Counted from the stretch's first letter, positions 1 to 64,000 are shown. The stretch is 64,000 bases of DNA from Spirobacillus cienkowskii (GCF_037081835.1 NZ_CP146516.1:124001-188000), one strand, 5' to 3'. The notes: generated from the letters alone by a model not told the origin. A program made the numbers and translations.

Positions 1-555
1 AATCCATAATTTTGAACCATTTATAATGTAGTGATCACCATTTTTTACAGCTCTTGTTTTAATTCCTGCTGCATCAGATCCTGCTGTAGGTTCAGTTAAG
101 GCAAACGAAGCAATCATTTCGCCAGTAGCAAGTTTTGGCATATATTTTGCTTTTTGTTTTTCGTTGCCATAGAGGTACAAGCCTTTTAAGCCAATAGAAC
201 TATGCGCTCCTGCAGTTAAAGTAACGGATGAATCGTGTTGATTTAATAGCTCTAATGTTCTTGTATATAAAGTTTGAGTTAATTCGCTTCCACCAAATGC
301 TTCAGGAATAATTAAGCCAAACAAGCCCATTTCTTTCATGCCTTGAATAATATCTTTAGGGAGTTTTTTTTCTTGGTCAAATTTTAAACTATTTACATTT
401 TGCTTCATCCAATCGTTAATAGAATTATACATAAGAATATAATCATTTTCGCGATTGGTATTAAAAAATGGAAAGTGATGCAGAGATTTTTCTGGAATAT
501 GGCCATTAAATATATTTTTCATAAAACTAAATTGAGTTTTTGTATTTTTTGGCAT
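1..555 (-). CDS. acyl-CoA dehydrogenase, N-terminal part (3' end outside window)
   Basis: The reading frame is open from an ATG at 555 to the window edge (185 codons), so only the N-terminal part of the protein is seen. The SD AAGGAG sits about 7 bases before the ATG. The family signature is present: an ALTEPTAGSDAAGIKT-like stretch (the FAD-binding beta-domain entry of acyl-CoA dehydrogenases), followed by 'YIINGSKLWI', which matches the same part of the neighbouring gene. Family knowledge: flavoenzymes that desaturate acyl-CoA in beta-oxidation and pass electrons to ETF. It is divergent from a second acyl-CoA dehydrogenase, and the shared 214-base gap must hold both promoters. Catalytic Glu is not visible because the C-terminus is missing, so chain-length class cannot be given. 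Confidence 0.88.
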   Translation of the reverse strand, partial: MPKNTKTQFSFMKNIFNGHIPEKSLHHFPFFNTNRENDYILMYNSINDWMKQNVNSLKFDQEKKLPKDIIQGMKEMGLFGLIIPEAFGGSELTQTLYTRTLELLNQHDSSVTLTAGAHSSIGLKGLYLYGNEKQKAKYMPKLATGEMIASFALTEPTAGSDAAGIKTRAVKNGDHYIINGSKLWI

Positions 556-769
556 GTTGGCTCCTTACAGGATTTTTAAAGTTTCAATTTGAGTGAATTT
601 GCTTTTATTAAATTATATGAAACTCTCGAATAGAGCAAATAGGCTTTTATAAGATACCTGATGTATGCCAAATAATCGAGTTTTTTTGATTGCATTGTTA
701 ACCACTTAGTTTAAATTTAAATAGATCAATAGATTTTTTGTGCATTTTATTTTTTTTCGGAGAACCAAT

Positions 770-1912
770 ATGGCAATGTTTGATTTAAATGAAACTCAAA
801 AACAATTGTTTGACATGGCAAAGGATTTTGCAAATAAGGAAGTTTGGCCAAAAGCAAAAGAATTGGATGAAACAGCCAAGTTTCCGCTTGATTTGTTAAA
901 GAAGACTCATGAATTGGGGATGCTTAACGCATTTGTGCCAGAAGAAGTTGGTGGACTCGGCCTTGGAACCTTTGATCATTGTTTAATATCAGAGGCGCTT
1001 GCCATGGGGAGTGCTGGATTTTGTACCGCTGCATTAGCAAATGATTTGGCAGCAGTTCCTGTTATTTTGTCGGAAAACAAAGTCGTGTGGAAAGAATTTT
1101 TGGCACCTATGGTCAATGAGTGTTTGATGGCATCTTATTGCGTAACAGAACCTGGGGCTGGGAGTGATGTTGCAGGAATTAAAACAACGGCAAAAAAAGT
1201 AAAAGATAAATATATTATTAATGGCTCAAAAATGTGGATAACAAACGCAAATTATGCATCTTGGTTTTTTGTTTTAGCGAAAACTGATGCTAAGGCTGGC
1301 CATAAAGGCATGACAGGATTTATTGTGTCAGCTAAAACTCCAGGGGTGACAGTTGGTAAAAAAGAAGAAAATATGGGGCAAAGATGCAGTGATACTCGGG
1401 CAGTTACATTTGATAATGTTGAAGTACCAGAAAAATATTTACTTGGTAAAGAAGGCGATGGGTTTAAGTTAGCGATGGGTGCTTTTGACCGAACGCGTCC
1501 TGCAGTTGCCGCAGAGGCTGTAGGGCTTGCGCAACGGGCAATGATGTGTGCCATTGACTATGCAAAACAAAGAAGTGCTTTTGGCAAGCCAATTGGCGAC
1601 TACCAAGGGGTCGGCTTTATCATTGCAGAGATGGCAAGAGACATCGAAGCCTCTCGCTTACTAGTATGGAAATCGGCCTGTGAGGTGGATGCGGGTAGAA
1701 AAAATACTTATTACGCATCAATCGCTAAAATGTTTGCCGCAGATTCATGTATGAGAATTACGACAGATGCAGTTCAGATTTTTGGGGGATATGGTTACAA
1801 CAAAGAATACCCAGTTGAAATGTTAATGCGTGATGCAAAAATTTTTCAAATTTATGAAGGCACATCACAAATTCAAAGAATGATTGTAAGCAGAACTCTT
1901 CTTGGTAATTAA
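770..1912 (+). CDS. acyl-CoA dehydrogenase (short/medium-chain type)
   Basis: A complete 380-residue acyl-CoA dehydrogenase, the usual family length. '[15 protein letters not shown]' (about residues 118-132) and 'RSAFGKPI' are family signatures. The C-terminal 'YEGTSQIQR' holds the Glu used as catalytic base in MCAD/SCAD-type enzymes (about residue 362). It probably catalyses FAD-dependent alpha,beta-desaturation of acyl-CoA in the cytoplasm. The start was placed at the ATG at 770 because GGAG lies about 8 bases before it. An in-frame GTG at 740 would add ten hydrophobic/basic residues without an SD. The neighbour on the other strand is a paralogue, and an enoyl-CoA hydratase lies 10 kb away, so fatty-acid oxidation is a likely context. 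Exact substrate is not readable from sequence. Confidence 0.93.
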
Positions 1913-1992
1913 AAAACTTTTCTTTGTTTTAAACAATCACTATGCTAGGTACTCTTTGTTTATGCGAATTTTTTAGCTTTGGAGAGAGTACA

Positions 1993-2445
1993 TTGAAAGC
2001 ATCAGATGTCAAAATTGGAATTGTAACCTCAAGATTTAATGAGATAATTACTTCTAAGTTATTATTAGGAGCAAAAAATTTACTGATTAGACGAGGCATC
2101 AATTTAGAAAATATCATTGAATGCGAAGTGCCAGGTAGTTTTGAAATTCCTTTAGCTGCCCAATTATTAATTGATAATAAAAAAGTTCATGGCGTAGTTG
2201 CATTAGGAGCTGTGATTAAAGGCACTACTGATCATTACAGCTATGTTTGTTCGAGTGCGACATCTGGTCTGATGAATGTGCAACTTTCTCGCTCTGTACC
2301 AGTAGGATTTGGAATTTTGACTTGTGATTCTATGGAACAAGCCATAGACAGAGCAGGCGGAAAACTTGGAAATAAGGGTGCTGATGTCGCTGATACTATT
2401 TTAGAAATGATTATGGTAAAATCTACGTTATTAGGAAAAATCTAG
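1993..2445 (+). CDS. ribH: 6,7-dimethyl-8-ribityllumazine synthase
   Basis: Penultimate enzyme of riboflavin synthesis: it condenses 5-amino-6-ribitylaminouracil with 3,4-dihydroxybutanone 4-phosphate. Visible family motifs are 'VTSRFNE' near the start, 'EVPGSFEIPLAA' (substrate-binding loop) and 'GAVIKGTTDHYSYV', which carries the conserved His. I chose TTG at 1993 because GGAGAG lies just upstream and the product is then about 150 residues, normal for the family. The in-frame ATG at 1942 would add 17 residues with no SD and no homology. It is followed by nusB with only two bases between stop and start, a common ribH-nusB arrangement implying co-transcription. ribF lies further along at 21 kb. 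Confidence 0.93.
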   Translation: MKASDVKIGIVTSRFNEIITSKLLLGAKNLLIRRGINLENIIECEVPGSFEIPLAAQLLIDNKKVHGVVALGAVIKGTTDHYSYVCSSATSGLMNVQLSRSVPVGFGILTCDSMEQAIDRAGGKLGNKGADVADTILEMIMVKSTLLGKI

Positions 2446-2447
2446 AT

Positions 2448-2900
2448 ATGATTGATGGTGAAAATGGTTTAAAGTCTTCTGACTTTAAAAAAATAAGAAG
2501 ACTTGCTGTACAATTTATTTATCAGCAAGATGTTAATCAGCAGTTTGTAATGCAAAAGCAGGTTTTGGATCAGTTTATGAAGCAGTTTGAAGTTCCTGAT
2601 TATCAAAAGGAGTTTCTAATGTCTATTTTAAGTTCTTTGTTTCAGGCGCTTAGTAAAATAGATGAGCTTATCGAAAAAAACGCAAAAAATTGGAAAATTT
2701 CACGAATTGCCAGAGTTGATTTAGCGGTATTAAGAGTTGCGACAATAGAGCTTTTAGAGCGTCAAAGCACAGATGTTGGAGTGATAATTTCAGAAGCAGC
2801 ATGTATTGCGCAAGAATATGGGGCTGCGAATTCGGCAGGATTTGTAAATGGAATTTTAGATGCAATTGCTAAAACAGTCAGGAAAAATGAATTAACCTGA
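2448..2900 (+). CDS. nusB: transcription antitermination factor NusB
   Basis: All-helical 150-residue protein, the normal length for NusB, an RNA-binding factor that with NusE (S10) binds boxA and supports rRNA transcription antitermination. Recognisable features are the N-terminal 'RRLAVQFIYQQDVN' (RR.A.Q.LYQ.D motif), 'ISRIARVDLAVLRVATIELL' and 'EYGAANSAGFVNGILDAIAK', matching the FVNGVLD signature. It starts two bases after the ribH stop, suggesting translational coupling. Downstream is a gene of unknown function in the same direction. Confidence 0.94.
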   Translation: MIDGENGLKSSDFKKIRRLAVQFIYQQDVNQQFVMQKQVLDQFMKQFEVPDYQKEFLMSILSSLFQALSKIDELIEKNAKNWKISRIARVDLAVLRVATIELLERQSTDVGVIISEAACIAQEYGAANSAGFVNGILDAIAKTVRKNELT

Positions 2901-2917
2901 AAAGGGTAAAGTATTTC

Positions 2918-3655
2918 ATGAGAGAAATTCACTTATTAGAAAATAATGAAGCCTGTGCAAGGTTTTTACTTTTAAGAACTTCTCAAGGTTTTTTACCCGA
3001 AACTTTTTTAGGTATAGGTTCTTTTTCTAGCCAAATTCCAAAACAAGGAAGTGGAATTGCGCTTTATTCTACTCCTTCTTTTTTTGAACATGAGTTAGCA
3101 GATAGTATTGTTCATGGTCATTTTTCTGTTTTTGAAAAAGAATCAATATTGTTGCAAACATCAATGGGGCTTGGAAATAATATTCCAATTTCTAGGTGGT
3201 ATTTGATTGGGCAGCATTTAAGTATATTTAATACTTCAAATATTGATGTAAAAAATTATTTACCTACAACAGAGCTTTGTAACGTTAAAAGTCCAGAAGA
3301 ATTTATGCAAGTGTATCTAGGATATTTGTTTCCTCATATACAAGAGGTAAGAGCACAAACTATTCTTATGCTATTTGATGTGAAAATGTTTTGTGATTAT
3401 GTATCAAACTTTTTCTCATGGCTTTCTAATAAATTAAAGAGTCCAAAAATTATTGAAAATATTGTTTCTTTATCTAATTTAGAGTTACAATATAAATTAA
3501 CTTCAGAATTATTATGGTATTTGTCTGATTCTGTTCTGCATCCTTGTATTGCTGTATATCCATCAACTCGTACATGTTTTCAAGGTTTGGTTAGTTCCGC
3601 CAGAAAAATAAGGATACAAGGCCATCTTTCAGACGATCTTCTTTTTAAGCTATAG
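2918..3655 (+). CDS. protein of unknown function (245 aa)
   Basis: I do not recognise this protein. It has no signal peptide, no obvious membrane segment and no catalytic motif. Composition is ordinary for a soluble cytoplasmic protein, and the first half contains a run of aromatic and serine-rich segments. It starts 17 bases after nusB with AAAAGGG as plausible SD, and is followed 17 bases later by a PilZ-domain gene. The four genes ribH-nusB-this-PilZ therefore look like one operon. The uninterrupted 738-base frame, SD and tight spacing support a real gene, but function cannot be inferred. Confidence 0.75.
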   Translation: MREIHLLENNEACARFLLLRTSQGFLPETFLGIGSFSSQIPKQGSGIALYSTPSFFEHELADSIVHGHFSVFEKESILLQTSMGLGNNIPISRWYLIGQHLSIFNTSNIDVKNYLPTTELCNVKSPEEFMQVYLGYLFPHIQEVRAQTILMLFDVKMFCDYVSNFFSWLSNKLKSPKIIENIVSLSNLELQYKLTSELLWYLSDSVLHPCIAVYPSTRTCFQGLVSSARKIRIQGHLSDDLLFKL

Positions 3656-3672
3656 AAAAGTGTTGATTTAGT

Positions 3673-4062
3673 ATGACTAAAAGTAGCAAAGATAAAAGAA
3701 AATCGATTAGACATGAAGTTGAATTAGTAGTTTCTATTAGTATAAATCAAAAAATTGTTGCAAAAAACAACGTGTTTAAAAATTTATCTGAGTCGGGTTG
3801 TTTAGTTTCTATTAGTAATAAATATAATTTTAAAGTTGGAGATAAGGTAACGGTTTTGTTTGAAGATGAGCTGTTGATTAATGATCTAGTGTTTGAGCCT
3901 ATTGAAGCAGTTGTAAGGCATATTACTACTAACGAGCTTGTTGCCTTGGTTGGTTTTGAATTTATAAATGTAAGTCTCAAAAATAAAAAAACAATAAAAA
4001 GTATAATTGACAATAAATTTTTAATAAAAAAATTTCCAAAAGCATGGCAAATTTCAAGATAA
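3673..4062 (+). CDS. PilZ-domain protein
   Basis: A small single-domain PilZ protein of 129 residues. The two halves of the c-di-GMP-binding signature are visible: RxxxR at residues 9-13 ('RKSIR') and (D/N)xSxxG at about 37-42 ('NLSESG'), followed by beta-strands typical of the barrel ('FKVGDKVTVLF', 'VGFEFINVS'). Family knowledge: such proteins act as c-di-GMP receptors that change motility, exopolysaccharide or surface behaviour. The canonical motif suggests that ligand binding is retained. It is the last gene of the ribH-nusB cluster. The partner cannot be told from sequence, but a chemoreceptor island lies in the same window. Confidence 0.85.
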   Translation: MTKSSKDKRKSIRHEVELVVSISINQKIVAKNNVFKNLSESGCLVSISNKYNFKVGDKVTVLFEDELLINDLVFEPIEAVVRHITTNELVALVGFEFINVSLKNKKTIKSIIDNKFLIKKFPKAWQISR

Positions 4063-4091
4063 TTTAATTTTCATAATAAAATAAAAAAATT

Positions 4092-6971
4092 TTAAAAATC
4101 ATAAACTTCAAAGCTATCTTCTTCTTGTATGTCTAAATCCAAACTATCTGTAGGCGCTTTAAGTAACTGCAAGAGGTCATCCCGAGATAAATGTTTAAAT
4201 ACTTCTTCATCTTGTTCAACAAATCTTTCAAAAATACTTTTTTTGCGACTAATAATTTCATCAATTCTTTCTTCTAATGTTCCTTTTGTGATTAATTTAT
4301 AAACTTGTACGTTTCGAGTTTGTCCTATTCTGTGAATTCTATCAGTAGCTTGGTTTTCTTTTGCGGCATTCCACCACCTATCAAAGTGAATCACAACGCT
4401 TGCCGCTGTGAGATCAATTCCTGTGCCTCCAGCGAGTAAAGAACCAATAAAAACTTTTACATCATTATTTTCTTGAAATTCTCTAACAATATTTCCACGA
4501 TTAACAGATTGACCTGTTAAGATTACATGTTTAATTCCTTGTAAATTTAATCTTTCAGAAAGTTTATTAACCATTTTTGCATATTGTGAAAACACAACAA
4601 CCTTTTGTTCGCTTTCTATCGCTTCGCTTAGTAACTCGTCAAATAAGTGAAGTTTACCGCTTCCTACAGCACCGTATTGAGGATCTATCAAACTAGGATC
4701 ATTACAAATTTGTTTTAGCAAACTGATTAAGCTAAAAATATGAATATATGGTATAGGGTTTTTGTCATTTTGTAGATCATCAATAAGTTTTTTACCTTTT
4801 AAATTTAAGGCTTCAGTATAAAGTTTTTTCTGTGAAGGATTTAAGTGGCAATAACGTATGTCTTCAACTTTATCTGGTAGATCTCTCAGTACATCAATTT
4901 TATTTCGTCTCATTTTAAAAGGATGAATTAAGCGATGAAGTTCGATGTCTGCTAATGGGTCTATTTTTTCTGTATTTGGAAGGTATCTTTTTTTAAAGTC
5001 ATTGTCGGTACCTAAATATTTTGGTGCAATGTAATCAAAAAGATTTTTTAGTTCCATTAAATCGTTTTCGAGAGGAGTTCCTGTTAAGCATAAACGCATG
5101 TTACTGTTTATTTTACATGCAGCTTTGTAAGTTCTGGTACTTTGATTTTTTACTAGATGAGCTTCGTCTAAGATAACTAAATTCCATTTAAATTGCATGA
5201 TTAAATTAATATCTCTTAGTAATATGCCATAGCTTGTAACAAATGCGTAATGATGATCTTTATTATTGTTTATTTTGTTTAAATGATTTTTTCTAAGCGA
5301 GCCATGAAAACAAATGCTATTAATCTTAGGAATATATTTGTGCATTTTATCGAGCCAATGATCAATAACACTTGTTGGGCAAACGATTAAAGTTATTGAG
5401 CTTGCCTCGCTCTCACTTATTCCAGAAATTAAGCCCATTGCTTGGTGAGTTTTGCCTAAACCCATTTCATCTGCAAGCAATCCGCCAAGTTGATTATTAT
5501 ATAACCACCATAACCATTTTAAACCATCTTCTTGATAGGGTCTTAACTTTAAATTTGTTTCTTTAAGAACAGGAATTTGTAAATTTTCTCTTGAAATAAG
5601 ACCAGATCGAATTTTTTGAATAAATGCTTTTTTGCCTTTTACTTTGCTATTTGCACCAAACTGTTCATGAAATTTAATAAATTCAAGGGTAGAAAGTTTA
5701 ATTTGTCCATCGTCTTGAATTTTATTTTTTAACCAATCTATTTCTGAAGTGATTTTTATGAACCCTTTTTCGGTTTCAAGAAACTGTTTTCCTTCTGCTC
5801 TTGCTTTAAGAATTTGCAATAAAGATCCCGAAGCCTGAGGCAAGTTTTTATCGTATTGCGCATCTGTTTGAGAATCAGATTTAAATTGCGCTTCTATTAA
5901 TATGTCTCCATCAGAAGATTTATTTAATGTAAATTCAGGAACTGTTATTTTATCGTATACTTTAATTTTTGTTAAGTTATTACTTGTAATGACTTCAGCT
6001 GTTTCTTTAAGTCTTGAAAAATTATTTTCAAGCAAATTAGCTGCGGTATCACCTTCAACAATTCCAACCTTAGGGTACTCTTGCCATCTAGAAATTTGTG
6101 TAATATTGAGGTTGTCACAAAAAGGAATATAACCAATTTTTTTAAAGTAAATACCTACTTTACCATTGTGGTTGTGGTCTAAATCTGAAATCGTAATTTT
6201 TTTAAATAAATTATTTTCTTTAAAAATATCTATAAATTTTTCAATTTTAAACCGAGATTTTCCTGATAATGTAATATTAAAATATCTTTTAGCAGTATAT
6301 TTGTGATCGATGAGTTGCAAAGCTTTAGGTGAAATTTTATTTAAATATTTAGAGTTAAATAAAATTTTGCAAGTATCATCAATGCTAAATCTGTAGTTTA
6401 GTTTTTTAGAAGCATCAATTTTTACTGTAACATTTAGCCAGGGCTCTTCTTTGTCGAGATCAATAGAGATAATTTCAATAGCAGATGAAAAAATATTTTC
6501 TAGATTATTACTTTCTATAATTTGTTTTGCATCATTAATGATGTCCCACTTTTCTTGAGGACTAAATGCAGAATTTTTATTATTAGAAGTATTTTGTTGC
6601 GTTGTTTTTTGAAAATTTATAGGACTTAAATGTAAGTCGGATCCTCCAGTACCTAAGTTCATTTTTTGCAAATAAGGAGCTTTTTCTTGATTGAGATAAA
6701 TACAAAAGGCTGCAAGATGCGGGCATTTTTCTGCTCGTCTTCTATTTGCTTGGCAAGTGCATTCCATCCATTGAATAAATTTACCAAGAGAATGTATTTT
6801 TATTCTGACTTCGTAATTTTCTCCAATTCCAGCCTTAACTTTACAACTAATTAGTTCTCCATAAGCTTGAAAGTTATGGATTCCCCCAGATTTATAAATA
6901 GAAATTCCATTTTGCCAATTGCTGGCTTGGAATTGAGTAGACACAAAGTCAATAAAAGAGTGAGAAGTCAT
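4092..6971 (-). CDS. SWIM zinc-finger / SNF2-family DEAH helicase-like ATPase
   Basis: A 959-residue protein with an N-terminal SWIM zinc finger (CxC...CxH at about residues 67-90: 'CTCQ...KCPH'), a divergent middle region, then a SNF2/Rad54-type ATPase core. Core motifs are 'DEMGLGKT' (Walker A, about 504), 'DEAH' (about 600), 'LTGTPLEN' (motif III), and C-terminal 'GGTGIDLTAA' and 'DRIHRIGQTR' (motifs V/VI, about 880). Family knowledge: double-stranded DNA translocases. Bacterial SWIM-SNF2 proteins are widespread, often described as putative chromatin-remodelling-like or RapA-like, with few characterised. It follows a penicillin-binding protein gene on the same strand with an 82-base gap. 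The SD is weak. Confidence 0.92.
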   Translation of the reverse strand: MTSHSFIDFVSTQFQASNWQNGISIYKSGGIHNFQAYGELISCKVKAGIGENYEVRIKIHSLGKFIQWMECTCQANRRRAEKCPHLAAFCIYLNQEKAPYLQKMNLGTGGSDLHLSPINFQKTTQQNTSNNKNSAFSPQEKWDIINDAKQIIESNNLENIFSSAIEIISIDLDKEEPWLNVTVKIDASKKLNYRFSIDDTCKILFNSKYLNKISPKALQLIDHKYTAKRYFNITLSGKSRFKIEKFIDIFKENNLFKKITISDLDHNHNGKVGIYFKKIGYIPFCDNLNITQISRWQEYPKVGIVEGDTAANLLENNFSRLKETAEVITSNNLTKIKVYDKITVPEFTLNKSSDGDILIEAQFKSDSQTDAQYDKNLPQASGSLLQILKARAEGKQFLETEKGFIKITSEIDWLKNKIQDDGQIKLSTLEFIKFHEQFGANSKVKGKKAFIQKIRSGLISRENLQIPVLKETNLKLRPYQEDGLKWLWWLYNNQLGGLLADEMGLGKTHQAMGLISGISESEASSITLIVCPTSVIDHWLDKMHKYIPKINSICFHGSLRKNHLNKINNNKDHHYAFVTSYGILLRDINLIMQFKWNLVILDEAHLVKNQSTRTYKAACKINSNMRLCLTGTPLENDLMELKNLFDYIAPKYLGTDNDFKKRYLPNTEKIDPLADIELHRLIHPFKMRRNKIDVLRDLPDKVEDIRYCHLNPSQKKLYTEALNLKGKKLIDDLQNDKNPIPYIHIFSLISLLKQICNDPSLIDPQYGAVGSGKLHLFDELLSEAIESEQKVVVFSQYAKMVNKLSERLNLQGIKHVILTGQSVNRGNIVREFQENNDVKVFIGSLLAGGTGIDLTAASVVIHFDRWWNAAKENQATDRIHRIGQTRNVQVYKLITKGTLEERIDEIISRKKSIFERFVEQDEEVFKHLSRDDLLQLLKAPTDSLDLDIQEEDSFEVYDF

Positions 6972-7053
6972 TTTTTTTCTGTCTAAAAGTTATTTTAATC
7001 TTAGTTTTAACTCTAAAGATTAATAAAATTAAAAAATAATTGTTAATGTGTTT

Positions 7054-8595
7054 TTAGTTGCTTCTACTAGCAACCCTACTATCGCTTTTTTCTAGTCTTA
7101 AGTAGTCGGCTAGTGTTGTTTGTGCAACAGAACTTGCACGAACAACCCAATTTTGTGGGCTGGCTACTACAGTACCGATGGCAATACTATTGGGGCTATT
7201 TAAAGGAGCAATTCCACTAAACCAAGTATACAATACGTCTCTGTTTTCTGGATCAAGAAGCGTGCCTGTTTTTCCTCCTATTTCATCTGCTTCTGCTCGA
7301 GTGCCTACTTTATGAAAAGTCCTACGGCTTGTTCCAGATGAAATTGTTGCCAGCATAAGTGTTTCAATCTTTGATGCAGTTTGAGGTGATACGATTCTTC
7401 CAATTTGAATTGACTTTGCTCTGTAAATCTCTTTTCCGTCTGAATTGTAAGCTGCTTCAACTATGTATGGAGCCATCATGATCCCTTGATTATTGATAGC
7501 GGCAGATAAAAGGGCGGCATGAATAGGGTTTAGGCGTGTTGCGCCAAACCCAGCTCCAGCCTCTGCGACTTCAAGTGGGGTTGCGGAATCAAGATCTGGT
7601 AGCAAAAACATACTAGTCTGCAATTTAATATCACTCGGGATAGGTTTATTAAACATAAATTTTTCAGCAAAAGATTTAAGCGAAGATAATCCTACATCAT
7701 AAAGTGCAATTCGTGCAAACGCTGTATTGCAACTCGAGCCAAATGCCTTAGCAAATGTAATTTTTTGATTGTCGCGTACTGGGTCTGCTAGCCAATTGCC
7801 GTTTCTCAGATATCCACACCCACCACGAAATGAGATTAAATCATAAGGATTTAAGTTCTTTTTCTCTATTGCGGCGGATGCGGTGATAATTTTCATAAGA
7901 CTTGCAGCAGGAGCTCTAGAACTCACAGAGTTTAAAGCATTTCTATTGCCACCATTTTGGCTTAAGGCTAAAACACGACCAGTTTTAGGTTCTATGATCG
8001 CTGTTGAACCATTAAGTATTTTTGACTGACTTAAATACTTTTCTGAAGCATCTTGAAGTTGTGGATCAATAGTTAATTCAAGCCTGTAACCTTTGTAAAA
8101 AGAATACACTTTTCCATTTCTAATAAAAAGTTTTGTGGCAACTTCGGGCCAATCAATTTGCCCAAAAGGCGTATTAAATGCAGTTCCATGATTATTTAGC
8201 GATTCTCTAGGATCTGTCATAGCTTTAACTTTAACTGTATTACTAGAAAATTTTTTGGGATTTATGATTGATGTTCCGGAGTAAGATGAAAACAAAACAG
8301 GCTGAGCTGTTACGTAAACTGTTTTAAAATCATTTCGAGCAAAACTGTTACTTTTTGATTTTCGTTTAGACGCGTAATTTTTCTTGTTTTTTGAGGTATT
8401 TTTTGATTTTTCATATTTATTTTTATAATATTTTTTTGATGCAGAGCTTTTGTTTTGATTTTGTTGAGAATAAAGTATTGTCACATCTTTAGCAGGAGCT
8501 GCATATAATTGAGGTATAAAAAAACAACTACTAATTACTAATTTAACTAAAAAATTTAAAGAGTTTCTATACAACTTCTTTGATAAAAAATCCAT
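7054..8595 (-). CDS. exported penicillin-binding protein (transpeptidase domain)
   Basis: A 513-residue protein with an N-terminal signal sequence/anchor ending near 'LYAAPA' (about residue 33), a low-complexity Lys/Asn/Ser linker (about 45-100), then a penicillin-binding transpeptidase domain. The active-site triad motifs are all present: SxxK as 'SLMK' (about 229), SxN as 'SSCN' (about 287), and KTG as 'GGKTGT' (about 440). It therefore should acylate peptidoglycan stem peptides in the periplasm as a D,D-transpeptidase. It lacks a glycosyltransferase (GT51) domain and the usual large class B N-terminal module, so assignment to FtsI/MrdA or a specialised paralogue is open. Start is supported by GAGGAAT upstream of the ATG. 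Confidence 0.88.
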   Translation of the reverse strand: MDFLSKKLYRNSLNFLVKLVISSCFFIPQLYAAPAKDVTILYSQQNQNKSSASKKYYKNKYEKSKNTSKNKKNYASKRKSKSNSFARNDFKTVYVTAQPVLFSSYSGTSIINPKKFSSNTVKVKAMTDPRESLNNHGTAFNTPFGQIDWPEVATKLFIRNGKVYSFYKGYRLELTIDPQLQDASEKYLSQSKILNGSTAIIEPKTGRVLALSQNGGNRNALNSVSSRAPAASLMKIITASAAIEKKNLNPYDLISFRGGCGYLRNGNWLADPVRDNQKITFAKAFGSSCNTAFARIALYDVGLSSLKSFAEKFMFNKPIPSDIKLQTSMFLLPDLDSATPLEVAEAGAGFGATRLNPIHAALLSAAINNQGIMMAPYIVEAAYNSDGKEIYRAKSIQIGRIVSPQTASKIETLMLATISSGTSRRTFHKVGTRAEADEIGGKTGTLLDPENRDVLYTWFSGIAPLNSPNSIAIGTVVASPQNWVVRASSVAQTTLADYLRLEKSDSRVASRSN

Positions 8596-8660
8596 TATAG
8601 ATTCCTCAAGTTCATTTTAGCGATTATATCACAGTATTAATCCATTTTGGATCTGTTTAG

Positions 8661-9356
8661 TTAAATGCTTAAATTATTTTTTGTTAGAATCCAACAATAC
8701 AGTTTAAATACACAAAGCTTGTTGTTCAGTATAACTGGCATTAACCTTTCAGATTGGAATTGCCAAGAGCCTTGACCTTTAGCTTCCGTAATTTCCTGTT
8801 GATATCGTGAATTATCATCTTCAACAAGTATTTTCGGCATTTCAGAAAAAATTGAAAGAAATAAATTTGCATTAGTTGCAGAAATTTCTAAAATTTTTGA
8901 GAGAACTCGCTTTCTAATTTGATTTAATGTTAGTAATTGTAGCGGAAATTCTAATTTTTGAAAACTGCCAATAACTGTTTTTCCCAATGGAAACAATGTC
9001 TTATCTAGATTGTCTTTATCTTCGTTTTGATAAATTAACGAATCATCAATGATTGGTGTTTCTAATACCTCTATTCTGGGTAGTGCCTGAGAAGGGATAA
9101 ACCAAGAAATGTAAGCTAAAGGAATTGATGTATAATATCCTTTACTTGCCTGTCCTTCGTGGGGATAAATAGGGAATAAAATTGGTAATTTTAAATTTTT
9201 TGTCTCTGGAGTTGGGCAATAGCAGTTACCGTAATTCTTTCTTGGTCTGATTAAACTATTTTTAAACACCAATTCTAGCCTATCTAATTGAATTCTTTGC
9301 ATTTGTGGTAATTTATTCCAAATTTGAATTGCGGCAATTCGTGCAATATTTGTCAT
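8661..9356 (-). CDS. protein of unknown function (231 aa)
   Basis: I do not recognise the family. The protein has no signal peptide or clear membrane helix. It has a Pro/Tyr-rich middle section ('CYCPTPETK', 'FPIYPHEGQ') and a Trp/Phe-rich C-terminus. An SD (AGGAC) lies 6-7 bases before the ATG. It is divergent from bactofilin, sharing a 113-base promoter region, and precedes the penicillin-binding protein gene on the same strand by 65 bases. A role in the cell envelope is a guess from position only. Confidence 0.7.
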   Translation of the reverse strand: MTNIARIAAIQIWNKLPQMQRIQLDRLELVFKNSLIRPRKNYGNCYCPTPETKNLKLPILFPIYPHEGQASKGYYTSIPLAYISWFIPSQALPRIEVLETPIIDDSLIYQNEDKDNLDKTLFPLGKTVIGSFQKLEFPLQLLTLNQIRKRVLSKILEISATNANLFLSIFSEMPKILVEDDNSRYQQEITEAKGQGSWQFQSERLMPVILNNKLCVFKLYCWILTKNNLSI

Positions 9357-9469
9357 TTGATTGTCCTAATACAAATTGTTACCTAACTGATTTTGTAAAT
9401 ACCTAGAATAATTTCATAATACGGGAATAAAAAATAATTTAAAACGTAACCTCATTGTTTGGAGTGTAA

Positions 9470-9910
9470 ATGTTTTCAAAAGCTAAAGAAACCAAAGTTT
9501 TATCATCATTTCAAAGTATTGAAACTGTTAATAAAAAATATAAGGGAGTGCCGTTTTCATTATTAGGAAGCCAAACCTCTTTTCAAGGAAAAGTAATATT
9601 AAAAGGAGAAGCGCGCCTTGCAGGCCAAATAGAAGGTACAATCATTTCTGAAGATGTTTTAATATTAGAAGAACCTGCTTTAATTAAAGGTGAAATTCAG
9701 GGAGTTATTGTTGAAGTGAGCGGTGTGTTTGAAGGAAAATTGCATGCTTCAGATCTTTTGAGACTGACTTCAACAGCGCGAGTAGAAGGTGATATTGCGG
9801 CCTATAGGCTGATTGTCGAAGAAGGGGCAAAACTCATTGGAAAAATTGCGAGTTTAGAGCCGCCACGTCATTTAAAAGATGAAATTCCTTTAACTATAGT
9901 TTCTTCATAG
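9470..9910 (+). CDS. bactofilin (polymer-forming cytoskeletal protein)
   Basis: A 146-residue protein with the bactofilin core: successive short beta-strand repeats rich in Gly and hydrophobics ('FQGKVILKGEARLAGQIEG', 'ALIKGEIQG', 'VEGDIAAYRLIVEEGAKLIGKI'), expected to fold as a right-handed beta-helix that polymerises without nucleotides. A disordered N-terminus of about 30 residues precedes it, and a short Pro-containing tail follows, both typical. Family knowledge: bactofilins scaffold cell-wall enzymes, morphology or chromosome/polar structures. Here it sits next to genes for a penicillin-binding protein and two unknown proteins, which fits an envelope role. The SD GGAG is 7 bases before the ATG. 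Confidence 0.93.
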   Translation: MFSKAKETKVLSSFQSIETVNKKYKGVPFSLLGSQTSFQGKVILKGEARLAGQIEGTIISEDVLILEEPALIKGEIQGVIVEVSGVFEGKLHASDLLRLTSTARVEGDIAAYRLIVEEGAKLIGKIASLEPPRHLKDEIPLTIVSS

Positions 9911-9959
9911 TTTAAGATTTTTGGGGTATTTTTAATTCTTTGTTTATAGGGCTGTAATT

Positions 9960-10457
9960 TTGAGTTCAGATAAATCGGCAACAAAAGATTCGATTAAAGA
10001 ATTATACAATGAATCAAAACATAGAATTCGACTTGTTTTGTCGATGTTTGGTCGCTATGAGCCAGAAAAACCTAACCCAATTCCCGATGATAAAACTTTT
10101 GCAACAATTTCAAATCTTATTAATAGTATAATGAGTGCAACACAGTTTGAATCAGAAAATCAATATAGAAATGCAATAGTAGAAATATCAAATTGGTTGA
10201 ATTGTGCTTTTAATAAAGATTATTTAACTCAAAATGCATCATTGTATCCAAATCCTTTGTATGCAGTGAGAAAAGGGGCTGAGGTACTGCATTCTTTATT
10301 GCATAGAGACTTAAGACGAAAACAATTTTCTTCTGAAGAAGATCAAATGTATAGAAATTTTTTAACTTTAATATCAAAATTACCAGATCCAAGAAATAAA
10401 AAATTAAATCAAGATAATGTTGATGATATGATTGATAATCTTTTAAAAACAAGCTAA
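9960..10457 (+). CDS. protein of unknown function downstream of bactofilin (165 aa)
   Basis: I do not recognise this protein. It is predicted soluble and mostly helical, with charged N- and C-termini and the sequence 'MFGRYEPEKPNPIPDD' near residue 29. The frame opens at a TTG at 9960 with AGGG about 9 bases before it. The next in-frame ATG (10044) has no SD, so TTG is preferred, though the start is uncertain. It lies 49 bases after bactofilin on the same strand and may be its co-transcribed partner, which is inference from position. Confidence 0.65.
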   Translation: MSSDKSATKDSIKELYNESKHRIRLVLSMFGRYEPEKPNPIPDDKTFATISNLINSIMSATQFESENQYRNAIVEISNWLNCAFNKDYLTQNASLYPNPLYAVRKGAEVLHSLLHRDLRRKQFSSEEDQMYRNFLTLISKLPDPRNKKLNQDNVDDMIDNLLKTS

Positions 10458-10557
10458 AAAAATTTAATATTCTCTTTAAATTGATTTTATATTTTTTTTC
10501 CAATAATATATCTTTTGTTTTTTTGATTATTTCTATTTATTTTATTTGGAAGTAAAA

Positions 10558-11493
10558 ATGTTAAATTTAAAAAATTATTCTAAGTATGCATGGTTTTTTC
10601 TTGTATTTAATTTTTACACAATTTTAGGTGGAGCCTATGTTCGGGCTACAGGTTCTGGAGCTGGTTGTGGCGAACATTGGCCCTTGTGCAATGGAGAAGT
10701 TGTTCCTAATTTTTCTACTATGCATACAGTTGTTGAATATACTCATCGTATTTCAAGTGGATTTGTTGCAATTGGAGCTATTGTTTTACTTATTTGGGCG
10801 ATTAAAATAACTCGTAAAAAAGATCCTGTAAGAATATCAGCAATAGTTGCATTTTTATTTGTTGTTTTTGAAGCTTTATTAGGTGCTGGTTTGGTATTAT
10901 TTGGGTTGGTTGCAGATAACTCTTCTGTTACGAGAGCTATTGTGATGTCGCTGCACCTTGTTGGAACTTTTATTCTTATTGCATCAATTGCTTTAACCGC
11001 TGCATGGTCTTCTGGTTTTCCTAAACCTAAATTTAACTTTAAGGTTAAAAAAATTGTTCCTTTTATAATTTTAATTACTGGTATGTTTATTGTGGGTATA
11101 TCTGGAGCAATAACTGCATTAGGTGATACTTTGTTTCGTCCTAAATATTTAGGAGAAGGTCTTATTCAAGATTTAACTCAAGCCGATCACTTTTTAAAAT
11201 CATTAAGAGTTTATCATCCTGTTTTTGCAGTTTTAATTTCTTTTTATGCAATAGTATTTGCATGGAAATATACAAAAAATAATTCTTCAAAAATATTAAA
11301 AAAAATAACTTTACTAATAACTATTATATTTCCTACACAAATTGTATTAGGATTTGTTAATATTTTATTGCTAGCTCCTACCTGGGCACAAATGATACAT
11401 TTATTATTAGCAGATTTGGCTTGGGTATTTTGTATTTTGTTGTGTAGTCAAATATTAACAGAAAAAAATAATTTTAAAAAACTTTACCAGTAA
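10558..11493 (+). CDS. ctaA: heme A synthase (CtaA/Cox15 family)
   Basis: A polytopic membrane protein of about 311 residues and roughly eight hydrophobic segments. The family hallmark '[15 protein letters not shown]' follows the first membrane helix and contains the extracellular Cys pair. 'EYTHR' supplies the first heme-ligand His plus the conserved Glu, and further His residues occur in 'MSLHLVG', 'VYHPVF' and near the C-terminus ('[11 protein letters not shown]'). It should oxidise the C8 methyl of heme O to heme A for aa3-type cytochrome oxidase. The start is the ATG at 10558 with GGAAG upstream; an in-frame TTG 12 bases earlier lacks an SD. Its 3' end overlaps, by 10 bases, a convergent ferredoxin gene. 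Confidence 0.93.
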
Positions 11494-11822
11494 TCAGCCT
11501 GAACAACAATGTCATCATAAACCCTGCAAAGACATGCTAAACGTTCTTGCGGGTTTTTTTGGTTTTTTGATAATGTTTCTTTTTCAAATGATGTTTGATT
11601 TGATGTGGATTCATTGTTATTAGAAACAATTTTAATATTGCATGCGCCACAAACTCCAACACCAGAACATGCTGATCCAATAGGAAAACCTCTTTTTCTA
11701 ATAAAAACCCATAAAATTGAACCTGATTTCATTTTAAATTCGTCAATTTTATCGCCACTTTTATTAATAAGGGTTACATTAACTGTGTTTGATAATTTAT
11801 TTAAATTATTAATATCATTCAT
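11484..11822 (-). CDS. 2Fe-2S ferredoxin, adrenodoxin-like
   Basis: A 112-residue ferredoxin with the cluster-binding pattern C-x5-C-x2-C ('[10 protein letters not shown]') and a fourth Cys about 35 residues later in 'RLACLCRV'. The x5 spacing is that of the adrenodoxin/ISC-ferredoxin type rather than the plant type (x4). It should carry single electrons in the cytoplasm. It is convergent with heme A synthase and overlaps it by 10 bases. In yeast, Cox15 depends on the adrenodoxin-type ferredoxin Yah1, so the pairing is suggestive but convergent orientation argues against co-transcription. Confidence 0.88.
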
Positions 11823-11837
11823 TTTGTAACTTTCAAT

Positions 11838-12617
11838 TTAAATAAAATTAGGAGTTCTTTTTTCTATAAACGCCTTAATACCTTCTTTCGATTCTTGATT
11901 AGTAAATAATTTACCAAATTCTCTTGATTCTAAAGAACAGCCCATCTCAAAATTAAGTTGCAATCCTTGCTGAATAACTTTTTTTGCAGTTTTAATTGCA
12001 GTTGGACTGTTTTTTATGATTTTAACAGAAAATTCTTCTGTAAAGTTATTTAATTCGTTGTGAGGTGTTACATAACTGATAAGTCCGCAATTTAATGCGT
12101 GCTCTGCAGTATATTTTTTTGCAGATGCAATCCATTCTATTGATTTAGCAGGTCCAATTTTTCGAGATAGTCTTTGGGTGCCTGCAAAACCAGGTATAAG
12201 ACCTAGCGTTACTTCAGGAAAACCAAAAATTGCTTTTTCTGATGCAATAATAAAATCACAAGCTAAAGCGAGTTCTAGTCCGCCGCCTAACGCAAAACCT
12301 TGAACTTTTGCAATTACAATTTGCGGTAAATTTTCTAAAAGTAACATTGTTTGAGATCCTAGTTTTGAAAAATTTTCTCCTTCAATGTTAGTTTTAAAGT
12401 CTTGCATTTCCTTAATATCAGCGCCTGCGACAAAAGATTTATCCCCAGCACCAGAAACAATGACAACATCAATATTTGTGTTTTCTTTTAAATTTAAACA
12501 GTGATTTTGTAGTTCTTGTAACACTTGTTTATTTAATGAATTTAATTGACTTGGTCTGTTAATTTGTAAATTTGCAATTCTGTCTTTAAATTCTAAGGAG
12601 GTGAAGTTTTCTTGCAT
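11838..12617 (-). CDS. enoyl-CoA hydratase/isomerase (crotonase family)
   Basis: A 259-residue crotonase-fold protein. 'VAGADIKEM' and 'GGGLELALACD' form the oxyanion-hole region. The two Glu residues used by enoyl-CoA hydratase correspond to the E in 'GGGLE' and the E in 'FPEVTLGL'; both are present, so hydratase activity (trans-2-enoyl-CoA to 3-hydroxyacyl-CoA) is likely. I chose the ATG at 12617 with GGAGT 6-7 bases upstream. The longer frame to 12653 would run through the terminator hairpin of the upstream gene. It fits with the two acyl-CoA dehydrogenases at the window start. It is followed by the ferredoxin gene after 15 bases. Confidence 0.92.
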   Translation of the reverse strand: MQENFTSLEFKDRIANLQINRPSQLNSLNKQVLQELQNHCLNLKENTNIDVVIVSGAGDKSFVAGADIKEMQDFKTNIEGENFSKLGSQTMLLLENLPQIVIAKVQGFALGGGLELALACDFIIASEKAIFGFPEVTLGLIPGFAGTQRLSRKIGPAKSIEWIASAKKYTAEHALNCGLISYVTPHNELNNFTEEFSVKIIKNSPTAIKTAKKVIQQGLQLNFEMGCSLESREFGKLFTNQESKEGIKAFIEKRTPNFI

Positions 12618-12635
12618 CAATATACTCCATAATAA

Positions 12636-12669
12636 AAAAAGCCATGAGCGCACTAACCCATGACTTTTT
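12636..12669 (-). terminator. intrinsic terminator after the DsbA-like gene
   Basis: On the minus strand a 13-bp stem (AAAAAGUCAUGGG pairing with CUCAUGGCUUUUU, two G-U pairs) closes an 8-base loop and runs into a U tract of seven. It lies 33 bases after the stop of the thioredoxin-domain gene and just before the enoyl-CoA hydratase SD. Confidence 0.85.
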
Positions 12670-12702
12670 ACTCTATTATAAATAAACTATCAAATTTTGC
12701 TA

Positions 12703-13809
12703 TTATTTAGCGAGTTCACTATTAATAATTTTTTCAAAGTCTGATTTTGGAACAGCTCCCATAAGTTGTATACCATTTACATAAAAAGCAGGTGTTGCAT
12801 TTATTCCAAGACTTTGGCCATATTCCATATCAGCGTATATTTTATCAAGCATAGCTTTGTCTTTTCTACATTTATTAAACTCTTCAAGATTTAATCCAAA
12901 TTTTTGTGCTAATTGTACATAAAGCTGTTCGTTTAATTTTTTATGATTTTCAAATAACGCTCCATGCATTTGCCAGTATTTATCTTGTTTCGCAGCGCAT
13001 TCTGCTGCTAATGCAGAAGGAATTGCTTCAGGATGCATTTGGGCAAGAGGAAAATTTTTAAAAACAAGGCGTACTTTGCCTTTATATTTTTTTAATATTT
13101 CTTCAATAACTGGCTCTGCTGTTGCGCAGAATGGGCATTGAAAATCTGCAAATTCAACAATTGTTATTGGTGCATTTGCAGTCCCTTTTGATGGTGCATT
13201 TGATGTATCAACATTTATTCTAACAGACTCTGGTTTTGCAGCTCCTGTTACTTCTATATCACCATCAGAAATTGCTTTTGCAATAATGGAACGATAGTAG
13301 TTGCTGATACCTTGATTTTGTAAATATGGCTTTACAAGCGCTTCTTGTTGTTCGGGAGATTTGCCTTTTAGTTGCGGATTTTCTCCATTTTCTTTTATAA
13401 ATTGCTTAACTTGAGCTTGAGAAACTCCAGAAAATTCTTGAATAAATATTTTCTCTGCATCATTCACATTAGAAATATTTTTCTTTTTCATATATTCTTT
13501 AATACGATTATCAAAAAATCTTTTGGCTAATATATTTTCTATCGCTTTGTAAGATTGATTTTCTGCGTCATATAATGCTTGGCGTTCTTGAGGATTGAGA
13601 TCGCTACGTTTTAAAGTTGTGTTATTAAATTTGCCAAGAACGTCGCTCTTATTATTGGATGAGATCGCTTTTTCAAGTTTTTCGGTAGCATTTTGCGTGA
13701 CAGGCAAATTATTTGTAATTTTTTTGTAATCATGAAAAAATAGTGGTATTGTGCCAACTATTGCTGCACAAACAAAAATACCGCCTATAATAAACTTTCC
13801 CTTGGACAT
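12703..13809 (-). CDS. DsbA-family thiol oxidoreductase, membrane-anchored
   Basis: A 368-residue protein: a short cytoplasmic N-terminus, one hydrophobic anchor/signal (about residues 5-24), a helical linker domain (about 40-190) and a C-terminal DsbA/thioredoxin-like domain with redox motif CPFC (about residue 223, 'FADFQCPFC') and the cis-Pro segment 'INATPAFYVNG'. This suggests periplasmic disulfide oxidation or isomerisation. It resembles the DsbA-like 'thioredoxin domain-containing' proteins of proteobacteria. The helical linker with 'FIQEFSGVSQAQVKQFI' resembles SurA-type N-terminal helices, but this is only a visual likeness. It is flanked by terminators on both sides, so it is probably monocistronic. 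Confidence 0.9.
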   Translation of the reverse strand: MSKGKFIIGGIFVCAAIVGTIPLFFHDYKKITNNLPVTQNATEKLEKAISSNNKSDVLGKFNNTTLKRSDLNPQERQALYDAENQSYKAIENILAKRFFDNRIKEYMKKKNISNVNDAEKIFIQEFSGVSQAQVKQFIKENGENPQLKGKSPEQQEALVKPYLQNQGISNYYRSIIAKAISDGDIEVTGAAKPESVRINVDTSNAPSKGTANAPITIVEFADFQCPFCATAEPVIEEILKKYKGKVRLVFKNFPLAQMHPEAIPSALAAECAAKQDKYWQMHGALFENHKKLNEQLYVQLAQKFGLNLEEFNKCRKDKAMLDKIYADMEYGQSLGINATPAFYVNGIQLMGAVPKSDFEKIINSELAK

Positions 13810-13832
13810 AAAAACACTCCTTATAAACGCAT

Positions 13833-13871
13833 AAAAAACCCCTCTCAGTCTTCTTATGCACTTTAGAAGGG
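13833..13871 (-). terminator. probable intrinsic terminator after the TPR-like gene
   Basis: Read on the minus strand, CCCUUCU pairs with AGAGGGG (one G-U) across a 19-base loop and is followed directly by six U residues. It lies 16 bases after the stop codon of the TPR-like gene and before the DsbA-like gene. The stem is short, so efficiency is uncertain. Confidence 0.6.
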
Positions 13872-13886
13872 CGGATCAAGTTCGGC

Positions 13887-14726
13887 TTACATATTTTGCA
13901 CAGTTTTTATGTTTTCAGCAAGCTCCTTTGAATATCGACTTTCCTCTATTTTTCCGTCAAGATTTGGCAGAGACTGCGCTTTTTTAAAAAAATCTAATGC
14001 TTCAGAATTTAAACCTTGCTTCTTTTTTAGAATGCCAAGGTACATTGTATTCACTCTAAAATTTGGGCAGGTTTCTATTGCTTTTAAAAAATATTCGTTT
14101 GCAATTTTTTTGTCTCCAAAAGAGATGAGACCTCCTGGTACTTCTTGGTAATAGCGGCCAAGTATGCGAAGAGGACCGCACCAATGGTATTTTGCATCAA
14201 TTTTTGCTGCTTCAAGCAAAGCGTCTCTTCCTGGTTTTGCATTTTTAAGGGCAGTAAAAATTCCTTTTTCTAAACCATACGATCCTAAATTAATTGCGTA
14301 CCAATAAAAACCTTCTACTCTTGAAGGATTGAGCTCTTTTGCTTTTATCCCTAAGTTGTATCCGTATTGAAGTAAGCTGAGTTTTTCGTCTTTTGTTGTT
14401 TGTTCTGGTAAAATAAAGTTTGCATTAAAATATACTAATCGCGCTACTTTCCAGTTAATATTAAAATTTTCTGGTAAAACAGGTTGGTTTTTTAAAAAAT
14501 TTACAATCTCAGATTTTCCAGTTGAGGATTGTCTATTTTCCCATAATTTATCAAGAAAAGCTTCTTCTACTTTAGTTTCTTCTTTTGCCGTTAATGCAAC
14601 TGTTTGTGGAGAATTCATAGTATCTGCATCTGATGCAAAAGAAGAATTTGGAATCAAGATAAAGTTTGCAATAAGAGCGAATGTGGACAAACAAAAATTT
14701 CTTTTAAGAAAAGAGCTTGCTTTCAT
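13887..14726 (-). CDS. exported TPR-like protein
   Basis: A 279-residue protein with a clear signal peptide (basic 'KRNF', hydrophobic core, 'NSSFASDAD' cleavage region near residue 32). The mature part is helical with TPR-like pairs. 'EGFYWYAINLGSYGLEKGIF' and 'WCGPLRILGRYYQEVPGG' resemble the helical-repeat fold of TRAP-associated TatT and RMD proteins, in which a Trp-Tyr-x-Ala-x-Asn segment and a GG.lr.LG.yy.. helix recur. A final 'AIETCPNFRVNTMYLGILKKKQG' is a TPR. It is probably a periplasmic scaffold or binding protein. The SD AGGAGG is strong and lies inside a potential 5'-leader hairpin (separate entry). Confidence 0.8.
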   Translation of the reverse strand: MKASSFLKRNFCLSTFALIANFILIPNSSFASDADTMNSPQTVALTAKEETKVEEAFLDKLWENRQSSTGKSEIVNFLKNQPVLPENFNINWKVARLVYFNANFILPEQTTKDEKLSLLQYGYNLGIKAKELNPSRVEGFYWYAINLGSYGLEKGIFTALKNAKPGRDALLEAAKIDAKYHWCGPLRILGRYYQEVPGGLISFGDKKIANEYFLKAIETCPNFRVNTMYLGILKKKQGLNSEALDFFKKAQSLPNLDGKIEESRYSKELAENIKTVQNM

Positions 14727-14772
14727 ATAACCTCCTAATTTGAATAATAAACATCAACTAAAGAGGTTATAT
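14725..14772 (-). promoter_or_regulatory. 5'-leader hairpin that can mask the SD of the TPR-like gene
   Basis: Minus-strand leader: ATATAACCTC (14772-14763) is perfectly complementary to GAGGTTATAT (14734-14725), which contains most of the SD and the first bases of the ATG. The loop is 28 bases. The 10-bp pairing would block ribosome entry. Pairing is seen; regulation is inference. Confidence 0.45.
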
Positions 14773-14891
14773 TTTTTAGTCGCTTAAGTAAATTATAATA
14801 GGGTATTTAATCAACTTTTTGCTAAAATGATTGAACACTCCAGATAAACTCATTGAGACAAATTAATATGGAACTGAAGGTGAAGATATTT

Positions 14892-15815
14892 TTAAAGATT
14901 TTCAATTTCTTCTTGAGAGAGTTTAGTGACTTTAATAATACTCATCATTGGAAAATCACTAGCTTTCATTGTTTTTGCGATTTCAATCATATTTTCACGC
15001 TTACCAATTTCAATGCCTTCGGCCTTACCGATTTCAATGCCTTCGGCCTTGCCGATTTGAATGCCTTCGACTTTACCTTTAACTTCACCTTCAGTTTTTG
15101 CATCATCAAGTTGTGAAATAGTATCCAGCAAGTATTTTAAACGTTGGGTGTAAGCAATTCTTTCTGCGGGGTTATGACTCAAAAAATAGAGAGTCTCTTT
15201 TGCTTGTTCAAATAATCTGTCTTGCATTGCGAGTTCCTCTAAAACTTTTTTTTCTGGTGCTTGAAAGAAAAGTAACCATTTTTCAAGCCTTGTCATACTG
15301 CCATTATACATACCTTTAGGCATTTTGGGTATAATTAAATAATGAATTTCTAAGTCTGGTGCTAGAACTTCGTGAGTGTCGACATCCAAACCAGACAACA
15401 TTCTATGATAGCTATTGTTTTCTGGGAAGAGGTCAAAATTTATCAAATTAATGCAAACACAGCGCTTTAAGCCTTTGTAGTGTTCGCCCAGGGATATTTG
15501 CTCAACATACAGCCTGCTCCAATAAAACAAATTTCTTTTTATATAATGTTTTTGAGGAGTAACCTGAACCTCAATATTAATTTGACTACCATCGTCAAGC
15601 TCAGCGCGCACATCTAAAATACATTCTTTGCCATTAGCAATGTCTTTTGAGAGTTCTGTATTTAAGAAAGTAACAGATTTCACCAGTTTTTCGTTTTTAT
15701 CTGCAAAAACACTATTCACAAAATCTATAAAAAGTTCTTTTTTTTCGCCAAAAATTTTTTTGAATATGGAATCAACCTTGGGGTCTAAAATATCAACAGA
15801 TTCGGTTTGAATCAT
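14892..15815 (-). CDS. Rpn-family PD-(D/E)XK nuclease / putative transposase
   Basis: A 307-residue protein of the Rpn (recombination-promoting nuclease, PDDEXK_2) family. Signs are the N-terminal 'ILDPKVDSIFKKIFG', the nuclease core with 'DVRAELDDGSQINIEVQV' (D and ExQ of the PD-(D/E)XK site), and 'KRNLFYWSRLY' soon after. The central part ends with 'LEKWLLFF', typical of the family. Near the C-terminus is a short tandem repeat of GKAEGIEI units, followed by a helical tail, as often seen in this family. Rpn proteins nick DNA and can promote RecA-independent recombination in E. coli; they are usually solitary. No IS ends were seen. The SD is AGAGGA about 6 bases before the ATG. Confidence 0.88.
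   Translation of the reverse strand: MIQTESVDILDPKVDSIFKKIFGEKKELFIDFVNSVFADKNEKLVKSVTFLNTELSKDIANGKECILDVRAELDDGSQINIEVQVTPQKHYIKRNLFYWSRLYVEQISLGEHYKGLKRCVCINLINFDLFPENNSYHRMLSGLDVDTHEVLAPDLEIHYLIIPKMPKGMYNGSMTRLEKWLLFFQAPEKKVLEELAMQDRLFEQAKETLYFLSHNPAERIAYTQRLKYLLDTISQLDDAKTEGEVKGKVEGIQIGKAEGIEIGKAEGIEIGKRENMIEIAKTMKASDFPMMSIIKVTKLSQEEIENL
14996..15070. repeat. 24-bp tandem repeat (about three copies) inside the Rpn gene
   Basis: Three in-frame copies of a 24-base unit beginning 'atttcaatgccttcggcctt' on the plus strand, with few mismatches. The minus strand encodes GKAEGIEI-type octapeptides. Length is a multiple of three, so copy-number change would keep the frame. Confidence 0.85.
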
Positions 15816-16031
15816 AAAAATCCTCTAACAATGAACAGGTAATTTTTAACTTTTCTTACAGTTACAGTTTGCTAAATGCAAAGACAACTGTGGCAAACTT
15901 CAAGCGTTGATTGCGCTCAAAGCTCACCAATATAATTGTAATAGAGGTAGTACTCAAGTGTATGGATGAAGAAAAATGGGAGGATAAAATATTTTAAAAA
16001 TCAAAAATTTTTTAATATTTGAGGACACACT

Positions 16032-17270
16032 CTAGAGAAGTTTTTTTAATTCAGAAACTTTGTCTAATTTTTCCCAAGGAAAATGTTGGCGTCCAAAATG
16101 CCCGTAAGATGCTGTTTGATGATAAGTGAATCCATTTTTGTGCGGATATAAAAGATCAAAAGTTTTAACAATCCCAGAAGGAGTCATATCAAAAGTTTTT
16201 AACACAGCATCTTCTATTTTAGAACGGCTAATTTTTTCTGTGCCATAGGTATTAACGTTAACGCTAACAGGTTTTGCCACTCCAATTGCATATGCAATTT
16301 GGACAAGAGCTTTGTCTGCTAAACCGGCTGCAACAATATTTTTTGCAATGTAGCGTCCCATATATGCTGCTGAGCGATCAACTTTAGAAGGGTCTTTTCC
16401 GGAGAATGCGCCTCCTCCATGTGCACCATGGCCACCATAAGTATCAACAATAATTTTACGTCCAGTAAGACCGCAGTCTCCTTGAGGACCACCAATTACA
16501 AAGTTACCTGTTGGGTTGATATGATATTTTGTATTTGCATCAAGTAAGTTGGAAGGAATTGTTTTTTTAATGATGTTTTCAATCACAAACTGACGGATGG
16601 TTTCTTGTGATACATCTTTAGTGTGCATTGTGCTAACAACAACTGTATCAACTCGATTCATTTTACCGTTAACATATTCAACAGTCACTTGTGATTTTGC
16701 ATCGGGACGTAACCAATTTACTTGATTTTCTTTTCTAGCTTTAGAAAGGTTACGTAAAATTGAGTGTGCATATTGTACGGTTGCTGGCATGTATTCAGGA
16801 GTTTCGTTAGTCGCGTAACCAAACATCATTCCCTGATCGCCTGCGCCTTGTTCTTTGTGGAGACCTTCTCCCTCATTGACGCCTTGAGCAATGTCTGGTG
16901 ATTGTTGATCAACGGCAACAATCACTCCACAGCTTCTGTATTCAAAGCCGTTGTCAGGATCTTCATAGCCAACTTCTTTAATAACTTCCCGCGCTATGTC
17001 AGAATAATTTTTCATCTTGCGGTTTAATTTTTTTTCGTTTGTGCTCACTGTTTCTGGGTTAACAGAAATTTCGCCAGCAATCACAACTAAGCCTGTTTTG
17101 CATAAAGCTTCGCAAGCAACGCGAGCTCTAGGATCAAACGAAAGTAGTTCATCAAGAATGCCATCAGAAATTTGATCGGCAACTTTATCAGGATGGCCTT
17201 CACTTACGCTTTCGGACGTAAAATAAGTGATTTCGGAAGAAGAATAAACATTGGGCGAGCGTTGAAACAT
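16032..17270 (-). CDS. metK: S-adenosylmethionine synthetase
   Basis: Makes SAM from methionine and ATP, releasing phosphate and pyrophosphate; cytoplasmic homotetramer in characterised members. Motifs: '[14 protein letters not shown]' near residue 24 (ATP/Met site), '[12 protein letters not shown]' (about 140), and the P-loop-like '[19 protein letters not shown]' (about 287). At 412 residues the length is slightly longer than E. coli MetK owing to a 12-residue N-terminal extension. The SD AAGGAAA lies before the ATG. RNase P RNA lies immediately upstream on the same strand with only about 45 bases between, so read-through from rnpB is possible. No SAM riboswitch is seen. Confidence 0.96.
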
Positions 17271-17314
17271 ATTGTATTTCCTTTCATATCAACCGCTGCA
17301 AAAATAAAAATAAA

Positions 17315-17665
17315 TTCGGGCAATCCATAAGCCGGATTCTGTTTAAAACTACAATTTCTCTTGCTGTTACGTTACCATAACAATCCTTGCAGCCAACCCG
17401 GATGTTAAATGAGCCGAGCAAGCTCTCCACCCCTATTTGGCTTTGCTTCGAATGGGGTTTGCCACACTGTCTGTTACCAGAACAATCTGTGAGCTCTTAC
17501 CTCACAATTTCACCATTGCCAGTTTTGCAACTTAGGCTGTTTGTTTTCTGTTGCACTTTCCGTCGAGTTACCCCGCCTGGCCGTTAGCCAGCATTCTGCT
17601 CTATGAAGTCCGGACTTTCCTCACTCTTGCTTGATGCAAGTTGCGCTGTAGTTGAATTACCCGAA
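17315..17665 (-). ncRNA. rnpB: RNase P RNA (bacterial type A-like)
   Basis: The minus strand carries the universal RNase P core: GAGGAAAGUCCGGACUUC near the 5' end, AGAGCAGAAUGCUGGCUAACGGCCAG-like P3/P4 neighbourhood, and the 3' element with AGAAUCCGGCUUAUGG. The 5' CCCGAA (17660-17665) and 3' UUCGGG (17315-17320) pair as the terminal P1 helix. The whole element is about 350 nt, normal for type A. It is the catalytic subunit that trims tRNA 5' leaders. The rest of the 650-base stretch between metK and glyQ (17666-17929) holds no gene I can recognise, only A/T-rich sequence with probable promoters in both directions. Confidence 0.95.
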
Positions 17666-17929
17666 CTGAAACAAATAATGCCTCTTAAGTGGCAAAGCAA
17701 GAGTGTTTCGACTTTTTTTAAAGCCAAAGAAAATTTTTTAGAAAAAATTATGATTTTATTAAGTTACTATGACCGATAAATTAGCATAATTTGTCATAAT
17801 ATTTTTATACACATCAGTTTTGTTAAAAATGCCTAATACAACTTTTCTTTTCTTAAAGAATTTCTTAGTGTAAATCATTTTTTGTGGTTAGGTAATTTGA
17901 TATGTCCATTTGGGTGAAAGGTGATAATT

Positions 17930-19108
17930 GTGGAAATAAAGAATTTTCAAGAATTTATTATTGCTCTATGCAATTACTGGGTTGACTATGGCTGTATTTG
18001 GAGCCAACCCTATGATGCAAATATGGGAGCAGGAACCTTTCACCCGCACACGTTCTTAAAAGGTGTTGGGCCAGAACCATGGCGATCTGTATATGTGCAG
18101 CCTTGCAGACGTCCGGTTGATGGTCGTTATGGCAAAAGCCCTTATCGCTTTCAGCATTATTACCAACTACAAGTTTTGTTAAAACCATCTCCATCAAATA
18201 TTGTTGATATATTTTTAAAATCACTTGAGCATGTTGGAATAAATTTAAAAGAAAATGACATAGGTTTACTAGAAGATGATTGGAAAGGACCAACACTGGG
18301 TGCCTGGGGGTTAGGTTGGGAAATACGTGCAAATGGTCAAGAAGTGACTCAATTTACCTATTTTCAACAACTCGGTGGCCAGGATATTGATGTTGTTTGT
18401 GGAGAAATAACGTATGGTTTAGAACGTCTATTTATGTACTCAAAAGGCTATAATAATGCCCTTGATATGCCATTTAATGACCAATTTACTTATGGTGACA
18501 TCTTTTTTCAAAATGAGTTTGAATTTTCTAGTTTTAATTTTATTGAAGCTGATACCCAGCAATTATTTAAATATTTTGAAGTATGCGAAGAAAAAGTTAT
18601 GGCGTTGTGCGAAAAAAATTTAGTTTTGCCCGCCTACGATTATGTTTTACAGGCTTCGCATTGTTTTAATTTATTAGATGCACGAGGCGCGATTTCTGTA
18701 AGTGAAAGGCAACGTTATATAGGAAGAGTTCGAGATTGTGCGCGAAAGTGTGCATTAAAATATCGAGCATCTCGTGAAAAGCTTGGGTTTCCGTTATTAA
18801 ACAGATTAGACAATGATGCGCGCAAACCGTTGTTTTCTAATAAATTAAATAATCCAAAAAAATTGGAATTTAATGAAACTCAATTGTATAATAATATTAA
18901 TCAATTTTCTTCTAGTCAGAGTTTAAATATATTATTTGAACTGGGAGTAGAAGAAATGCCGCCCGCTTTTCAGGTCAGTGCCAAAGCTCAATTAGAATCT
19001 AAGGTTGCAGAATTTGTAGCGAAAGAAAATTTAAATTGGCACTTTTTCACGATACACTCGCCAAAGAACATGCATCATATAGTATTGAAATTTCATCTAG
19101 GCGTTTGA
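17930..19108 (+). CDS. glyQ: glycyl-tRNA synthetase alpha subunit, reading on into the beta-subunit N-terminus
   Basis: The first about 300 residues are a complete GlyQ (class II catalytic alpha subunit): 'GAGTFHPHTFLK', 'VQPCRRPVDGRYG', 'TQFTYFQQLGG', 'GEITYGLERL', 'DARGAISVSERQRYI'. Family GlyQ proteins end near residue 300; this frame continues through a low-complexity linker (about 310-335) into 'ILFELGVEEMPP...', which is the N-terminal signature of the beta subunit (GlyS: L.EIGTEELPP). The frame then stops at 19108 with a non-homologous tail of about 24 residues, while beta continues in the -1 frame. Start: GTG at 17930 with AAAGGTG 6 bases before; an in-frame GTG at 17921 would overlap the SD. 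See finding on the frame change. Confidence 0.9.
   Translation: MEIKNFQEFIIALCNYWVDYGCIWSQPYDANMGAGTFHPHTFLKGVGPEPWRSVYVQPCRRPVDGRYGKSPYRFQHYYQLQVLLKPSPSNIVDIFLKSLEHVGINLKENDIGLLEDDWKGPTLGAWGLGWEIRANGQEVTQFTYFQQLGGQDIDVVCGEITYGLERLFMYSKGYNNALDMPFNDQFTYGDIFFQNEFEFSSFNFIEADTQQLFKYFEVCEEKVMALCEKNLVLPAYDYVLQASHCFNLLDARGAISVSERQRYIGRVRDCARKCALKYRASREKLGFPLLNRLDNDARKPLFSNKLNNPKKLEFNETQLYNNINQFSSSQSLNILFELGVEEMPPAFQVSAKAQLESKVAEFVAKENLNWHFFTIHSPKNMHHIVLKFHLGV
19027..19033 (+). promoter_or_regulatory. candidate -1 frameshift site (A AAT TTA) between glyQ and glyS frames
   Basis: The heptamer is in phase with the alpha frame (codons gaA AAT TTA). A -1 slip gives exactly the beta frame (next codon AAA at 19033, then TTG at 19036). 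A stop in the beta frame at 19000-19002 and in the alpha frame at 19106-19108 limits the shift to about 100 bases. A weak stem TTGGC/GCCAA (19036-19040, 19060-19064) follows. A AAU UUA is a known retroviral slip heptamer (Rous sarcoma virus). Function here is unproven. Confidence 0.4.
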
Positions 19109-21075
19109 GTATTTTGTTTAAAAATATACCAAAAACAGAAAATTCTAAAACTTTAGAAATCTGGGGACCTGCAGAACGTATTGCTAAAGCGTCTGACGGA
19201 AGTCTTAGTCAAGCAGGGCTGGGTTTTTGTAAAAAGAATAATATCGATCCTTTGCGCGTTCAGTTTAAGTCTAAAAATGAAGGCGTGTTTATGTATTCAG
19301 AAAAGTTTTTAGAGGGGCGTGACTTTCCTACTATTCTAGCAGAAAAATTTAAAGAATGGTGTTACGCGTTTTCGGCTCCTTTAATGATGAAATGGCTACC
19401 GCAAGATATAAGTCCAACGTTTATACGTCCTGTAAGATGGATTGTTGCGTTGGTTGAAGATAAAGTGATCCCACTTAATATGTTTGGTTTAACAGCAAGT
19501 CGTTTAACTTGTGGTCAAAGAATATTGCATCCAGAATCACTACCAATTGAGCATGTAAATGATTATTTTAAAGTTTTAAATAATATTTTTGTTAAGCCAT
19601 TTATAAAAGAAAGAAATTCAATTATACTAAATAATGCAAAAAAATTGGCTGCAGAAAAAAATGGAAAAGTACAAATTGATAATTCTTTATTAGACAAGTG
19701 TGTTGGTTTATACGAAAATCCTTATGTTTTTATTGCAGAATTTGAAGAAAAATATTTAAGATTACCAAAGCCGTTAATTTCTAGTGTTTTAAAAGAACAT
19801 ATGAATTATTTTTCTGTAGCATCTTTAAACAATGAGAAATTACTTCCCTACTATATTGGAGTTGCTAATTATAAATGTAATAATTTACAAGAAATGATTG
19901 AAGGCACTAAAACTGTAGTTGTTGGAAGACTAGAAGATGGCGCTTTTTACTATGATACAGATCTAAAAACTCCTTTGGCAGAGTTACGCAACAAATTACA
20001 TCACCAGCTCTTTCAAGCTGGAATGGGTTCTTTGTTTGATAAAACAGAGCGCATTAAAAAATTAGTTTCGCACTTATGTATTTTATTACAACTCACAAAA
20101 CAAAAAGAAATACTAGAAACTGCTGCAGCATTTTGTAAAGCAGATTTAAAAACTGGTTGTGTTCAAGAGTTTCCCGATGAAATGCAAGGTATTATGGGCG
20201 GAATTTTGCTTAAAGAACAAAATGTTTTTAATGATACCTATAAATCAGAAATTGCCGCAAAAGCTGTAGAAGAACATTATTTGCCTTTGGGGGCTCAATC
20301 GCCGCTACCTACAACCATAGAAGGAGTGGTCTTGGCGTTAGCAGATAAGCTAGATTCTTTGTGTCTTATGTTTTCGCATGGTGCCGAAATGAAAGCTGGT
20401 AAAGATCCTCTTGGAATGAGAAGACTTGCTCTAGGCGTAGTTAGGCTTCTTGGTATCAGAAACGAAAACAATAGCATTGCTTTACCGTTAAAAGATGTGT
20501 TAAATTTAACTTTCCAAGTTATAGAAGAAGAAAAGCAAGTAAAGGTAACAATTGAGAGTCGACATAAAACAAATTTGTTTATTATTGATAGAATAAAAGC
20601 GGCATTAGAGGATGAATTTGATATTCGTTTAATTGAAGCTTTGTCAAGACAGTTGCTTGAAGAACCATTTAGTAAAGTGAGATTATTTGCAGTAGAAATG
20701 ACAAATGCTTTGAAAAAAACTGGAGAAGGCTCTTTACAAAACGCTTTGTTACCATACAAAAGAGCAAAAAATTTAACTTATAATTGGAATGATACCACAA
20801 TTAATACAAAATTATTTAAAGCTTCTGCAGAGTTTTTATTATACGAAACATTGCAAAACATTGAAAATATAATTAAAACTCAATTACAAAATTCGCAATA
20901 TCAAGAAGTGTTTAATACGTTAGCAAGTCTTGCCGAACCACTAAGTGAATTTTTTGAAACAGTTATGGTTAATGATCCTGATGAAGCTCTTAAGAGAAAT
21001 CGTCTCAATCTTTTAACCAAAATTTGTTCTCTATACGAAAATGTCGCTAATTTTTCATGCATTCAGGTACAGTAA
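19036..21075 (+). CDS. glyS: glycyl-tRNA synthetase beta subunit (N-terminus in alpha frame)
   Basis: This frame encodes the bulk of GlyS: 'SSRRLSILF' (PRRL motif), 'TFIRPVRWIVAL', 'EGTKTVVVGRLEDGAFYYDTDLKTPL', 'DKTERIKKL', 'FPDEMQGIMGG', 'DKLDSLCLMF', 'DPLGMRRLALGVVRLL' and the C-terminal anticodon-binding tail. It supplies the tRNA-binding/editing-like beta part of the alpha2beta2 enzyme. The frame could start at TTG 19036, but no SD is visible and the family's N-terminal EIGTEELPP segment is encoded upstream in the other frame. The natural product is therefore probably an alpha-beta fusion made through a -1 shift, or the assembly has lost/gained one base. ribF follows 3 bases after the stop. 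Confidence 0.88.
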   Translation: MALFHDTLAKEHASYSIEISSRRLSILFKNIPKTENSKTLEIWGPAERIAKASDGSLSQAGLGFCKKNNIDPLRVQFKSKNEGVFMYSEKFLEGRDFPTILAEKFKEWCYAFSAPLMMKWLPQDISPTFIRPVRWIVALVEDKVIPLNMFGLTASRLTCGQRILHPESLPIEHVNDYFKVLNNIFVKPFIKERNSIILNNAKKLAAEKNGKVQIDNSLLDKCVGLYENPYVFIAEFEEKYLRLPKPLISSVLKEHMNYFSVASLNNEKLLPYYIGVANYKCNNLQEMIEGTKTVVVGRLEDGAFYYDTDLKTPLAELRNKLHHQLFQAGMGSLFDKTERIKKLVSHLCILLQLTKQKEILETAAAFCKADLKTGCVQEFPDEMQGIMGGILLKEQNVFNDTYKSEIAAKAVEEHYLPLGAQSPLPTTIEGVVLALADKLDSLCLMFSHGAEMKAGKDPLGMRRLALGVVRLLGIRNENNSIALPLKDVLNLTFQVIEEEKQVKVTIESRHKTNLFIIDRIKAALEDEFDIRLIEALSRQLLEEPFSKVRLFAVEMTNALKKTGEGSLQNALLPYKRAKNLTYNWNDTTINTKLFKASAEFLLYETLQNIENIIKTQLQNSQYQEVFNTLASLAEPLSEFFETVMVNDPDEALKRNRLNLLTKICSLYENVANFSCIQVQ

Positions 21076-21078
21076 ATT

Positions 21079-22029
21079 ATGTCTGTAAAAACAATTTATA
21101 AGTTGTTTGGTAATCAAGAAATTATAAATCAAAAAGAAACTGTTTCTTTTACTATTGGAAACTTTGATGGAGTTCATGCAGGGCATGTTTATCTCATTGA
21201 TCAACTAAAAAAATTAAATGCTGGAATTCCTATTGCAATTTTAACCTTTCATCCACACCCAGTCAGTTTTTTTTCACCAAAAAACCCTAAGACTTTGTTG
21301 TCTACACTTGAAGATAAAGTGTCATTATTATTAAAAATTGGTGTTGATGTTGTTGTTGTTCAGCAATTTGATAATGACTTTGCATCTTTGAGTTCTGATG
21401 AATTTTGTATGTGGTTAAAAAATAATTTTAATATTTATTCTGTGATAATTGGTCATGATTTTCAATATGGAAAGCAGCGTAAAGGTGACTTTGCGCACAT
21501 GAAAAATTTTGCAAGTAAAGAAAATTGGAAAATAGTGCAAATTCCCGCATTTAAAATGCTTGATGGACAAGTTGTTTCGTCTTCTTTAATTAGAGGTGCA
21601 TTAACTTGTGGAGATGTCGAAGAGGTAGAAAAGTTTTTAACAAGACCTTATTGCTTGCCTGGCATTGTAGTTAAAGGTGATCAGCGTGGTCGATTGATAG
21701 GCTTTCCAACTGCAAACATTCAGCTTGATGATATTTTAGTGATCCCAAGATATGGTGTGTATGCATGTTTGGTTGAAATTGAATCAAATGGTGTGTTGCT
21801 GCCATCAGTTATGAATTGTGGTGTGCGTCCTACAATTGCGTCTGGATTGAAATTACAAATAGAAGCTCATATTTTAGATTTTTCACAAGAGATATATGGT
21901 TCTCGTGTTCGGTTTCATGTTAAAAAATTTATTCGTGGTGAAATGAAGTTTGAAAATCTCGATGAACTCAAACAGCAAATAGGAAAAGATGTATTATTAG
22001 CCTCCCAGTATTTTTCTATAAATAATTAA
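21079..22029 (+). CDS. ribF: bifunctional riboflavin kinase / FAD synthetase
   Basis: A 316-residue RibF. The N-terminal FAD synthetase nucleotidyltransferase domain has 'IGNFDGVHAGH' (HxGH-like) at about residues 29-39, 'LTFHPHP' and 'VIGHDFQYGKQRKGD'. The C-terminal flavokinase domain begins near residue 180 with 'GIVVKGDQRGRLIGFPTANI' and contains 'GVYACLVEI' and 'IEAHILDFSQEIYG'. It converts riboflavin to FMN and then FAD in the cytoplasm. It lies 3 bases after glyS, so likely in one operon. The riboflavin pathway gene ribH is elsewhere in the window. Confidence 0.95.
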   Translation: MSVKTIYKLFGNQEIINQKETVSFTIGNFDGVHAGHVYLIDQLKKLNAGIPIAILTFHPHPVSFFSPKNPKTLLSTLEDKVSLLLKIGVDVVVVQQFDNDFASLSSDEFCMWLKNNFNIYSVIIGHDFQYGKQRKGDFAHMKNFASKENWKIVQIPAFKMLDGQVVSSSLIRGALTCGDVEEVEKFLTRPYCLPGIVVKGDQRGRLIGFPTANIQLDDILVIPRYGVYACLVEIESNGVLLPSVMNCGVRPTIASGLKLQIEAHILDFSQEIYGSRVRFHVKKFIRGEMKFENLDELKQQIGKDVLLASQYFSINN

Positions 22030-22178
22030 TTTTATTAAATTTTATTTTTAATTTTTGCAGTGAATTTTACCTCTATCATTTTATTGCAGTGCATAATTTT
22101 ATTTAAATCTTATAAAAATTTGTGTTATGTATTTTTGTGGATGTTTTTATTTATGTCGTATTTTTGTTAGAGATTGTG

Positions 22179-24053
22179 ATGAGTTTAAGCTTAAGATATA
22201 TTTTAAAAATTTGTACATTTTTGTTTTTTTTGGTGAGCTACAATGTAATATTTGCACTAGAAAATGATGAAGATTATAGTTTACCTGTAAATAATGTAGC
22301 CTCTCAAAATTTTGAAAACGTATGCTCAAGAGTGGGCTCAATTTCTGGTCGTCTTATTGTGCCTGAGGATTCTGCTTATTTGCAAAATAATTTTCAAGAT
22401 ATTGCAATTCGGTTAGGCGGAATTGACTACTCGCAAATTGAAAATCAACATCTTGAATTTTATCCTGATGGCAACGGCTGTTTTTCTATTGATAGCGTAC
22501 TACCTGAAGGAAGTTCTATTACACTGATCATATGGGATAAAAAAGGTTTTTTATCAAAAAAATTACTTCAAGCATATGTTGGAACACAAGCAAATTATTA
22601 TAATATTTATTTAAGCTCTTATTTTGTTATTTCTAGTTTTTCTGAAGTACTAACAAAAGAAAAACAGCATTTTGAAAATGCTGGATTATGTGGATATGCT
22701 GTAGGTCTTTGGCCAGAAGATATTAAAGGTGGTTCTGTTGATTTGCTGTCTACTTCTGGAGAAAGCTACAAAGCCAGTTACTTTGATCGTGGAGAAATTC
22801 CATCGTTAAATCAAACAGAATTTTCGGAAAATGGGCATTTTTGTTTTTTTAATGTTAAGTCTTGCAATTCTTCTGAATTTTTGTGTTCTAATCAATCTGA
22901 TTTTTATAACTTAAATTTTAAACTAAAAAATGGTACTAGCCGTACTTTTCAAATTTATTTACCACCTAGTTACTTTTCTGATTTTAATTTTTTTGATTTA
23001 AATATTTCTGTTATAAGGCCAGCAAAAATATTAACTCTTAATAATAATTCCTTGTCTTTAGATTTAAATGAAAATTTATGGAACACACCCAAAATTCCAT
23101 TTTATCTAAGTTTACACAATGCAATAGAAACTTTACAAAATAATAATCAGAGCTATTTAAATTATTCTCAGTATTTAAACAATGGTGATTTGGAATCATT
23201 AAATATTCCTTTAAACGATGATTTTGTAACTGTTCATTATAGTACTAACCCTAGAAATATGGATAAATTTTTTACTTTAATCCCTTCTGCCGAAATTTTT
23301 ACAGAAAGAATTGCTTCAATTATTAATAATTATGAACCTGGACAGGTTTTTGTAGATAAAAAATCTCCGCTGTTAATTAGATTAATAGAACCAAGCTTAA
23401 TAAATATAGACAATCAATTTTTACAACCACTTTATGATTTGAATTTTGGTTCTTTGTTTTTAAATTTAGATATGTCTAAATTAAATTTAAGTGCTAACTC
23501 GGTATCTGTGTATTTGAGTGATTTATTTGGAGTTAAGAAATATAACTTTAATCAAATTAATAATATATATCATAATTTTTTAAGTGGTTTTGTTTATAAA
23601 ATAGATCCTGGTATTTTTCAGTTGTTTGTAATTGATAACATCAGCAATTCTATTTTGTATAGTTCTATTATTCAGTCACTTCCTAATAAAACTCAAGTTA
23701 TTGCAGATGTTTTAGGAAAAAAAGATTTACATGTTGATGAAGAAAATGTTGAGAGCTTTCAAAATTTAGTTTATACAATAAATACATACGATCAAAATAG
23801 AATATTAGAAAATGATGAAGAAATTATATTATCTGGACAACAAGAAATTAAAAATTTAAGAAGTGAAGTAAATTTTATTAAAAACAATATTTTTAATCAA
23901 TATACTAGCGAACAATTATGTTCAATAAATTTTATTGCTAATGATCTTGAACCTGAAACTGAACAAAATTTTGATAATTTTTATGTTAAATTTGCTGGGA
24001 TCGTTCCTCAAATTCCATTAATTCCAGAAGAAATGATAACTTTAATTAGTTAA
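22179..24053 (+). CDS. large exported protein of unknown function
   Basis: I do not recognise this protein. From the ATG at 22179 it has 624 residues, with a signal peptide (basic 'LRYILK', hydrophobic 'ICTFLFFLVSY', 'IFALEND' cleavage region). The mature protein is rich in Asn, Ser, Phe and Tyr and looks beta-strand rich. It contains several paired Cys segments ('ENVCSRVGS', 'NGCFSID', 'GLCGYAVG', 'KSCNSSEFLCSN'), suggesting extracytoplasmic disulfides. Two segments starting 'SRVGSISGRLIVP' and 'AGLCGYAVGLWPEDIKG' look like related beta domains. The longer in-frame ATG at 22122 would add a second hydrophobic stretch without SD. It overlaps the convergent MFS gene by 12 bases. A surface or outer-membrane role is a guess. 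Confidence 0.72.
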   Translation: MSLSLRYILKICTFLFFLVSYNVIFALENDEDYSLPVNNVASQNFENVCSRVGSISGRLIVPEDSAYLQNNFQDIAIRLGGIDYSQIENQHLEFYPDGNGCFSIDSVLPEGSSITLIIWDKKGFLSKKLLQAYVGTQANYYNIYLSSYFVISSFSEVLTKEKQHFENAGLCGYAVGLWPEDIKGGSVDLLSTSGESYKASYFDRGEIPSLNQTEFSENGHFCFFNVKSCNSSEFLCSNQSDFYNLNFKLKNGTSRTFQIYLPPSYFSDFNFFDLNISVIRPAKILTLNNNSLSLDLNENLWNTPKIPFYLSLHNAIETLQNNNQSYLNYSQYLNNGDLESLNIPLNDDFVTVHYSTNPRNMDKFFTLIPSAEIFTERIASIINNYEPGQVFVDKKSPLLIRLIEPSLINIDNQFLQPLYDLNFGSLFLNLDMSKLNLSANSVSVYLSDLFGVKKYNFNQINNIYHNFLSGFVYKIDPGIFQLFVIDNISNSILYSSIIQSLPNKTQVIADVLGKKDLHVDEENVESFQNLVYTINTYDQNRILENDEEIILSGQQEIKNLRSEVNFIKNNIFNQYTSEQLCSINFIANDLEPETEQNFDNFYVKFAGIVPQIPLIPEEMITLIS

Positions 24054-25388
24054 ATTTAATTTCTTTTTATTATGATTTCTTACACATATTCCTAAACAAA
24101 ATAAAGTTGCTATTATAATAAAGTAAAAGGTTTTTTCTCTTAAAAATAAATTTGAATTAAAATAAACTAAGCTTTTTGTTCCAAAATAATATCCGTAACC
24201 TTCTCCAAGGCCAACAAATACAGCATAAGTTGCAAATATAGCAACTCGCGAGTTTTTATTAGTTTGAGATGTTAGTAATGCTTGAATTGCAGGGATAAAT
24301 AATATTTCAGCTAGTGTTAGTATTATAATTGAGGTGTAAAAGTAATATAAATTATGGCTATAGGCTAGTAAAGCGAGGCCTATAAAAGATAAAATAACAG
24401 AATAAAGTATTTGTAAATAATTACTATTTGAGTATTTATTAAAAAAATTGTTTAATGGCAGCGATAAAAAAATTATCATCAACCCATTTAAGCTTGATAT
24501 TGTCCATATATAGTTGGAAAAATTAAAATATTTTGAAATAATAATTGGTGCTAAAGAATATATTTGAGCACTGTAAAACCAACAAACTAAAATAATAAAG
24601 TAAATGTGCCAAAATTTCTTAGAAAATAACATATAAAATATTTGCTTTAAAATGTTGTTTTGTTTTGTTATAGATGCTTTTGGAATTATTATCATTGTAA
24701 TTATAGAACTTAATGTTAAAAAAGAACTCATAAATAAATAAACAAATTCTTTATTTTTAATGTTATATAAAAAATTAATTAAAATTGGTCCTGCGGTGGC
24801 AGAAATATTTGTTCCAATATGAATAATTGAGTAACTTTTGGTTGAAAACTTATTGTTATTTTTTAAAAAGGATGTGAGCACTCTAATATAAATTGTGTTA
24901 CTTCCGTAAAATAAACCAATTAAAGTTAATGAAATTATTATAAAAATAAATGATTGATGTAAATAAAGTAATAAATAACCAAGTGCGCCAACCATTTGCA
25001 TTATAGATAAAATAGTTTTGGGTTTAAAATAATTAAATACAGGAGAAAATATGAGTCTTCCCCACCTAGCTGTTAACGAGCTGACAAACATGGCAAATCC
25101 AACTTGTTCAACCGTAATTGAGTTATTATCGCTTAAGAAAATAACAAGCATGCTCAATGGAGCTAAATAACCAAAACTTGTAATAATTTCCTGTAAAAAA
25201 AGCTTTGGTAAGGTAATGGTTATTTTTTGTGAAATTTTTTTTAAAATTTTTCGTCGACCCCTTTTTGTGTTAAAATTGCAGTTCGTGCGAGTTCGTCGCA
25301 CATTTCGTTGTATAAATCTCCTGAGTGACCTTTTACCCATTGCCATGATAAGCTGTGTTTTCTTTGTAATAAACAAAGTTGCAACCAT
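24042..25388 (-). CDS. MFS-type transporter (start uncertain)
   Basis: A membrane protein with about 12 hydrophobic segments, arranged as two six-helix halves, and a loop 'SSLTARWGRLIFSP' between helices 2 and 3 resembling the MFS signature (G....DR.GRR). It probably exports or imports a small molecule; substrate unknown. The last residues of the neighbouring exported-protein gene overlap the 3' end convergently. The 5' end is problematic: the longest frame (given here) begins 147 bases inside RNase HI. No ATG/GTG/TTG occurs between the rnhA stop at 25241 and 25157 while the first membrane helix is encoded about 25200. An ATT at 25247 has AGGGG about 10 bases upstream. The real start is therefore probably non-canonical or overlaps rnhA. 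Confidence 0.75.
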   Translation of the reverse strand: MVATLFITKKTQLIMAMGKRSLRRFIQRNVRRTRTNCNFNTKRGRRKILKKISQKITITLPKLFLQEIITSFGYLAPLSMLVIFLSDNNSITVEQVGFAMFVSSLTARWGRLIFSPVFNYFKPKTILSIMQMVGALGYLLLYLHQSFIFIIISLTLIGLFYGSNTIYIRVLTSFLKNNNKFSTKSYSIIHIGTNISATAGPILINFLYNIKNKEFVYLFMSSFLTLSSIITMIIIPKASITKQNNILKQIFYMLFSKKFWHIYFIILVCWFYSAQIYSLAPIIISKYFNFSNYIWTISSLNGLMIIFLSLPLNNFFNKYSNSNYLQILYSVILSFIGLALLAYSHNLYYFYTSIIILTLAEILFIPAIQALLTSQTNKNSRVAIFATYAVFVGLGEGYGYYFGTKSLVYFNSNLFLREKTFYFIIIATLFCLGICVRNHNKKKLNLTN

Positions 25389-25699
25389 AGTTCTTGGTTT
25401 TTAACGGGAGAACCAGATTTTGTTTTCCAACCGTTTTTTTGCCAGTTTTCGAGCCAGCCAGCCGTAAATGCGTTTTTGACATATTGGCTGTCGGTGATAA
25501 TAAGAACTGGCATTGGTCGAGTTAGGCTTTCTAAGCCACGAATCACTCCCATAAGCTCCATTTTATTATTAGTGGTATGTTTTTCATAACCCGAGATTCT
25601 CCGTTTTTGATTATTGTAGATCAAAACACAGGCCCAGCCACCTGGTCCAGGATTTCCAGAACATGCTCCGTCAGAATAAAGTGTAACAGGTGAAGTCAT
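25241..25699 (-). CDS. rnhA: ribonuclease HI
   Basis: A 152-residue RNase HI, degrading RNA in RNA-DNA hybrids. All catalytic residues are visible: D in 'YSDGACSGNPGPGG', E in 'NNKMELMGVI', D in 'ITDSQYV', and D in 'CDELART', with the assisting His in 'VKGHSG'. The start was placed at the ATG at 25699, preceded by GAGAG at 7 bases. An in-frame ATG 27 bases further upstream lacks an SD. It is divergent from the beta-barrel gene with only about 50 bases between starts, and it overlaps the 5' end of the MFS gene downstream. Confidence 0.95.
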   Translation of the reverse strand: MTSPVTLYSDGACSGNPGPGGWACVLIYNNQKRRISGYEKHTTNNKMELMGVIRGLESLTRPMPVLIITDSQYVKNAFTAGWLENWQKNGWKTKSGSPVKNQELWLQLCLLQRKHSLSWQWVKGHSGDLYNEMCDELARTAILTQKGVDEKF

Positions 25700-25751
25700 T
25701 TTAAGCTCTCTCGTTTCTTGTGCCATATTGTGTGTGTGAAAGAATATAAAA

Positions 25752-26372
25752 ATGCAAACTGAAATGCCAATAATGCAAAGTCAATTAGAACAAAAATATC
25801 CAATGGTTGATGGTGTTTCTGGTATGCTTGTTCCTCTAAAAAGTGAAAACATTACACTGGCAAATACCGTTATTTCCTTAGGTGTTTATAACGAATTTGT
25901 GACAAGTTCAGCCGCCCAGAGTTATAATTCTTTTGGTCTCGGTTTTTCAATTGGAATGCATCATAAAATTAGAGATATTTGGTTAGGGGGCATAGAGTTA
26001 CGTTGGTCGGATTGGATGTCTAAAAGTACAGCGCGGTCTGATTTGAGTCCTCTTTCAATTTACTCTAAAATTCAAGTTTATATTCCTACTGATTTTATTT
26101 TAAATCAAAATTTTAGGAGTATTGTAAAGCCCTATGCAACAGCTGGTTTGGGTTACACTTTTTTTTATAATAGGAGATCTGTGCTTGATATTCAAACTAA
26201 CAACACGTTAGGACAATTTTCGATGACATATGGCGCTGGTTTAACTATTAAATTTCAAAACTTATTTTCTATAAAACCTTCGTTTGAGTATTGGAGAGGT
26301 ATTCAGACATCTGAGTTTAAAGCGGGGATTTATAGGTTGGAGATATTATTTGGAGATGTGGAAAATATTTAG
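25752..26372 (+). CDS. outer-membrane beta-barrel-like protein
   Basis: A 206-residue protein built of alternating aromatic/small residue strands typical of small outer-membrane barrels: 'FGLGFSIGMHHKIRD', 'GIELRWSDWM', 'VKPYATAGLGYTFFY', 'SMTYGAGLTIKFQ', ending in a hydrophobic-aromatic strand. It probably folds as an 8-stranded barrel. Odd points: no recognisable signal peptide follows the ATG and no SD precedes it, so the true N-terminus may be missing or shifted. Only about 50 bases separate it from rnhA on the other strand. It overlaps the next gene by 17 bases and heads a seven-gene operon running to 31093. Confidence 0.7.
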   Translation: MQTEMPIMQSQLEQKYPMVDGVSGMLVPLKSENITLANTVISLGVYNEFVTSSAAQSYNSFGLGFSIGMHHKIRDIWLGGIELRWSDWMSKSTARSDLSPLSIYSKIQVYIPTDFILNQNFRSIVKPYATAGLGYTFFYNRRSVLDIQTNNTLGQFSMTYGAGLTIKFQNLFSIKPSFEYWRGIQTSEFKAGIYRLEILFGDVENI

Positions 26373-26910
26373 TTTAATTTTATTTTTAATATTTAATTCA
26401 GGTAAAGCGTTTTCGCAAAATTTAAACTTGCTCAATCCTATTACAAAGGCAATACCTCCAGGAAAAGTCGTTTTTACTAATAAATCCGTTTTTAGTTGCG
26501 GAGAAAAAAACGGATTTTCTGTTTATACATCCCTTGATATACAAGCAATTTTAGCAATTTCAAATATGTTATCGTCCGATCCTGTTACCTTAGAAACTAA
26601 TTGGAATGATAGTGAATCAATGCAAAAACTAATAAATACAGGAAAGCTTACAGAGCAACAAATATTGACTTATCCCAAAGATGTTCAAAGAATAATTTTT
26701 TATTGCTTAACTTGGGATGAAAGTTTTAGATTAAAAATTTTTAGTATCCCAAACGAAGCATTAGAAAATATTTCTGCCAATGTAATGGCTCAAAAACCAT
26801 GGAAAGTGCTAGAAAAAGATGTAGCAGAAAAAATTAATAATTTTTCACAAGAAACTATTAGGGATTTTGTTTATTTAATTTTAAGAATCAAATGTTTACT
26901 ACTCAATTAA
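26356..26910 (+). CDS. exported protein of unknown function, apparently frameshifted near its 3' end
   Basis: From the ATG at 26356 the protein has a signal peptide ('WKIFSLILFLIFNSGKAFSQ', cleavage after SQ or nearby). The mature part is unrecognised, with two Cys ('FSCGEKNG', 'IFYCLTWD') and helical segments. The frame ends at 26910 in a non-characteristic tail. The +1 frame is open from 26885 and encodes a protein-like segment (...GGFEKNPTLWSGAFSWKVP...) ending in a TGA that overlaps the ATG of the next gene (ATGA at 26992-26995). This makes a one-base frameshift (real or an error) around 26884-26908 very likely. The intact product would be about 28 residues longer than the frame shown. 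Confidence 0.65.
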   Translation: MWKIFSLILFLIFNSGKAFSQNLNLLNPITKAIPPGKVVFTNKSVFSCGEKNGFSVYTSLDIQAILAISNMLSSDPVTLETNWNDSESMQKLINTGKLTEQQILTYPKDVQRIIFYCLTWDESFRLKIFSIPNEALENISANVMAQKPWKVLEKDVAEKINNFSQETIRDFVYLILRIKCLLLN

Positions 26911-26995
26911 AGGAGGATTTGAAAAAAATCCAACTTTATGGTCTGGGGCATTTTCATGGAAAGTTCCTTTTAAAGGAAATAAAAATATAAAATGA
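26885..26995 (+). pseudogene. displaced 3' end of the exported-protein gene (+1 frame)
   Basis: Open +1 frame immediately after a stop at 26882-26884. It encodes about 36 residues of normal composition with Trp and Gly-rich strands, and ends with TGA inside an ATGA overlap with the GNAT gene, as do other junctions of this operon. It has no start of its own. Confidence 0.6.
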
Positions 26996-27588
26996 ATAAA
27001 GTAAATTTAGAAAATCCAGATTGTAAACAAATAGTCTGTATTAGTAAAGGTAATTTATATTTAAGTGAAATTAGTGACAATGTAGCGCCTATATTTATTT
27101 CTAATAATTTATTAGAAATAAGTTATTTAGAAAATTTGTTATCTTATGATAAAATATCAGAAACTGTATATTTAATTTGTAAGAATGATATTTATGCACC
27201 TAGTTTAAATTTATTAAAAAAATTTTATGATAACTTAAATCTTGAACAAAACAGCTCTTGTTTTTTAGGAGCTATTTTTGTTTTTCAAAATAAAAACTTA
27301 ATCGCATTTTTAAATTTTAATGTTACATACGAAGATTGCGAAATAGAGTATACTTGTGTAAGCAAAGATTTTAAGAAAAAAGGTGTTGCTAGCTTAATGT
27401 TATTTTATCTAGATGATTTTTGTAAAAAAATAGCAAATAATAAAGTTAATAAAATTTTACTCGAAGTTGGAGAAAATAATTTGCCAGCAATTCATCTTTA
27501 CAAAAAATTTAACTTTAATAAAGTTAGTGAGAGAAAAAAATATTATAAAAATAGTGAAAATGCTTTAATTTTGGAGAAAAAAATTTGA
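26992..27588 (+). CDS. GNAT-family N-acetyltransferase (RimI-like)
   Basis: A 198-residue protein with a C-terminal GNAT domain. 'CVSKDFKKKGVASLMLFYLDDF' is the acetyl-CoA pyrophosphate-binding motif A (R/QxxGxG/A variant, here KKKGVA), and 'LLEVGENNLPAIHLYKKFNF' is motif B as in RimI-type protein N-terminal acetyltransferases. The N-terminal about 80 residues are unrecognised. Acceptor unknown. It is translationally coupled on both sides: the start overlaps the previous (shifted) stop, and the stop overlaps the TTG start of the heptosyltransferase gene. Position in an envelope operon would also allow a sugar acetyltransferase role. Confidence 0.85.
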   Translation: MNKVNLENPDCKQIVCISKGNLYLSEISDNVAPIFISNNLLEISYLENLLSYDKISETVYLICKNDIYAPSLNLLKKFYDNLNLEQNSSCFLGAIFVFQNKNLIAFLNFNVTYEDCEIEYTCVSKDFKKKGVASLMLFYLDDFCKKIANNKVNKILLEVGENNLPAIHLYKKFNFNKVSERKKYYKNSENALILEKKI

Positions 27589-28658
27589 AAGTTGGAATTC
27601 TTCATACAGCATTTATAGGTGATATTGTATTACTTGGTTTGTTAATAGAGGCTCTTTACACAGATAAACATGAAATATATTTAATAATTAAAAAAGAATC
27701 ATTATTACTGTATAATAATGATTATAGAATAAAAAAATGTATAGCTATAGATAAAAAATCTGGTTTTAAAAAAATTAAATCAATTTTTTTAATTTCTCAA
27801 CAAATTAAATCTTTGTCTCTTGATGTAATTTTAGTGCCGCATAAATCTGTTACAACAGCTTTATGCGTGCTTTTTGCAAAAGTTCCTAAAAGTATTGGTT
27901 TTAATGATAGTGCTTTAAAATTTGTATATCGCGAACTTATGCCTTTTAATAAAAGCAAACATGAATGTTTACGGTGTTTAGATTTAGCACCAAGGTGGCT
28001 TTTATCTGAAGCTTCTTATCAAATTGCATTAAAAATTTCTAGACCTATTTTAATTCCTAATAAAAGTTTGTCTATTTTTAATGAAAAAAATCCGGATTTT
28101 TTTAGCAAAGAAAGTTTTTATTTTATTGTGAATCCTGGTTCTGCATGGGCAACTAAAAAGTATCCAGCTTTAAATTTTGCAAAAGCAATTTTTTTAATAT
28201 TAAGTAACTCACAAAATTTAACTTGTATTTTAGCTGGATCGCGTAATGATTACAATGATATTAAATGTATATTAGATTATTTTGATGCATACCCACATTT
28301 AAAAAATAAAATTATTGATGTTAGCAAGTATTTGCCATTAGACGAATTTGTAACTTTGGTGTCTAAAGCGAGTTTTGTAATTGCAAATGACTCGAGTCCG
28401 GTGCATATTGCTTCTGCTTCTAATGTCCCTGTTGTTGTTATTTTTGGACCAACTAGTTGGACTTTTGGTTTTTATCCGACTTCAGAAAAAAGCACGATTC
28501 TAGTTTACCGCGATGCAGCAGGAAATACGCTTTCTTGCCATCCTTGTACAAATCATGGTTCAAGTGTATGCCCTGAAAAGCATTTTAAATGTATGCGTGA
28601 ATTGTCTCCAGAAATTATTTTAGACTCTGTTCAGAAGATGTTGCCACATTTTTTTTAA
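27585..28658 (+). CDS. glycosyltransferase family 9 (heptosyltransferase II-like)
   Basis: A 357-residue GT9 protein of the ADP-heptose:LPS heptosyltransferase type. 'FIGDIVLLGLLIEAL' at the N-terminus is the acceptor-domain entry. 'VNPGSAWATKKYP' is the conserved nucleotide-sugar region (GSAW..K.WP). 'VIANDSSPVHIASASNVPVVVIFGPTSW' contains the donor-binding D-S/T-x-x-x-H. It should add heptose to the LPS inner core at the inner face of the cytoplasmic membrane. TTG start at 27585 with GGAG 8 bases upstream, overlapping the previous stop. Its operon includes a type III polyketide synthase, which is unusual for LPS core genes. Confidence 0.88.
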   Translation: MKVGILHTAFIGDIVLLGLLIEALYTDKHEIYLIIKKESLLLYNNDYRIKKCIAIDKKSGFKKIKSIFLISQQIKSLSLDVILVPHKSVTTALCVLFAKVPKSIGFNDSALKFVYRELMPFNKSKHECLRCLDLAPRWLLSEASYQIALKISRPILIPNKSLSIFNEKNPDFFSKESFYFIVNPGSAWATKKYPALNFAKAIFLILSNSQNLTCILAGSRNDYNDIKCILDYFDAYPHLKNKIIDVSKYLPLDEFVTLVSKASFVIANDSSPVHIASASNVPVVVIFGPTSWTFGFYPTSEKSTILVYRDAAGNTLSCHPCTNHGSSVCPEKHFKCMRELSPEIILDSVQKMLPHFF

Positions 28659-28675
28659 TAGGATAGGGAGTGTTT

Positions 28676-29860
28676 ATGATTCCTGTTTTAGGTAACTTCA
28701 TTGTAAAAAGACCACAGTTTGAAGTTGCACAGCACAATGCGTTAAACTGGATCTCGCAAGCTCATGCTCTTGCAAAATATAATGAAAATTTAAATTCTCC
28801 TGATTCTAAATCATTAGAAAAAATAAATTACTTAATGAATAATTATGTTAATCGTTTTGCTTGTGGCCCCGAAAAAATTTCTAATCGAGGCACATGTATT
28901 CCTGATTTTCTCCATACAAATTGGGATGAAATGCAATTGTTTAATTTAAAAAATAATAATTGCAGTCCAACTATTAAAGAAAAAATGCTTTTTTTTAACG
29001 AAATAGTTGGAAAAGTTTTTGAGGACTTATACTCTGAAGTAAATGTGCCACCAAAAAATATAATTCATGTAACCTGTACAGGCTACTCTTCACCTTCAGC
29101 AGCGCAAATTTTAGTTTCCAAAATGGGATGGGGCGATTTTACAAAAATTTATCATGCATACCATATGGGTTGTTACGCCGCTCTTCCTACGTTGCGAGTG
29201 GCGCAAGGTTACTTATTACAAGATAATTTAGAAAACGCGCTTACTAGCAATATTAAAGGTCGAGTGGATATTGTTCATACAGAACTATGTACGTTGCATT
29301 TTAATCCTTATTTGCATGATCCTGGTCAGTTTGTAGTGCAAAGTTTATTTGCAGATGGATTTATTTATTATTCATTGTTTGAAAAGAATGCATTTTATCG
29401 TTATGGATTGAATAAAGGTTTAGAAATTTTAGCAACTCATGAGATGATTATTTCACACACTTTAGATGCAATGTCTTGGGATTTGTCTGAAAGTGGTTTT
29501 TATATGAGTTTATCTGGTAAAGTTCCTGCTGTTATTGCAGAAAATATTTTTAATTTTATTGAAAAATTATTTTCGAAAACAGAATATTCTTATGCTGAAA
29601 TTAAGGATAATGCATTATATGCTGTGCATCCAGGTGGCCCTAAAATAATTAAATTGATAAAAGATGTGTTAGATTTATCAGATAAAAATATTGAATTTAG
29701 TGAATTGATACTTAAAAATTATGGTAATATGTCTTCGGCAACGTTACCGCATATTTGGAATGAAATAATTAACTCAAACGTACAGGCTGGTACTTTAGTA
29801 GTGAGTTTAGCATTTGGCCCTGGTTTAACTGTGGTTGGTTCGTTAATGAGAATTGTATGA
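28676..29860 (+). CDS. type III polyketide synthase (chalcone/stilbene-synthase-like)
   Basis: A 394-residue thiolase-fold protein with the type III PKS triad: Cys in 'HMGCYAALPTLRVA' (about residue 165), His in 'AVHPGGPKI' (about 317), and Asn in 'LKNYGNMSSAT' (about 349). 'VTCTGYSSPSA' is the N-terminal-half signature. These enzymes iteratively condense malonyl-CoA onto a starter acyl-CoA; bacterial examples make alkylresorcinols/alkylpyrones (phenolic lipids) or naphthols. The start is the ATG at 28676 with AGGGAG 5 bases upstream; an in-frame GTG at 28670 overlaps the SD. It is coupled by ATGA to a membrane protein and then a methyltransferase, as in phenolic-lipid operons such as srsAB. 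Starter and chain length cannot be read from sequence. Confidence 0.9.
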   Translation: MIPVLGNFIVKRPQFEVAQHNALNWISQAHALAKYNENLNSPDSKSLEKINYLMNNYVNRFACGPEKISNRGTCIPDFLHTNWDEMQLFNLKNNNCSPTIKEKMLFFNEIVGKVFEDLYSEVNVPPKNIIHVTCTGYSSPSAAQILVSKMGWGDFTKIYHAYHMGCYAALPTLRVAQGYLLQDNLENALTSNIKGRVDIVHTELCTLHFNPYLHDPGQFVVQSLFADGFIYYSLFEKNAFYRYGLNKGLEILATHEMIISHTLDAMSWDLSESGFYMSLSGKVPAVIAENIFNFIEKLFSKTEYSYAEIKDNALYAVHPGGPKIIKLIKDVLDLSDKNIEFSELILKNYGNMSSATLPHIWNEIINSNVQAGTLVVSLAFGPGLTVVGSLMRIV

Positions 29861-30375
29861 ATTTGCTTGAGATTTTTTTTATTTTGATAATTTTGTTTCA
29901 CGCTTTTTTAATGCTAGTGGATGAGTTTTATTGTCATAAAAAAAGATGGCTTCCTAAGTGGGAAAGAATTGGACATCCCGTTGATACAGCGTGTTTTTTG
30001 CTTTGTTATATATTGGTAATTTTTTTTCCAATGAATAAAGCTGTATTTTTTGTTTTTTTAATAAATGCAGTTTTTTCGTGTTTTTTAATAGTTAAAGATG
30101 AAGCAGTGCATTTAAAATATGCAAATAGTTTTGAACAATATTTGCATGCTCTTTTGTTTGTTTTGCATCCCGTTATTTTATGTATTTTGTTTTTTTCTTG
30201 GTCTTTATTTGCTAAAACAGAGTTTTTATTTTTTAATTACTTTGATTTTAAGTTATTAAAATATGTAATTTTAACACAATTTATATTGGCTATAATATTT
30301 TTTTGGTATCAAATAATATATTGGAATTTTGTGATTAAGGATAATGTTTATGATGCAAAAAGAAATAGTAAATAA
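29857..30375 (+). CDS. polytopic membrane protein of the type III PKS operon, unknown
   Basis: A 172-residue protein with about five hydrophobic helices. I do not recognise the family. Charged/His clusters recur at helix ends: 'DEFYCHKKRWLPKWERIGHPVDT', 'KDEAVHLKYA', 'FEQYLHALLFVLHP'. Several His, Glu and Asp residues lying at membrane faces would suit metal binding (for example a membrane hydroxylase/desaturase) or lipid-substrate handling, but this is speculation. Its ATG overlaps the polyketide synthase stop (ATGA), and its 3' end overlaps the methyltransferase start by 26 bases, so the three are almost certainly expressed together. Confidence 0.78.
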   Translation: MNLLEIFFILIILFHAFLMLVDEFYCHKKRWLPKWERIGHPVDTACFLLCYILVIFFPMNKAVFFVFLINAVFSCFLIVKDEAVHLKYANSFEQYLHALLFVLHPVILCILFFSWSLFAKTEFLFFNYFDFKLLKYVILTQFILAIIFFWYQIIYWNFVIKDNVYDAKRNSK

Positions 30376-31093
30376 TGAGATTTACAAAAGTTTAGGTGAT
30401 AAGTGGTATACAGGAAACGACTATGTCGCCTTGTTAAGGGCAGAATCAAAAACAAGAAACCCTTGGATTTTAAATAATATTTATAAGAATAACTTTGTTG
30501 ATTCTAAGGTTTTGGATATTGGCTGTGGCGGTGGTTTACTTACTAATTATTTATCAAAGTTTAATTTTAATGTGACCGGAATTGATAATCAAGAAAATGC
30601 TTTGCATATTGCAAAAAAATATGATGAAAGTGGCTCTGTAACTTATAAAATAGCAGATGCTCATCAGTTGCCTTATGATAATGAAACGTTTGATGTCGTT
30701 TGTTCCTTAGATCTTTTTGAACACGTTGATGATTATACAAAAGTGATCAAAGAAGGTGTTAGAGTTTTAAAAAAAAATGGACTATTTTTCTTTCATACTT
30801 TTAACAGAAATTTGTTATCTTGGTTATTTGTTATTAAAGGTATGGAATGTTTTGTTAACAATACTCCTAAAAATTTGCATGTCTATCAATTTTTTATTAA
30901 ACCTAAAGAAATTATAAAAAATTTTTCTATTAATGATTGTTATTGTGTTGAAATAAAAGGTTTAACGCCAAATATATTTTCGAGTTCATTTGTTAATTTA
31001 ATTAAAAATGGTGAGGTTGACGAAAATTTTGATTTTTCTATCTCTCGAAATTTATTTACAGGCTATATAGGGTACGTTAAAAAAATAAGTTAA
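30350..31093 (+). CDS. SAM-dependent methyltransferase (UbiG-like)
   Basis: A class I methyltransferase of about 247 residues. SAM-binding motif I is 'VLDIGCGGGLLT', followed by acidic 'GIDNQ', motif 'IADAHQLPYDNETFDVV' and 'EHVDD'. The C-terminal region 'HTFNRNLLSWLF' closely follows the UbiG/COQ3 pattern (S..NR...SW). UbiG O-methylates polyprenyl catechols. Next to a type III PKS, an O-methylation of a phenolic-lipid ring is the natural inference, as for SrsB/BpsB-type partners, though those belong to a different methyltransferase type. I chose the ATG at 30350 with AAGGA 8 bases before; ATG at 30344 is too close to the SD. It is the last gene of the operon, converging on a chemoreceptor. 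Confidence 0.88.
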   Translation: MMQKEIVNNEIYKSLGDKWYTGNDYVALLRAESKTRNPWILNNIYKNNFVDSKVLDIGCGGGLLTNYLSKFNFNVTGIDNQENALHIAKKYDESGSVTYKIADAHQLPYDNETFDVVCSLDLFEHVDDYTKVIKEGVRVLKKNGLFFFHTFNRNLLSWLFVIKGMECFVNNTPKNLHVYQFFIKPKEIIKNFSINDCYCVEIKGLTPNIFSSSFVNLIKNGEVDENFDFSISRNLFTGYIGYVKKIS

Positions 31094-31099
31094 TGAGTT

Positions 31100-32602
31100 T
31101 TATTTTTTTCCTAAAACTAGCCGTTCAATTTCGCTTGTGGTTTTTGAGAGTTTTTTGCCTTGATCAACCAGTTCGTTAGAAGATTGCGCTGTTTCGTTCA
31201 CAGAGATTTGGTTTTTTTGCGTAGCGCGGTCAATTTCAGACATCGCTGTTGTAATTTGCCGCACCCCAATGTCTTGTTCTTGGGTAGCAGCAGAAATTTG
31301 TTCAATCACAGACACCATATTGATAATGTCTTCGGATATTTTAACAAAAGAATCTTGCGCGACTGTGGTAACGGATTTGCCTTCATTGATGCGATCTTTT
31401 GTGACCAGCAAAATTTTGTTCACTTCTTCTTGGCTTTTGGTAATGAGTTCCTGAATTTCGTGAGCAGATTTACCACTAATTTTAGCAAGATTTCCCACCT
31501 CTTCGGCCACCACGGCAAAACCTTTGCCGTATTCTCCTGCACGGGCAGACTCAATGGATGCATTCAATGATAACAGCTCTGTTTTAGAGACAATATCGTT
31601 AATCACAGAGGTTTTTGCATGAATTTGAGTGATAATTTGAGCGATATTTTGCAATTGATTGTTAGATTCTTGAATGGTTTCCATGCTGTTCACCAGTTTG
31701 TGCATGGTTTCTTGACTGTTTTCAGCTTTGCTTGCAGCATTTTTTGCAACATTTGTAGATTCTTTTGCATTTTCTGAGGTTTTGTTCACCATACTGGTGA
31801 TTTCGTTAATGGCTGCTGTGGTTTCGTGCACAGAGGCGGCTTGTTCGGTAACCGATTCTGAAAGCGATTGAGAACTATTTTTTAAAGTTTGCGAGATTTT
31901 CATTGTATTCTCGCCTTGGTGCTTTAATTCTGTAATAGCAGCTTTTATTGTCGCTGTAATGGAAAGAATCACAAGTGTAATAACTATTGCAATAATAATT
32001 GAAACAAGCAACACAGCGCTCATGGTCCAATTGGTAATGGTTGTTAAGCTTTCTCCAGCTTGTGTTGATTTTACTGCGCCTTCTGAATTATATTTTGACT
32101 CATTTGCAATCGCTTCTAGCAATTTAAATAATGCAGGACGACCCACAGTATTGTAGTGATTGAGGGCTTCGAGGCCTTCGCCTTTTTTCACGTGTTCGAG
32201 TTCTTCCTCATATGTTTTCATATATACTTCGTAGGCTGCCATTGTGGCATCGTAAAAAGGTTTTTCTCCTGGTGCCATGAGACCATTTTCACTATAGCCT
32301 TTGAGCTCTTTTTCTAAAGTGGCTTTAAAATTATTGAGATCTTCAAGGTTTTTGGGAAGTCTCTCTTGTTGTTTGGCAAGGGTATCTGCAATCACAAGCA
32401 CCGCTCTTCGAGATAAGTTGCCAAGGTATAAATTAATTTTGCCAAATGCTTCGATACTTGGCATCCATTCTTTTGCTGTAACCTGAGAATACACTTGTGT
32501 TTTATTAATCATGCTGATTGCATAGATACAGCAAAATAAAATAAGGGCTAGCAATATAGAAATGGACGTAAAAATTTTAAAAGCAAGACTTTTGTTTTCC
32601 AT
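31100..32602 (-). CDS. methyl-accepting chemotaxis protein (4HB-type sensor)
   Basis: A 500-residue receptor: membrane helix 1 (about residues 8-30), a helical periplasmic sensor of about 160 residues resembling a four-helix bundle, membrane helix 2 (about 190-218), then the cytoplasmic signalling coiled coil. The hairpin tip is '[35 protein letters not shown]', where the CheA/CheW-contacting core is well conserved. Only about 35 residues separate helix 2 from the adaptation segment '[16 protein letters not shown]', so a full HAMP domain seems absent. No CheR-binding pentapeptide is seen at the C-terminus. Close paralogue of the next receptor. The ligand is unknown. Confidence 0.93.
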
Positions 32603-32710
32603 TTAAAATAACCCCAAAAATAGAATAAATTATTCTTATATATCTATAATCGGAGCTTATTTGTTGTAAATTAAATAAATATTTGGATAATAAGTTTTTT
32701 AAAGATAATA

Positions 32711-34216
32711 TTACGTTAACTTACCTAGTATTAACAGCTCAATTTGACTTGTAGTTTTGGAGAGTTTTTCACCTTGGTTTACAAGTTCGTTAGAAGATTG
32801 CGCTGTTTCGTTCACAGAGATTTGGTTTTTTTGGGTAGCGCGGTCAATTTCAGACATCGCTGTTGTAATTTGCCGCACCCCGATGTCCTGCTCTTGGGTA
32901 GCAGCCGAAATTTGTTCAATCACAGACACCATATTGATAATGTCTTCAGAAATTTTAACAAAAGATTCTTGGGCTTCGTTGGTAACCGATTTGCCTTCAT
33001 TGATGCGATCTTTGGTTACAAGCAAAATTTTGTTCACTTCTTCTTGGCTTTTGGTAATGAGTTCTTGAATTTCGTGGGCAGATTTACCACTAATTTTAGC
33101 AAGATTTCCCACTTCTTCGGCCACTACGGCAAAGCCTTTGCCGTATTCGCCTGCACGGGCAGACTCAATGGATGCATTTAATGATAACAGTTCTGTTTTA
33201 GAGACAATATCGTTAATCACCGAGGTTTTAGCATGAATTTGATTGATAATTTGGGCAATATTTTGCAATTGGCTGTTTGATTCTTGAATGGTTTCCATGC
33301 TGTTCACCAGTTTATTCATGGTGTCTTGGCTATTTTCTGCTTTGCTTGCAGCACTTTTAGCAACATTTGTAGATTCTTTGGCATTTTCTGAGGTTTTGTT
33401 CACCATACTGGTGATTTCGTTAATAGCGGCTGTGGTTTCGTGCACAGATGCGGCTTGCTGCGCCGCAGAATCAGAAAGCGTTTGAGAGCTTTTTTTAAGG
33501 GTTTGTGAAATATTCATGGTACTCTCGCCTTGCTGTTTGAGTTCAATAATGGCTTTTTTAATTGTTGCAGTAATCGATAAAATAAGTGAAAAAATTCCTA
33601 AAGCAACTACAGCGGAACTGATTAGCACTATTGTCATTGTCCAATTTGTAATGGTTGTGAGGTTTGCGCCTTTTGAGGCAGAATTTTTAGCACCTTGAGA
33701 ATTAAATTGTGATTGCGCATCAATTTTTTCTGTTAAGTTAAAAATTAAATAGCGGCCTTCGTTATTATAATGATTTAGAGATTCTAACCCCTTGCCGCTT
33801 TTAACCAAATCCATTTCTATATCATAAGATTTGATGTATTCGTTGTAAGATTTTAATGTGGATTCATAGAGTTCTTCTTCGCCGGGTGCAATTTTGCCTG
33901 AGTCTTTATAGTCTTTGAGCTCTTTTTCCAAATTCGCTTTAAAACTATTGAGTTCGGCAATGGCTTTTTCTATTTTTTCGGTGTCTTTTGCAATGGCGCT
34001 GGCAATAGTAAGAATAGAGCGCCTTGATAGGTTGCCTACATTTAAATTAATACGGCTAAACGCTTCGATGCTTGGCAGCCATTGCTCAGATGTGTCTTTG
34101 GCGTATTCTTGGGTTTTGTTAATCATAATTATTGCATAAAAACAAGAAAACAAAATAAATATTAATAAAATTGAAATTGAAGAAAAAATTTTAAAAGCAA
34201 GGCTTTTGTTTTTCAA
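32711..34216 (-). CDS. methyl-accepting chemotaxis protein (paralogue of the 31.1 kb receptor)
   Basis: A 501-residue receptor with the same architecture as its neighbour: anchor, helical periplasmic domain, second membrane helix, and signalling coiled coil with tip '[19 protein letters not shown]'. The cytoplasmic parts of the two are almost identical in protein and very similar in DNA, whereas the periplasmic halves share pattern but many substitutions ('[24 protein letters not shown]' region conserved). This points to tandem duplication followed by sensor divergence. A full HAMP domain is again missing. It is transcribed toward the neighbour with a 108-base gap, so each may have its own promoter. 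Confidence 0.93.
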
Positions 34217-34375
34217 TTTTGTACTCCTATTGGTGCATTTAAAACAATACTGCTTAGAGTCATGTTAAATTATTTTTATCAATAAAAAAATATTTGCTCA
34301 GGTTTTTTAATTTTTTAAAAATGAGGTTTTTATGACGCCCTTTAGTGTTTAATGTTTTTTAATAAGGCAATTACT

Positions 34376-34702
34376 TTAGCTTGCCTTGTTTTTATTTAAA
34401 TATGCATTTAATGTGGTTTCTAAAGCATCTATTAGGATTTTTTGATCTGCAATAATTTTAGTTAATTTTCTTAATTCTAACTCATTTTTTGGTAAAATAT
34501 CATTAATTTTAGATTGGTTATTATTTTGATCTAAATAAACAAAGTATTTTCCATCTTTAATTTGGTGCTTTATTTTGCCATTTTTTATTTTTCTTCTAAG
34601 AGTTATTTCTGAAACAGATAGTATTTGTGCTGCTTCATTGAGTTTAACCCAGTTACCAGGCATTACTTCGGTTTTTTTTTGTTTAATAAGTTTTTTGATC
34701 AT
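34376..34702 (-). CDS. small HTH protein (excisionase/MerR-like) with coiled-coil tail
   Basis: A 108-residue protein whose residues 15-60 ('GNWVKLNEAAQILSVSEITLRRKIKNGKI') form a HTH_17/excisionase-type winged helix-turn-helix: 'NEAAQILSVSEITLRRKI' is the recognition helix pattern. The C-terminal half ('ELRKLTKIIADQKILIDALETTL') is a likely coiled coil for dimerisation. It should bind DNA as a small regulator. It starts 5 bases after a stand-alone receiver gene, so the two may form a signalling pair. An internal ATG (residue 14, 'MPGNW') is an alternative start. Confidence 0.75.
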   Translation of the reverse strand: MIKKLIKQKKTEVMPGNWVKLNEAAQILSVSEITLRRKIKNGKIKHQIKDGKYFVYLDQNNNQSKINDILPKNELELRKLTKIIADQKILIDALETTLNAYLNKNKAS

Positions 34703-34707
34703 AAATG

Positions 34708-35061
34708 TTACTCAATAAATTTTATTACATCTTCTATAGAATACGGTTTTTGAAAGCAGGTAAAGTTTTTGTGACTTTGTTTGTATTTTTCTATTCTTGA
34801 ATCTGCAGTATCGTCTCCAGTTGCAAGGATAAATTTACCATTAAATTTTTTAATTGTCTCTGATTCAAAAAAATCTATGCCATTTTCTCCATCAAGTAAA
34901 AATAAATCGCATATAATACATTTGATATCAGAATTATTGTTTAAAATTTCTTTTGCTTTTGTTAAATTTAAGGAGATTTCGGTTTGAAACCCTTTTCTTA
35001 TAAATCGTTTGCTTGTCATCTCTAACAAATCAGAATCATCGTCTATTAGCAATAACTTCAT
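34708..35061 (-). CDS. stand-alone response-regulator receiver domain
   Basis: A 117-residue CheY-like receiver with no output domain. The acidic pocket is at residues 7-9 ('LLIDDDSD'), the phospho-accepting Asp lies in 'CDLFLLDGENG' (about residue 52), the conserved Thr is in 'LATGDD', and the Lys in 'CFQKPYS'. It should be phosphorylated by a histidine kinase not present in this window. It lies within a cluster of four chemoreceptors and immediately precedes a HTH protein gene, so either chemotaxis or transcriptional output is possible. No CheA, CheW, CheR or CheB gene is seen here. Confidence 0.9.
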   Translation of the reverse strand: MKLLLIDDDSDLLEMTSKRFIRKGFQTEISLNLTKAKEILNNNSDIKCIICDLFLLDGENGIDFFESETIKKFNGKFILATGDDTADSRIEKYKQSHKNFTCFQKPYSIEDVIKFIE

Positions 35062-35184
35062 ATAATGTACCTTATTATTAGAGAATCTCCTTAAATCTTA
35101 AAATAAGTTTGCAGATTTTGGTAGTTTTTTTATTAAAATATTTTTAACAGGTATTGTGATGACACTTTTTATAAATTATAAAAA

Positions 35185-35243
35185 TTTATTCTTAAAGGTT
35201 AAAGTAGTTGATTTTTTCTTACTAATTTAACCTTTAAGAATAA
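35185..35243 (-). terminator. 18-bp perfect inverted repeat after the solute-binding protein gene
   Basis: Arms 35185-35202 and 35226-35243 are perfectly complementary (ttattcttaaaggttaaa) around a 23-base loop. It lies 34 bases past the stop of the substrate-binding protein on the minus strand, and the minus-strand sequence after the stem is U-rich (AUUUUUAUAAUUU). A terminator is the simplest reading, though the low-GC stem and long loop are unusual. Confidence 0.55.
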
Positions 35244-35277
35244 TTAAAGTTACATTGATTATTGTATTTAAAATTAA

Positions 35278-36015
35278 TTACTTGTACTTGCCATAAATAT
35301 TTTTAACTTCGCCGCTTTTGCGCATGGAGTCTAGTATGCTATTTAAGTTTTTAATTGTTGCATCATCAGTATCTTTATTAAACGCCGCATGAAGCTCGGT
35401 TTTTTTAATGGTATAAAGTGGCACTATTTCACCAATTTTTTCTGCTTTGGCAATCCAAGGGCCAATTTGTGAATCAGAAGCCCAAAGGTCAATTTTACCG
35501 GCATCAAGCTTTAACGCATTTTGTCTATCGTTGTTTGCAAGCTGTAAATTTTTATCAACGGTAAAGCCTTCTTTAATTAAAAACTCTGCTTTTGCATCAC
35601 CATTGTATCCACCAACTACATATTTCTTAGCATCGTTTACACTTGTAATTTTAATTTTAGTGCCTTTTTTAGCATAAAAAACCCAGCTATTTTCTACTAA
35701 AGGCCCAACCCACTTAAATAAAGCTTCGCGTTCTGCTGTTCTTGTGGTTGAGTATACGGCCGTATTTTTTTCTTCGAGCCCCATTTTGTATGCTCTTGCC
35801 CATGGGTACATCGAAATTGTGTAGCTAATTTTTGCTTTATCTAACAAAGATCTCATGATGTCAGTAGATAATCCTGTAATTTTGCCACCTTCTTCCATAT
35901 TAAAAGGAGGGTTGTCTTCGGTTGTTAGAGTTATTTTTTGTTGCGCTAACGCAACAACAGAGGATGCGAGAACTTTTGCTATAACCAGATACTTAACTGT
36001 TTTTTTAAGTAACAT
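35278..36015 (-). CDS. periplasmic amino-acid-type solute-binding protein (SBP_bac_3)
   Basis: A 245-residue protein with signal peptide (basic 'KKTVKY', hydrophobic core, 'VVALAQQ' cleavage near residue 25) and a family 3 extracellular solute-binding domain: 'TLTTEDNPPFNMEEGGKITGLSTDIMRSLL' is the typical opening, and 'RTAEREALFKWVGPL' the hinge region. Probable ligand class: polar amino acids, but not determined. No permease or ATPase gene is adjacent. Its place between chemoreceptors suggests it may present a ligand to a receptor rather than, or as well as, feed a transporter. This is inference from position. Confidence 0.9.
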   Translation of the reverse strand: MLLKKTVKYLVIAKVLASSVVALAQQKITLTTEDNPPFNMEEGGKITGLSTDIMRSLLDKAKISYTISMYPWARAYKMGLEEKNTAVYSTTRTAEREALFKWVGPLVENSWVFYAKKGTKIKITSVNDAKKYVVGGYNGDAKAEFLIKEGFTVDKNLQLANNDRQNALKLDAGKIDLWASDSQIGPWIAKAEKIGEIVPLYTIKKTELHAAFNKDTDDATIKNLNSILDSMRKSGEVKNIYGKYK

Positions 36016-36138
36016 ACTTAGGAGCTCCTTTTAAAAAGTAGGATAAAAAAACATTGTCATGAACCATTATGATCGTAAATTTTTTTAAAATCATTAGTTC
36101 ATCAAAAAAATGACACTTGGTAATTATTTAAATAAAAT

Positions 36139-37131
36139 TTACTTTTTACCAAGGATGATAGAATTGATGGCATTCATAATCATTTTAAATTGGCTGCTTT
36201 GGCCATCGAGATTTTTAGCAAGTAGCAAAGATTTTTCGGTGGCAGAGTGTGTGACTTTGTTTGAGTTATTGAGAAAGTTTGTGGAGTCTAACACTTCTTT
36301 AATGGAGTCGTTTTGTTTATCGGCTGCCTTTTGAATATTTGTGGTATTTTCAAAAATATTGGTGACACCCGAGGCGATTTGTTGAAATGAGGCAGATACC
36401 TTTTCAGAGTCTTTTAACACGCGTTGCACACTATTGTTCATTTCGTTAATCACCAATTCAGAGACTTTAATGCTTTCACCAATAAGGTTTTCAATATCTT
36501 TTGCAGCGTCTCCGCTCACTTTAGCAAGGTTACCCACCTCTTCTGCCACCACCGAGAATCCTTTGCCAAATTCGCCGGCTCTAGCGGCTTCAATCGAGGC
36601 ATTGAGGGACAGAAGTTCTGTTTTAGAAACAATTTCATTAATAACGCCTGCTTTTTGGGAGATGTTTTTAATAATAGCAGAAATTTTTTCGAGGTTTTTG
36701 CTAGATTTTTTAATAGCCTCAATAGAAATCATCATGGCATCAATGGTATTGTTACCTTCTTTAGTTTTATCATTAAGAACGCCCACAACAGAGGTACATT
36801 CTGCTGCATTTTTTCGGGTTTCTTCGACCACCAATTCCATGTTTTGAATTTGTTCTAACGTTTTTTCAATCGCAGAGGTTTGTTTTTTAATAGAATCAGA
36901 CAGATCAACAGAGGCTTTATTGAGATTGTTACTGGTACTTAAAATTTTGTTAGAGCCAACTCCAATATCAGAACCGAGTTTTTCAAGCGGCTTAGAGATC
37001 GTTCTTTTGATAATAAAGTAAGAGCTAACACCAGCAACAAACAAACTAATTAACAAACTTAAAATAGAACTTACTATCATGTAATAAGTCCGAATACTTA
37101 AGTTTTTTGTTGTGGTTTCTACCACGAGTAG
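36139..37131. repeat. receptor duplication, copy 1 (cytoplasmic and second membrane-helix region)
   Basis: Aligns without any gap to 37749-38741 (constant offset 1610). Near-identical except for three mismatches at the extreme 3' end of the gene, a diverged patch at 36319-36376, and roughly ten scattered mismatches counted by eye. Identity stops abruptly at 37131, where the periplasmic sensor begins. Confidence 0.9.
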
Positions 37132-37605
37132 ACCATTTAAATTGGTACTTTTGCTGTCTAAAATTGAAAAAGTATAGATTCTCGAAGCATTAAAACTTGT
37201 TTGTACATTTATTTCTTTAAATTTGTTTAAATCTTGTTCTTTTGTGTAATTTTCTAAAGTGTAATTTGCGCCATCAAGCTCTGGAAGACTTTGATCACTT
37301 TTACGCTCTATCCCGGCAAAAAATTTGCCTTTATCATTAAAAACAACAACCTTTTCAATTGATTCATTAATAAACAAACCTTTAGCTGAAAAGGTTGCTC
37401 CCGATTTTTCTAAATTATAAAGACTTAAAGAAAGACCTGGCGATAAAATTTTCATCGAATTTTTTATTGATTTGTCAAACTCTTCGCGAAATTGATTGCT
37501 GGTTTGAAATATTTGATAAACAAAATGAATTCCTATGGTTAAAGCAAAAATAGGCAAAATAACAATTAATATTTTACTGTTTAATGCTCTATTGGTAAGA
37601 ATCAT
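36139..37605 (-). CDS. methyl-accepting chemotaxis protein (mosaic twin of the 37.7 kb receptor)
   Basis: A 488-residue receptor: first membrane helix ('[19 protein letters not shown]', about 12-30), periplasmic sensor of about 130 residues, second membrane helix (about 175-200), then signalling domain with tip '[24 protein letters not shown]'. After helix 2 only an AS1-like '[10 protein letters not shown]' remains of HAMP; the second HAMP helix is not evident. The sensor has a short PDC/CACHE-like beta pattern ('GLFINESIEKVVVFNDKGKFFAGIERK'). The cytoplasmic part matches the neighbour almost base for base. It belongs to a different receptor subgroup from the 31-34 kb pair. Confidence 0.93.
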   Translation of the reverse strand: MILTNRALNSKILIVILPIFALTIGIHFVYQIFQTSNQFREEFDKSIKNSMKILSPGLSLSLYNLEKSGATFSAKGLFINESIEKVVVFNDKGKFFAGIERKSDQSLPELDGANYTLENYTKEQDLNKFKEINVQTSFNASRIYTFSILDSKSTNLNGLLVVETTTKNLSIRTYYMIVSSILSLLISLFVAGVSSYFIIKRTISKPLEKLGSDIGVGSNKILSTSNNLNKASVDLSDSIKKQTSAIEKTLEQIQNMELVVEETRKNAAECTSVVGVLNDKTKEGNNTIDAMMISIEAIKKSSKNLEKISAIIKNISQKAGVINEIVSKTELLSLNASIEAARAGEFGKGFSVVAEEVGNLAKVSGDAAKDIENLIGESIKVSELVINEMNNSVQRVLKDSEKVSASFQQIASGVTNIFENTTNIQKAADKQNDSIKEVLDSTNFLNNSNKVTHSATEKSLLLAKNLDGQSSQFKMIMNAINSIILGKK

Positions 37606-37748
37606 TAATAAAATCTCCTCTGATTATTAGTATCGGTATATTTATTTAAAAAATAAGAAAATTATTTGATTATTTTTATTTTTATAAAATTTTTTAAAAC
37701 ATTAAATATCTTAAAATTTTTCAAATATTATAATAATAAATTGTGTAA

Positions 37749-38741
37749 TTATTTTTTACCAAGGATAATAGAGTTGATAGCATTCATAATCATTTTAAAT
37801 TGGCTGCTTTGGCCATCGAGATTTTTAGCAAGTAGCAAAGATTTTTCGGTGGCAGAGTGTGTGACTTTGTTTGAGTTATTGAGAAAGTTTGTGGAGTCTA
37901 ACACTTCTTTAATGGAATCGTTTTGTTTATCCGTTGCTTTTTGGATGTTCATAGTATTGTCAAAAATATTGGTAACTCCTGATGCAATTTGTTGAAATGA
38001 GGCAGATACCTTTTCAGAGTCTTTTAACACGCGTTGCACACTATTGTTCATTTCGTTAATCACCAATTCAGAGACTTTAATGCTTTCACCAATAAGGTTT
38101 TCAATATCTTTTGCAGCGTCTCCGCTCACTTTAGCAAGGTTACCCACCTCTTCTGCTACCACTGAGAAGCCTTTGCCAAATTCGCCGGCTCTAGCGGCTT
38201 CAATCGAGGCATTGAGGGACAGAAGTTCTGTTTTAGAAACAATTTCATTGATAACACCTGCTTTTTGGGAGATGTTTTTAATAATAGCAGAAATTTTTTC
38301 GAGGTTTTTGCTAGATTTTTTAATCGCCTCAATAGAAATCATCATTGCATCAATGGTATTGTTACCTTCTTTAGTTTTATCATTAAGAACGCCCACAACA
38401 GAGGTACATTCTGCTGCATTTTTTCGGGTTTCTTCGACCACCAATTCCATGTTTTGAATTTGTTCTAACGTTTTTTCAATCGCAGAGGTTTGTTTTTTAA
38501 TAGAATCAGATAGATCAACAGAGGCTTTATTGAGATTGTTACTGGTACTTAAAATTTCGTTAGACCCAACTCCAATATCAGAACCGAGTTTTTCAAGCGG
38601 CTTAGAGATCGTTCTTTTGATAATAAAGTAAGAGCTAACACCAGCAACAAACAAACTAATTAACAAACTTAAAATAGAACTTACTATCATGTAATAAGTC
38701 CGAATACTTAAGTTTTTTGTTGTGGTTTCTACCACGAGTAA
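37749..38741. repeat. receptor duplication, copy 2
   Basis: Partner of 36139-37131 (see that entry). The boundary at 38741 falls at the end of the periplasmic domain, and the first about 25 codons of the gene are again highly similar between the twins. Confidence 0.9.
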
Positions 38742-39215
38742 ACCATCAATTCTTGTAGACTTGGTATCTACTATTGATGAAATATAAACGCGGGTCGTGT
38801 TATCTTTAAGAATAACCTCAATATCATTAAATTTACTAAGATTTTGCTCTTTTGTATAAACTTCTAAATTTTGATTAGCGCCTTCAAGATCTACAAGACT
38901 TTGATCACTTTTGCGCTCAACCCCACTAAAAAATTTTCCTTTATCAGAAAACACTAAAACTTTTTCAATAGAATCGTTAGTAAACAATCCCTTTGAAGAA
39001 GAAGTCACACCAGCTTTATCCAAATTAAAAATGTTTAAAGAAAGTGCGGGGGATAAAATTTTTAAAGAATTTTTTATGGATTTATCAAATTCTTCTTGAA
39101 ATTGATTGCTAGTTTGAAAAATTTGAAAAACAAAGTGAATTCCTATGGTTAAAGCAAAAATAGGTAAAATAACAATTAATATTTTGCTGTTTAATGCTTT
39201 GTTTTCAATAAGCAT
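37749..39215 (-). CDS. methyl-accepting chemotaxis protein (mosaic twin of the 36.1 kb receptor)
   Basis: A 488-residue receptor with the same layout as its neighbour: membrane helix 1, about 130-residue periplasmic sensor, membrane helix 2, truncated HAMP-like '[10 protein letters not shown]', and signalling coiled coil. Sensor residues about 55-160 differ at many positions ('[27 protein letters not shown]' versus the twin), while the region from helix 2 to the C-terminus is essentially identical. Expected to couple through the same CheA/CheW complex and differ only in ligand. It is the first gene of the minus-strand island; the 306-base gap upstream holds no gene and separates it from the divergent NRPS. 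Confidence 0.93.
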
Positions 39216-39334
39216 GTTTTAATATTCACTCCTTTGTGCTTTTAAGCAATCGTCTGTTTACTTAAAAAATTAAGTCCTATTTAAAAAATAATACAATAAA
39301 ATTATTAATGTTTCTTTATTTTTAAGAAAAGTTA

Positions 39335-39343
39335 TGCTATACT
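39335..39343 (+). promoter_or_regulatory. possible extended -10 promoter for the NRPS gene
   Basis: TGCTATACT is an extended -10 box (TGn TATAcT), 17 bases after a weak TTTATT. It lies about 180 bases before the NRPS start in the otherwise featureless, very A/T-rich 306-base gap 39216-39521. Transcription would begin near 39350, leaving a leader of about 170 bases. Confidence 0.35.
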
Positions 39344-39521
39344 GATTTTTGAATTTTACAAATTTTAGTTTAAAATAGTTATGTATTAATTAGATAATAT
39401 CAAGTTTTTTATAAAAATTTAAATTATATAAAGTTTAAAAGATCTAGGTAAAATTTTATTAATATTAATTTTTATAAAATATAAAAATAGTCATATAAAA
39501 ATTAAACATTAGGAAGTTACA

Positions 39522-42500
39522 ATGGTACAGAGTATTCCATTATCTCCATTTCAGAGCGTGTTTTACTTTGAATGGAAATTAAATCCTCAAAGAACAGATT
39601 ATCACATGGTGATCGATCAAACTATTGAAGGAGAAATTAATTACAAAAAACTTAATAATTGTTTAAAAAAAATGATAAAAGATATTTTTATTTTTAATGC
39701 ACATGTTTTTGAGATAAATGAAAAATTTTACTGGAAAAAAAATAATGAAGTATTAGATTTAGAATATTTTGATAAAAATATTAACAGTGAAATTAAAATT
39801 TTTTTGCAAAGAGAATTTGACTTAGAAAGTGGTCCATTGTATAGATATGGATTATTTAAAATTGATGAAAATAAGTATAGACTAATTTATATTTTACATC
39901 ATGCAATTATTGATGGTGCATCTGCAGAGCAATTTTATACTGAAGTTTCGAAATATTATAATTTAAATAATTACCGATATCCAATTTCTATTGATGATCA
40001 AAAAAATAAAATAATAGAATTTTCTTTAAAATTAGAAAATGAAATTAAAAAATACTATAACATATGTTATGATTTTTGGATGAGTAAAATAGAAAATTAT
40101 GACGTATTAAACACAGAATTTCTAATAGAAAATATTGATTTTAATAAAAATGATAGAGTAGAATTAACAAATCAAAAAATTTTTGGAATTAATGAAATCT
40201 ATTTTTCTATTACAGGAGAATATTTTGACAAATTGTCTGCGATAAGAAAAAAATTTGCAATTACAAATTATCTGTTTTCAAAAATTGTGTATGCCATTAC
40301 TTTGTATAAATATACAAATCAAAATAATTTTATAATTGCATATCCAATTTCTATTAAAGAGGGAATTGAATTATTTTATGGAGCTAACGTAAATATAAAT
40401 TTTATTCCATTTAATATTAATGGTGAAAAAACTATTAAAGAATTGATTTTAGAAACAAAGATTTTTTTAAAATCACTAAAAAACGAAGAATATAGATTAA
40501 ACTATTTTCCAATGTATAACGTATTTTCAAAAAAGAGTAATAAATTTAGTTCTATTGGTTTTTCAAGCGCGTTTTTGCAGCAAACATCATTTAATTTTAA
40601 TAATTTAAATGTGCAGCCAACAAAAAATTCAAATATTGCACTTACCCATGATTTTGCCTTTGAAGTTCAGCAATTTTCTAATGAAATTAAATTTAGAATT
40701 AATTATAAAAATAAAAAAATTTCTAAACAATTAATAGAAAATTTATGTAAAAATTATAAAAATATTTTTAATCAAATAATTGATTTTATGTTTAATAAAA
40801 GAGATGAATTATGTAAGTTAAAAATAAACCAGTTGCATCTATTGGATAAATTTGAAGAAAAAAAAGTAATTTATGATTGGAATAAAAAATATGAAAAAAA
40901 ATTTAAATATAAAAAACCTATAGAATATTTAGAAAATCATGCAGTTAAATTTCCAAAAAATAATGCATTGCATTTTAATGGTAAAAATATGAGCTACTCT
41001 GAACTTAATAATAAGGCAAATATTTTATCCAATTATCTAATTGATAAATTTAATGTTCATAAAGGTGATTATGTTGGATTGCTAATGGAGAGAAGTGAGC
41101 ATTTAATAATTGCGATTTTATCTGTATTAAAATCTGGAGCGGTTTATGTACCAATTGATCCAGAATATCCATTTGATAGAATAAAATTTATTATTGATGA
41201 TACAAAATTAAATATACTATTAATGAATAATAATATAAGAATAACAAAAAAAAATAAAAATAAAATTAACTTTAATTTGCTAAATATTTTAATTTTTAAT
41301 GATGAATTTTTAGATAAAAATAATATAAATAAATATAGAAATAATCCTAATATTAATGCTGGAAAAAAAGATATTTCATATTTAATTTATACGTCAGGAA
41401 CAACTGGGAAGCCAAAAGGAGTTTTAATTAAAAATGAAAGTGTATCAAATTTAATTGAATTTCAAAAAAATAATTTAAAAAATGAATTTTTTAATAAAAA
41501 AATAAAAGTCTTATTTTTTTCGAGTTTTGTATTTGATGCTCATGTTTGGGAATTGATCAGTGGACTGTTATTGGGAAATCAATTGTACCTTGTCGATGAA
41601 GAAACTCGACAAGATTATAATTTATTAGCTAAATTTATTGATGATAATGGCATAAATTTAGCTGTACTTCCACCGGTTATACTCAATAAAGAAAGGCCAT
41701 TAAACTTAGATGTTTTGTTTTTTGCAGGTGATAAAACAAATAGCTTAATAGTTAAAGAGTATTTAAAGGAAAATAAAGTTATTTATAATGCATATGGGCC
41801 AACAGAAAATACTGTTATGTGTTTTATGCATAAGTATACTAATTTTTTAGAAGCTAACTGTATTGGTAGCTTGGTGTATAATCATAAGGCATATATTTTA
41901 GATGATAGCTTGCAACCATTACCAGATGGAGCAATAGGAGAGTTGTATCTTACAGGCGTTGGACTCTGTGCTGGTTATTTAAATAGAGACAGTTTAAACC
42001 AAGTAAAATTTCTTAAAAATCCATTTCAGAATCAAAATGAAATTAAACATAATATAAATTCTAAAATTTATAAAACGGGAGATTTGGTTAGAAGATTATC
42101 AAATGGAAAAATTGAATACATTGGGAGAAACGATTTTCAAGTTAAAATTAGTGGAGTTAGAATAGAACTAGAAGAAATTGAAAATACAATTTTAAGTATA
42201 AAAGGAATAAAAAAAGTTTATATACTTGCTAAAGAATTAGATACATCAAGTTTAAATTACAATAAAACAATTATTTGCTATTATGTATCTGATAAATCTA
42301 TTAAAGATAACCAAATAATAGAATATTTACAAAAAGTATTACCACATTTTATGATTCCAAAATTTTATATAAACTTAGATAAATTTCCATTAAATAATAA
42401 TGGAAAAATAGATATTAAATTACTGCCTAATCCAGAAATTAAAGAAAGTTTAAATATTGTTACACCCAGAAATAGTATAGAACAAAAATTATGCTCTATT

Positions 42501-45500
42501 TGGGCTGAAATTTTGGGATTAAATATAAGTTTTATTGGAATCCATTCTGATTTTTTTAGTTTGGGCGGAGATAGCATTAAAGCAATTCAAGCAGTAAGCA
42601 GAATTAGAAGTAGTTATAAATTAACATTAAATGTTAAAGACATTCTTAAATTAAAAACTATAGAAAATATTTCAAAATATATTGAATTGCTATTAAACAA
42701 ACAATCTAGTTTAAATTATTTGTCTAATATAGAAGCTGCATCTGGTGAATATCCGTTATTGCCAATTCAGAAATGGTTTTTTGCTAATAACTTTGCTAAT
42801 TTTGAACATTGGAATCATTATTTTTTAATCAAAACAAGTATACTTGATCTAGAAAATTTAAAACAGTCTATTAATAAGTTAATTAATATTCACGATACTT
42901 TTAAAATAAGTTTTAAAAAAAATAACAATAATTGGATTCAGGTTTATAAAGACAAAAAAATTGATACTGACTTAAAAATATTAAATATTAAAGATTTAAT
43001 TAGCTGTGACGAATCTATAGATTTTAATAATGAGCTATTAAATGTTTTAAAAGATTGGCAAAATAGTTTTAACTTAGAGCATGGGCCACTTTATTCTTTT
43101 GGATATATTTATGGGTTTAATAATAATACAGCTAGAATATTTGTTGCAGTTCATCATTTATTAATAGATACTATTAGTTGGAAAATAATACAAAACGATT
43201 TGTTTAATTTATATTATAATAATGAATTATTATTAAAAAGAACGAGTTATTTAAAATGGGCAGAAAAAATTAAAAATTATTCATCAGAAAATTTTAACGA
43301 AAAAAAATATTGGGATGATGTGTTAAATAATTTTAAATTAATAAATAATTATTTAATGAGTTATTTATTAATAAATAAAAGTAAAGATATAAATTATTGT
43401 ACTGTTGAATTTGAATTATCTGAAACACGTTTAATTCTCGATAAAGTAAATCCTATTTTTAATACTACAGTTCAAGATCTTTTAATTTCGGTAATGGTTT
43501 CTGCCTTGTATAATATTACACATTCTAAAGAGCATTATATTATGATGGAGGGAAATGGACGTAACGAAGTAGATTCTACTTTTGACATACTTGATACAAT
43601 TGGTTGGTTTTCTAACATGTTTCCTGTAAAATTAGAAGTCAAAAAAACTTTTGCAGAGCAAATTTGTTATGTAAAAGATTATTTTAAAAAAGTGCCCAAT
43701 AATGGTATTGGATATGGTGCATTTTATTCTTATTCTAGTAAATTGTCCCCTAAAATATTATTTAATTATTTTGGTATTATTGAGCAAAATAAAGAAATTT
43801 TTAATAGTCAAGATAACAAATGGAGTCTTGTTCAAGAGAATAGTGGTCGCTCATTTTATTCGTCTAAATTTAAAGATTTTTATATATGTTGCAATTCATT
43901 AATATTTAATCAAAAATTATATGTTTATTTTGAAGGTCAAATTATAAAAAATTCTTTAAATAATTTTGGTGTGTTATTTAAAAAATATTTAATTGACTCT
44001 ATTAATGAAATTGCAAAATATGATAGAAAATATTTAACTTTAAGCGATGTTGATTTTTTTATATCGCAAAATTATTTAAATAACATACAATTTAAAAATG
44101 AAATTGATTATATATTACCAACAACTTATTTGCAAAGTGGGTTGATTTATCATTCGCTCAATAAACAATATGATGATTGTGCATATTTTAATCAAATTTC
44201 GTTTAATTATGAAGGAAATTTAAATTTAGAACAACTAAAAATTGCATGGGAAAATACTGCTAAAAAACATGAAATTTTTAGATTAAGATTTGCGTGGGAC
44301 GAAGAAATTATTCAAATTATCGATAAGAATACAAAACTAGATTGGCGCTATATTGATATCAGCAAGAAAAATATACTACAAAAAAATCAATTTATAAAAA
44401 ATTATAAAACCAAAGATCGTTTAGAATATTTTAATTTAAAAAATGGAAAATTAATTAGAATTTGTATTATTAAACAATATAAAAATTTGTACACTTGTTT
44501 ATTTAGTGCGCATCATTCTGCAATAGATGGATGGAGTATTGCTATTTTATTGAGTGAGGTGCACGATTTATACAATAAATGCGAGAAAATAATAAAAAAT
44601 AAATATGATACAGTATATAGCGATACATTTAAGCTTATTAGTAAAGAAATGGATAAAAATATTGATTATTGGAATAATTGCATTAAAACTATGGAGAATA
44701 ATCTTGATTTATCGTGCTTATTTTGTAATAGTGCAAAAAATAATAAATTATATTTTGCTAATTATAGACATATTAGAACACAAAAAGAAAAAATTTTAAA
44801 TATTGATAACTCTAATTTTGATAATATTAAATCTTTATCTGTAAGATATTCCGTGACAATTAATGCGATTGTTTTTTTTGCTTTTTGTAAACTTTTAAGT
44901 GTATATGGAAATGCAGAAAAAATGGTTATAGGAACTACTGTGTCAGGAAGAAACTTGCCTATTTTTGGAGTAGAAAATGTAGTTGGTCTACTGATTAATA
45001 CACTTCCTTTTTATGTAAATTTTGCAAAAAAAAGTAATACTAAAATTATCGAAATAATTAAATTATTACAAGATAAAATTAATGAAATGAATGAAAAAAG
45101 TCATGCTGATTTTTTTAAAATTTATAATGGAGAAAATAGATTATTTGATGTTATTTTTGTTTATGAAAATTATCCAATGCAATTTAGTAACAAAATAGAT
45201 GAATCTTTATCTATATGTTATGATGAAGTTTATGAGACATTAGATTATCCTTTATCTGCTATAGTTTATAAATTAGAAAATGGAATACAGATTAAAATTA
45301 AGTATGCAGGTGAGCTATTTGAAGATCTAATCATAGATGAGATGTTGGAATATTTTGTAGGAGTTTTGAATAAAGTAGTTATTTACCCCGAAGAAGTGTT
45401 TAAAAAAGTTTCATTTATCAATACTCAGCAAGAAAATTTGGTGAGAAATTTAAATATTTCTACTGATATTGATTTTACTAAGTGCAGCAGTATTATAGAT

Positions 45501-47876
45501 TTATTTGAGAACTGTGTTATAAATTATATTAATAATAATGCTTTAATTTTTAAAGATAAAATAATAAATTATTTTGAATTAAATTGTAAATCCAATCAGC
45601 TTGCAAATTATATCAAAATTAATTTTAATATTTCTAAAAGTCATTTTATTGCTATTATTCAAAATAGAAGTGATTTAATGATAATATCTATTTTAGCAAT
45701 ATTAAAGCTTGGTAAAGCATATTTACCAATAAATCCAAATACGCCAAAAGATCGTATTGATTATATATTAAAGGATGCTGATCCTATTATAGTTTTAATT
45801 GATTCTTATAATATTAAAGAATTTAATAATTGTTATAATAATTTTGTAAATGTGAATAATGTTATAGATAAAATTTCTGAGTATTCTTCAGAAAATATTA
45901 GCACCAGTGTAGCAATAAATGATTTGGCATATTTACTTTATACTTCTGGAACTACAGGCGTACCTAAAGGTGTTGCAATGCCTCATGAAAGTTGCCTTTT
46001 AAGAATTAATAAAATGGCTTCTATTAATAAAATGTCATCAAAAGATGTTTATCTTTTTAAAACAAATTATATTTTTGATGTTTCTTTTTCCGATATTTTT
46101 ACAACGCTAACTTCTGGAGCCTCTTTGGTTGTTACAGAAAACCATTTTGATATTTCCGAAATTGAATTTTTGATAAAAAAACATTTGGTAAATATTTGTC
46201 ATTTTGTACCATCTCAATTTAAGGTTTTTGCGGAGTTGGTTAATTTATTTGATTTAAAGTCAATTAATAGAATAGTTTTAAGTGGTGAGCCATTAGATAT
46301 AAGATTAATTAATAAATATTTGGATAGTATTAGATTTATAAATTATTATGGTCCAACCGAAACAGGAGAGGTTACATATAAAGAATTTTTAATAAATAAT
46401 TTTAATCATGATTTATATTTTGGGCGTATATTTATTGGCAAATTATTTGGATATTTAAAAGCTTATGTTTTGGATAAAAATTTACATTTATTGCCGATTA
46501 ATACAGTTGGTGAATTGTGTATTTCTGGTTCAAGTTTAGCAAATTATTATTGGAAAAATGAAGATTTTACTAAACAATGTTTTATTGACAATCCATTTAT
46601 TCCTATACAAAATGATGGTAAATATTTATTTCGTAAGATGTACAAAACAGGGGATCTTGTAAGATGGTTGCCAAATGGTGAATTAGAATATTTTGGTAGA
46701 ATTGATTTTCAAGTAAAGTTAAATGGATTTAGAGTAGAGTTGCAAGAGATAGAAAATGTAATAAGTTCTTACTCTGGAATAAAAAACTCAGTTGTGATAC
46801 TTTCTGAAAATAATAAATTTTTGGTTGCATATTATTTATCTGATTTATTGATTGATCACAATTTTTTACGGAATTATGTTCAAGCAAAACTTCCTACATA
46901 TATGATGCCACAGTATTTTTTGCAAATTGATGCACTGCCTTTAACAGCAAACGGCAAACTAGATGTCGCTGCTTTACCAAAAATTGATAAACATAATACT
47001 GTTAAATTTGAACTTCCAAGTAATGATATTGAAATTAAATTATTAGATTATTGGAGTGAGATATTAAATATTTCTAAAAGTAAAATTAGTATAAATTCTA
47101 GCTTTTTTGATTTGGGAGGAAATAGTTTATTTGCAATTAAGCTTTTAAATAAAATTAATAATAATTTAAGTTTTGATATTAAGCTTTCAGATATTTTTGT
47201 GAGTAAAAATATTAAAAATATTGCATTAAAAATTACGCATCAATCAAAAAATTACACACCAATTGTAGAATTAAACAAAAAATCTTCAAATCCTATCATG
47301 TTTATGGTGCATCCCGCACGCTCTGGCTGTGAAGTTTATGCGAAATTAGCAGAACATTTGCAAGATCATTTTTATTGTTTAGGAGTGGATTCTTATAATC
47401 TTAATAATGATGATAAAATTACAAGTTTAAATCATCTTTCTGATTATTATCTTAAACATATAGAAACATATATGCTAAAATGTAAGCAGCAAAATTATTA
47501 TTTTTTGGGATGGTCGTTGGGTGGTTTTATTTGTCTTGAGATTGCATCGCTTTTAGAAATTAAGGGGCATAGAAATATAAATTTATTTTTACTTGATTCA
47601 TTTTATTTTGACGATTATATGAATAAAAATAAAATGAATCTCGAAACATTTTTAAAATATGGTAAACAGGATTTTAATTTTTTAGGATTTGATAATAGTT
47701 ATATTGATAAAATTTGTACCATATATGATATTGAAGATGGGTTTTTATCGCAGAAAATTTCTTGTAAGCTGAAATTTTCTAATGTTACTTTATTAAAGGC
47801 TTTAAAATTTAGGAAAAGTGGTAATTTAAAAAATGTAAATAATTATTTAAATTATTCTATTCTTTTAAAAGAATAA
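39522..47876 (+). CDS. two-module nonribosomal peptide synthetase (C-A-T-E-C-A-T-TE)
   Basis: A 2784-residue NRPS. Domains by motif: C1 (HHAIIDG, about residue 126); A1 (YTSGTTGKPKG about 623, AYGPTE, YKTGDLVR, NGKID about 962); T1 (LGGDSI, Ser about 1017); epimerisation domain (HHLLIDTISW about 1211, EGNGRNE, TIGWFSNMFPV, FNYFG); C2 (HHSAIDGWS about 1664); A2 (YTSGTTGVPKG about 2138, YYGPTE); T2 (LGGNSL about 2531); and thioesterase (GWSLGG about 2664). It should join two residues, the first converted to D-form. Specificity residues read by alignment to GrsA: A1 D-A-W-V-F-A-A-V-M-K (hydrophobic/aromatic-like), A2 D-V-S-H-V-S-Y-E-V-K (no confident match). The N-terminal C domain implies an acyl starter or an upstream donor. 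The stop truncates the TE before its His. The SD is AGGAAG. No MbtH or PPTase gene nearby. Confidence 0.93.
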   Translation: MVQSIPLSPFQSVFYFEWKLNPQRTDYHMVIDQTIEGEINYKKLNNCLKKMIKDIFIFNAHVFEINEKFYWKKNNEVLDLEYFDKNINSEIKIFLQREFDLESGPLYRYGLFKIDENKYRLIYILHHAIIDGASAEQFYTEVSKYYNLNNYRYPISIDDQKNKIIEFSLKLENEIKKYYNICYDFWMSKIENYDVLNTEFLIENIDFNKNDRVELTNQKIFGINEIYFSITGEYFDKLSAIRKKFAITNYLFSKIVYAITLYKYTNQNNFIIAYPISIKEGIELFYGANVNINFIPFNINGEKTIKELILETKIFLKSLKNEEYRLNYFPMYNVFSKKSNKFSSIGFSSAFLQQTSFNFNNLNVQPTKNSNIALTHDFAFEVQQFSNEIKFRINYKNKKISKQLIENLCKNYKNIFNQIIDFMFNKRDELCKLKINQLHLLDKFEEKKVIYDWNKKYEKKFKYKKPIEYLENHAVKFPKNNALHFNGKNMSYSELNNKANILSNYLIDKFNVHKGDYVGLLMERSEHLIIAILSVLKSGAVYVPIDPEYPFDRIKFIIDDTKLNILLMNNNIRITKKNKNKINFNLLNILIFNDEFLDKNNINKYRNNPNINAGKKDISYLIYTSGTTGKPKGVLIKNESVSNLIEFQKNNLKNEFFNKKIKVLFFSSFVFDAHVWELISGLLLGNQLYLVDEETRQDYNLLAKFIDDNGINLAVLPPVILNKERPLNLDVLFFAGDKTNSLIVKEYLKENKVIYNAYGPTENTVMCFMHKYTNFLEANCIGSLVYNHKAYILDDSLQPLPDGAIGELYLTGVGLCAGYLNRDSLNQVKFLKNPFQNQNEIKHNINSKIYKTGDLVRRLSNGKIEYIGRNDFQVKISGVRIELEEIENTILSIKGIKKVYILAKELDTSSLNYNKTIICYYVSDKSIKDNQIIEYLQKVLPHFMIPKFYINLDKFPLNNNGKIDIKLLPNPEIKESLNIVTPRNSIEQKLCSIWAEILGLNISFIGIHSDFFSLGGDSIKAIQAVSRIRSSYKLTLNVKDILKLKTIENISKYIELLLNKQSSLNYLSNIEAASGEYPLLPIQKWFFANNFANFEHWNHYFLIKTSILDLENLKQSINKLINIHDTFKISFKKNNNNWIQVYKDKKIDTDLKILNIKDLISCDESIDFNNELLNVLKDWQNSFNLEHGPLYSFGYIYGFNNNTARIFVAVHHLLIDTISWKIIQNDLFNLYYNNELLLKRTSYLKWAEKIKNYSSENFNEKKYWDDVLNNFKLINNYLMSYLLINKSKDINYCTVEFELSETRLILDKVNPIFNTTVQDLLISVMVSALYNITHSKEHYIMMEGNGRNEVDSTFDILDTIGWFSNMFPVKLEVKKTFAEQICYVKDYFKKVPNNGIGYGAFYSYSSKLSPKILFNYFGIIEQNKEIFNSQDNKWSLVQENSGRSFYSSKFKDFYICCNSLIFNQKLYVYFEGQIIKNSLNNFGVLFKKYLIDSINEIAKYDRKYLTLSDVDFFISQNYLNNIQFKNEIDYILPTTYLQSGLIYHSLNKQYDDCAYFNQISFNYEGNLNLEQLKIAWENTAKKHEIFRLRFAWDEEIIQIIDKNTKLDWRYIDISKKNILQKNQFIKNYKTKDRLEYFNLKNGKLIRICIIKQYKNLYTCLFSAHHSAIDGWSIAILLSEVHDLYNKCEKIIKNKYDTVYSDTFKLISKEMDKNIDYWNNCIKTMENNLDLSCLFCNSAKNNKLYFANYRHIRTQKEKILNIDNSNFDNIKSLSVRYSVTINAIVFFAFCKLLSVYGNAEKMVIGTTVSGRNLPIFGVENVVGLLINTLPFYVNFAKKSNTKIIEIIKLLQDKINEMNEKSHADFFKIYNGENRLFDVIFVYENYPMQFSNKIDESLSICYDEVYETLDYPLSAIVYKLENGIQIKIKYAGELFEDLIIDEMLEYFVGVLNKVVIYPEEVFKKVSFINTQQENLVRNLNISTDIDFTKCSSIIDLFENCVINYINNNALIFKDKIINYFELNCKSNQLANYIKINFNISKSHFIAIIQNRSDLMIISILAILKLGKAYLPINPNTPKDRIDYILKDADPIIVLIDSYNIKEFNNCYNNFVNVNNVIDKISEYSSENISTSVAINDLAYLLYTSGTTGVPKGVAMPHESCLLRINKMASINKMSSKDVYLFKTNYIFDVSFSDIFTTLTSGASLVVTENHFDISEIEFLIKKHLVNICHFVPSQFKVFAELVNLFDLKSINRIVLSGEPLDIRLINKYLDSIRFINYYGPTETGEVTYKEFLINNFNHDLYFGRIFIGKLFGYLKAYVLDKNLHLLPINTVGELCISGSSLANYYWKNEDFTKQCFIDNPFIPIQNDGKYLFRKMYKTGDLVRWLPNGELEYFGRIDFQVKLNGFRVELQEIENVISSYSGIKNSVVILSENNKFLVAYYLSDLLIDHNFLRNYVQAKLPTYMMPQYFLQIDALPLTANGKLDVAALPKIDKHNTVKFELPSNDIEIKLLDYWSEILNISKSKISINSSFFDLGGNSLFAIKLLNKINNNLSFDIKLSDIFVSKNIKNIALKITHQSKNYTPIVELNKKSSNPIMFMVHPARSGCEVYAKLAEHLQDHFYCLGVDSYNLNNDDKITSLNHLSDYYLKHIETYMLKCKQQNYYFLGWSLGGFICLEIASLLEIKGHRNINLFLLDSFYFDDYMNKNKMNLETFLKYGKQDFNFLGFDNSYIDKICTIYDIEDGFLSQKISCKLKFSNVTLLKALKFRKSGNLKNVNNYLNYSILLKE

Positions 47877-48000
47877 TAATATTTCTAATTTATTAGATGA
47901 TGTGAGTAAATTAAAAATTATTGATGTTCCTTCTGCGACGCATTTAAGTATTATAAATGAATTTGATACAATTAAAACAGCAATAATTAATAGTATTTAA
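47872..48000 (+). pseudogene. displaced C-terminal end of the NRPS thioesterase (+1 frame)
   Basis: The +1 frame is open from 47869 to the TAA at 47998. It encodes a thioesterase-like ending with 'KIIDVPSATHLSII', where His (codon 47941-47943) sits where the catalytic His (G.H..ml) of alpha/beta-hydrolase thioesterases is expected. It has no start and abuts the NRPS stop at 47874. The remaining 47998-48139 holds only A/T-rich sequence and the malic enzyme SD. Confidence 0.7.
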
Positions 48001-48139
48001 AAATTTTAATTATTTTTGATTTTTATTTTTAAATATTTATAATTTAATTATCATATTGCAAGAAATTTAGTGACGGAGTATTGTTTACCGATCTTCCAAA
48101 TTGCCGTTTTGTTTGTAACACAAAAAGAGGACATTAAAT

Positions 48140-50419
48140 ATGAGTTTAAAAGAAGAAGCTTTGCACTATCATCGTAAAGGGCGTAAAGGAAAAATTGAAA
48201 CAGGTATAACCAAAGAGTGTAAAAATCAAAAAGATATTACCTTAGCATATTCTCCTGGCGTTGCTGAACCTTGCAAAGAAATCGCAAGAGATCCTTCTTT
48301 GGTTTATGAGTACACCGCTAAAGGTAATTTAGTCGCGGTTGTTACAAATGGAACGGCGGTATTGGGTCTTGGAGCGATTGGTCCATTAGCAGGAAAACCT
48401 GTTATGGAAGGTAAAGCAGTGCTTTTTAAAATGTTTGCAGATATTGATTGTTACGATATTGAATTGAATGCTAAAACTCCAGAAGAAATAATTAGTGCAT
48501 GTAAAATGTTAGAACCGACTTTTGGTGGCATTAATTTAGAAGACATTAAAGCGCCTGAATGTTTTGAAGTCGAAGAACGATTGCGAGAAGAGTTAGATAT
48601 TCCTGTTTTTCATGATGATCAGCATGGTACGGCAATTGTAAGCGGTGCGGCTTTATTAAATGCATGCGAAATTACAAAACGCAAAATTTCTGATGTGAAA
48701 TGTGTTGTGAATGGTGCAGGTGCTGCAGCTATTGCTTGTGCGCAAATGTATATAAACTTAGGGCTCAAAAAGGAAAATTTAATTTTATGCGATTCTAAGG
48801 GTGTTGTTTATAAAGGCCGCACAGAAGGAATGAATAAATATAAGGCTCGCTTTGAAAACGACACTAAAAAAAGAACTCTTGCCGAAGCAATCAAAGGGGT
48901 CGATTTTTTTTGTGGTTTAAGTGTTGCAGGGGCTGTTACTAAAGAAATGGTTAAGTCCATGGCTAAAGACCCTATTATATTTGCTATGGCAAATCCTGAC
49001 CCAGAAATTTCTCCGGCTGATATTAAGTCAGTGCGAAGTGATGCAATAATTGCCACAGGAAGATCAGATTATCCCAATCAAGTGAACAATGTTCTTGGTT
49101 ACCCTTATATCTTTAGAGGAGCCATGGACGTTTTATCAACTCGTATCAACGAAGATATGAAAATGGCGGCTGTGCATGCCATAGCGGCTTTAGCAAAAGA
49201 AGATATTCCAGAGAGTGTCACGAAGTCTTATGCAAGCAGTACATTGCAAGGTTTTGGCAGAGAATACTTAATTCCTAAACCTTTTGATCCAAGGCTTTTA
49301 TTGCGTGTGGCGCCCGCTGTGGCAAAAGCTGCGCTTGCAACAAAAGTGGCAAGAAAAAACATCGATATTGAGCATTATGTTGATTTGTTGGAGTCTCGTT
49401 TGGGTGTCCTGCAATCAGTAACTCGAAAAATTAAAAGAAGTGTTGTTGTGGCAAATAGAACAAGCGGCAAAAAACTAAGAGTGGTGTTGCCAGAAGGTGC
49501 TAGCCTAAAAATTTTAAAAGCTGCAGAAATTGTTTGTGCCGAAGAAATTTGTGAGCCAATTTTAATTGGTGATATTCAAAAAATTAGAAGTTTAATTCAA
49601 GATGCAAAGTTAGATAAACTTTTAACTCAGGTTGAAATTATTGACCCATCAGAAGATAAAAGATCAGAAAAATATGCTTCATTGTTGTTAGAAAAAAGAG
49701 CGCGAAAAGGTGTGACACGTATGGGTGCATATGAACTTGTTACGGGTGATCATCATTACTTTGCAACAATGATGGTTGAAACAGGTGATGCCGATGCGTT
49801 TTGTTCTGGAGTGCATCATAATTATGGAGATGCAATAAGACCTGCCTTACAAATAATTGGTACCCAAACAGATAAAGTTCTTGCTGGTATTTATATGTTG
49901 CTGTGGAAAGAAAGAAGCATATTTGTTGCTGATACAACAGTGAATATTAACTCCAATGCAGAACAATTGGCGCAAATCGCAATTCAAACGCATGACATGG
50001 CTAAAATATATTTAAGTGAGCAGCCAAGAGTGGCTATGCTAAGTTTTAGTAATTTTGGCAGTACCAAGCATCCAGAGTCTGATAAAGTGTGTAAGGCTAC
50101 AGGTATTGTAAAAAAACTGCGCCCAGACATAGAAATTGATGGAGAAATGCAAGCCGATTTTGCGCTTTCATCAGAATTATTAGAACATTCTTATGGTTTT
50201 TCAACTCTTAAAGGTCCTGCAAATGTTTTGATATTTCCTGATTTGACGTCAGGAAATATTGCTTACAAGCTTTTAGGAAAATTAGGAGGTGCAACATCAA
50301 TAGGTCCAATTCTGACTGGAATGAAAAAACCTGTTAATGTTTTAGCGCGAAATTCGGACATCGATGAAATTGTTAATTTAATTACATTTACAGTTCATAG
50401 GGTACAAAATGGAATGTAA
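48140..50419 (+). CDS. maeB: NADP-type malic enzyme with phosphotransacetylase-like domain
   Basis: A 759-residue multidomain malic enzyme. The N-terminal malic domain (about 1-430) has '[13 protein letters not shown]', 'VLGLGAIGP', '[12 protein letters not shown]' and the NAD(P)-binding '[13 protein letters not shown]'. The C-terminal domain (about 435-759) is phosphotransacetylase-like ('RVVLPEGAS', 'LSFSNFGS', '[11 protein letters not shown]'). It decarboxylates malate to pyruvate, yielding NADPH; the PTA-like domain is regulatory in characterised MaeB proteins (acetyl-CoA sensing). The SD GAGG is 8 bases before the ATG. Its stop abuts the stop of the convergent PepQ gene with no spacer. 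Confidence 0.95.
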
Positions 50420-51745
50420 TTAAGGCAAATGTTCTCTTGTTAAATTTCGGTAAGAATTTTGCAGTGGCACAACGTTATCTTCAATGCGAATACCTCCATA
50501 AGGAGTGAGTTTTTCAATTATATCCCAATTTATTTTGTTAGCATGTTTATTATTTTGTTTAAATTGGTTAAGCAATGATTGAATAAAGTAGATGCCTGGT
50601 TCTATTGTAACAATCACCGAGTTTTCTAAGGTTCCAACAAACCTTAAAGAGCGATATAAAACATTTGGGGGGTTTTCTGGTGCAAAATTGCCGCTTTCAT
50701 TTAGCTGTTTTCCGCCAATATCGTGTACTTGTACACCCAACATATGTCCAAGGCCATGTGGCATAAAAACTTTTGTAATTCCTTCTTTTAGTGCGAGTTC
50801 ATAATCTCCAGCAATTTTTAGAATTCCTACTTTTTCTAGTGCTCTAGCTAATTTAATGTGACATTGTTCGTGTAAAGAAGGGAAATAAAGCCCCGACTTT
50901 ACTTCATGACAGAGCTCTTGTTGTATTTTTTCTGTTTCAGCAAGTAATTCTAGAAATAATGGATCACACTGATTTGTTGCATAGGTTCTTGTAATATCTG
51001 AGCCATAATGAAAAAATTTTGCTCCGCTATCAATTAAAAGGACTTGGCCGTTGCGGTTTTTATTTCGCCCATGATAATGCAGTATGGCGCCATTTTGATT
51101 GAGCGCAACGATGCCAGTGTAAGGCAATTCGTGATCGGTGCATTCTATTGCATTGAGATAGGCCATATGAATTTCGTATTCAGAGGCTCCGCTTAAAAAA
51201 GCAACTTTTGCAGCATTGTGTCCTTTTGCGGCAATTTTATTGGCCTCTGAGAGGCAAAATATTTCAAAATTAGATTTAAAACGCCTGTACCAGTTAAGGC
51301 GCGCTTCAACAAGCTCGCAATTGAGCTTGATGTTTTTTGTCGCAGCGAATTTGGTATCGTTACCAATAAATACGCTATAAGACAGATCTCCAAGAGATTC
51401 CCAAATTTTATCAATAGTTGTCACTTCTCTAATTTCAAACTCTGAAGTCCAAAACGAGTTTTCGAGTTTGGTATGGAAATGCCAATAGTCATCAGGAGAA
51501 TAATAGACAAGAATAGGTTTTTTTCCTGATTCATATTTAATAACGTGATAGGGCCCATTTGCAGGACACCAGTGTGCAAAATGTGGGTTAACTCTAAACG
51601 GAGCTTCGGAGTCGTCAGAAAAATACGTAAAAGGTTCTCCAGCGCCTAAAAGAAGTGACTTGTAATTTTGTGCTTGTAAGATTTTGTCTGCATCGACCAT
51701 TCTCTTTTGAAGATGTTCTTTAAAAAGTGTATCTAAATTAATCAT
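50420..51745 (-). CDS. pepQ: Xaa-Pro dipeptidase
   Basis: A 441-residue M24-family metallopeptidase. The N-terminal domain matches bacterial PepQ ('FTYFSDDSEAPFRVNPHFAHW', 'DYWHF'). The C-terminal pita-bread domain carries the dimetal ligands: D in 'LLIDSGAKF', D in 'GSDITRTY', H in 'MPHGLGHMLG', E in 'VTIEPGIYF', and E in 'IRIEDNVV'. It hydrolyses X-Pro dipeptides in the cytoplasm. The start is the ATG at 51745 with GGAGC 7 bases before; the longer frame to 51775 begins with a non-homologous segment. The about 300 bases upstream (51746-52044) contain no gene I can support, only A/T-rich intergenic DNA. Confidence 0.94.
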   Translation of the reverse strand: MINLDTLFKEHLQKRMVDADKILQAQNYKSLLLGAGEPFTYFSDDSEAPFRVNPHFAHWCPANGPYHVIKYESGKKPILVYYSPDDYWHFHTKLENSFWTSEFEIREVTTIDKIWESLGDLSYSVFIGNDTKFAATKNIKLNCELVEARLNWYRRFKSNFEIFCLSEANKIAAKGHNAAKVAFLSGASEYEIHMAYLNAIECTDHELPYTGIVALNQNGAILHYHGRNKNRNGQVLLIDSGAKFFHYGSDITRTYATNQCDPLFLELLAETEKIQQELCHEVKSGLYFPSLHEQCHIKLARALEKVGILKIAGDYELALKEGITKVFMPHGLGHMLGVQVHDIGGKQLNESGNFAPENPPNVLYRSLRFVGTLENSVIVTIEPGIYFIQSLLNQFKQNNKHANKINWDIIEKLTPYGGIRIEDNVVPLQNSYRNLTREHLP

Positions 51746-52044
51746 ATAATGTGCTCCATAATTTTGATATACCACGAAATATTTAACCTCTATTTTAGCC
51801 TAATGTGAAGAGATTTTTTATTTTTTTGTAATATGAATAGAAATTTATCTTTTGTTCTGGTAATTTCGGGTAAAATTTTTAAATTTTAATGATTGAGAGC
51901 TGTTTTTGGCTTTTTGTATTTTATTGAGAATATTTGCAATTATATTGAATGTTGTGATACTAATTGGACTGAATTTTTATAAACCTTTTTTGGTTTTAAT
52001 ATTTTAAACTTTTATTTAAGATTAAAAAGATGTTGGTATAGAAC

Positions 52045-52692
52045 ATGTTAGATTATGAACAATATGGAAATAGAAAATTTATTTTATCTTCGCTTTATAA
52101 TTATGAAACTCAGATTGTAAATGGATTATTTAAAAATTATGAATTTGAAAATTTAAATAATATTAAAGAGTTTGATAGTTTTATAAAAAAGAATCCTAAT
52201 TGTTTTGATAGAACATGTTTAAAAGGCCATCTAACAGGATCAGCTTTTATTATTAATTCAAAAATAAATAAAGTTTTGTTTACTTATCATGCAAAACTAA
52301 AAAAGTGGTTGCAATTGGGAGGGCATTGTGATGGAGATTTTTTGGTTCATAATGTCGCAATTAAAGAAGCAAAAGAAGAATCGGGTTTAGAAAATTTTTA
52401 TTACTTAGATTTATTTAATTTTCCAAAATTTTATTCTGATGCAACATTAAATAAAATACACCCTATCCCTTTTGATATTGATATTCATTTTATACCAGCT
52501 AGAAAAAATGAGCCTAGTCATTTTCATTATGATGTCTGCTATCTTTTGACAGCTGATGAACAGAGTCATGTTACAATAAGTGACGAATCAATTGACTTAA
52601 AGTGGATCTCATTTTCTGAAATACATTATTATACAAAAGAAGTAAGTATTTCTAGGCAATTACAAAAAATTAAAACATTAATTAATTTTTAA
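52045..52692 (+). CDS. NUDIX hydrolase
   Basis: A 215-residue protein with a NUDIX domain in the middle. The box reads 'GGHCDGDFLVHNVAIKEAKEESGL': G-x5-x-x7-KE-x-x-EE-x-G-L, in which the first Glu of the canonical motif is replaced by Phe but the metal-binding EExG is intact. This matches the subgroup with GGH-x-DGD at the start. It should hydrolyse a nucleoside diphosphate-linked compound; substrate unknown. It is followed after 13 bases by a HAD phosphatase on the same strand, so the two may be co-transcribed as metabolite-clearing enzymes. Confidence 0.88.
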   Translation: MLDYEQYGNRKFILSSLYNYETQIVNGLFKNYEFENLNNIKEFDSFIKKNPNCFDRTCLKGHLTGSAFIINSKINKVLFTYHAKLKKWLQLGGHCDGDFLVHNVAIKEAKEESGLENFYYLDLFNFPKFYSDATLNKIHPIPFDIDIHFIPARKNEPSHFHYDVCYLLTADEQSHVTISDESIDLKWISFSEIHYYTKEVSISRQLQKIKTLINF

Positions 52693-52705
52693 AGGATGAT
52701 ATTAA

Positions 52706-53518
52706 ATGAAAGCTGTTGCTCTGGATTTAGATGGTACGTTATTAAATAGTAAAAATTTAGTATCTGATTATTCTAAAAGAATTTTAAATGATATTTCTAA
52801 AATAGGAATTAAAGTTGTGCTAGCGAGTGCTAGACCTGTTCGATCTGTATTACAAATAGCAAAAGATATTGGTGGCATGGAAGACCAGTTTATAATAGCC
52901 TCCAATGGAGCATTGATTGCAAATTTTTCTGGGGAAATTTTATATAAAAAATCAATTCCTAAAAATATTATTGCTGATACCTGGGAAACAATTAGTCATT
53001 ATACAAAATCTAATCCTAAAGAAGAAGTTACGGTTCATATTTATTCTGAATTTAAATGGCTAATTCCTTTTTATACTGAGAGTGCACAAACTGAAATTAA
53101 AACTATAGGTTTTTCTCCAGATATTGTAGGAAAAGAAGCCTTTAATATTGAAAGTGCAGAAAAAATTATGATTGTCGCAAAACCAGATTGTATTCAAAAT
53201 ATTATAAAATTTATAAAAGATAGTAAAATTAAATTAAATGCTGTTCTTTCAAAACCAGATTATCTTGAAATAAATGCAGAAAATGTAACTAAGTATTCTG
53301 GTGTTTTTGAATATGCCAAATTAAAAAATATCTCTGTAGATAATATTATGGCATTTGGCGATGGAGACAATGACGAGCTCATGCTAAAAAATTGTGGTTT
53401 TGGTATTGCTATGTCAAATGCTTCTGAGCGTGCAAAAATGGCTGCTAAACATGTTACTTTAAGTAATGATGAAGATGGTGTCGCAAGATTTTTAGAAAAC
53501 CATTTTTTAAAAAAATAA
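52706..53518 (+). CDS. Cof-type HAD phosphatase (subfamily IIB)
   Basis: A 270-residue protein with HAD motifs: I 'DLDGTLLNS' (nucleophile D in residues 7-9), II 'LASARP', III Lys in 'LSKPDYLEI' region and IV 'GDGDNDELML' (about 218). The large insert between motifs II and III is the C2B cap of the Cof family. Likely a phosphatase of sugar phosphates, FMN/PLP or similar small metabolites; the exact substrate is not readable. The SD AAGGATG precedes the ATG. It ends 16 bases from the convergent leuS stop, and the shared region forms a hairpin. Confidence 0.9.
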   Translation: MKAVALDLDGTLLNSKNLVSDYSKRILNDISKIGIKVVLASARPVRSVLQIAKDIGGMEDQFIIASNGALIANFSGEILYKKSIPKNIIADTWETISHYTKSNPKEEVTVHIYSEFKWLIPFYTESAQTEIKTIGFSPDIVGKEAFNIESAEKIMIVAKPDCIQNIIKFIKDSKIKLNAVLSKPDYLEINAENVTKYSGVFEYAKLKNISVDNIMAFGDGDNDELMLKNCGFGIAMSNASERAKMAAKHVTLSNDEDGVARFLENHFLKK

Positions 53519-53523
53519 CTAAA

Positions 53524-53561
53524 TAATAGAATATTAAATTACAAAATTTAATATTCTATTA
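53524..53561 (-). terminator. 17-bp perfect hairpin overlapping the leuS stop
   Basis: Arms 53524-53540 and 53545-53561 are perfectly complementary (taatagaatattaaatt / aatttaatattctatta) with a four-base loop. The hairpin begins inside the last leuS codons and includes its stop. On the minus strand it is followed by U-rich sequence (UUUAGUUAUUUUUU), fitting an unusual low-GC terminator for leuS. Confidence 0.5.
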
Positions 53562-55984
53562 GCAACATAAATGGTTTTTTTAATAGGTTTGCCTTCGAGT
53601 AAAGAACGCACATTAGCATTTTGCATTGCAGTTGCAACAGCTTCTTCTTGAGAAGCGTTAACGGCTAAACAAATTTCTCCTCTGTGTTTGCCATTTACCT
53701 GCACACCAATTTTGATTTCGTTATCTTGAGTAAGCTCAGGATTAAAGCTAGGCCACTCACTTGTGGATACAAAAGGATAATCCTTGCTTTCTGGAGATAT
53801 TTTTTCTTCAACAATGCATTTGTACCAAAGTTCTTCTGCAAGGTGAGGTGCAAAGGGTGATAAAATTTTTAAAAACTGACCCAGTACTTCTTTATTTTTA
53901 CATTGTGTTTCTGCAATTGAGTTTAAAAATATCATCATCTGTGCAACCGAAGTATTGAAACTTAGGTTTTCTATGTCTTCTGTTACTTTTTTAATAGTTT
54001 TATGAAGAATTTTTAAATCTTGTTGTGAAGCAGGTTCGTTATTAAGTTGACTCTTGCCATCATCAGAAAGAAAGAAACGCGTAATTCTGCTTAAAAAGCG
54101 ATGCACTCCTGCAAGATTGCTGTCATCCCATTCTTTGGTTTGGGTTAAAGGCCCCATAAACATTTCGTAAACACGCAATGCATCGGCTCCATATTGTTCT
54201 ACAACATCGTCAGGGTTAATTCCGTTGCCTTTAGATTTAGACATTTTTGCGCCATCTTTGCAAATCATGCCTTGGTGTACAAGTTTTTGAAATGGTTCAT
54301 CAACTGGACATATGCCTGCATCATATAAAACTTTTGTCCAAAAGCGCGCATATAATAAGTGACCAACGGCGTGTTCTTGTCCGCCAATGTAAAGATCTAC
54401 TGGCATCCAGTATTTGAGTTTTTCATAATCTGCAATGCAGTTTGAGTTAAACGGATCAATAAAACGTAAAAAATACCAACTGCTCGCCGCTGAACCGGGC
54501 ATGGTATTTGTTTCGACAAATTCTATTTCGCCCTGCGCATTTTTTCTTTGCACCCAACTTGTAATTGCTGCGAGTGGGCTTTGGCCATCTCCTGTCGGTT
54601 CGTAGCTTGTAACTTCTGGCAGGGTTAAAGGTAACTCATGCTCCTCTAGACTTCTCACTACATTTCCAGAAGAATCTTTTAAAATAGGAATTGGCTCGCC
54701 CCAATATCTTTGACGACTAAAAACCCAATCTCTAAGTTTATATGTGGTATTTTTTTCACCAAGATTATTTTGAGCAAGATATTCTATCATTTTTTCTTTG
54801 CCTTGCTCAACGTCAAGACCGTTTAAAAATTGCGAATTTATAATTGTGCCATCATCAGTATATGCTTGATTATTGATATCAATATTCCTGTTAGGCGAAG
54901 AGATAACTTGAATGATATTTAAATTAAATTTTTTAGCAAATTCATGGTCTCTTTGATCATGCGCAGGAACAGCCATAATTGCGCCTGTTCCATAGCCTGT
55001 TAAAACATAGTCGCTAATCCAAATTTGTATAGGATTTCCTGTTAAAGGATGCACTGCAAAAGCACCAGTAAAAATACCTGATTTTTCTTTATTCAGCTCT
55101 GTGCGATCGAGGTCGCTTTTTTGCGAAGTAACTTTTTGATAATCTTTTACTGCTGAAAGTTGCTCTGCGCTAGTGATTTTAAGAACAAGTGGATGCTCTG
55201 GCGCTAAAACCAAATAGGTTGCGCCAAACAATGTGTCTGGGCGGGTTGTAAAGACTTCAATTTTTTCTTCATTAAAATGTTGAACGGCAAATTTAATTTT
55301 TGCACCCGTCGATTTTTTGATCCAATTGCGCTGAATTTCTTTGGTGGACTCAGGCCAATCAAGTTTATGTAAATCATCGAGCAAACGATCTGCGTATGAT
55401 GTGATTTTTAGCATCCATTGTTTCATGGGGACGCGATAAACAGGATGCCCCCCTCTTTCGCTTTTGCCTTCAACAACTTCTTCGTTGGCAAGCACAGTTT
55501 TAAGCGCTGGGCACCAATTTACAAAGACTTCTGCCTCGTACGCCAAACCTTTTTTATAAAGCAAAGAAAATATCCATTGAGTCCAATGATAATATTTTGG
55601 ATCACAGGTGGCAATTTCTCTTTCCCAATCGTAAGAAAAACCAAGGCTTTGTAATTGTTTTTTAAAGTTTTCAATTGAGTTGTAAGTTACCTTTGATGGG
55701 TGTTCACCAGTATCAATTGCATGTTGTTCTGCGGGAAGTCCAAACGCATCCCAGCCCATAGGGTGGAGAACGTTGTAGCCTTTCATGCGGTAAAAACGAG
55801 CAACGATGTCTGTGGCTGTATAACCCATAGGGTGTCCAACATGAAGCCCCGATGAACTTGGGTAAGGAAACATGTCTAAAGCATAGTATTTAGGTTTAGA
55901 GGAGTGATCGATAGTTTTAAATAGGCTGCTGTTTTTCCAGCATTTTTGCCAATGTGGTTCAATTTGCTTGTGCTGATAAGACAT
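53534..55984 (-). CDS. leuS: leucyl-tRNA synthetase
   Basis: An 816-residue class I synthetase. 'PSSSGLHVGHPMGYTATD' carries the HIGH motif (about residues 42-52), 'WSFSLLY'-type connective regions follow, the CP1 editing domain is present ('TTRPDTLFGATYLVLAPEHPL' region, residues about 220-420), and 'KMSKSKGN' (about 581) closes the active site. The anticodon and C-terminal domains are present ('INGKHRGEI'-like 'QVNGKHRGEI'). It charges tRNA-Leu and edits mischarged residues. The start is ATG 55984 with GAGGAAAT directly upstream; a TTG four codons earlier overlaps that SD. The upstream 307 bases (55985-56291) contain no gene. Confidence 0.96.
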   Translation of the reverse strand: MSYQHKQIEPHWQKCWKNSSLFKTIDHSSKPKYYALDMFPYPSSSGLHVGHPMGYTATDIVARFYRMKGYNVLHPMGWDAFGLPAEQHAIDTGEHPSKVTYNSIENFKKQLQSLGFSYDWEREIATCDPKYYHWTQWIFSLLYKKGLAYEAEVFVNWCPALKTVLANEEVVEGKSERGGHPVYRVPMKQWMLKITSYADRLLDDLHKLDWPESTKEIQRNWIKKSTGAKIKFAVQHFNEEKIEVFTTRPDTLFGATYLVLAPEHPLVLKITSAEQLSAVKDYQKVTSQKSDLDRTELNKEKSGIFTGAFAVHPLTGNPIQIWISDYVLTGYGTGAIMAVPAHDQRDHEFAKKFNLNIIQVISSPNRNIDINNQAYTDDGTIINSQFLNGLDVEQGKEKMIEYLAQNNLGEKNTTYKLRDWVFSRQRYWGEPIPILKDSSGNVVRSLEEHELPLTLPEVTSYEPTGDGQSPLAAITSWVQRKNAQGEIEFVETNTMPGSAASSWYFLRFIDPFNSNCIADYEKLKYWMPVDLYIGGQEHAVGHLLYARFWTKVLYDAGICPVDEPFQKLVHQGMICKDGAKMSKSKGNGINPDDVVEQYGADALRVYEMFMGPLTQTKEWDDSNLAGVHRFLSRITRFFLSDDGKSQLNNEPASQQDLKILHKTIKKVTEDIENLSFNTSVAQMMIFLNSIAETQCKNKEVLGQFLKILSPFAPHLAEELWYKCIVEEKISPESKDYPFVSTSEWPSFNPELTQDNEIKIGVQVNGKHRGEICLAVNASQEEAVATAMQNANVRSLLEGKPIKKTIYVANRILNFVI

Positions 55985-56182
55985 GGATTTCCTCAAAAAA
56001 TGGAAGTTAAGATTATCCCAAATTTTTAGAATTATGGAATAATTTATTCTGAGTTGTTTGTAACAAAGTTCATCACGTTGAGAAAGTCTATTTTGTTTGA
56101 AAAAGAATTTTTAAGTGATTTAAATTAAATATTTATAGTGATTAAAGTAGGTTGAAATAAGGTTTTGCTAAATAATAAACCT

Positions 56183-56203
56183 CATTGTCACATATTTGTC
56201 ACA
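56183..56203. repeat. direct repeat TTGTCACA upstream of the DUF1003 gene
   Basis: Two copies of TTGTCACA separated by three bases (TTGTCACA TAT TTGTCACA) about 90 bases before the DUF1003 start, followed by an A/T-rich region and a third TTGTC at 56219. It could be a regulator-binding site, but no factor can be named. Confidence 0.35.
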
Positions 56204-56291
56204 AAATATTTACAAATTCTTGTCGAAGGTGTACGGTGTAAGATGCTCTTTCAAACGCCTGTAGTATTTCAGTCAATCTCCAAGGATTTTT

Positions 56292-56846
56292 ATGAGACTC
56301 ACAAAAGAAAAAATAGATTCATTTCGAAAAATTAGAGATAAATCTGGATCTCGTTTTTATGAATTTTCCACTTCGTGGTGGGGTCTTTGTTTTTTTATTT
56401 CATTAATTGGAGGTTGTGTTCTGTGGAATGCATTTATGCCACTTAACGCTCTAGTGTTTGATCCCTACCCTTTTAATGGATTGAGAACTGTGTTGGCATT
56501 GTTAGGAGCCATTCAAGCCCCTATTTTGCTTTTATATAGCAGAAAATCTACAGAATATAGAAAAAGTATTCTTGAACAAGACTTTGAATTGGAAAAGAAA
56601 ATTTATAAAAAAATTGAAAATCTAGAAAAACAATTAAAAGAAAATAATGATGTGTATTTGCAAGAACTAAAAAAAATTAGCAAATTTACTAGAAGCCTAA
56701 AACACAAAAGAAAAACACATAAAGAAAGTATTAAAAATGTGTTGCCAACGGTAGAAAGTAATAAAGAATTTTTAACAACAAATACAAAAAATAGAGAGCA
56801 ACTTAATTTAAGACAAAATGAAAATAACGAAAATATAACTGCTTAA
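56292..56846 (+). CDS. DUF1003 membrane protein
   Basis: A 184-residue protein with two membrane helices (about residues 28-48 and 66-86) joined by 'FDPYPFNGLRTVLALLGAIQAPILLLYSR', which matches the conserved core of DUF1003 (FDPyPf.lLn..ls..aaiqapii..sq.R). The C-terminal half is a Lys/Glu-rich coiled coil, longer than the family minimum. Function of DUF1003 is unknown. The gene stands alone, with its own promoter region upstream and a convergent EI24 gene downstream. Confidence 0.85.
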   Translation: MRLTKEKIDSFRKIRDKSGSRFYEFSTSWWGLCFFISLIGGCVLWNAFMPLNALVFDPYPFNGLRTVLALLGAIQAPILLLYSRKSTEYRKSILEQDFELEKKIYKKIENLEKQLKENNDVYLQELKKISKFTRSLKHKRKTHKESIKNVLPTVESNKEFLTTNTKNREQLNLRQNENNENITA

Positions 56847-56861
56847 GCTGTTTTGTTGTTT

Positions 56862-57590
56862 TTACTCAACTGGGTTTGACGAAGTCGAAATATTTGCAAC
56901 AATAATTGCGCCTGCTGCAGCCATCGAAAAAGAAAAGACTGTACCTATTATTGGAATATAGCTCCAGATGCCAAGACCAACACAAGTCCAAAAATTATTG
57001 ATTCCAAAAGATATTCTTTTTTTAAGAGGTAAGTTTAAAAGAAGAAGCGTTCTATCAATGTGGTTCCAGCCGAGATACCATGCTCCTGCTAAAATCACAA
57101 TTGGGGCAAAAATATGCACAAAAAAAGTAATAATAAAAATACAAAAAACTATAATTGCCTTAGTTATTTCTGAAAGTATACTATCAATAAAATCCATAAG
57201 AGTTTGTTTTGGTATTTTTTTTAAGGCTGTTTTTTCAAAGCAATTTTGTGCTATAATATCGTATATTGGACTCGCAACAGCATTCACAAAGCTTGTGCCA
57301 AAGATACTATAAAAAATGATTCCTAAAAACCACATGACAATTTCAATTAAGAAAGGTTGAAACATTGGTGCTAAAAAAGTTCCATCCCATTTTACGGCAA
57401 GAGAGTTAAATAAGGGGACGAGCCATTTTCCGATAACGATATTTCGTAGGATCCAAAAATAAATAATCATGTTTACAAAGTGGGGCGTAACGCCTAAAAT
57501 CAACATAGCTTTATTACGCCGGAAAAATTTGAGAGAATGCAGTGGGGATTTGAACCCTAAAATTATTTGATGCAACGGTGAGTTTAACAT
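56862..57590 (-). CDS. EI24/CysZ-like integral membrane protein
   Basis: A 242-residue protein with about four long hydrophobic segments and the N-terminal 'GFKSPLHSLKFFRRNKAMLILGVTPHFVN', similar to the opening of EI24-domain proteins (CysZ-like: g......l..l..p.Lw...liP...n). A 'ASPIYDIIA' segment after the second helix pair corresponds to the family's 'apf.d.ia.' motif. CysZ members carry sulfate; others are uncharacterised, so substrate is not assigned. I chose the ATG at 57590 with AGAGG 5 bases before; a TTG 15 bases upstream is an alternative. It is divergent from ftsK with a gap of about 48 bases. Confidence 0.8.
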   Translation of the reverse strand: MLNSPLHQIILGFKSPLHSLKFFRRNKAMLILGVTPHFVNMIIYFWILRNIVIGKWLVPLFNSLAVKWDGTFLAPMFQPFLIEIVMWFLGIIFYSIFGTSFVNAVASPIYDIIAQNCFEKTALKKIPKQTLMDFIDSILSEITKAIIVFCIFIITFFVHIFAPIVILAGAWYLGWNHIDRTLLLLNLPLKKRISFGINNFWTCVGLGIWSYIPIIGTVFSFSMAAAGAIIVANISTSSNPVE

Positions 57591-57638
57591 GTTACCTCTT
57601 TCCAAACCATAGATGTAAGTGACTTATGGAGACTTTTA

Positions 57639-59990
57639 ATGGCATCATCCACAGAATTACAAAATAAAGCACCTTTAAGTGACACATTTCAAAAAAATGA
57701 GCCAGATGATTTAGAGTATGTTAAAGAATATGTTCATGTAATACTTCTAGCAATAGTGTTTTGTGTTTTTGTGTCGGTGATTACATATAATCCAGCAGAT
57801 CCAAGCTCATTTAATATTAGTTCTGTAGCATCTCAAAATCACGCTCAAGTAACTAATACTTTTGGTTTATTTGGAGCGTCTGTTGCGGATTGGGGTTTTC
57901 AAATTTTTGGTTTAGGTTCAATTGTTTTTACAATGGTGTTTATTATTCAATTATTAAATACATTTAAAAGACCAAAACAAAAAAGTCGCTTCGCACTTCG
58001 TCTTTTTGGGTATCCTCAGTTGATTATTTGTTATTTAGGTTTGCTTTCACTTGTTACCACAGAGTTTCATTTTAGAGGCATTTACATATATACAGGCGGT
58101 GTGATTGGTCATTCAATTGCCCAGTTTTTTGTTTCTTTTGTGGGAAAGACAGGGGCATTTATCTCACTTTCTTTTGGGATGATTGCAAGTTTAACGCTTG
58201 CTTTAGGAATAAGACCAATTACTTCTGGCGCATATTTATTATCATTAATACCTTTTAAATTTGCTAAAAAAATGGCAGGCGCAATTTCTGATCAAGGCAT
58301 AGAAAAGGAAATAGCACAGCACAATGCAGAGAGTGCATTAAAAAAAACTCACGATCTGACATCACATAAAATTAGCCAAAAAAAAGATCAAAATATATTT
58401 GAAGAATCAGAAAATTTTGTTGCAAGTATCTTGGGCGAAAAAAAAATTTTAAATTTAAATAATAATATAAATCAAACTGAATCTTATGTTAGCCAAACAG
58501 ATTTTGATAAACTCCTGTCTTGTTTAGAGTATCACAAAAATTTAAATTCTAAGAAAAACATGGAATTAGAACAACTAAAACTTAAAGAGGAAGCTAAATT
58601 AATAGAAGAAAAATTTGCAACTTTTGGCGTTAAAGGATTTGTAACAAGAAGTTTAAATGGCCCGGTTATCAATTTGCATGAATTTGAACCGGCATCAGGG
58701 GTAAAAGTAAATAAAGTTCTTTCCTTACAAGATGATCTTTCGCTCGCGCTCAAGGCGCAAAGTGTTTTGATTGGGCTCCAACCTGGTAAAAGTTCTTTAG
58801 GCATTGAGCTTCCTGCGCACAATCGAGAAACAGTCTCGTTACGAGAAATTATGGAATCAGAAGTTTTTTTAGGTAAAAACATGTCTTTACCTGTTGCATT
58901 AGGAAAAAATATAGAAGGATCTCCGCTCATTTCTGATTTGGCGGCAATGCCTCATTTGCTTGTTGCTGGTGCGACAGGAGCGGGTAAGAGTGTTTGTATT
59001 AATGCAATGTTGATAAGTTTAATGGTCAGTAAAACGCCAAGGCAGCTTCGTTTATTGCTTGTTGACCCTAAAATGCTTGAATTATCGGTATACGATGGAA
59101 TAGGCCACCTTCTCATGCCTGTTGTCACCGAGCCAGATAAGGCGGCAGGAGCATTAAAATGGGCGATTGAGGAAATGGAACGCAGATATCGATTGATGAA
59201 AAATTACCAGGTGAGAAATATTATGGCGTTTAATAATGCCATTTTAAATGGTGAATTTCAGCAAACTGATCAGAACTTACAAAAGGTCGATATTTTACCA
59301 CATATTGTTGTTGTTGTAGACGAATTGAGCGATCTGATGATGACTTCACCAAAAGATGTAGAAGATAGTATTCAACGGCTTGCACAAAAAGCGAGAGCGG
59401 CTGGGATTCATCTTATTCTTGCAACCCAACGCCCAAGTGTTGATGTTTTAACTGGAGTGATTAAAGCAAATTTGCCTTGTCGCTTAAGTTTTCAGGTTGC
59501 TTCTCGCCATGATAGCCGTACTGTCATAGAAACCATAGGAGCTGAACGACTTTTAGGTAAAGGTGACATGTTATTTTTACAGCCTGGAGTTAATAAAGTG
59601 ATCCGTGCGCAATGCGCTTTTGTGACAGACAAAGAAATTGCAGCAACAGTAAAAGAGCTAAAAACCCTTTATCCTCAAACGTATGAAACTCATATAATTC
59701 AAGAAATTGAACGAGCATCTTTGGATCTTAGACAAAAAAATGACAAATCTACTGAAAGTATTACACTTTCATTATCTAATGATAATGAGACGATCGATGA
59801 AAACACACTTTATGATAGAGCTGTAGAGTTTGCTAAAGAAATTGGAAACGTGAGCACATCAAGTATTCAGAGAGAGTTCCGAATAGGTTACAATAGAGCC
59901 GCTCGTCTTATGGATAGAATGATTTTGGAAGGAATTGTTGGGCAGGCAGAATCTTCTGGTAAACCGAGACCTGTTTTAAAACGATTTTAA
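57639..59990 (+). CDS. ftsK: DNA translocase FtsK/SpoIIIE
   Basis: A 783-residue translocase: four N-terminal membrane helices (about residues 30-205), a short linker with charged coiled coil (about 210-330), then the motor. Walker A is 'GATGAGKSV' (about 445), Walker B 'HIVVVVDELSDLM', and the C-terminal gamma winged-helix is 'STSSIQREFRIGYNRAARLMDRM' (about 735-775), which recognises oriented polar sequences in characterised members. It pumps chromosome DNA through the division septum. The linker is short, as in SpoIIIE-type proteins. The SD GGAG precedes the ATG. It is followed 28 bases later by the RodZ-like gene. Confidence 0.96.
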   Translation: MASSTELQNKAPLSDTFQKNEPDDLEYVKEYVHVILLAIVFCVFVSVITYNPADPSSFNISSVASQNHAQVTNTFGLFGASVADWGFQIFGLGSIVFTMVFIIQLLNTFKRPKQKSRFALRLFGYPQLIICYLGLLSLVTTEFHFRGIYIYTGGVIGHSIAQFFVSFVGKTGAFISLSFGMIASLTLALGIRPITSGAYLLSLIPFKFAKKMAGAISDQGIEKEIAQHNAESALKKTHDLTSHKISQKKDQNIFEESENFVASILGEKKILNLNNNINQTESYVSQTDFDKLLSCLEYHKNLNSKKNMELEQLKLKEEAKLIEEKFATFGVKGFVTRSLNGPVINLHEFEPASGVKVNKVLSLQDDLSLALKAQSVLIGLQPGKSSLGIELPAHNRETVSLREIMESEVFLGKNMSLPVALGKNIEGSPLISDLAAMPHLLVAGATGAGKSVCINAMLISLMVSKTPRQLRLLLVDPKMLELSVYDGIGHLLMPVVTEPDKAAGALKWAIEEMERRYRLMKNYQVRNIMAFNNAILNGEFQQTDQNLQKVDILPHIVVVVDELSDLMMTSPKDVEDSIQRLAQKARAAGIHLILATQRPSVDVLTGVIKANLPCRLSFQVASRHDSRTVIETIGAERLLGKGDMLFLQPGVNKVIRAQCAFVTDKEIAATVKELKTLYPQTYETHIIQEIERASLDLRQKNDKSTESITLSLSNDNETIDENTLYDRAVEFAKEIGNVSTSSIQREFRIGYNRAARLMDRMILEGIVGQAESSGKPRPVLKRF

Positions 59991-60018
59991 GGTTCTTCAA
60001 CAAAAGGATCCGTTTATT

Positions 60019-61404
60019 ATGAAATTGACCCAAGAAGCATACCAGAACGATAAAAATGCACTTGGCGTTACTTATGAAACGGCCGCTCTCGTTGGTAGCC
60101 GTTTGCGTCACGCTCGTGAACTCAAAAAATTATCACCCTCTCAGGTCTCTGCTCGTGTTAAAATTAGAGATCGTTATATTGATGCAATTGAAATTGGAGA
60201 TTGGGATGTTTTGCCACCTGGCTTAAATGGGCGTGGCTTAATTCGGTTGTATGCGAGGGAACTTGGAGTTTCTATTCCTGAGTTTGAAGCGTTTCATCAT
60301 TTGCAAACAATAATGGTTGAAAAACAATCAGAAAGTTTAATGGAAGCGTCATCAAAAAAATCTAAATATCACCCAGCAGCAGAAGAGTCTGCAGAAGTGA
60401 TTCGTTCTATTTCTAGAAAAGAATATCAAAAAAATGCTCAATCTGAACACCCAGAGTATCATTCATCCACAAGCGATGAACCAAGTTTTGCTCAGGCTCG
60501 TAATACAAAAATTTACTCAAAACCCCTATATTCACAAAATAACGTGACAAACGCATCAAGTCCTATTGTAACTCCAAATATTTATGAAGTATTGGGCTTA
60601 GAAGTTGAAGAAAAAGCTACTGCTACTAAGTTAAATGTAGAAGCTAAAACTAAAGAAACAGTTGCGGCAAAAAGAACATTACCCACTGCAGAGCCAATTA
60701 AAAAATTTACTTATCCACAGGAATCAATAGAAGATGTTGAAAAAAATGTTGTAAATAAAACAGAAATTATAGAGCCAAAGATTCAATTTAAAAAAGATTT
60801 AAATGTGAGTTTAAATAAAAATAATCATTCTGAAGTTATGAGAGAAAAGAAAAAACTTAAAATTGACTTGAACCCACTTCAAATTATTGGAGTCATGGGA
60901 TTCATGATGATTTTTATTTTTGTAAGTTTATTTTTATTTTCAAGAAATTCTGGTCAAATTAAAGTTACTAATTTGACCGCTAAACAGATAGAAACAAATA
61001 TTGGAGAGTCAGAATCTCTGACAAATTCACAAATTAGCGAATACAATTCAAAAGATAAAAAATCTGCAGGAAGCACTGAAAAATTAAAAGACACTGCTTC
61101 TCAAACAAAAACAACAACACTATCTCCCTCTCAAAAACTCTCAAATACTTTAGAGGTAGAAAGAATCGCGAAATTAAATATTTCTTCTAAAGTTACAATT
61201 ACGGTTGAGGCTGATGGCAAGCAGGTTTACTCAGGCACTCGGGATTCTGGAGTATTAGATGTTCCTTTTAAAGATAAAGCAGAAATCGTAATTTCTGATG
61301 CTTCGAAGGTTAGTTTAGTTTATGAAGGCATTAATCATGGGTCTTTGGGGTATCCTGGTAGAAAAAGAAAAATAATCCTTAATGCTAAGCCATATGTTGA
61401 TTAA
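60019..61404 (+). CDS. RodZ-like HTH membrane protein
   Basis: A 461-residue protein with an N-terminal HTH_25-type helix-turn-helix (about residues 26-90: 'GSRLRHARELKKLSPSQVSARVKIRDRYIDAIEIGDW', 'RGLIRLYARELGV'), a long disordered linker, one membrane helix (about 287-310) and an extracytoplasmic C-terminal beta domain (about 385-461) like DUF4115. This is the RodZ architecture: RodZ links MreB to the wall-elongation complex. The gene follows ftsK closely, so the two probably share transcripts. It ends at a terminator hairpin that also contains the ligA SD. The name RodZ is not assigned because the middle region is not conserved. Confidence 0.87.
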   Translation: MKLTQEAYQNDKNALGVTYETAALVGSRLRHARELKKLSPSQVSARVKIRDRYIDAIEIGDWDVLPPGLNGRGLIRLYARELGVSIPEFEAFHHLQTIMVEKQSESLMEASSKKSKYHPAAEESAEVIRSISRKEYQKNAQSEHPEYHSSTSDEPSFAQARNTKIYSKPLYSQNNVTNASSPIVTPNIYEVLGLEVEEKATATKLNVEAKTKETVAAKRTLPTAEPIKKFTYPQESIEDVEKNVVNKTEIIEPKIQFKKDLNVSLNKNNHSEVMREKKKLKIDLNPLQIIGVMGFMMIFIFVSLFLFSRNSGQIKVTNLTAKQIETNIGESESLTNSQISEYNSKDKKSAGSTEKLKDTASQTKTTTLSPSQKLSNTLEVERIAKLNISSKVTITVEADGKQVYSGTRDSGVLDVPFKDKAEIVISDASKVSLVYEGINHGSLGYPGRKRKIILNAKPYVD

Positions 61405-61436
61405 CTCACTTGCAGAATTATAAATGACCTTGTTAT

Positions 61437-61467
61437 AACCTCCTCTAAGCCTAAAGGAGGTTTTTTT
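61437..61467 (+). terminator. intrinsic terminator whose 3' arm contains the ligA SD
   Basis: Arms AACCTCCT (61437-61444) and AGGAGGTT (61455-61462) form an 8-bp stem with a 10-base loop, directly followed by a run of seven T. It lies 33 bases after the RodZ-like stop. The AGGAGG in the 3' arm is 8 bases before the ligA ATG, so termination and ligA initiation use the same bases. Confidence 0.85.
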
Positions 61468-61468
61468 A

Positions 61469-63439
61469 ATGTCTCTAAGTACCGAAAATAAAAATAAAAT
61501 AGAGCATATTGCTTCTGAGCTTTTATACCACAAAAAACTTTATTATTCAGGTAAAAGTGTGATTAGCGATGCTGTTTACGATGCCTTAGAAAACGATTTG
61601 CGAATGCTTTCACCTAACCATCCGGTTTTATCGTTGGTTGGCTATAAATTTGAACATACGGGAAAAAAAATTTCTAGAAAAACTGCAATGTTATCTTTAG
61701 CAAAAACTTATAGCATTGAAGAGCTATACGAATTTTTGGGTAAAAATAGTTGTGTGGTTATGGATAAAATTGATGGCATGGCTTTATCTGTTGAATACAA
61801 TTCAAACGGTAGTTTTTTAAGGGCTTCAACTCGAGGAAACGGTATACTTGGAGAAGATGTGTCTGAGCATGTCTATCACATCAAAAATATACCAAAAAAA
61901 TTAAACATTGATGCAGCATTTGATAAATTTAAATTTGAAATTCGAGGAGAAGTTTATTTTCCATTAAACGAATTTAAAAACTTTGCAGAACGGTTTGATA
62001 GTTTTAGAAATGCTGTTCCTGGAACTTTAGGTCGAAAAGAAGTTGACGAAGCAGTAGATGTTTTGAGAGTGCTAAATTTTTGTGTTTACGATTTTTTAAT
62101 TTATGACAATGATGGTGAATTGGTTAAAGCAAGTGATTTAAAAAAAATATTAAATATTAGTCCTATTTATTTAGAAAAAATGTACTTGTTAAAAAAACTT
62201 GGATTTACAGATAATTTTGATCATATGCAAGAATTCTTGTTACCAAAAGATAGCACTGAATTAGGAATATATATTGATAATTGGTATTTAAAGCAAAGAA
62301 ATTATTCTATTGATGGACTTGTTTTTAGAATTAATGATGAAGTGATTTGGGAAAATTTAGGCAATACATCTCATCATCCTAGAGGTAGTCTGGCGTTTAA
62401 AAAAGCAGGAGAAACAGCAGAAACTGAAATTTTAGATATCGAAGAAAATGTTGGAAGAAGTGGTAAAATTACTTTTCGAGCAAAATTAAAAACAGTGGAT
62501 CTATCTGGAGCTAAAATTTCTTATGCAACATTGCATAATGCAGAGTTTATTGAGCATGGAAAGTATTCAGTTGGTGCAAAAGTCGAAATTATTAGAAGTG
62601 GAGAAGTGATTCCAGCAATTGTAAGACTTATTGAGCCATCAGATAAGCCATTTCAGCTGCCAACAAAATGTAAGTGTGGTTTTCCTTTAACAAGGCAAGG
62701 TCCTGATTTGATGTGTTTAGAAAAAAGATCTTGTAATTTTAAAGATCAAGAAAGCCTTGTTTATTTTGTGTCTTCTTTAGATATAACAGGTGTTTCTGAT
62801 AAAATTGTTTTAAAAATTAGAGAAGCAGGCTTGGTGCAAGAGCCAGCAGATTTTTTTAAATTAACTGTTGAAGATTTATTACAAATTGAGGGTTTTGCAA
62901 AAAAATCATCAGATAACGTCATTGCTGCGATAAAAAATTCTAAAAATATACCACTAGCAAAATTTTTAACTTCCTTAGGTTTAAAGCGAGGAGGTGCAGT
63001 TAAATGTCAAGAAGTTGCTCGTAAATGTGGAAGTTTAGAAAAGGTGTTACAAATTTCATTAGAAGAACTTGTGCAAGAAAAAGGCTGGGCACAAAAGTCT
63101 GCAGAAGATTTTATTCAATCATTGCATGATAAAAAAAATATTATTAAAAATCTTTTAAAATTTGTTACTGTATTAGATGATGACAGCAGTTTAAAAATTA
63201 AATCCCAGAATCAGCATCCTTATTTTGGAAAAAATATTTGTATAACCGGAAGTTTATCAAGACCTCGTGATGAGTACAAAAAAATTCTTGATAATGTTGG
63301 AGCTAAACTTGTTACTTCGGTAAGTTCAAAAACAGATTTTTTGGTTTGTAATGAAGTCTCTTCTTCGTCAAAATATAAAGATGCATTAAAATATAATGTT
63401 ACAATAATCAATGAAAATGAATTTGCAGAAAAGTTATGA
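61469..63439 (+). CDS. ligA: NAD-dependent DNA ligase
   Basis: A 656-residue LigA: Ia/adenylation domain with nucleophile Lys in KxDG ('VMDKIDGMAL', about residue 98), 'RASTRGNGILGEDV', 'FEIRGEVYFP' and 'GSLAFKK'; OB fold ('GRSGKITFRAKL'); Cys4 zinc finger ('CKCGFPL...MCLEKRSC'); helix-hairpin-helix repeats; and C-terminal BRCT (about 585-656, 'ICITGSLSRPRDEYKK'). It seals nicks in replication and repair using NAD+. The ATG is 8 bases after AGGAGG, which is also the 3' arm of a terminator. It overlaps the convergent ComEC-like gene by 6 bases. Confidence 0.96.
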   Translation: MSLSTENKNKIEHIASELLYHKKLYYSGKSVISDAVYDALENDLRMLSPNHPVLSLVGYKFEHTGKKISRKTAMLSLAKTYSIEELYEFLGKNSCVVMDKIDGMALSVEYNSNGSFLRASTRGNGILGEDVSEHVYHIKNIPKKLNIDAAFDKFKFEIRGEVYFPLNEFKNFAERFDSFRNAVPGTLGRKEVDEAVDVLRVLNFCVYDFLIYDNDGELVKASDLKKILNISPIYLEKMYLLKKLGFTDNFDHMQEFLLPKDSTELGIYIDNWYLKQRNYSIDGLVFRINDEVIWENLGNTSHHPRGSLAFKKAGETAETEILDIEENVGRSGKITFRAKLKTVDLSGAKISYATLHNAEFIEHGKYSVGAKVEIIRSGEVIPAIVRLIEPSDKPFQLPTKCKCGFPLTRQGPDLMCLEKRSCNFKDQESLVYFVSSLDITGVSDKIVLKIREAGLVQEPADFFKLTVEDLLQIEGFAKKSSDNVIAAIKNSKNIPLAKFLTSLGLKRGGAVKCQEVARKCGSLEKVLQISLEELVQEKGWAQKSAEDFIQSLHDKKNIIKNLLKFVTVLDDDSSLKIKSQNQHPYFGKNICITGSLSRPRDEYKKILDNVGAKLVTSVSSKTDFLVCNEVSSSSKYKDALKYNVTIINENEFAEKL

Positions 63440-64000
63440 CGAAAGAAATTTATTTTTAAATAGAGTCATCTTTTTTTCTTTTAAAAAATCAGATAATAAC
63501 CAAAGTAAAATCAGTATAAAGTTTAAATAAAAAACTCCGATATTTGTAAATAAAATATTGGAGTTTTTATAGGGATCGATTAAGTTATTGTTATTAAAGT
63601 ATAAGGCGATTTTTTTTAATAAAAAAAGAGAATAATCTAAATTTAAAATAATATAATCGTAAAAAAATATTGTATCAGGCAATATTAATGCTGATAAAGA
63701 TAATGGTGTTATTAATAGACAAACAATTGGAGAAGCTAATATATTTGCTAAACAAGAATTGTAAATATTTGTTTCAGAAAATGGAAAAAGTATTATACCA
63801 ATAACTAAGGAAGTTAAAATGGTTGATGAAATCGATTGAATAATTAAATTTTTTTTGTTAACTAGTTTTTTTGATACCCTTAAAGAAAACTCTGCAGATG
63901 TAGCTCCAATCGCAGAGAGTAGAAATGAAAAATTAATAAAAATATTACCAAAATAAAATAACATAAAAGAAAGAACAATTAATCTAATAAATGTGTTTGA
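63434..64000 (-). CDS. ComEC/Rec2-like membrane protein, C-terminal part (5' end outside window)
   Basis: The frame is open from the window edge (an internal ATG at 63964 is not a necessary start). The visible 188 residues contain several membrane helices, with 'LSAIGATSAEF' and 'LANILASPIVCLLITPLSLSALIL' matching the Competence-domain ending of ComEC (l.s..at..., llaNllalPlv...lplgl...l). ComEC forms the inner-membrane DNA channel of natural transformation. Notable: the protein ends about 80 residues later, so the C-terminal metallo-beta-lactamase-like nuclease domain of many ComEC proteins is absent here. The conclusion rests on partial sequence. Confidence 0.7.
   Translation of the reverse strand, partial: SNTFIRLIVLSFMLFYFGNIFINFSFLLSAIGATSAEFSLRVSKKLVNKKNLIIQSISSTILTSLVIGIILFPFSETNIYNSCLANILASPIVCLLITPLSLSALILPDTIFFYDYIILNLDYSLFLLKKIALYFNNNNLIDPYKNSNILFTNIGVFYLNFILILLWLLSDFLKEKKMTLFKNKFLSS

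Follow-up and report, generated by a model that had tools for sequence, protein, structure and literature searches.

Seven co-directional genes of Spirobacillus cienkowskii, a red bacterium and pathogen of Daphnia, form an operon that is most aptly seen as a variant of the known type III polyketide synthase (PKS) pathways for phenolic lipids and polyketide quinones, equipped with an undescribed membrane protein. Its catalytic core consists of the type III PKS, this membrane protein and a UbiG-like methyltransferase. We assign a probability of about 45% to the reading that these three enzymes constitute a methylated phenolic-lipid pathway working like the srs, pkq and hid clusters, in which the membrane protein, putatively a metal-dependent hydroxylase, takes the place of the flavin oxidoreductase. 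The operon lies in a window of 64,000 nt (the whole stretch of DNA analyzed here), which is part of a 2.81-Mb single-contig genome estimated to be 97% complete.

The first-pass annotation of this window had described seven overlapping or nearly touching genes, and the junctions read from the sequence bear this out on the + strand between rnhA and a set of chemotaxis-receptor genes (Table 1). The barrel and exported-protein genes overlap by 17 bases (with the exported protein starting at ATG 26356, as read from the sequence), the GNAT and GT9 genes by four (TTGA), the PKS and membrane-protein genes by four (ATGA), and the membrane-protein and methyltransferase genes by ~26. GT9 and PKS are separated by a 17-base gap, or by 11 bases if the PKS starts at GTG 28670; the start is better placed at ATG 28676. 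Pfam and NCBIfam also agree with the gene families named in that annotation, namely the barrel (marginally), GNAT, GT9, type III PKS and UbiG-family methyltransferase. A separate promoter between GT9 and PKS, which the annotation had named as a finding that would speak against a joint operon, did not appear as a promoter-like site in a + strand scan that itself rises barely above shuffled sequence (41 sites in the region versus 34.6 expected). The strongest promoter-like site of the region (11/12) lies inside the barrel gene at 25899–25928.

Table 1 Genes of the PKS operon in the Spirobacillus cienkowskii window.
Feature	Position	Strand	Basis or remark
Outer-membrane beta-barrel-like protein, 206 aa	25752..26372	+	PF13505 at cut-off
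Exported protein, no family match	26356..26910	+	Signal-peptide-like N terminus read from sequence
GNAT acetyltransferase, RimI-like	26992..27588	+	PF00583, 50.2 bits
GT9 glycosyltransferase, HepII-like, GT9 Asp13 present	27585..28658	+	PF01075
Type III polyketide synthase	28676..29860	+	PF02797; Cys-His-Asn triad
Polytopic membrane protein, 172 aa, ~five helices	29857..30375	+	New family
UbiG-like SAM-dependent O-methyltransferase	30350..31093	+	TIGR01983

The central enzyme of the core scores 83.9 against Chal_sti_synt_C (PF02797; cut-off 27) and 23.6 against PF00195, just under the cut-off of 27. Its catalytic triad, Cys168-His320-Asn353 (numbered from GTG 28670), is invariant in 17 aligned homologues, and so is Trp270 (same numbering), which occupies the position of Trp281 in ArsB and Gly284 in ArsC and is aligned to the G284W tryptophan of 3vs9. 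The closest PDB entries, 3vs9 and 3vs8, represent Azotobacter ArsC with and without this G284W substitution (PMC6274091). They matched the single sequence with an E-value of 4.8e-57 (next best 2.7e-23) and the PKS profile with 9.8e-94 (next 1.3e-48). In ArsB and ArsC mutants, Trp at this position leads to resorcinols and Gly to pyrones (PMC6274091; PMC9927152), a product rule tested by mutation in the Azotobacter enzymes only; PkqA and the quinone PKS of Streptomyces MNU77 carry the resorcinol-type Trp as well (PMC9927152). On the basis of Trp270 and the complete triad, we therefore predict an alkylresorcinol-type cyclization, and the operon product is likely to be a resorcinol-type lipid.

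The methyltransferase gene is the only one in the genome that exceeds the UbiG cut-off (TIGR01983; 145.2 bits versus 102.95). Its product can be aligned with full-length E. coli UbiG (4kdc) through the segment FFHTFNRNLLSWLFVIKGMECFVNNTPKNLHVYQFFIKP, which we take to be UbiG's membrane-binding insert. A search of the 97%-complete genome returned no ubiquinone-type UbiA (4-hydroxybenzoate prenyltransferase), the UbiA family being represented by heme O synthase and MenA only. The menA gene is located beside menB and menC, a UbiE/MenG gene is also present, and the respiratory quinone is, judged from these genes, probably menaquinone. With menaquinone genes but no ubiquinone-type UbiA in this genome, the UbiG-like enzyme must therefore use a different substrate; the product of the neighboring PKS offers the simplest candidate and is probably what it acts on. 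The suggestion of the first-pass annotation that the operon yields a methylated polyketide lipid is supported to the extent that PKS and methyltransferase are predicted to make a methylated alkylresorcinol-type lipid, and methylation of the operon's lipid appears reasonably probable.

Two relatives show quinone-related neighborhoods. A UbiA-family prenyltransferase-like gene (L045, 10141–11031) lies just upstream of the PKS-methyltransferase pair in G021, and G009, where no methyltransferase is part of the PKS operon, has a UbiG-family gene separated by a few genes from nuoCD, nuoE and nuoF. Both arrangements hint at a quinone role, each as a single case, and a ubiquinone pathway is possible in G009.

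The membrane protein, which the first-pass annotation had passed over as a bystander, turned out to be the most informative part of the operon. It has no Pfam, NCBIfam or PDB match. Thirteen homologues share D22, E23, H27, R30, E36, G39, H40, D43 and T44 in the loop after helix 1, as well as K80, E82, H85, E93, H97, F101 and H104 after helix 3, so that four Glu and five His are invariant across two motifs. Hydropathy and loop charges place both motifs on the same, probably cytoplasmic, face of the membrane. Each half contains two Glu-His pairs, a hint of internal duplication for which the profile comparison is weak (P ~0.05). A single-sequence structure model built with no alignment was poor (pLDDT 65), and a fold search with it gave nothing usable; ferritin-like matches with E > 5 were disregarded.

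Within the class, the protein is found in 17 of 58 genomes, two of which belong to the window's own species. No convincing match appeared in ~325 genomes of other phyla (best E 0.003, partial), and none in viral contigs. Every match in another species adjoins a PKS gene or, in G013, lies two genes away. Because of its position in the cluster and its residue pattern, we infer that this protein is the best candidate for the ring-hydroxylation step, as a metal-dependent oxygenase; its assignment as a hydroxylase is nevertheless a tentative one. The shared residues provide a precise list for mutation, and the protein would serve as a clean marker for such clusters even if their product is only a structural lipid.

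Mapping the PKS regions of 18 relatives for gene order provided the conserved-synteny check proposed along with the first-pass annotation: the order is kept in five well-assembled congeners (G002–G006) and partly across the Silvanigrellaceae. In the five congener species, it persists at roughly 35–60% protein identity while genes outside the cluster change, which argues that the cluster is more than chance; as exceptions, the methyltransferase of G006 and the GT9 of G004, the latter standing by itself, are encoded elsewhere in their genomes. Silvanigrellaceae of other genera (G007, G009, G011 and G012) show the order GNAT-GT9-PKS-membrane protein, and a member of another family in the order (G013) has GT9-PKS and, at a distance of two genes, the membrane-protein gene. 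Beyond this order, PKS, membrane protein and methyltransferase stand together as a trio, in that sequence, in four species of the class (G014, G049, G052 and G053, the last with two loci), with GT9 not linked at any of these loci (L043, L047, L048, L050 and L052). G054 combines PKS and membrane protein. Two patterns count against our reading of the core: in genera g2 and g4, PKS and membrane protein occur with no methyltransferase in the operon, the only UbiG-family gene being more distant and encoded at another site, and G021 carries its PKS-methyltransferase pair with no membrane protein. In the family members G008 and G010, neither PKS, membrane protein nor methyltransferase was found at a convincing score, nor a close GT9 orthologue, and gene absence there is uncertain at 92% and 83% completeness, respectively. 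Three congeners possess a second, distant type III PKS with 32–37% identity (L051, 8105–9343; L118, 8318–9472; G002:C4:262850); in the regions read in G003 and G004, it is adjoined by neither a membrane protein nor a methyltransferase.

The surroundings of the operon differ in part between species. Directly downstream are tandem methyl-accepting chemotaxis genes on the − strand (31100–34216; also L033, 10020–17855) that encode ~500 aa each with nearly identical signaling halves; G006 has five such ORFs, four of which match at ~70% identity. About 8 kb downstream of the operon, a two-module nonribosomal peptide synthetase of 2784 aa (39522–47876, + strand) comprises three condensation, two AMP-binding, two carrier and one thioesterase domain. 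The regions retrieved from G004 and G005 show no such gene, and in both the distance between the PKS operon and the maeB-type gene (48140–50419 in the window) is shorter.

Upstream of the core, the barrel protein scores exactly at the Pfam cut-off for OMP_b-brl (PF13505; 28.7/28.7). Conserved in both genus g1 and G007, it shares 46–51% identity with its congeners. No signal peptide was found for it in the host genus, and upstream translation leaves no room for a hidden one; relatives in genus g4 do carry a signal peptide. The exported protein has no Pfam or NCBIfam match, and its frame ends early (26910) owing to an additional base near 26886 that L032, a second assembly of the species, does not have. 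In L032, the reading frame stays open and shares an ATGA overlap with the start of the GNAT gene. Since menA of the window's assembly (L087) shows the same kind of frame break and is open in G076, also another assembly of the species, assembly indels are the likely cause in both genes. Such single-base frame breaks make the quality of homopolymers or small indels suspect in this long-read genome. The GNAT scores 50.2 against PF00583 (cut-off 20.7) and 71.5 against RimI (TIGR01575), under the cut-off of 86.4.

The GT9 gene deserves separate attention, as the first-pass annotation had taken its joining to the PKS for one system of lipopolysaccharide (LPS) core and lipid synthesis. It scores 69.8 against Glyco_transf_9 (PF01075; cut-off 22) and 83.3 bits against HepII (TIGR02195), under the curated cut-off of 134.6; among the six GT9 places in the genome, it is the most HepII-like of five tested. 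ADP-heptose would be supplied by a probable HldE encoded in the genome (E 5.8e-86, yet 288 bits, below the cut-off of 345). The close linkage of GT9 and PKS is present at this locus and conserved in the order Silvanigrellales, the only group in which we found the two joined; a literature search for the combination of PKS and heptosyltransferase returned one paper with few occurrences of either term, and the word "polyketide" is absent from the main text of the 2025 genome paper of Spirobacillus cienkowskii. The trees of GT9 and PKS are compatible in topology, with poor support for the deep forks. Judged from these trees, the two genes are vertically co-inherited within the order; as G008 and G010 also lack both, they may be coupled to some degree. 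The association is old and stable within the order; it is not a required part of the core.

How far this coupling extends bears on the idea that all seven genes form one pathway, in which GT9 would glycosylate the polyketide, possibly with heptose, or the LPS core would carry the polyketide. GT9 adjoins the PKS in nine Silvanigrellaceae species and G013, the two trees are compatible, GT9 is retained in G004 even though detached, and its orthologue is absent together with the PKS from G008 and G010. The latter absences, however, come from genomes of limited completeness, GT9 has left the operon in G004, and the trio loci of four class genomes have no linked GT9, a finding that the first-pass annotation had itself named as refuting its reading. 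We therefore consider such decoration quite improbable, and the claim of a single LPS-plus-lipid system is not supported. A purely incidental neighborhood, kept by slow rearrangement among genes that share no pathway, would account for the departure of GT9 and methyltransferase from the operon in one congener each and for the partly conserved housekeeping flanks rnhA and maeB. It is very improbable, and unlikely for the trio in particular, given that gene junctions overlap, that other families of the class have the trio between different flanking genes, and that every membrane-protein match lies near a PKS.

Alternatives that keep the PKS at the center concern its product. Pyrones are a frequent in vitro product of bacterial type III PKSs like this one, and Bacillus BpsA/BpsB reportedly involve methylation of a pyrone 4-hydroxyl. 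An alkylpyrone methyl ether formed in the same manner would require only the PKS-methyltransferase pair, but we give it little probability: every homologue carries Trp at the ArsB Trp281 position, and both the membrane protein and the UbiG type of the methyltransferase would be left unexplained. A structural phenolic lipid is a more serious contender, even though we consider it rather unlikely. Alkylresorcinols, O-methylated or not, would then enter the membrane as in Azotobacter cysts, with the membrane protein acting as transporter, flippase or anchor, in keeping with the PKS being nearest to ArsC in the PDB and with the envelope genes upstream in the operon. However, no ArsA/ArsD-like fatty acid synthase partner was found among the seven operon genes, and the membrane protein combines strict PKS linkage with invariant Glu, His and Asp motifs such as a metal enzyme would be expected to have. 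Moreover, UbiG-type enzymes normally methylate a ring hydroxyl adjacent to another oxygen.

According to the three-enzyme reading, the type III PKS would elongate a long-chain acyl starter by malonyl units, with ring closure through aldol condensation yielding an alkylresorcinol, a step we infer from homology and the conserved Trp. The 172-aa membrane protein would then act as an oxygenase that depends on a metal, possibly a di-iron center, and hydroxylates the resorcinol ring; this is the weakest step. The UbiG-like enzyme would O-methylate the resulting hydroxyl at the membrane surface, as suggested by its family and the absent ubiquinone pathway. The product may be a methoxy-hydroquinone or quinone lipid that works either in redox transport, as a second carrier next to menaquinone, or as a lipid of the envelope; that it is a quinone is somewhat unlikely. 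GT9, GNAT, exported protein and barrel would represent a Silvanigrellales addition, probably tailoring or placing envelope components under the same control, and these upstream four genes are not needed for the core pathway. In its most far-reaching form, a new family of membrane-bound metal-dependent aromatic hydroxylases, with the four Glu and five His, would cooperate with the PKS and the UbiG-like enzyme in making a ubiquinone-like polyketide quinone in the Gram-negative Oligoflexia, through a second quinone pathway that was assembled independently of the one for menaquinone; taken as a whole, this combination is rather unlikely. If correct, it would add a new enzyme family for the hydroxylation step, give the UbiG-like genes of the class a substrate other than ubiquinone, and add a Gram-negative class, one with a Daphnia pathogen among its members, to the range of non-prenylated, fatty-acid-derived quinones. 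As respiratory carriers, polyketide quinones have been described for Actinobacteria.

The operon can be compared with several known systems. Its GT9 shares family, Asp13 and a match to structure 1psw with WaaF (LPS heptosyltransferase II), but scores 83 bits where HepII requires 134.6. The methyltransferase resembles UbiG in exceeding the TIGR01983 cut-off and in keeping the membrane-binding segment, whereas its host has menaquinone genes only and no ubiquinone-type UbiA. Relative to the Azotobacter arsABCD operon, the PKS has its closest PDB match in ArsC together with the Trp of ArsB, and the operon contains a methyltransferase but neither a type I fatty acid synthase nor a phosphopantetheinyl transferase. 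The cyanobacterial hidABC (hierridin) cluster and the planctomycetal methyltransferase-oxidoreductase-PKS operons likewise unite a PKS with tailoring enzymes in three genes for methylated alkylresorcinols (PMC10896814), but differ in gene order, third enzyme and host class. With srsABC of Streptomyces and pkqABC of Mycobacterium smegmatis, the operon has in common a type III PKS and a methyltransferase in one operon and the resorcinol-type Trp that PkqA and the MNU77 PKS are reported to carry (PMC9927152); it differs in its membrane protein of no known family and in the UbiG type of its methyltransferase. In the srs, pkq and hid clusters, the resorcinol is the substrate of the third enzyme, an oxidoreductase or hydroxylase (PMC10896814; PMC9927152). 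As no flavin-dependent oxidoreductase domain was found in the seven operon genes with Pfam and NCBIfam, the operon should not be filed as an srs, pkq or hid cluster, though it may well work like one.
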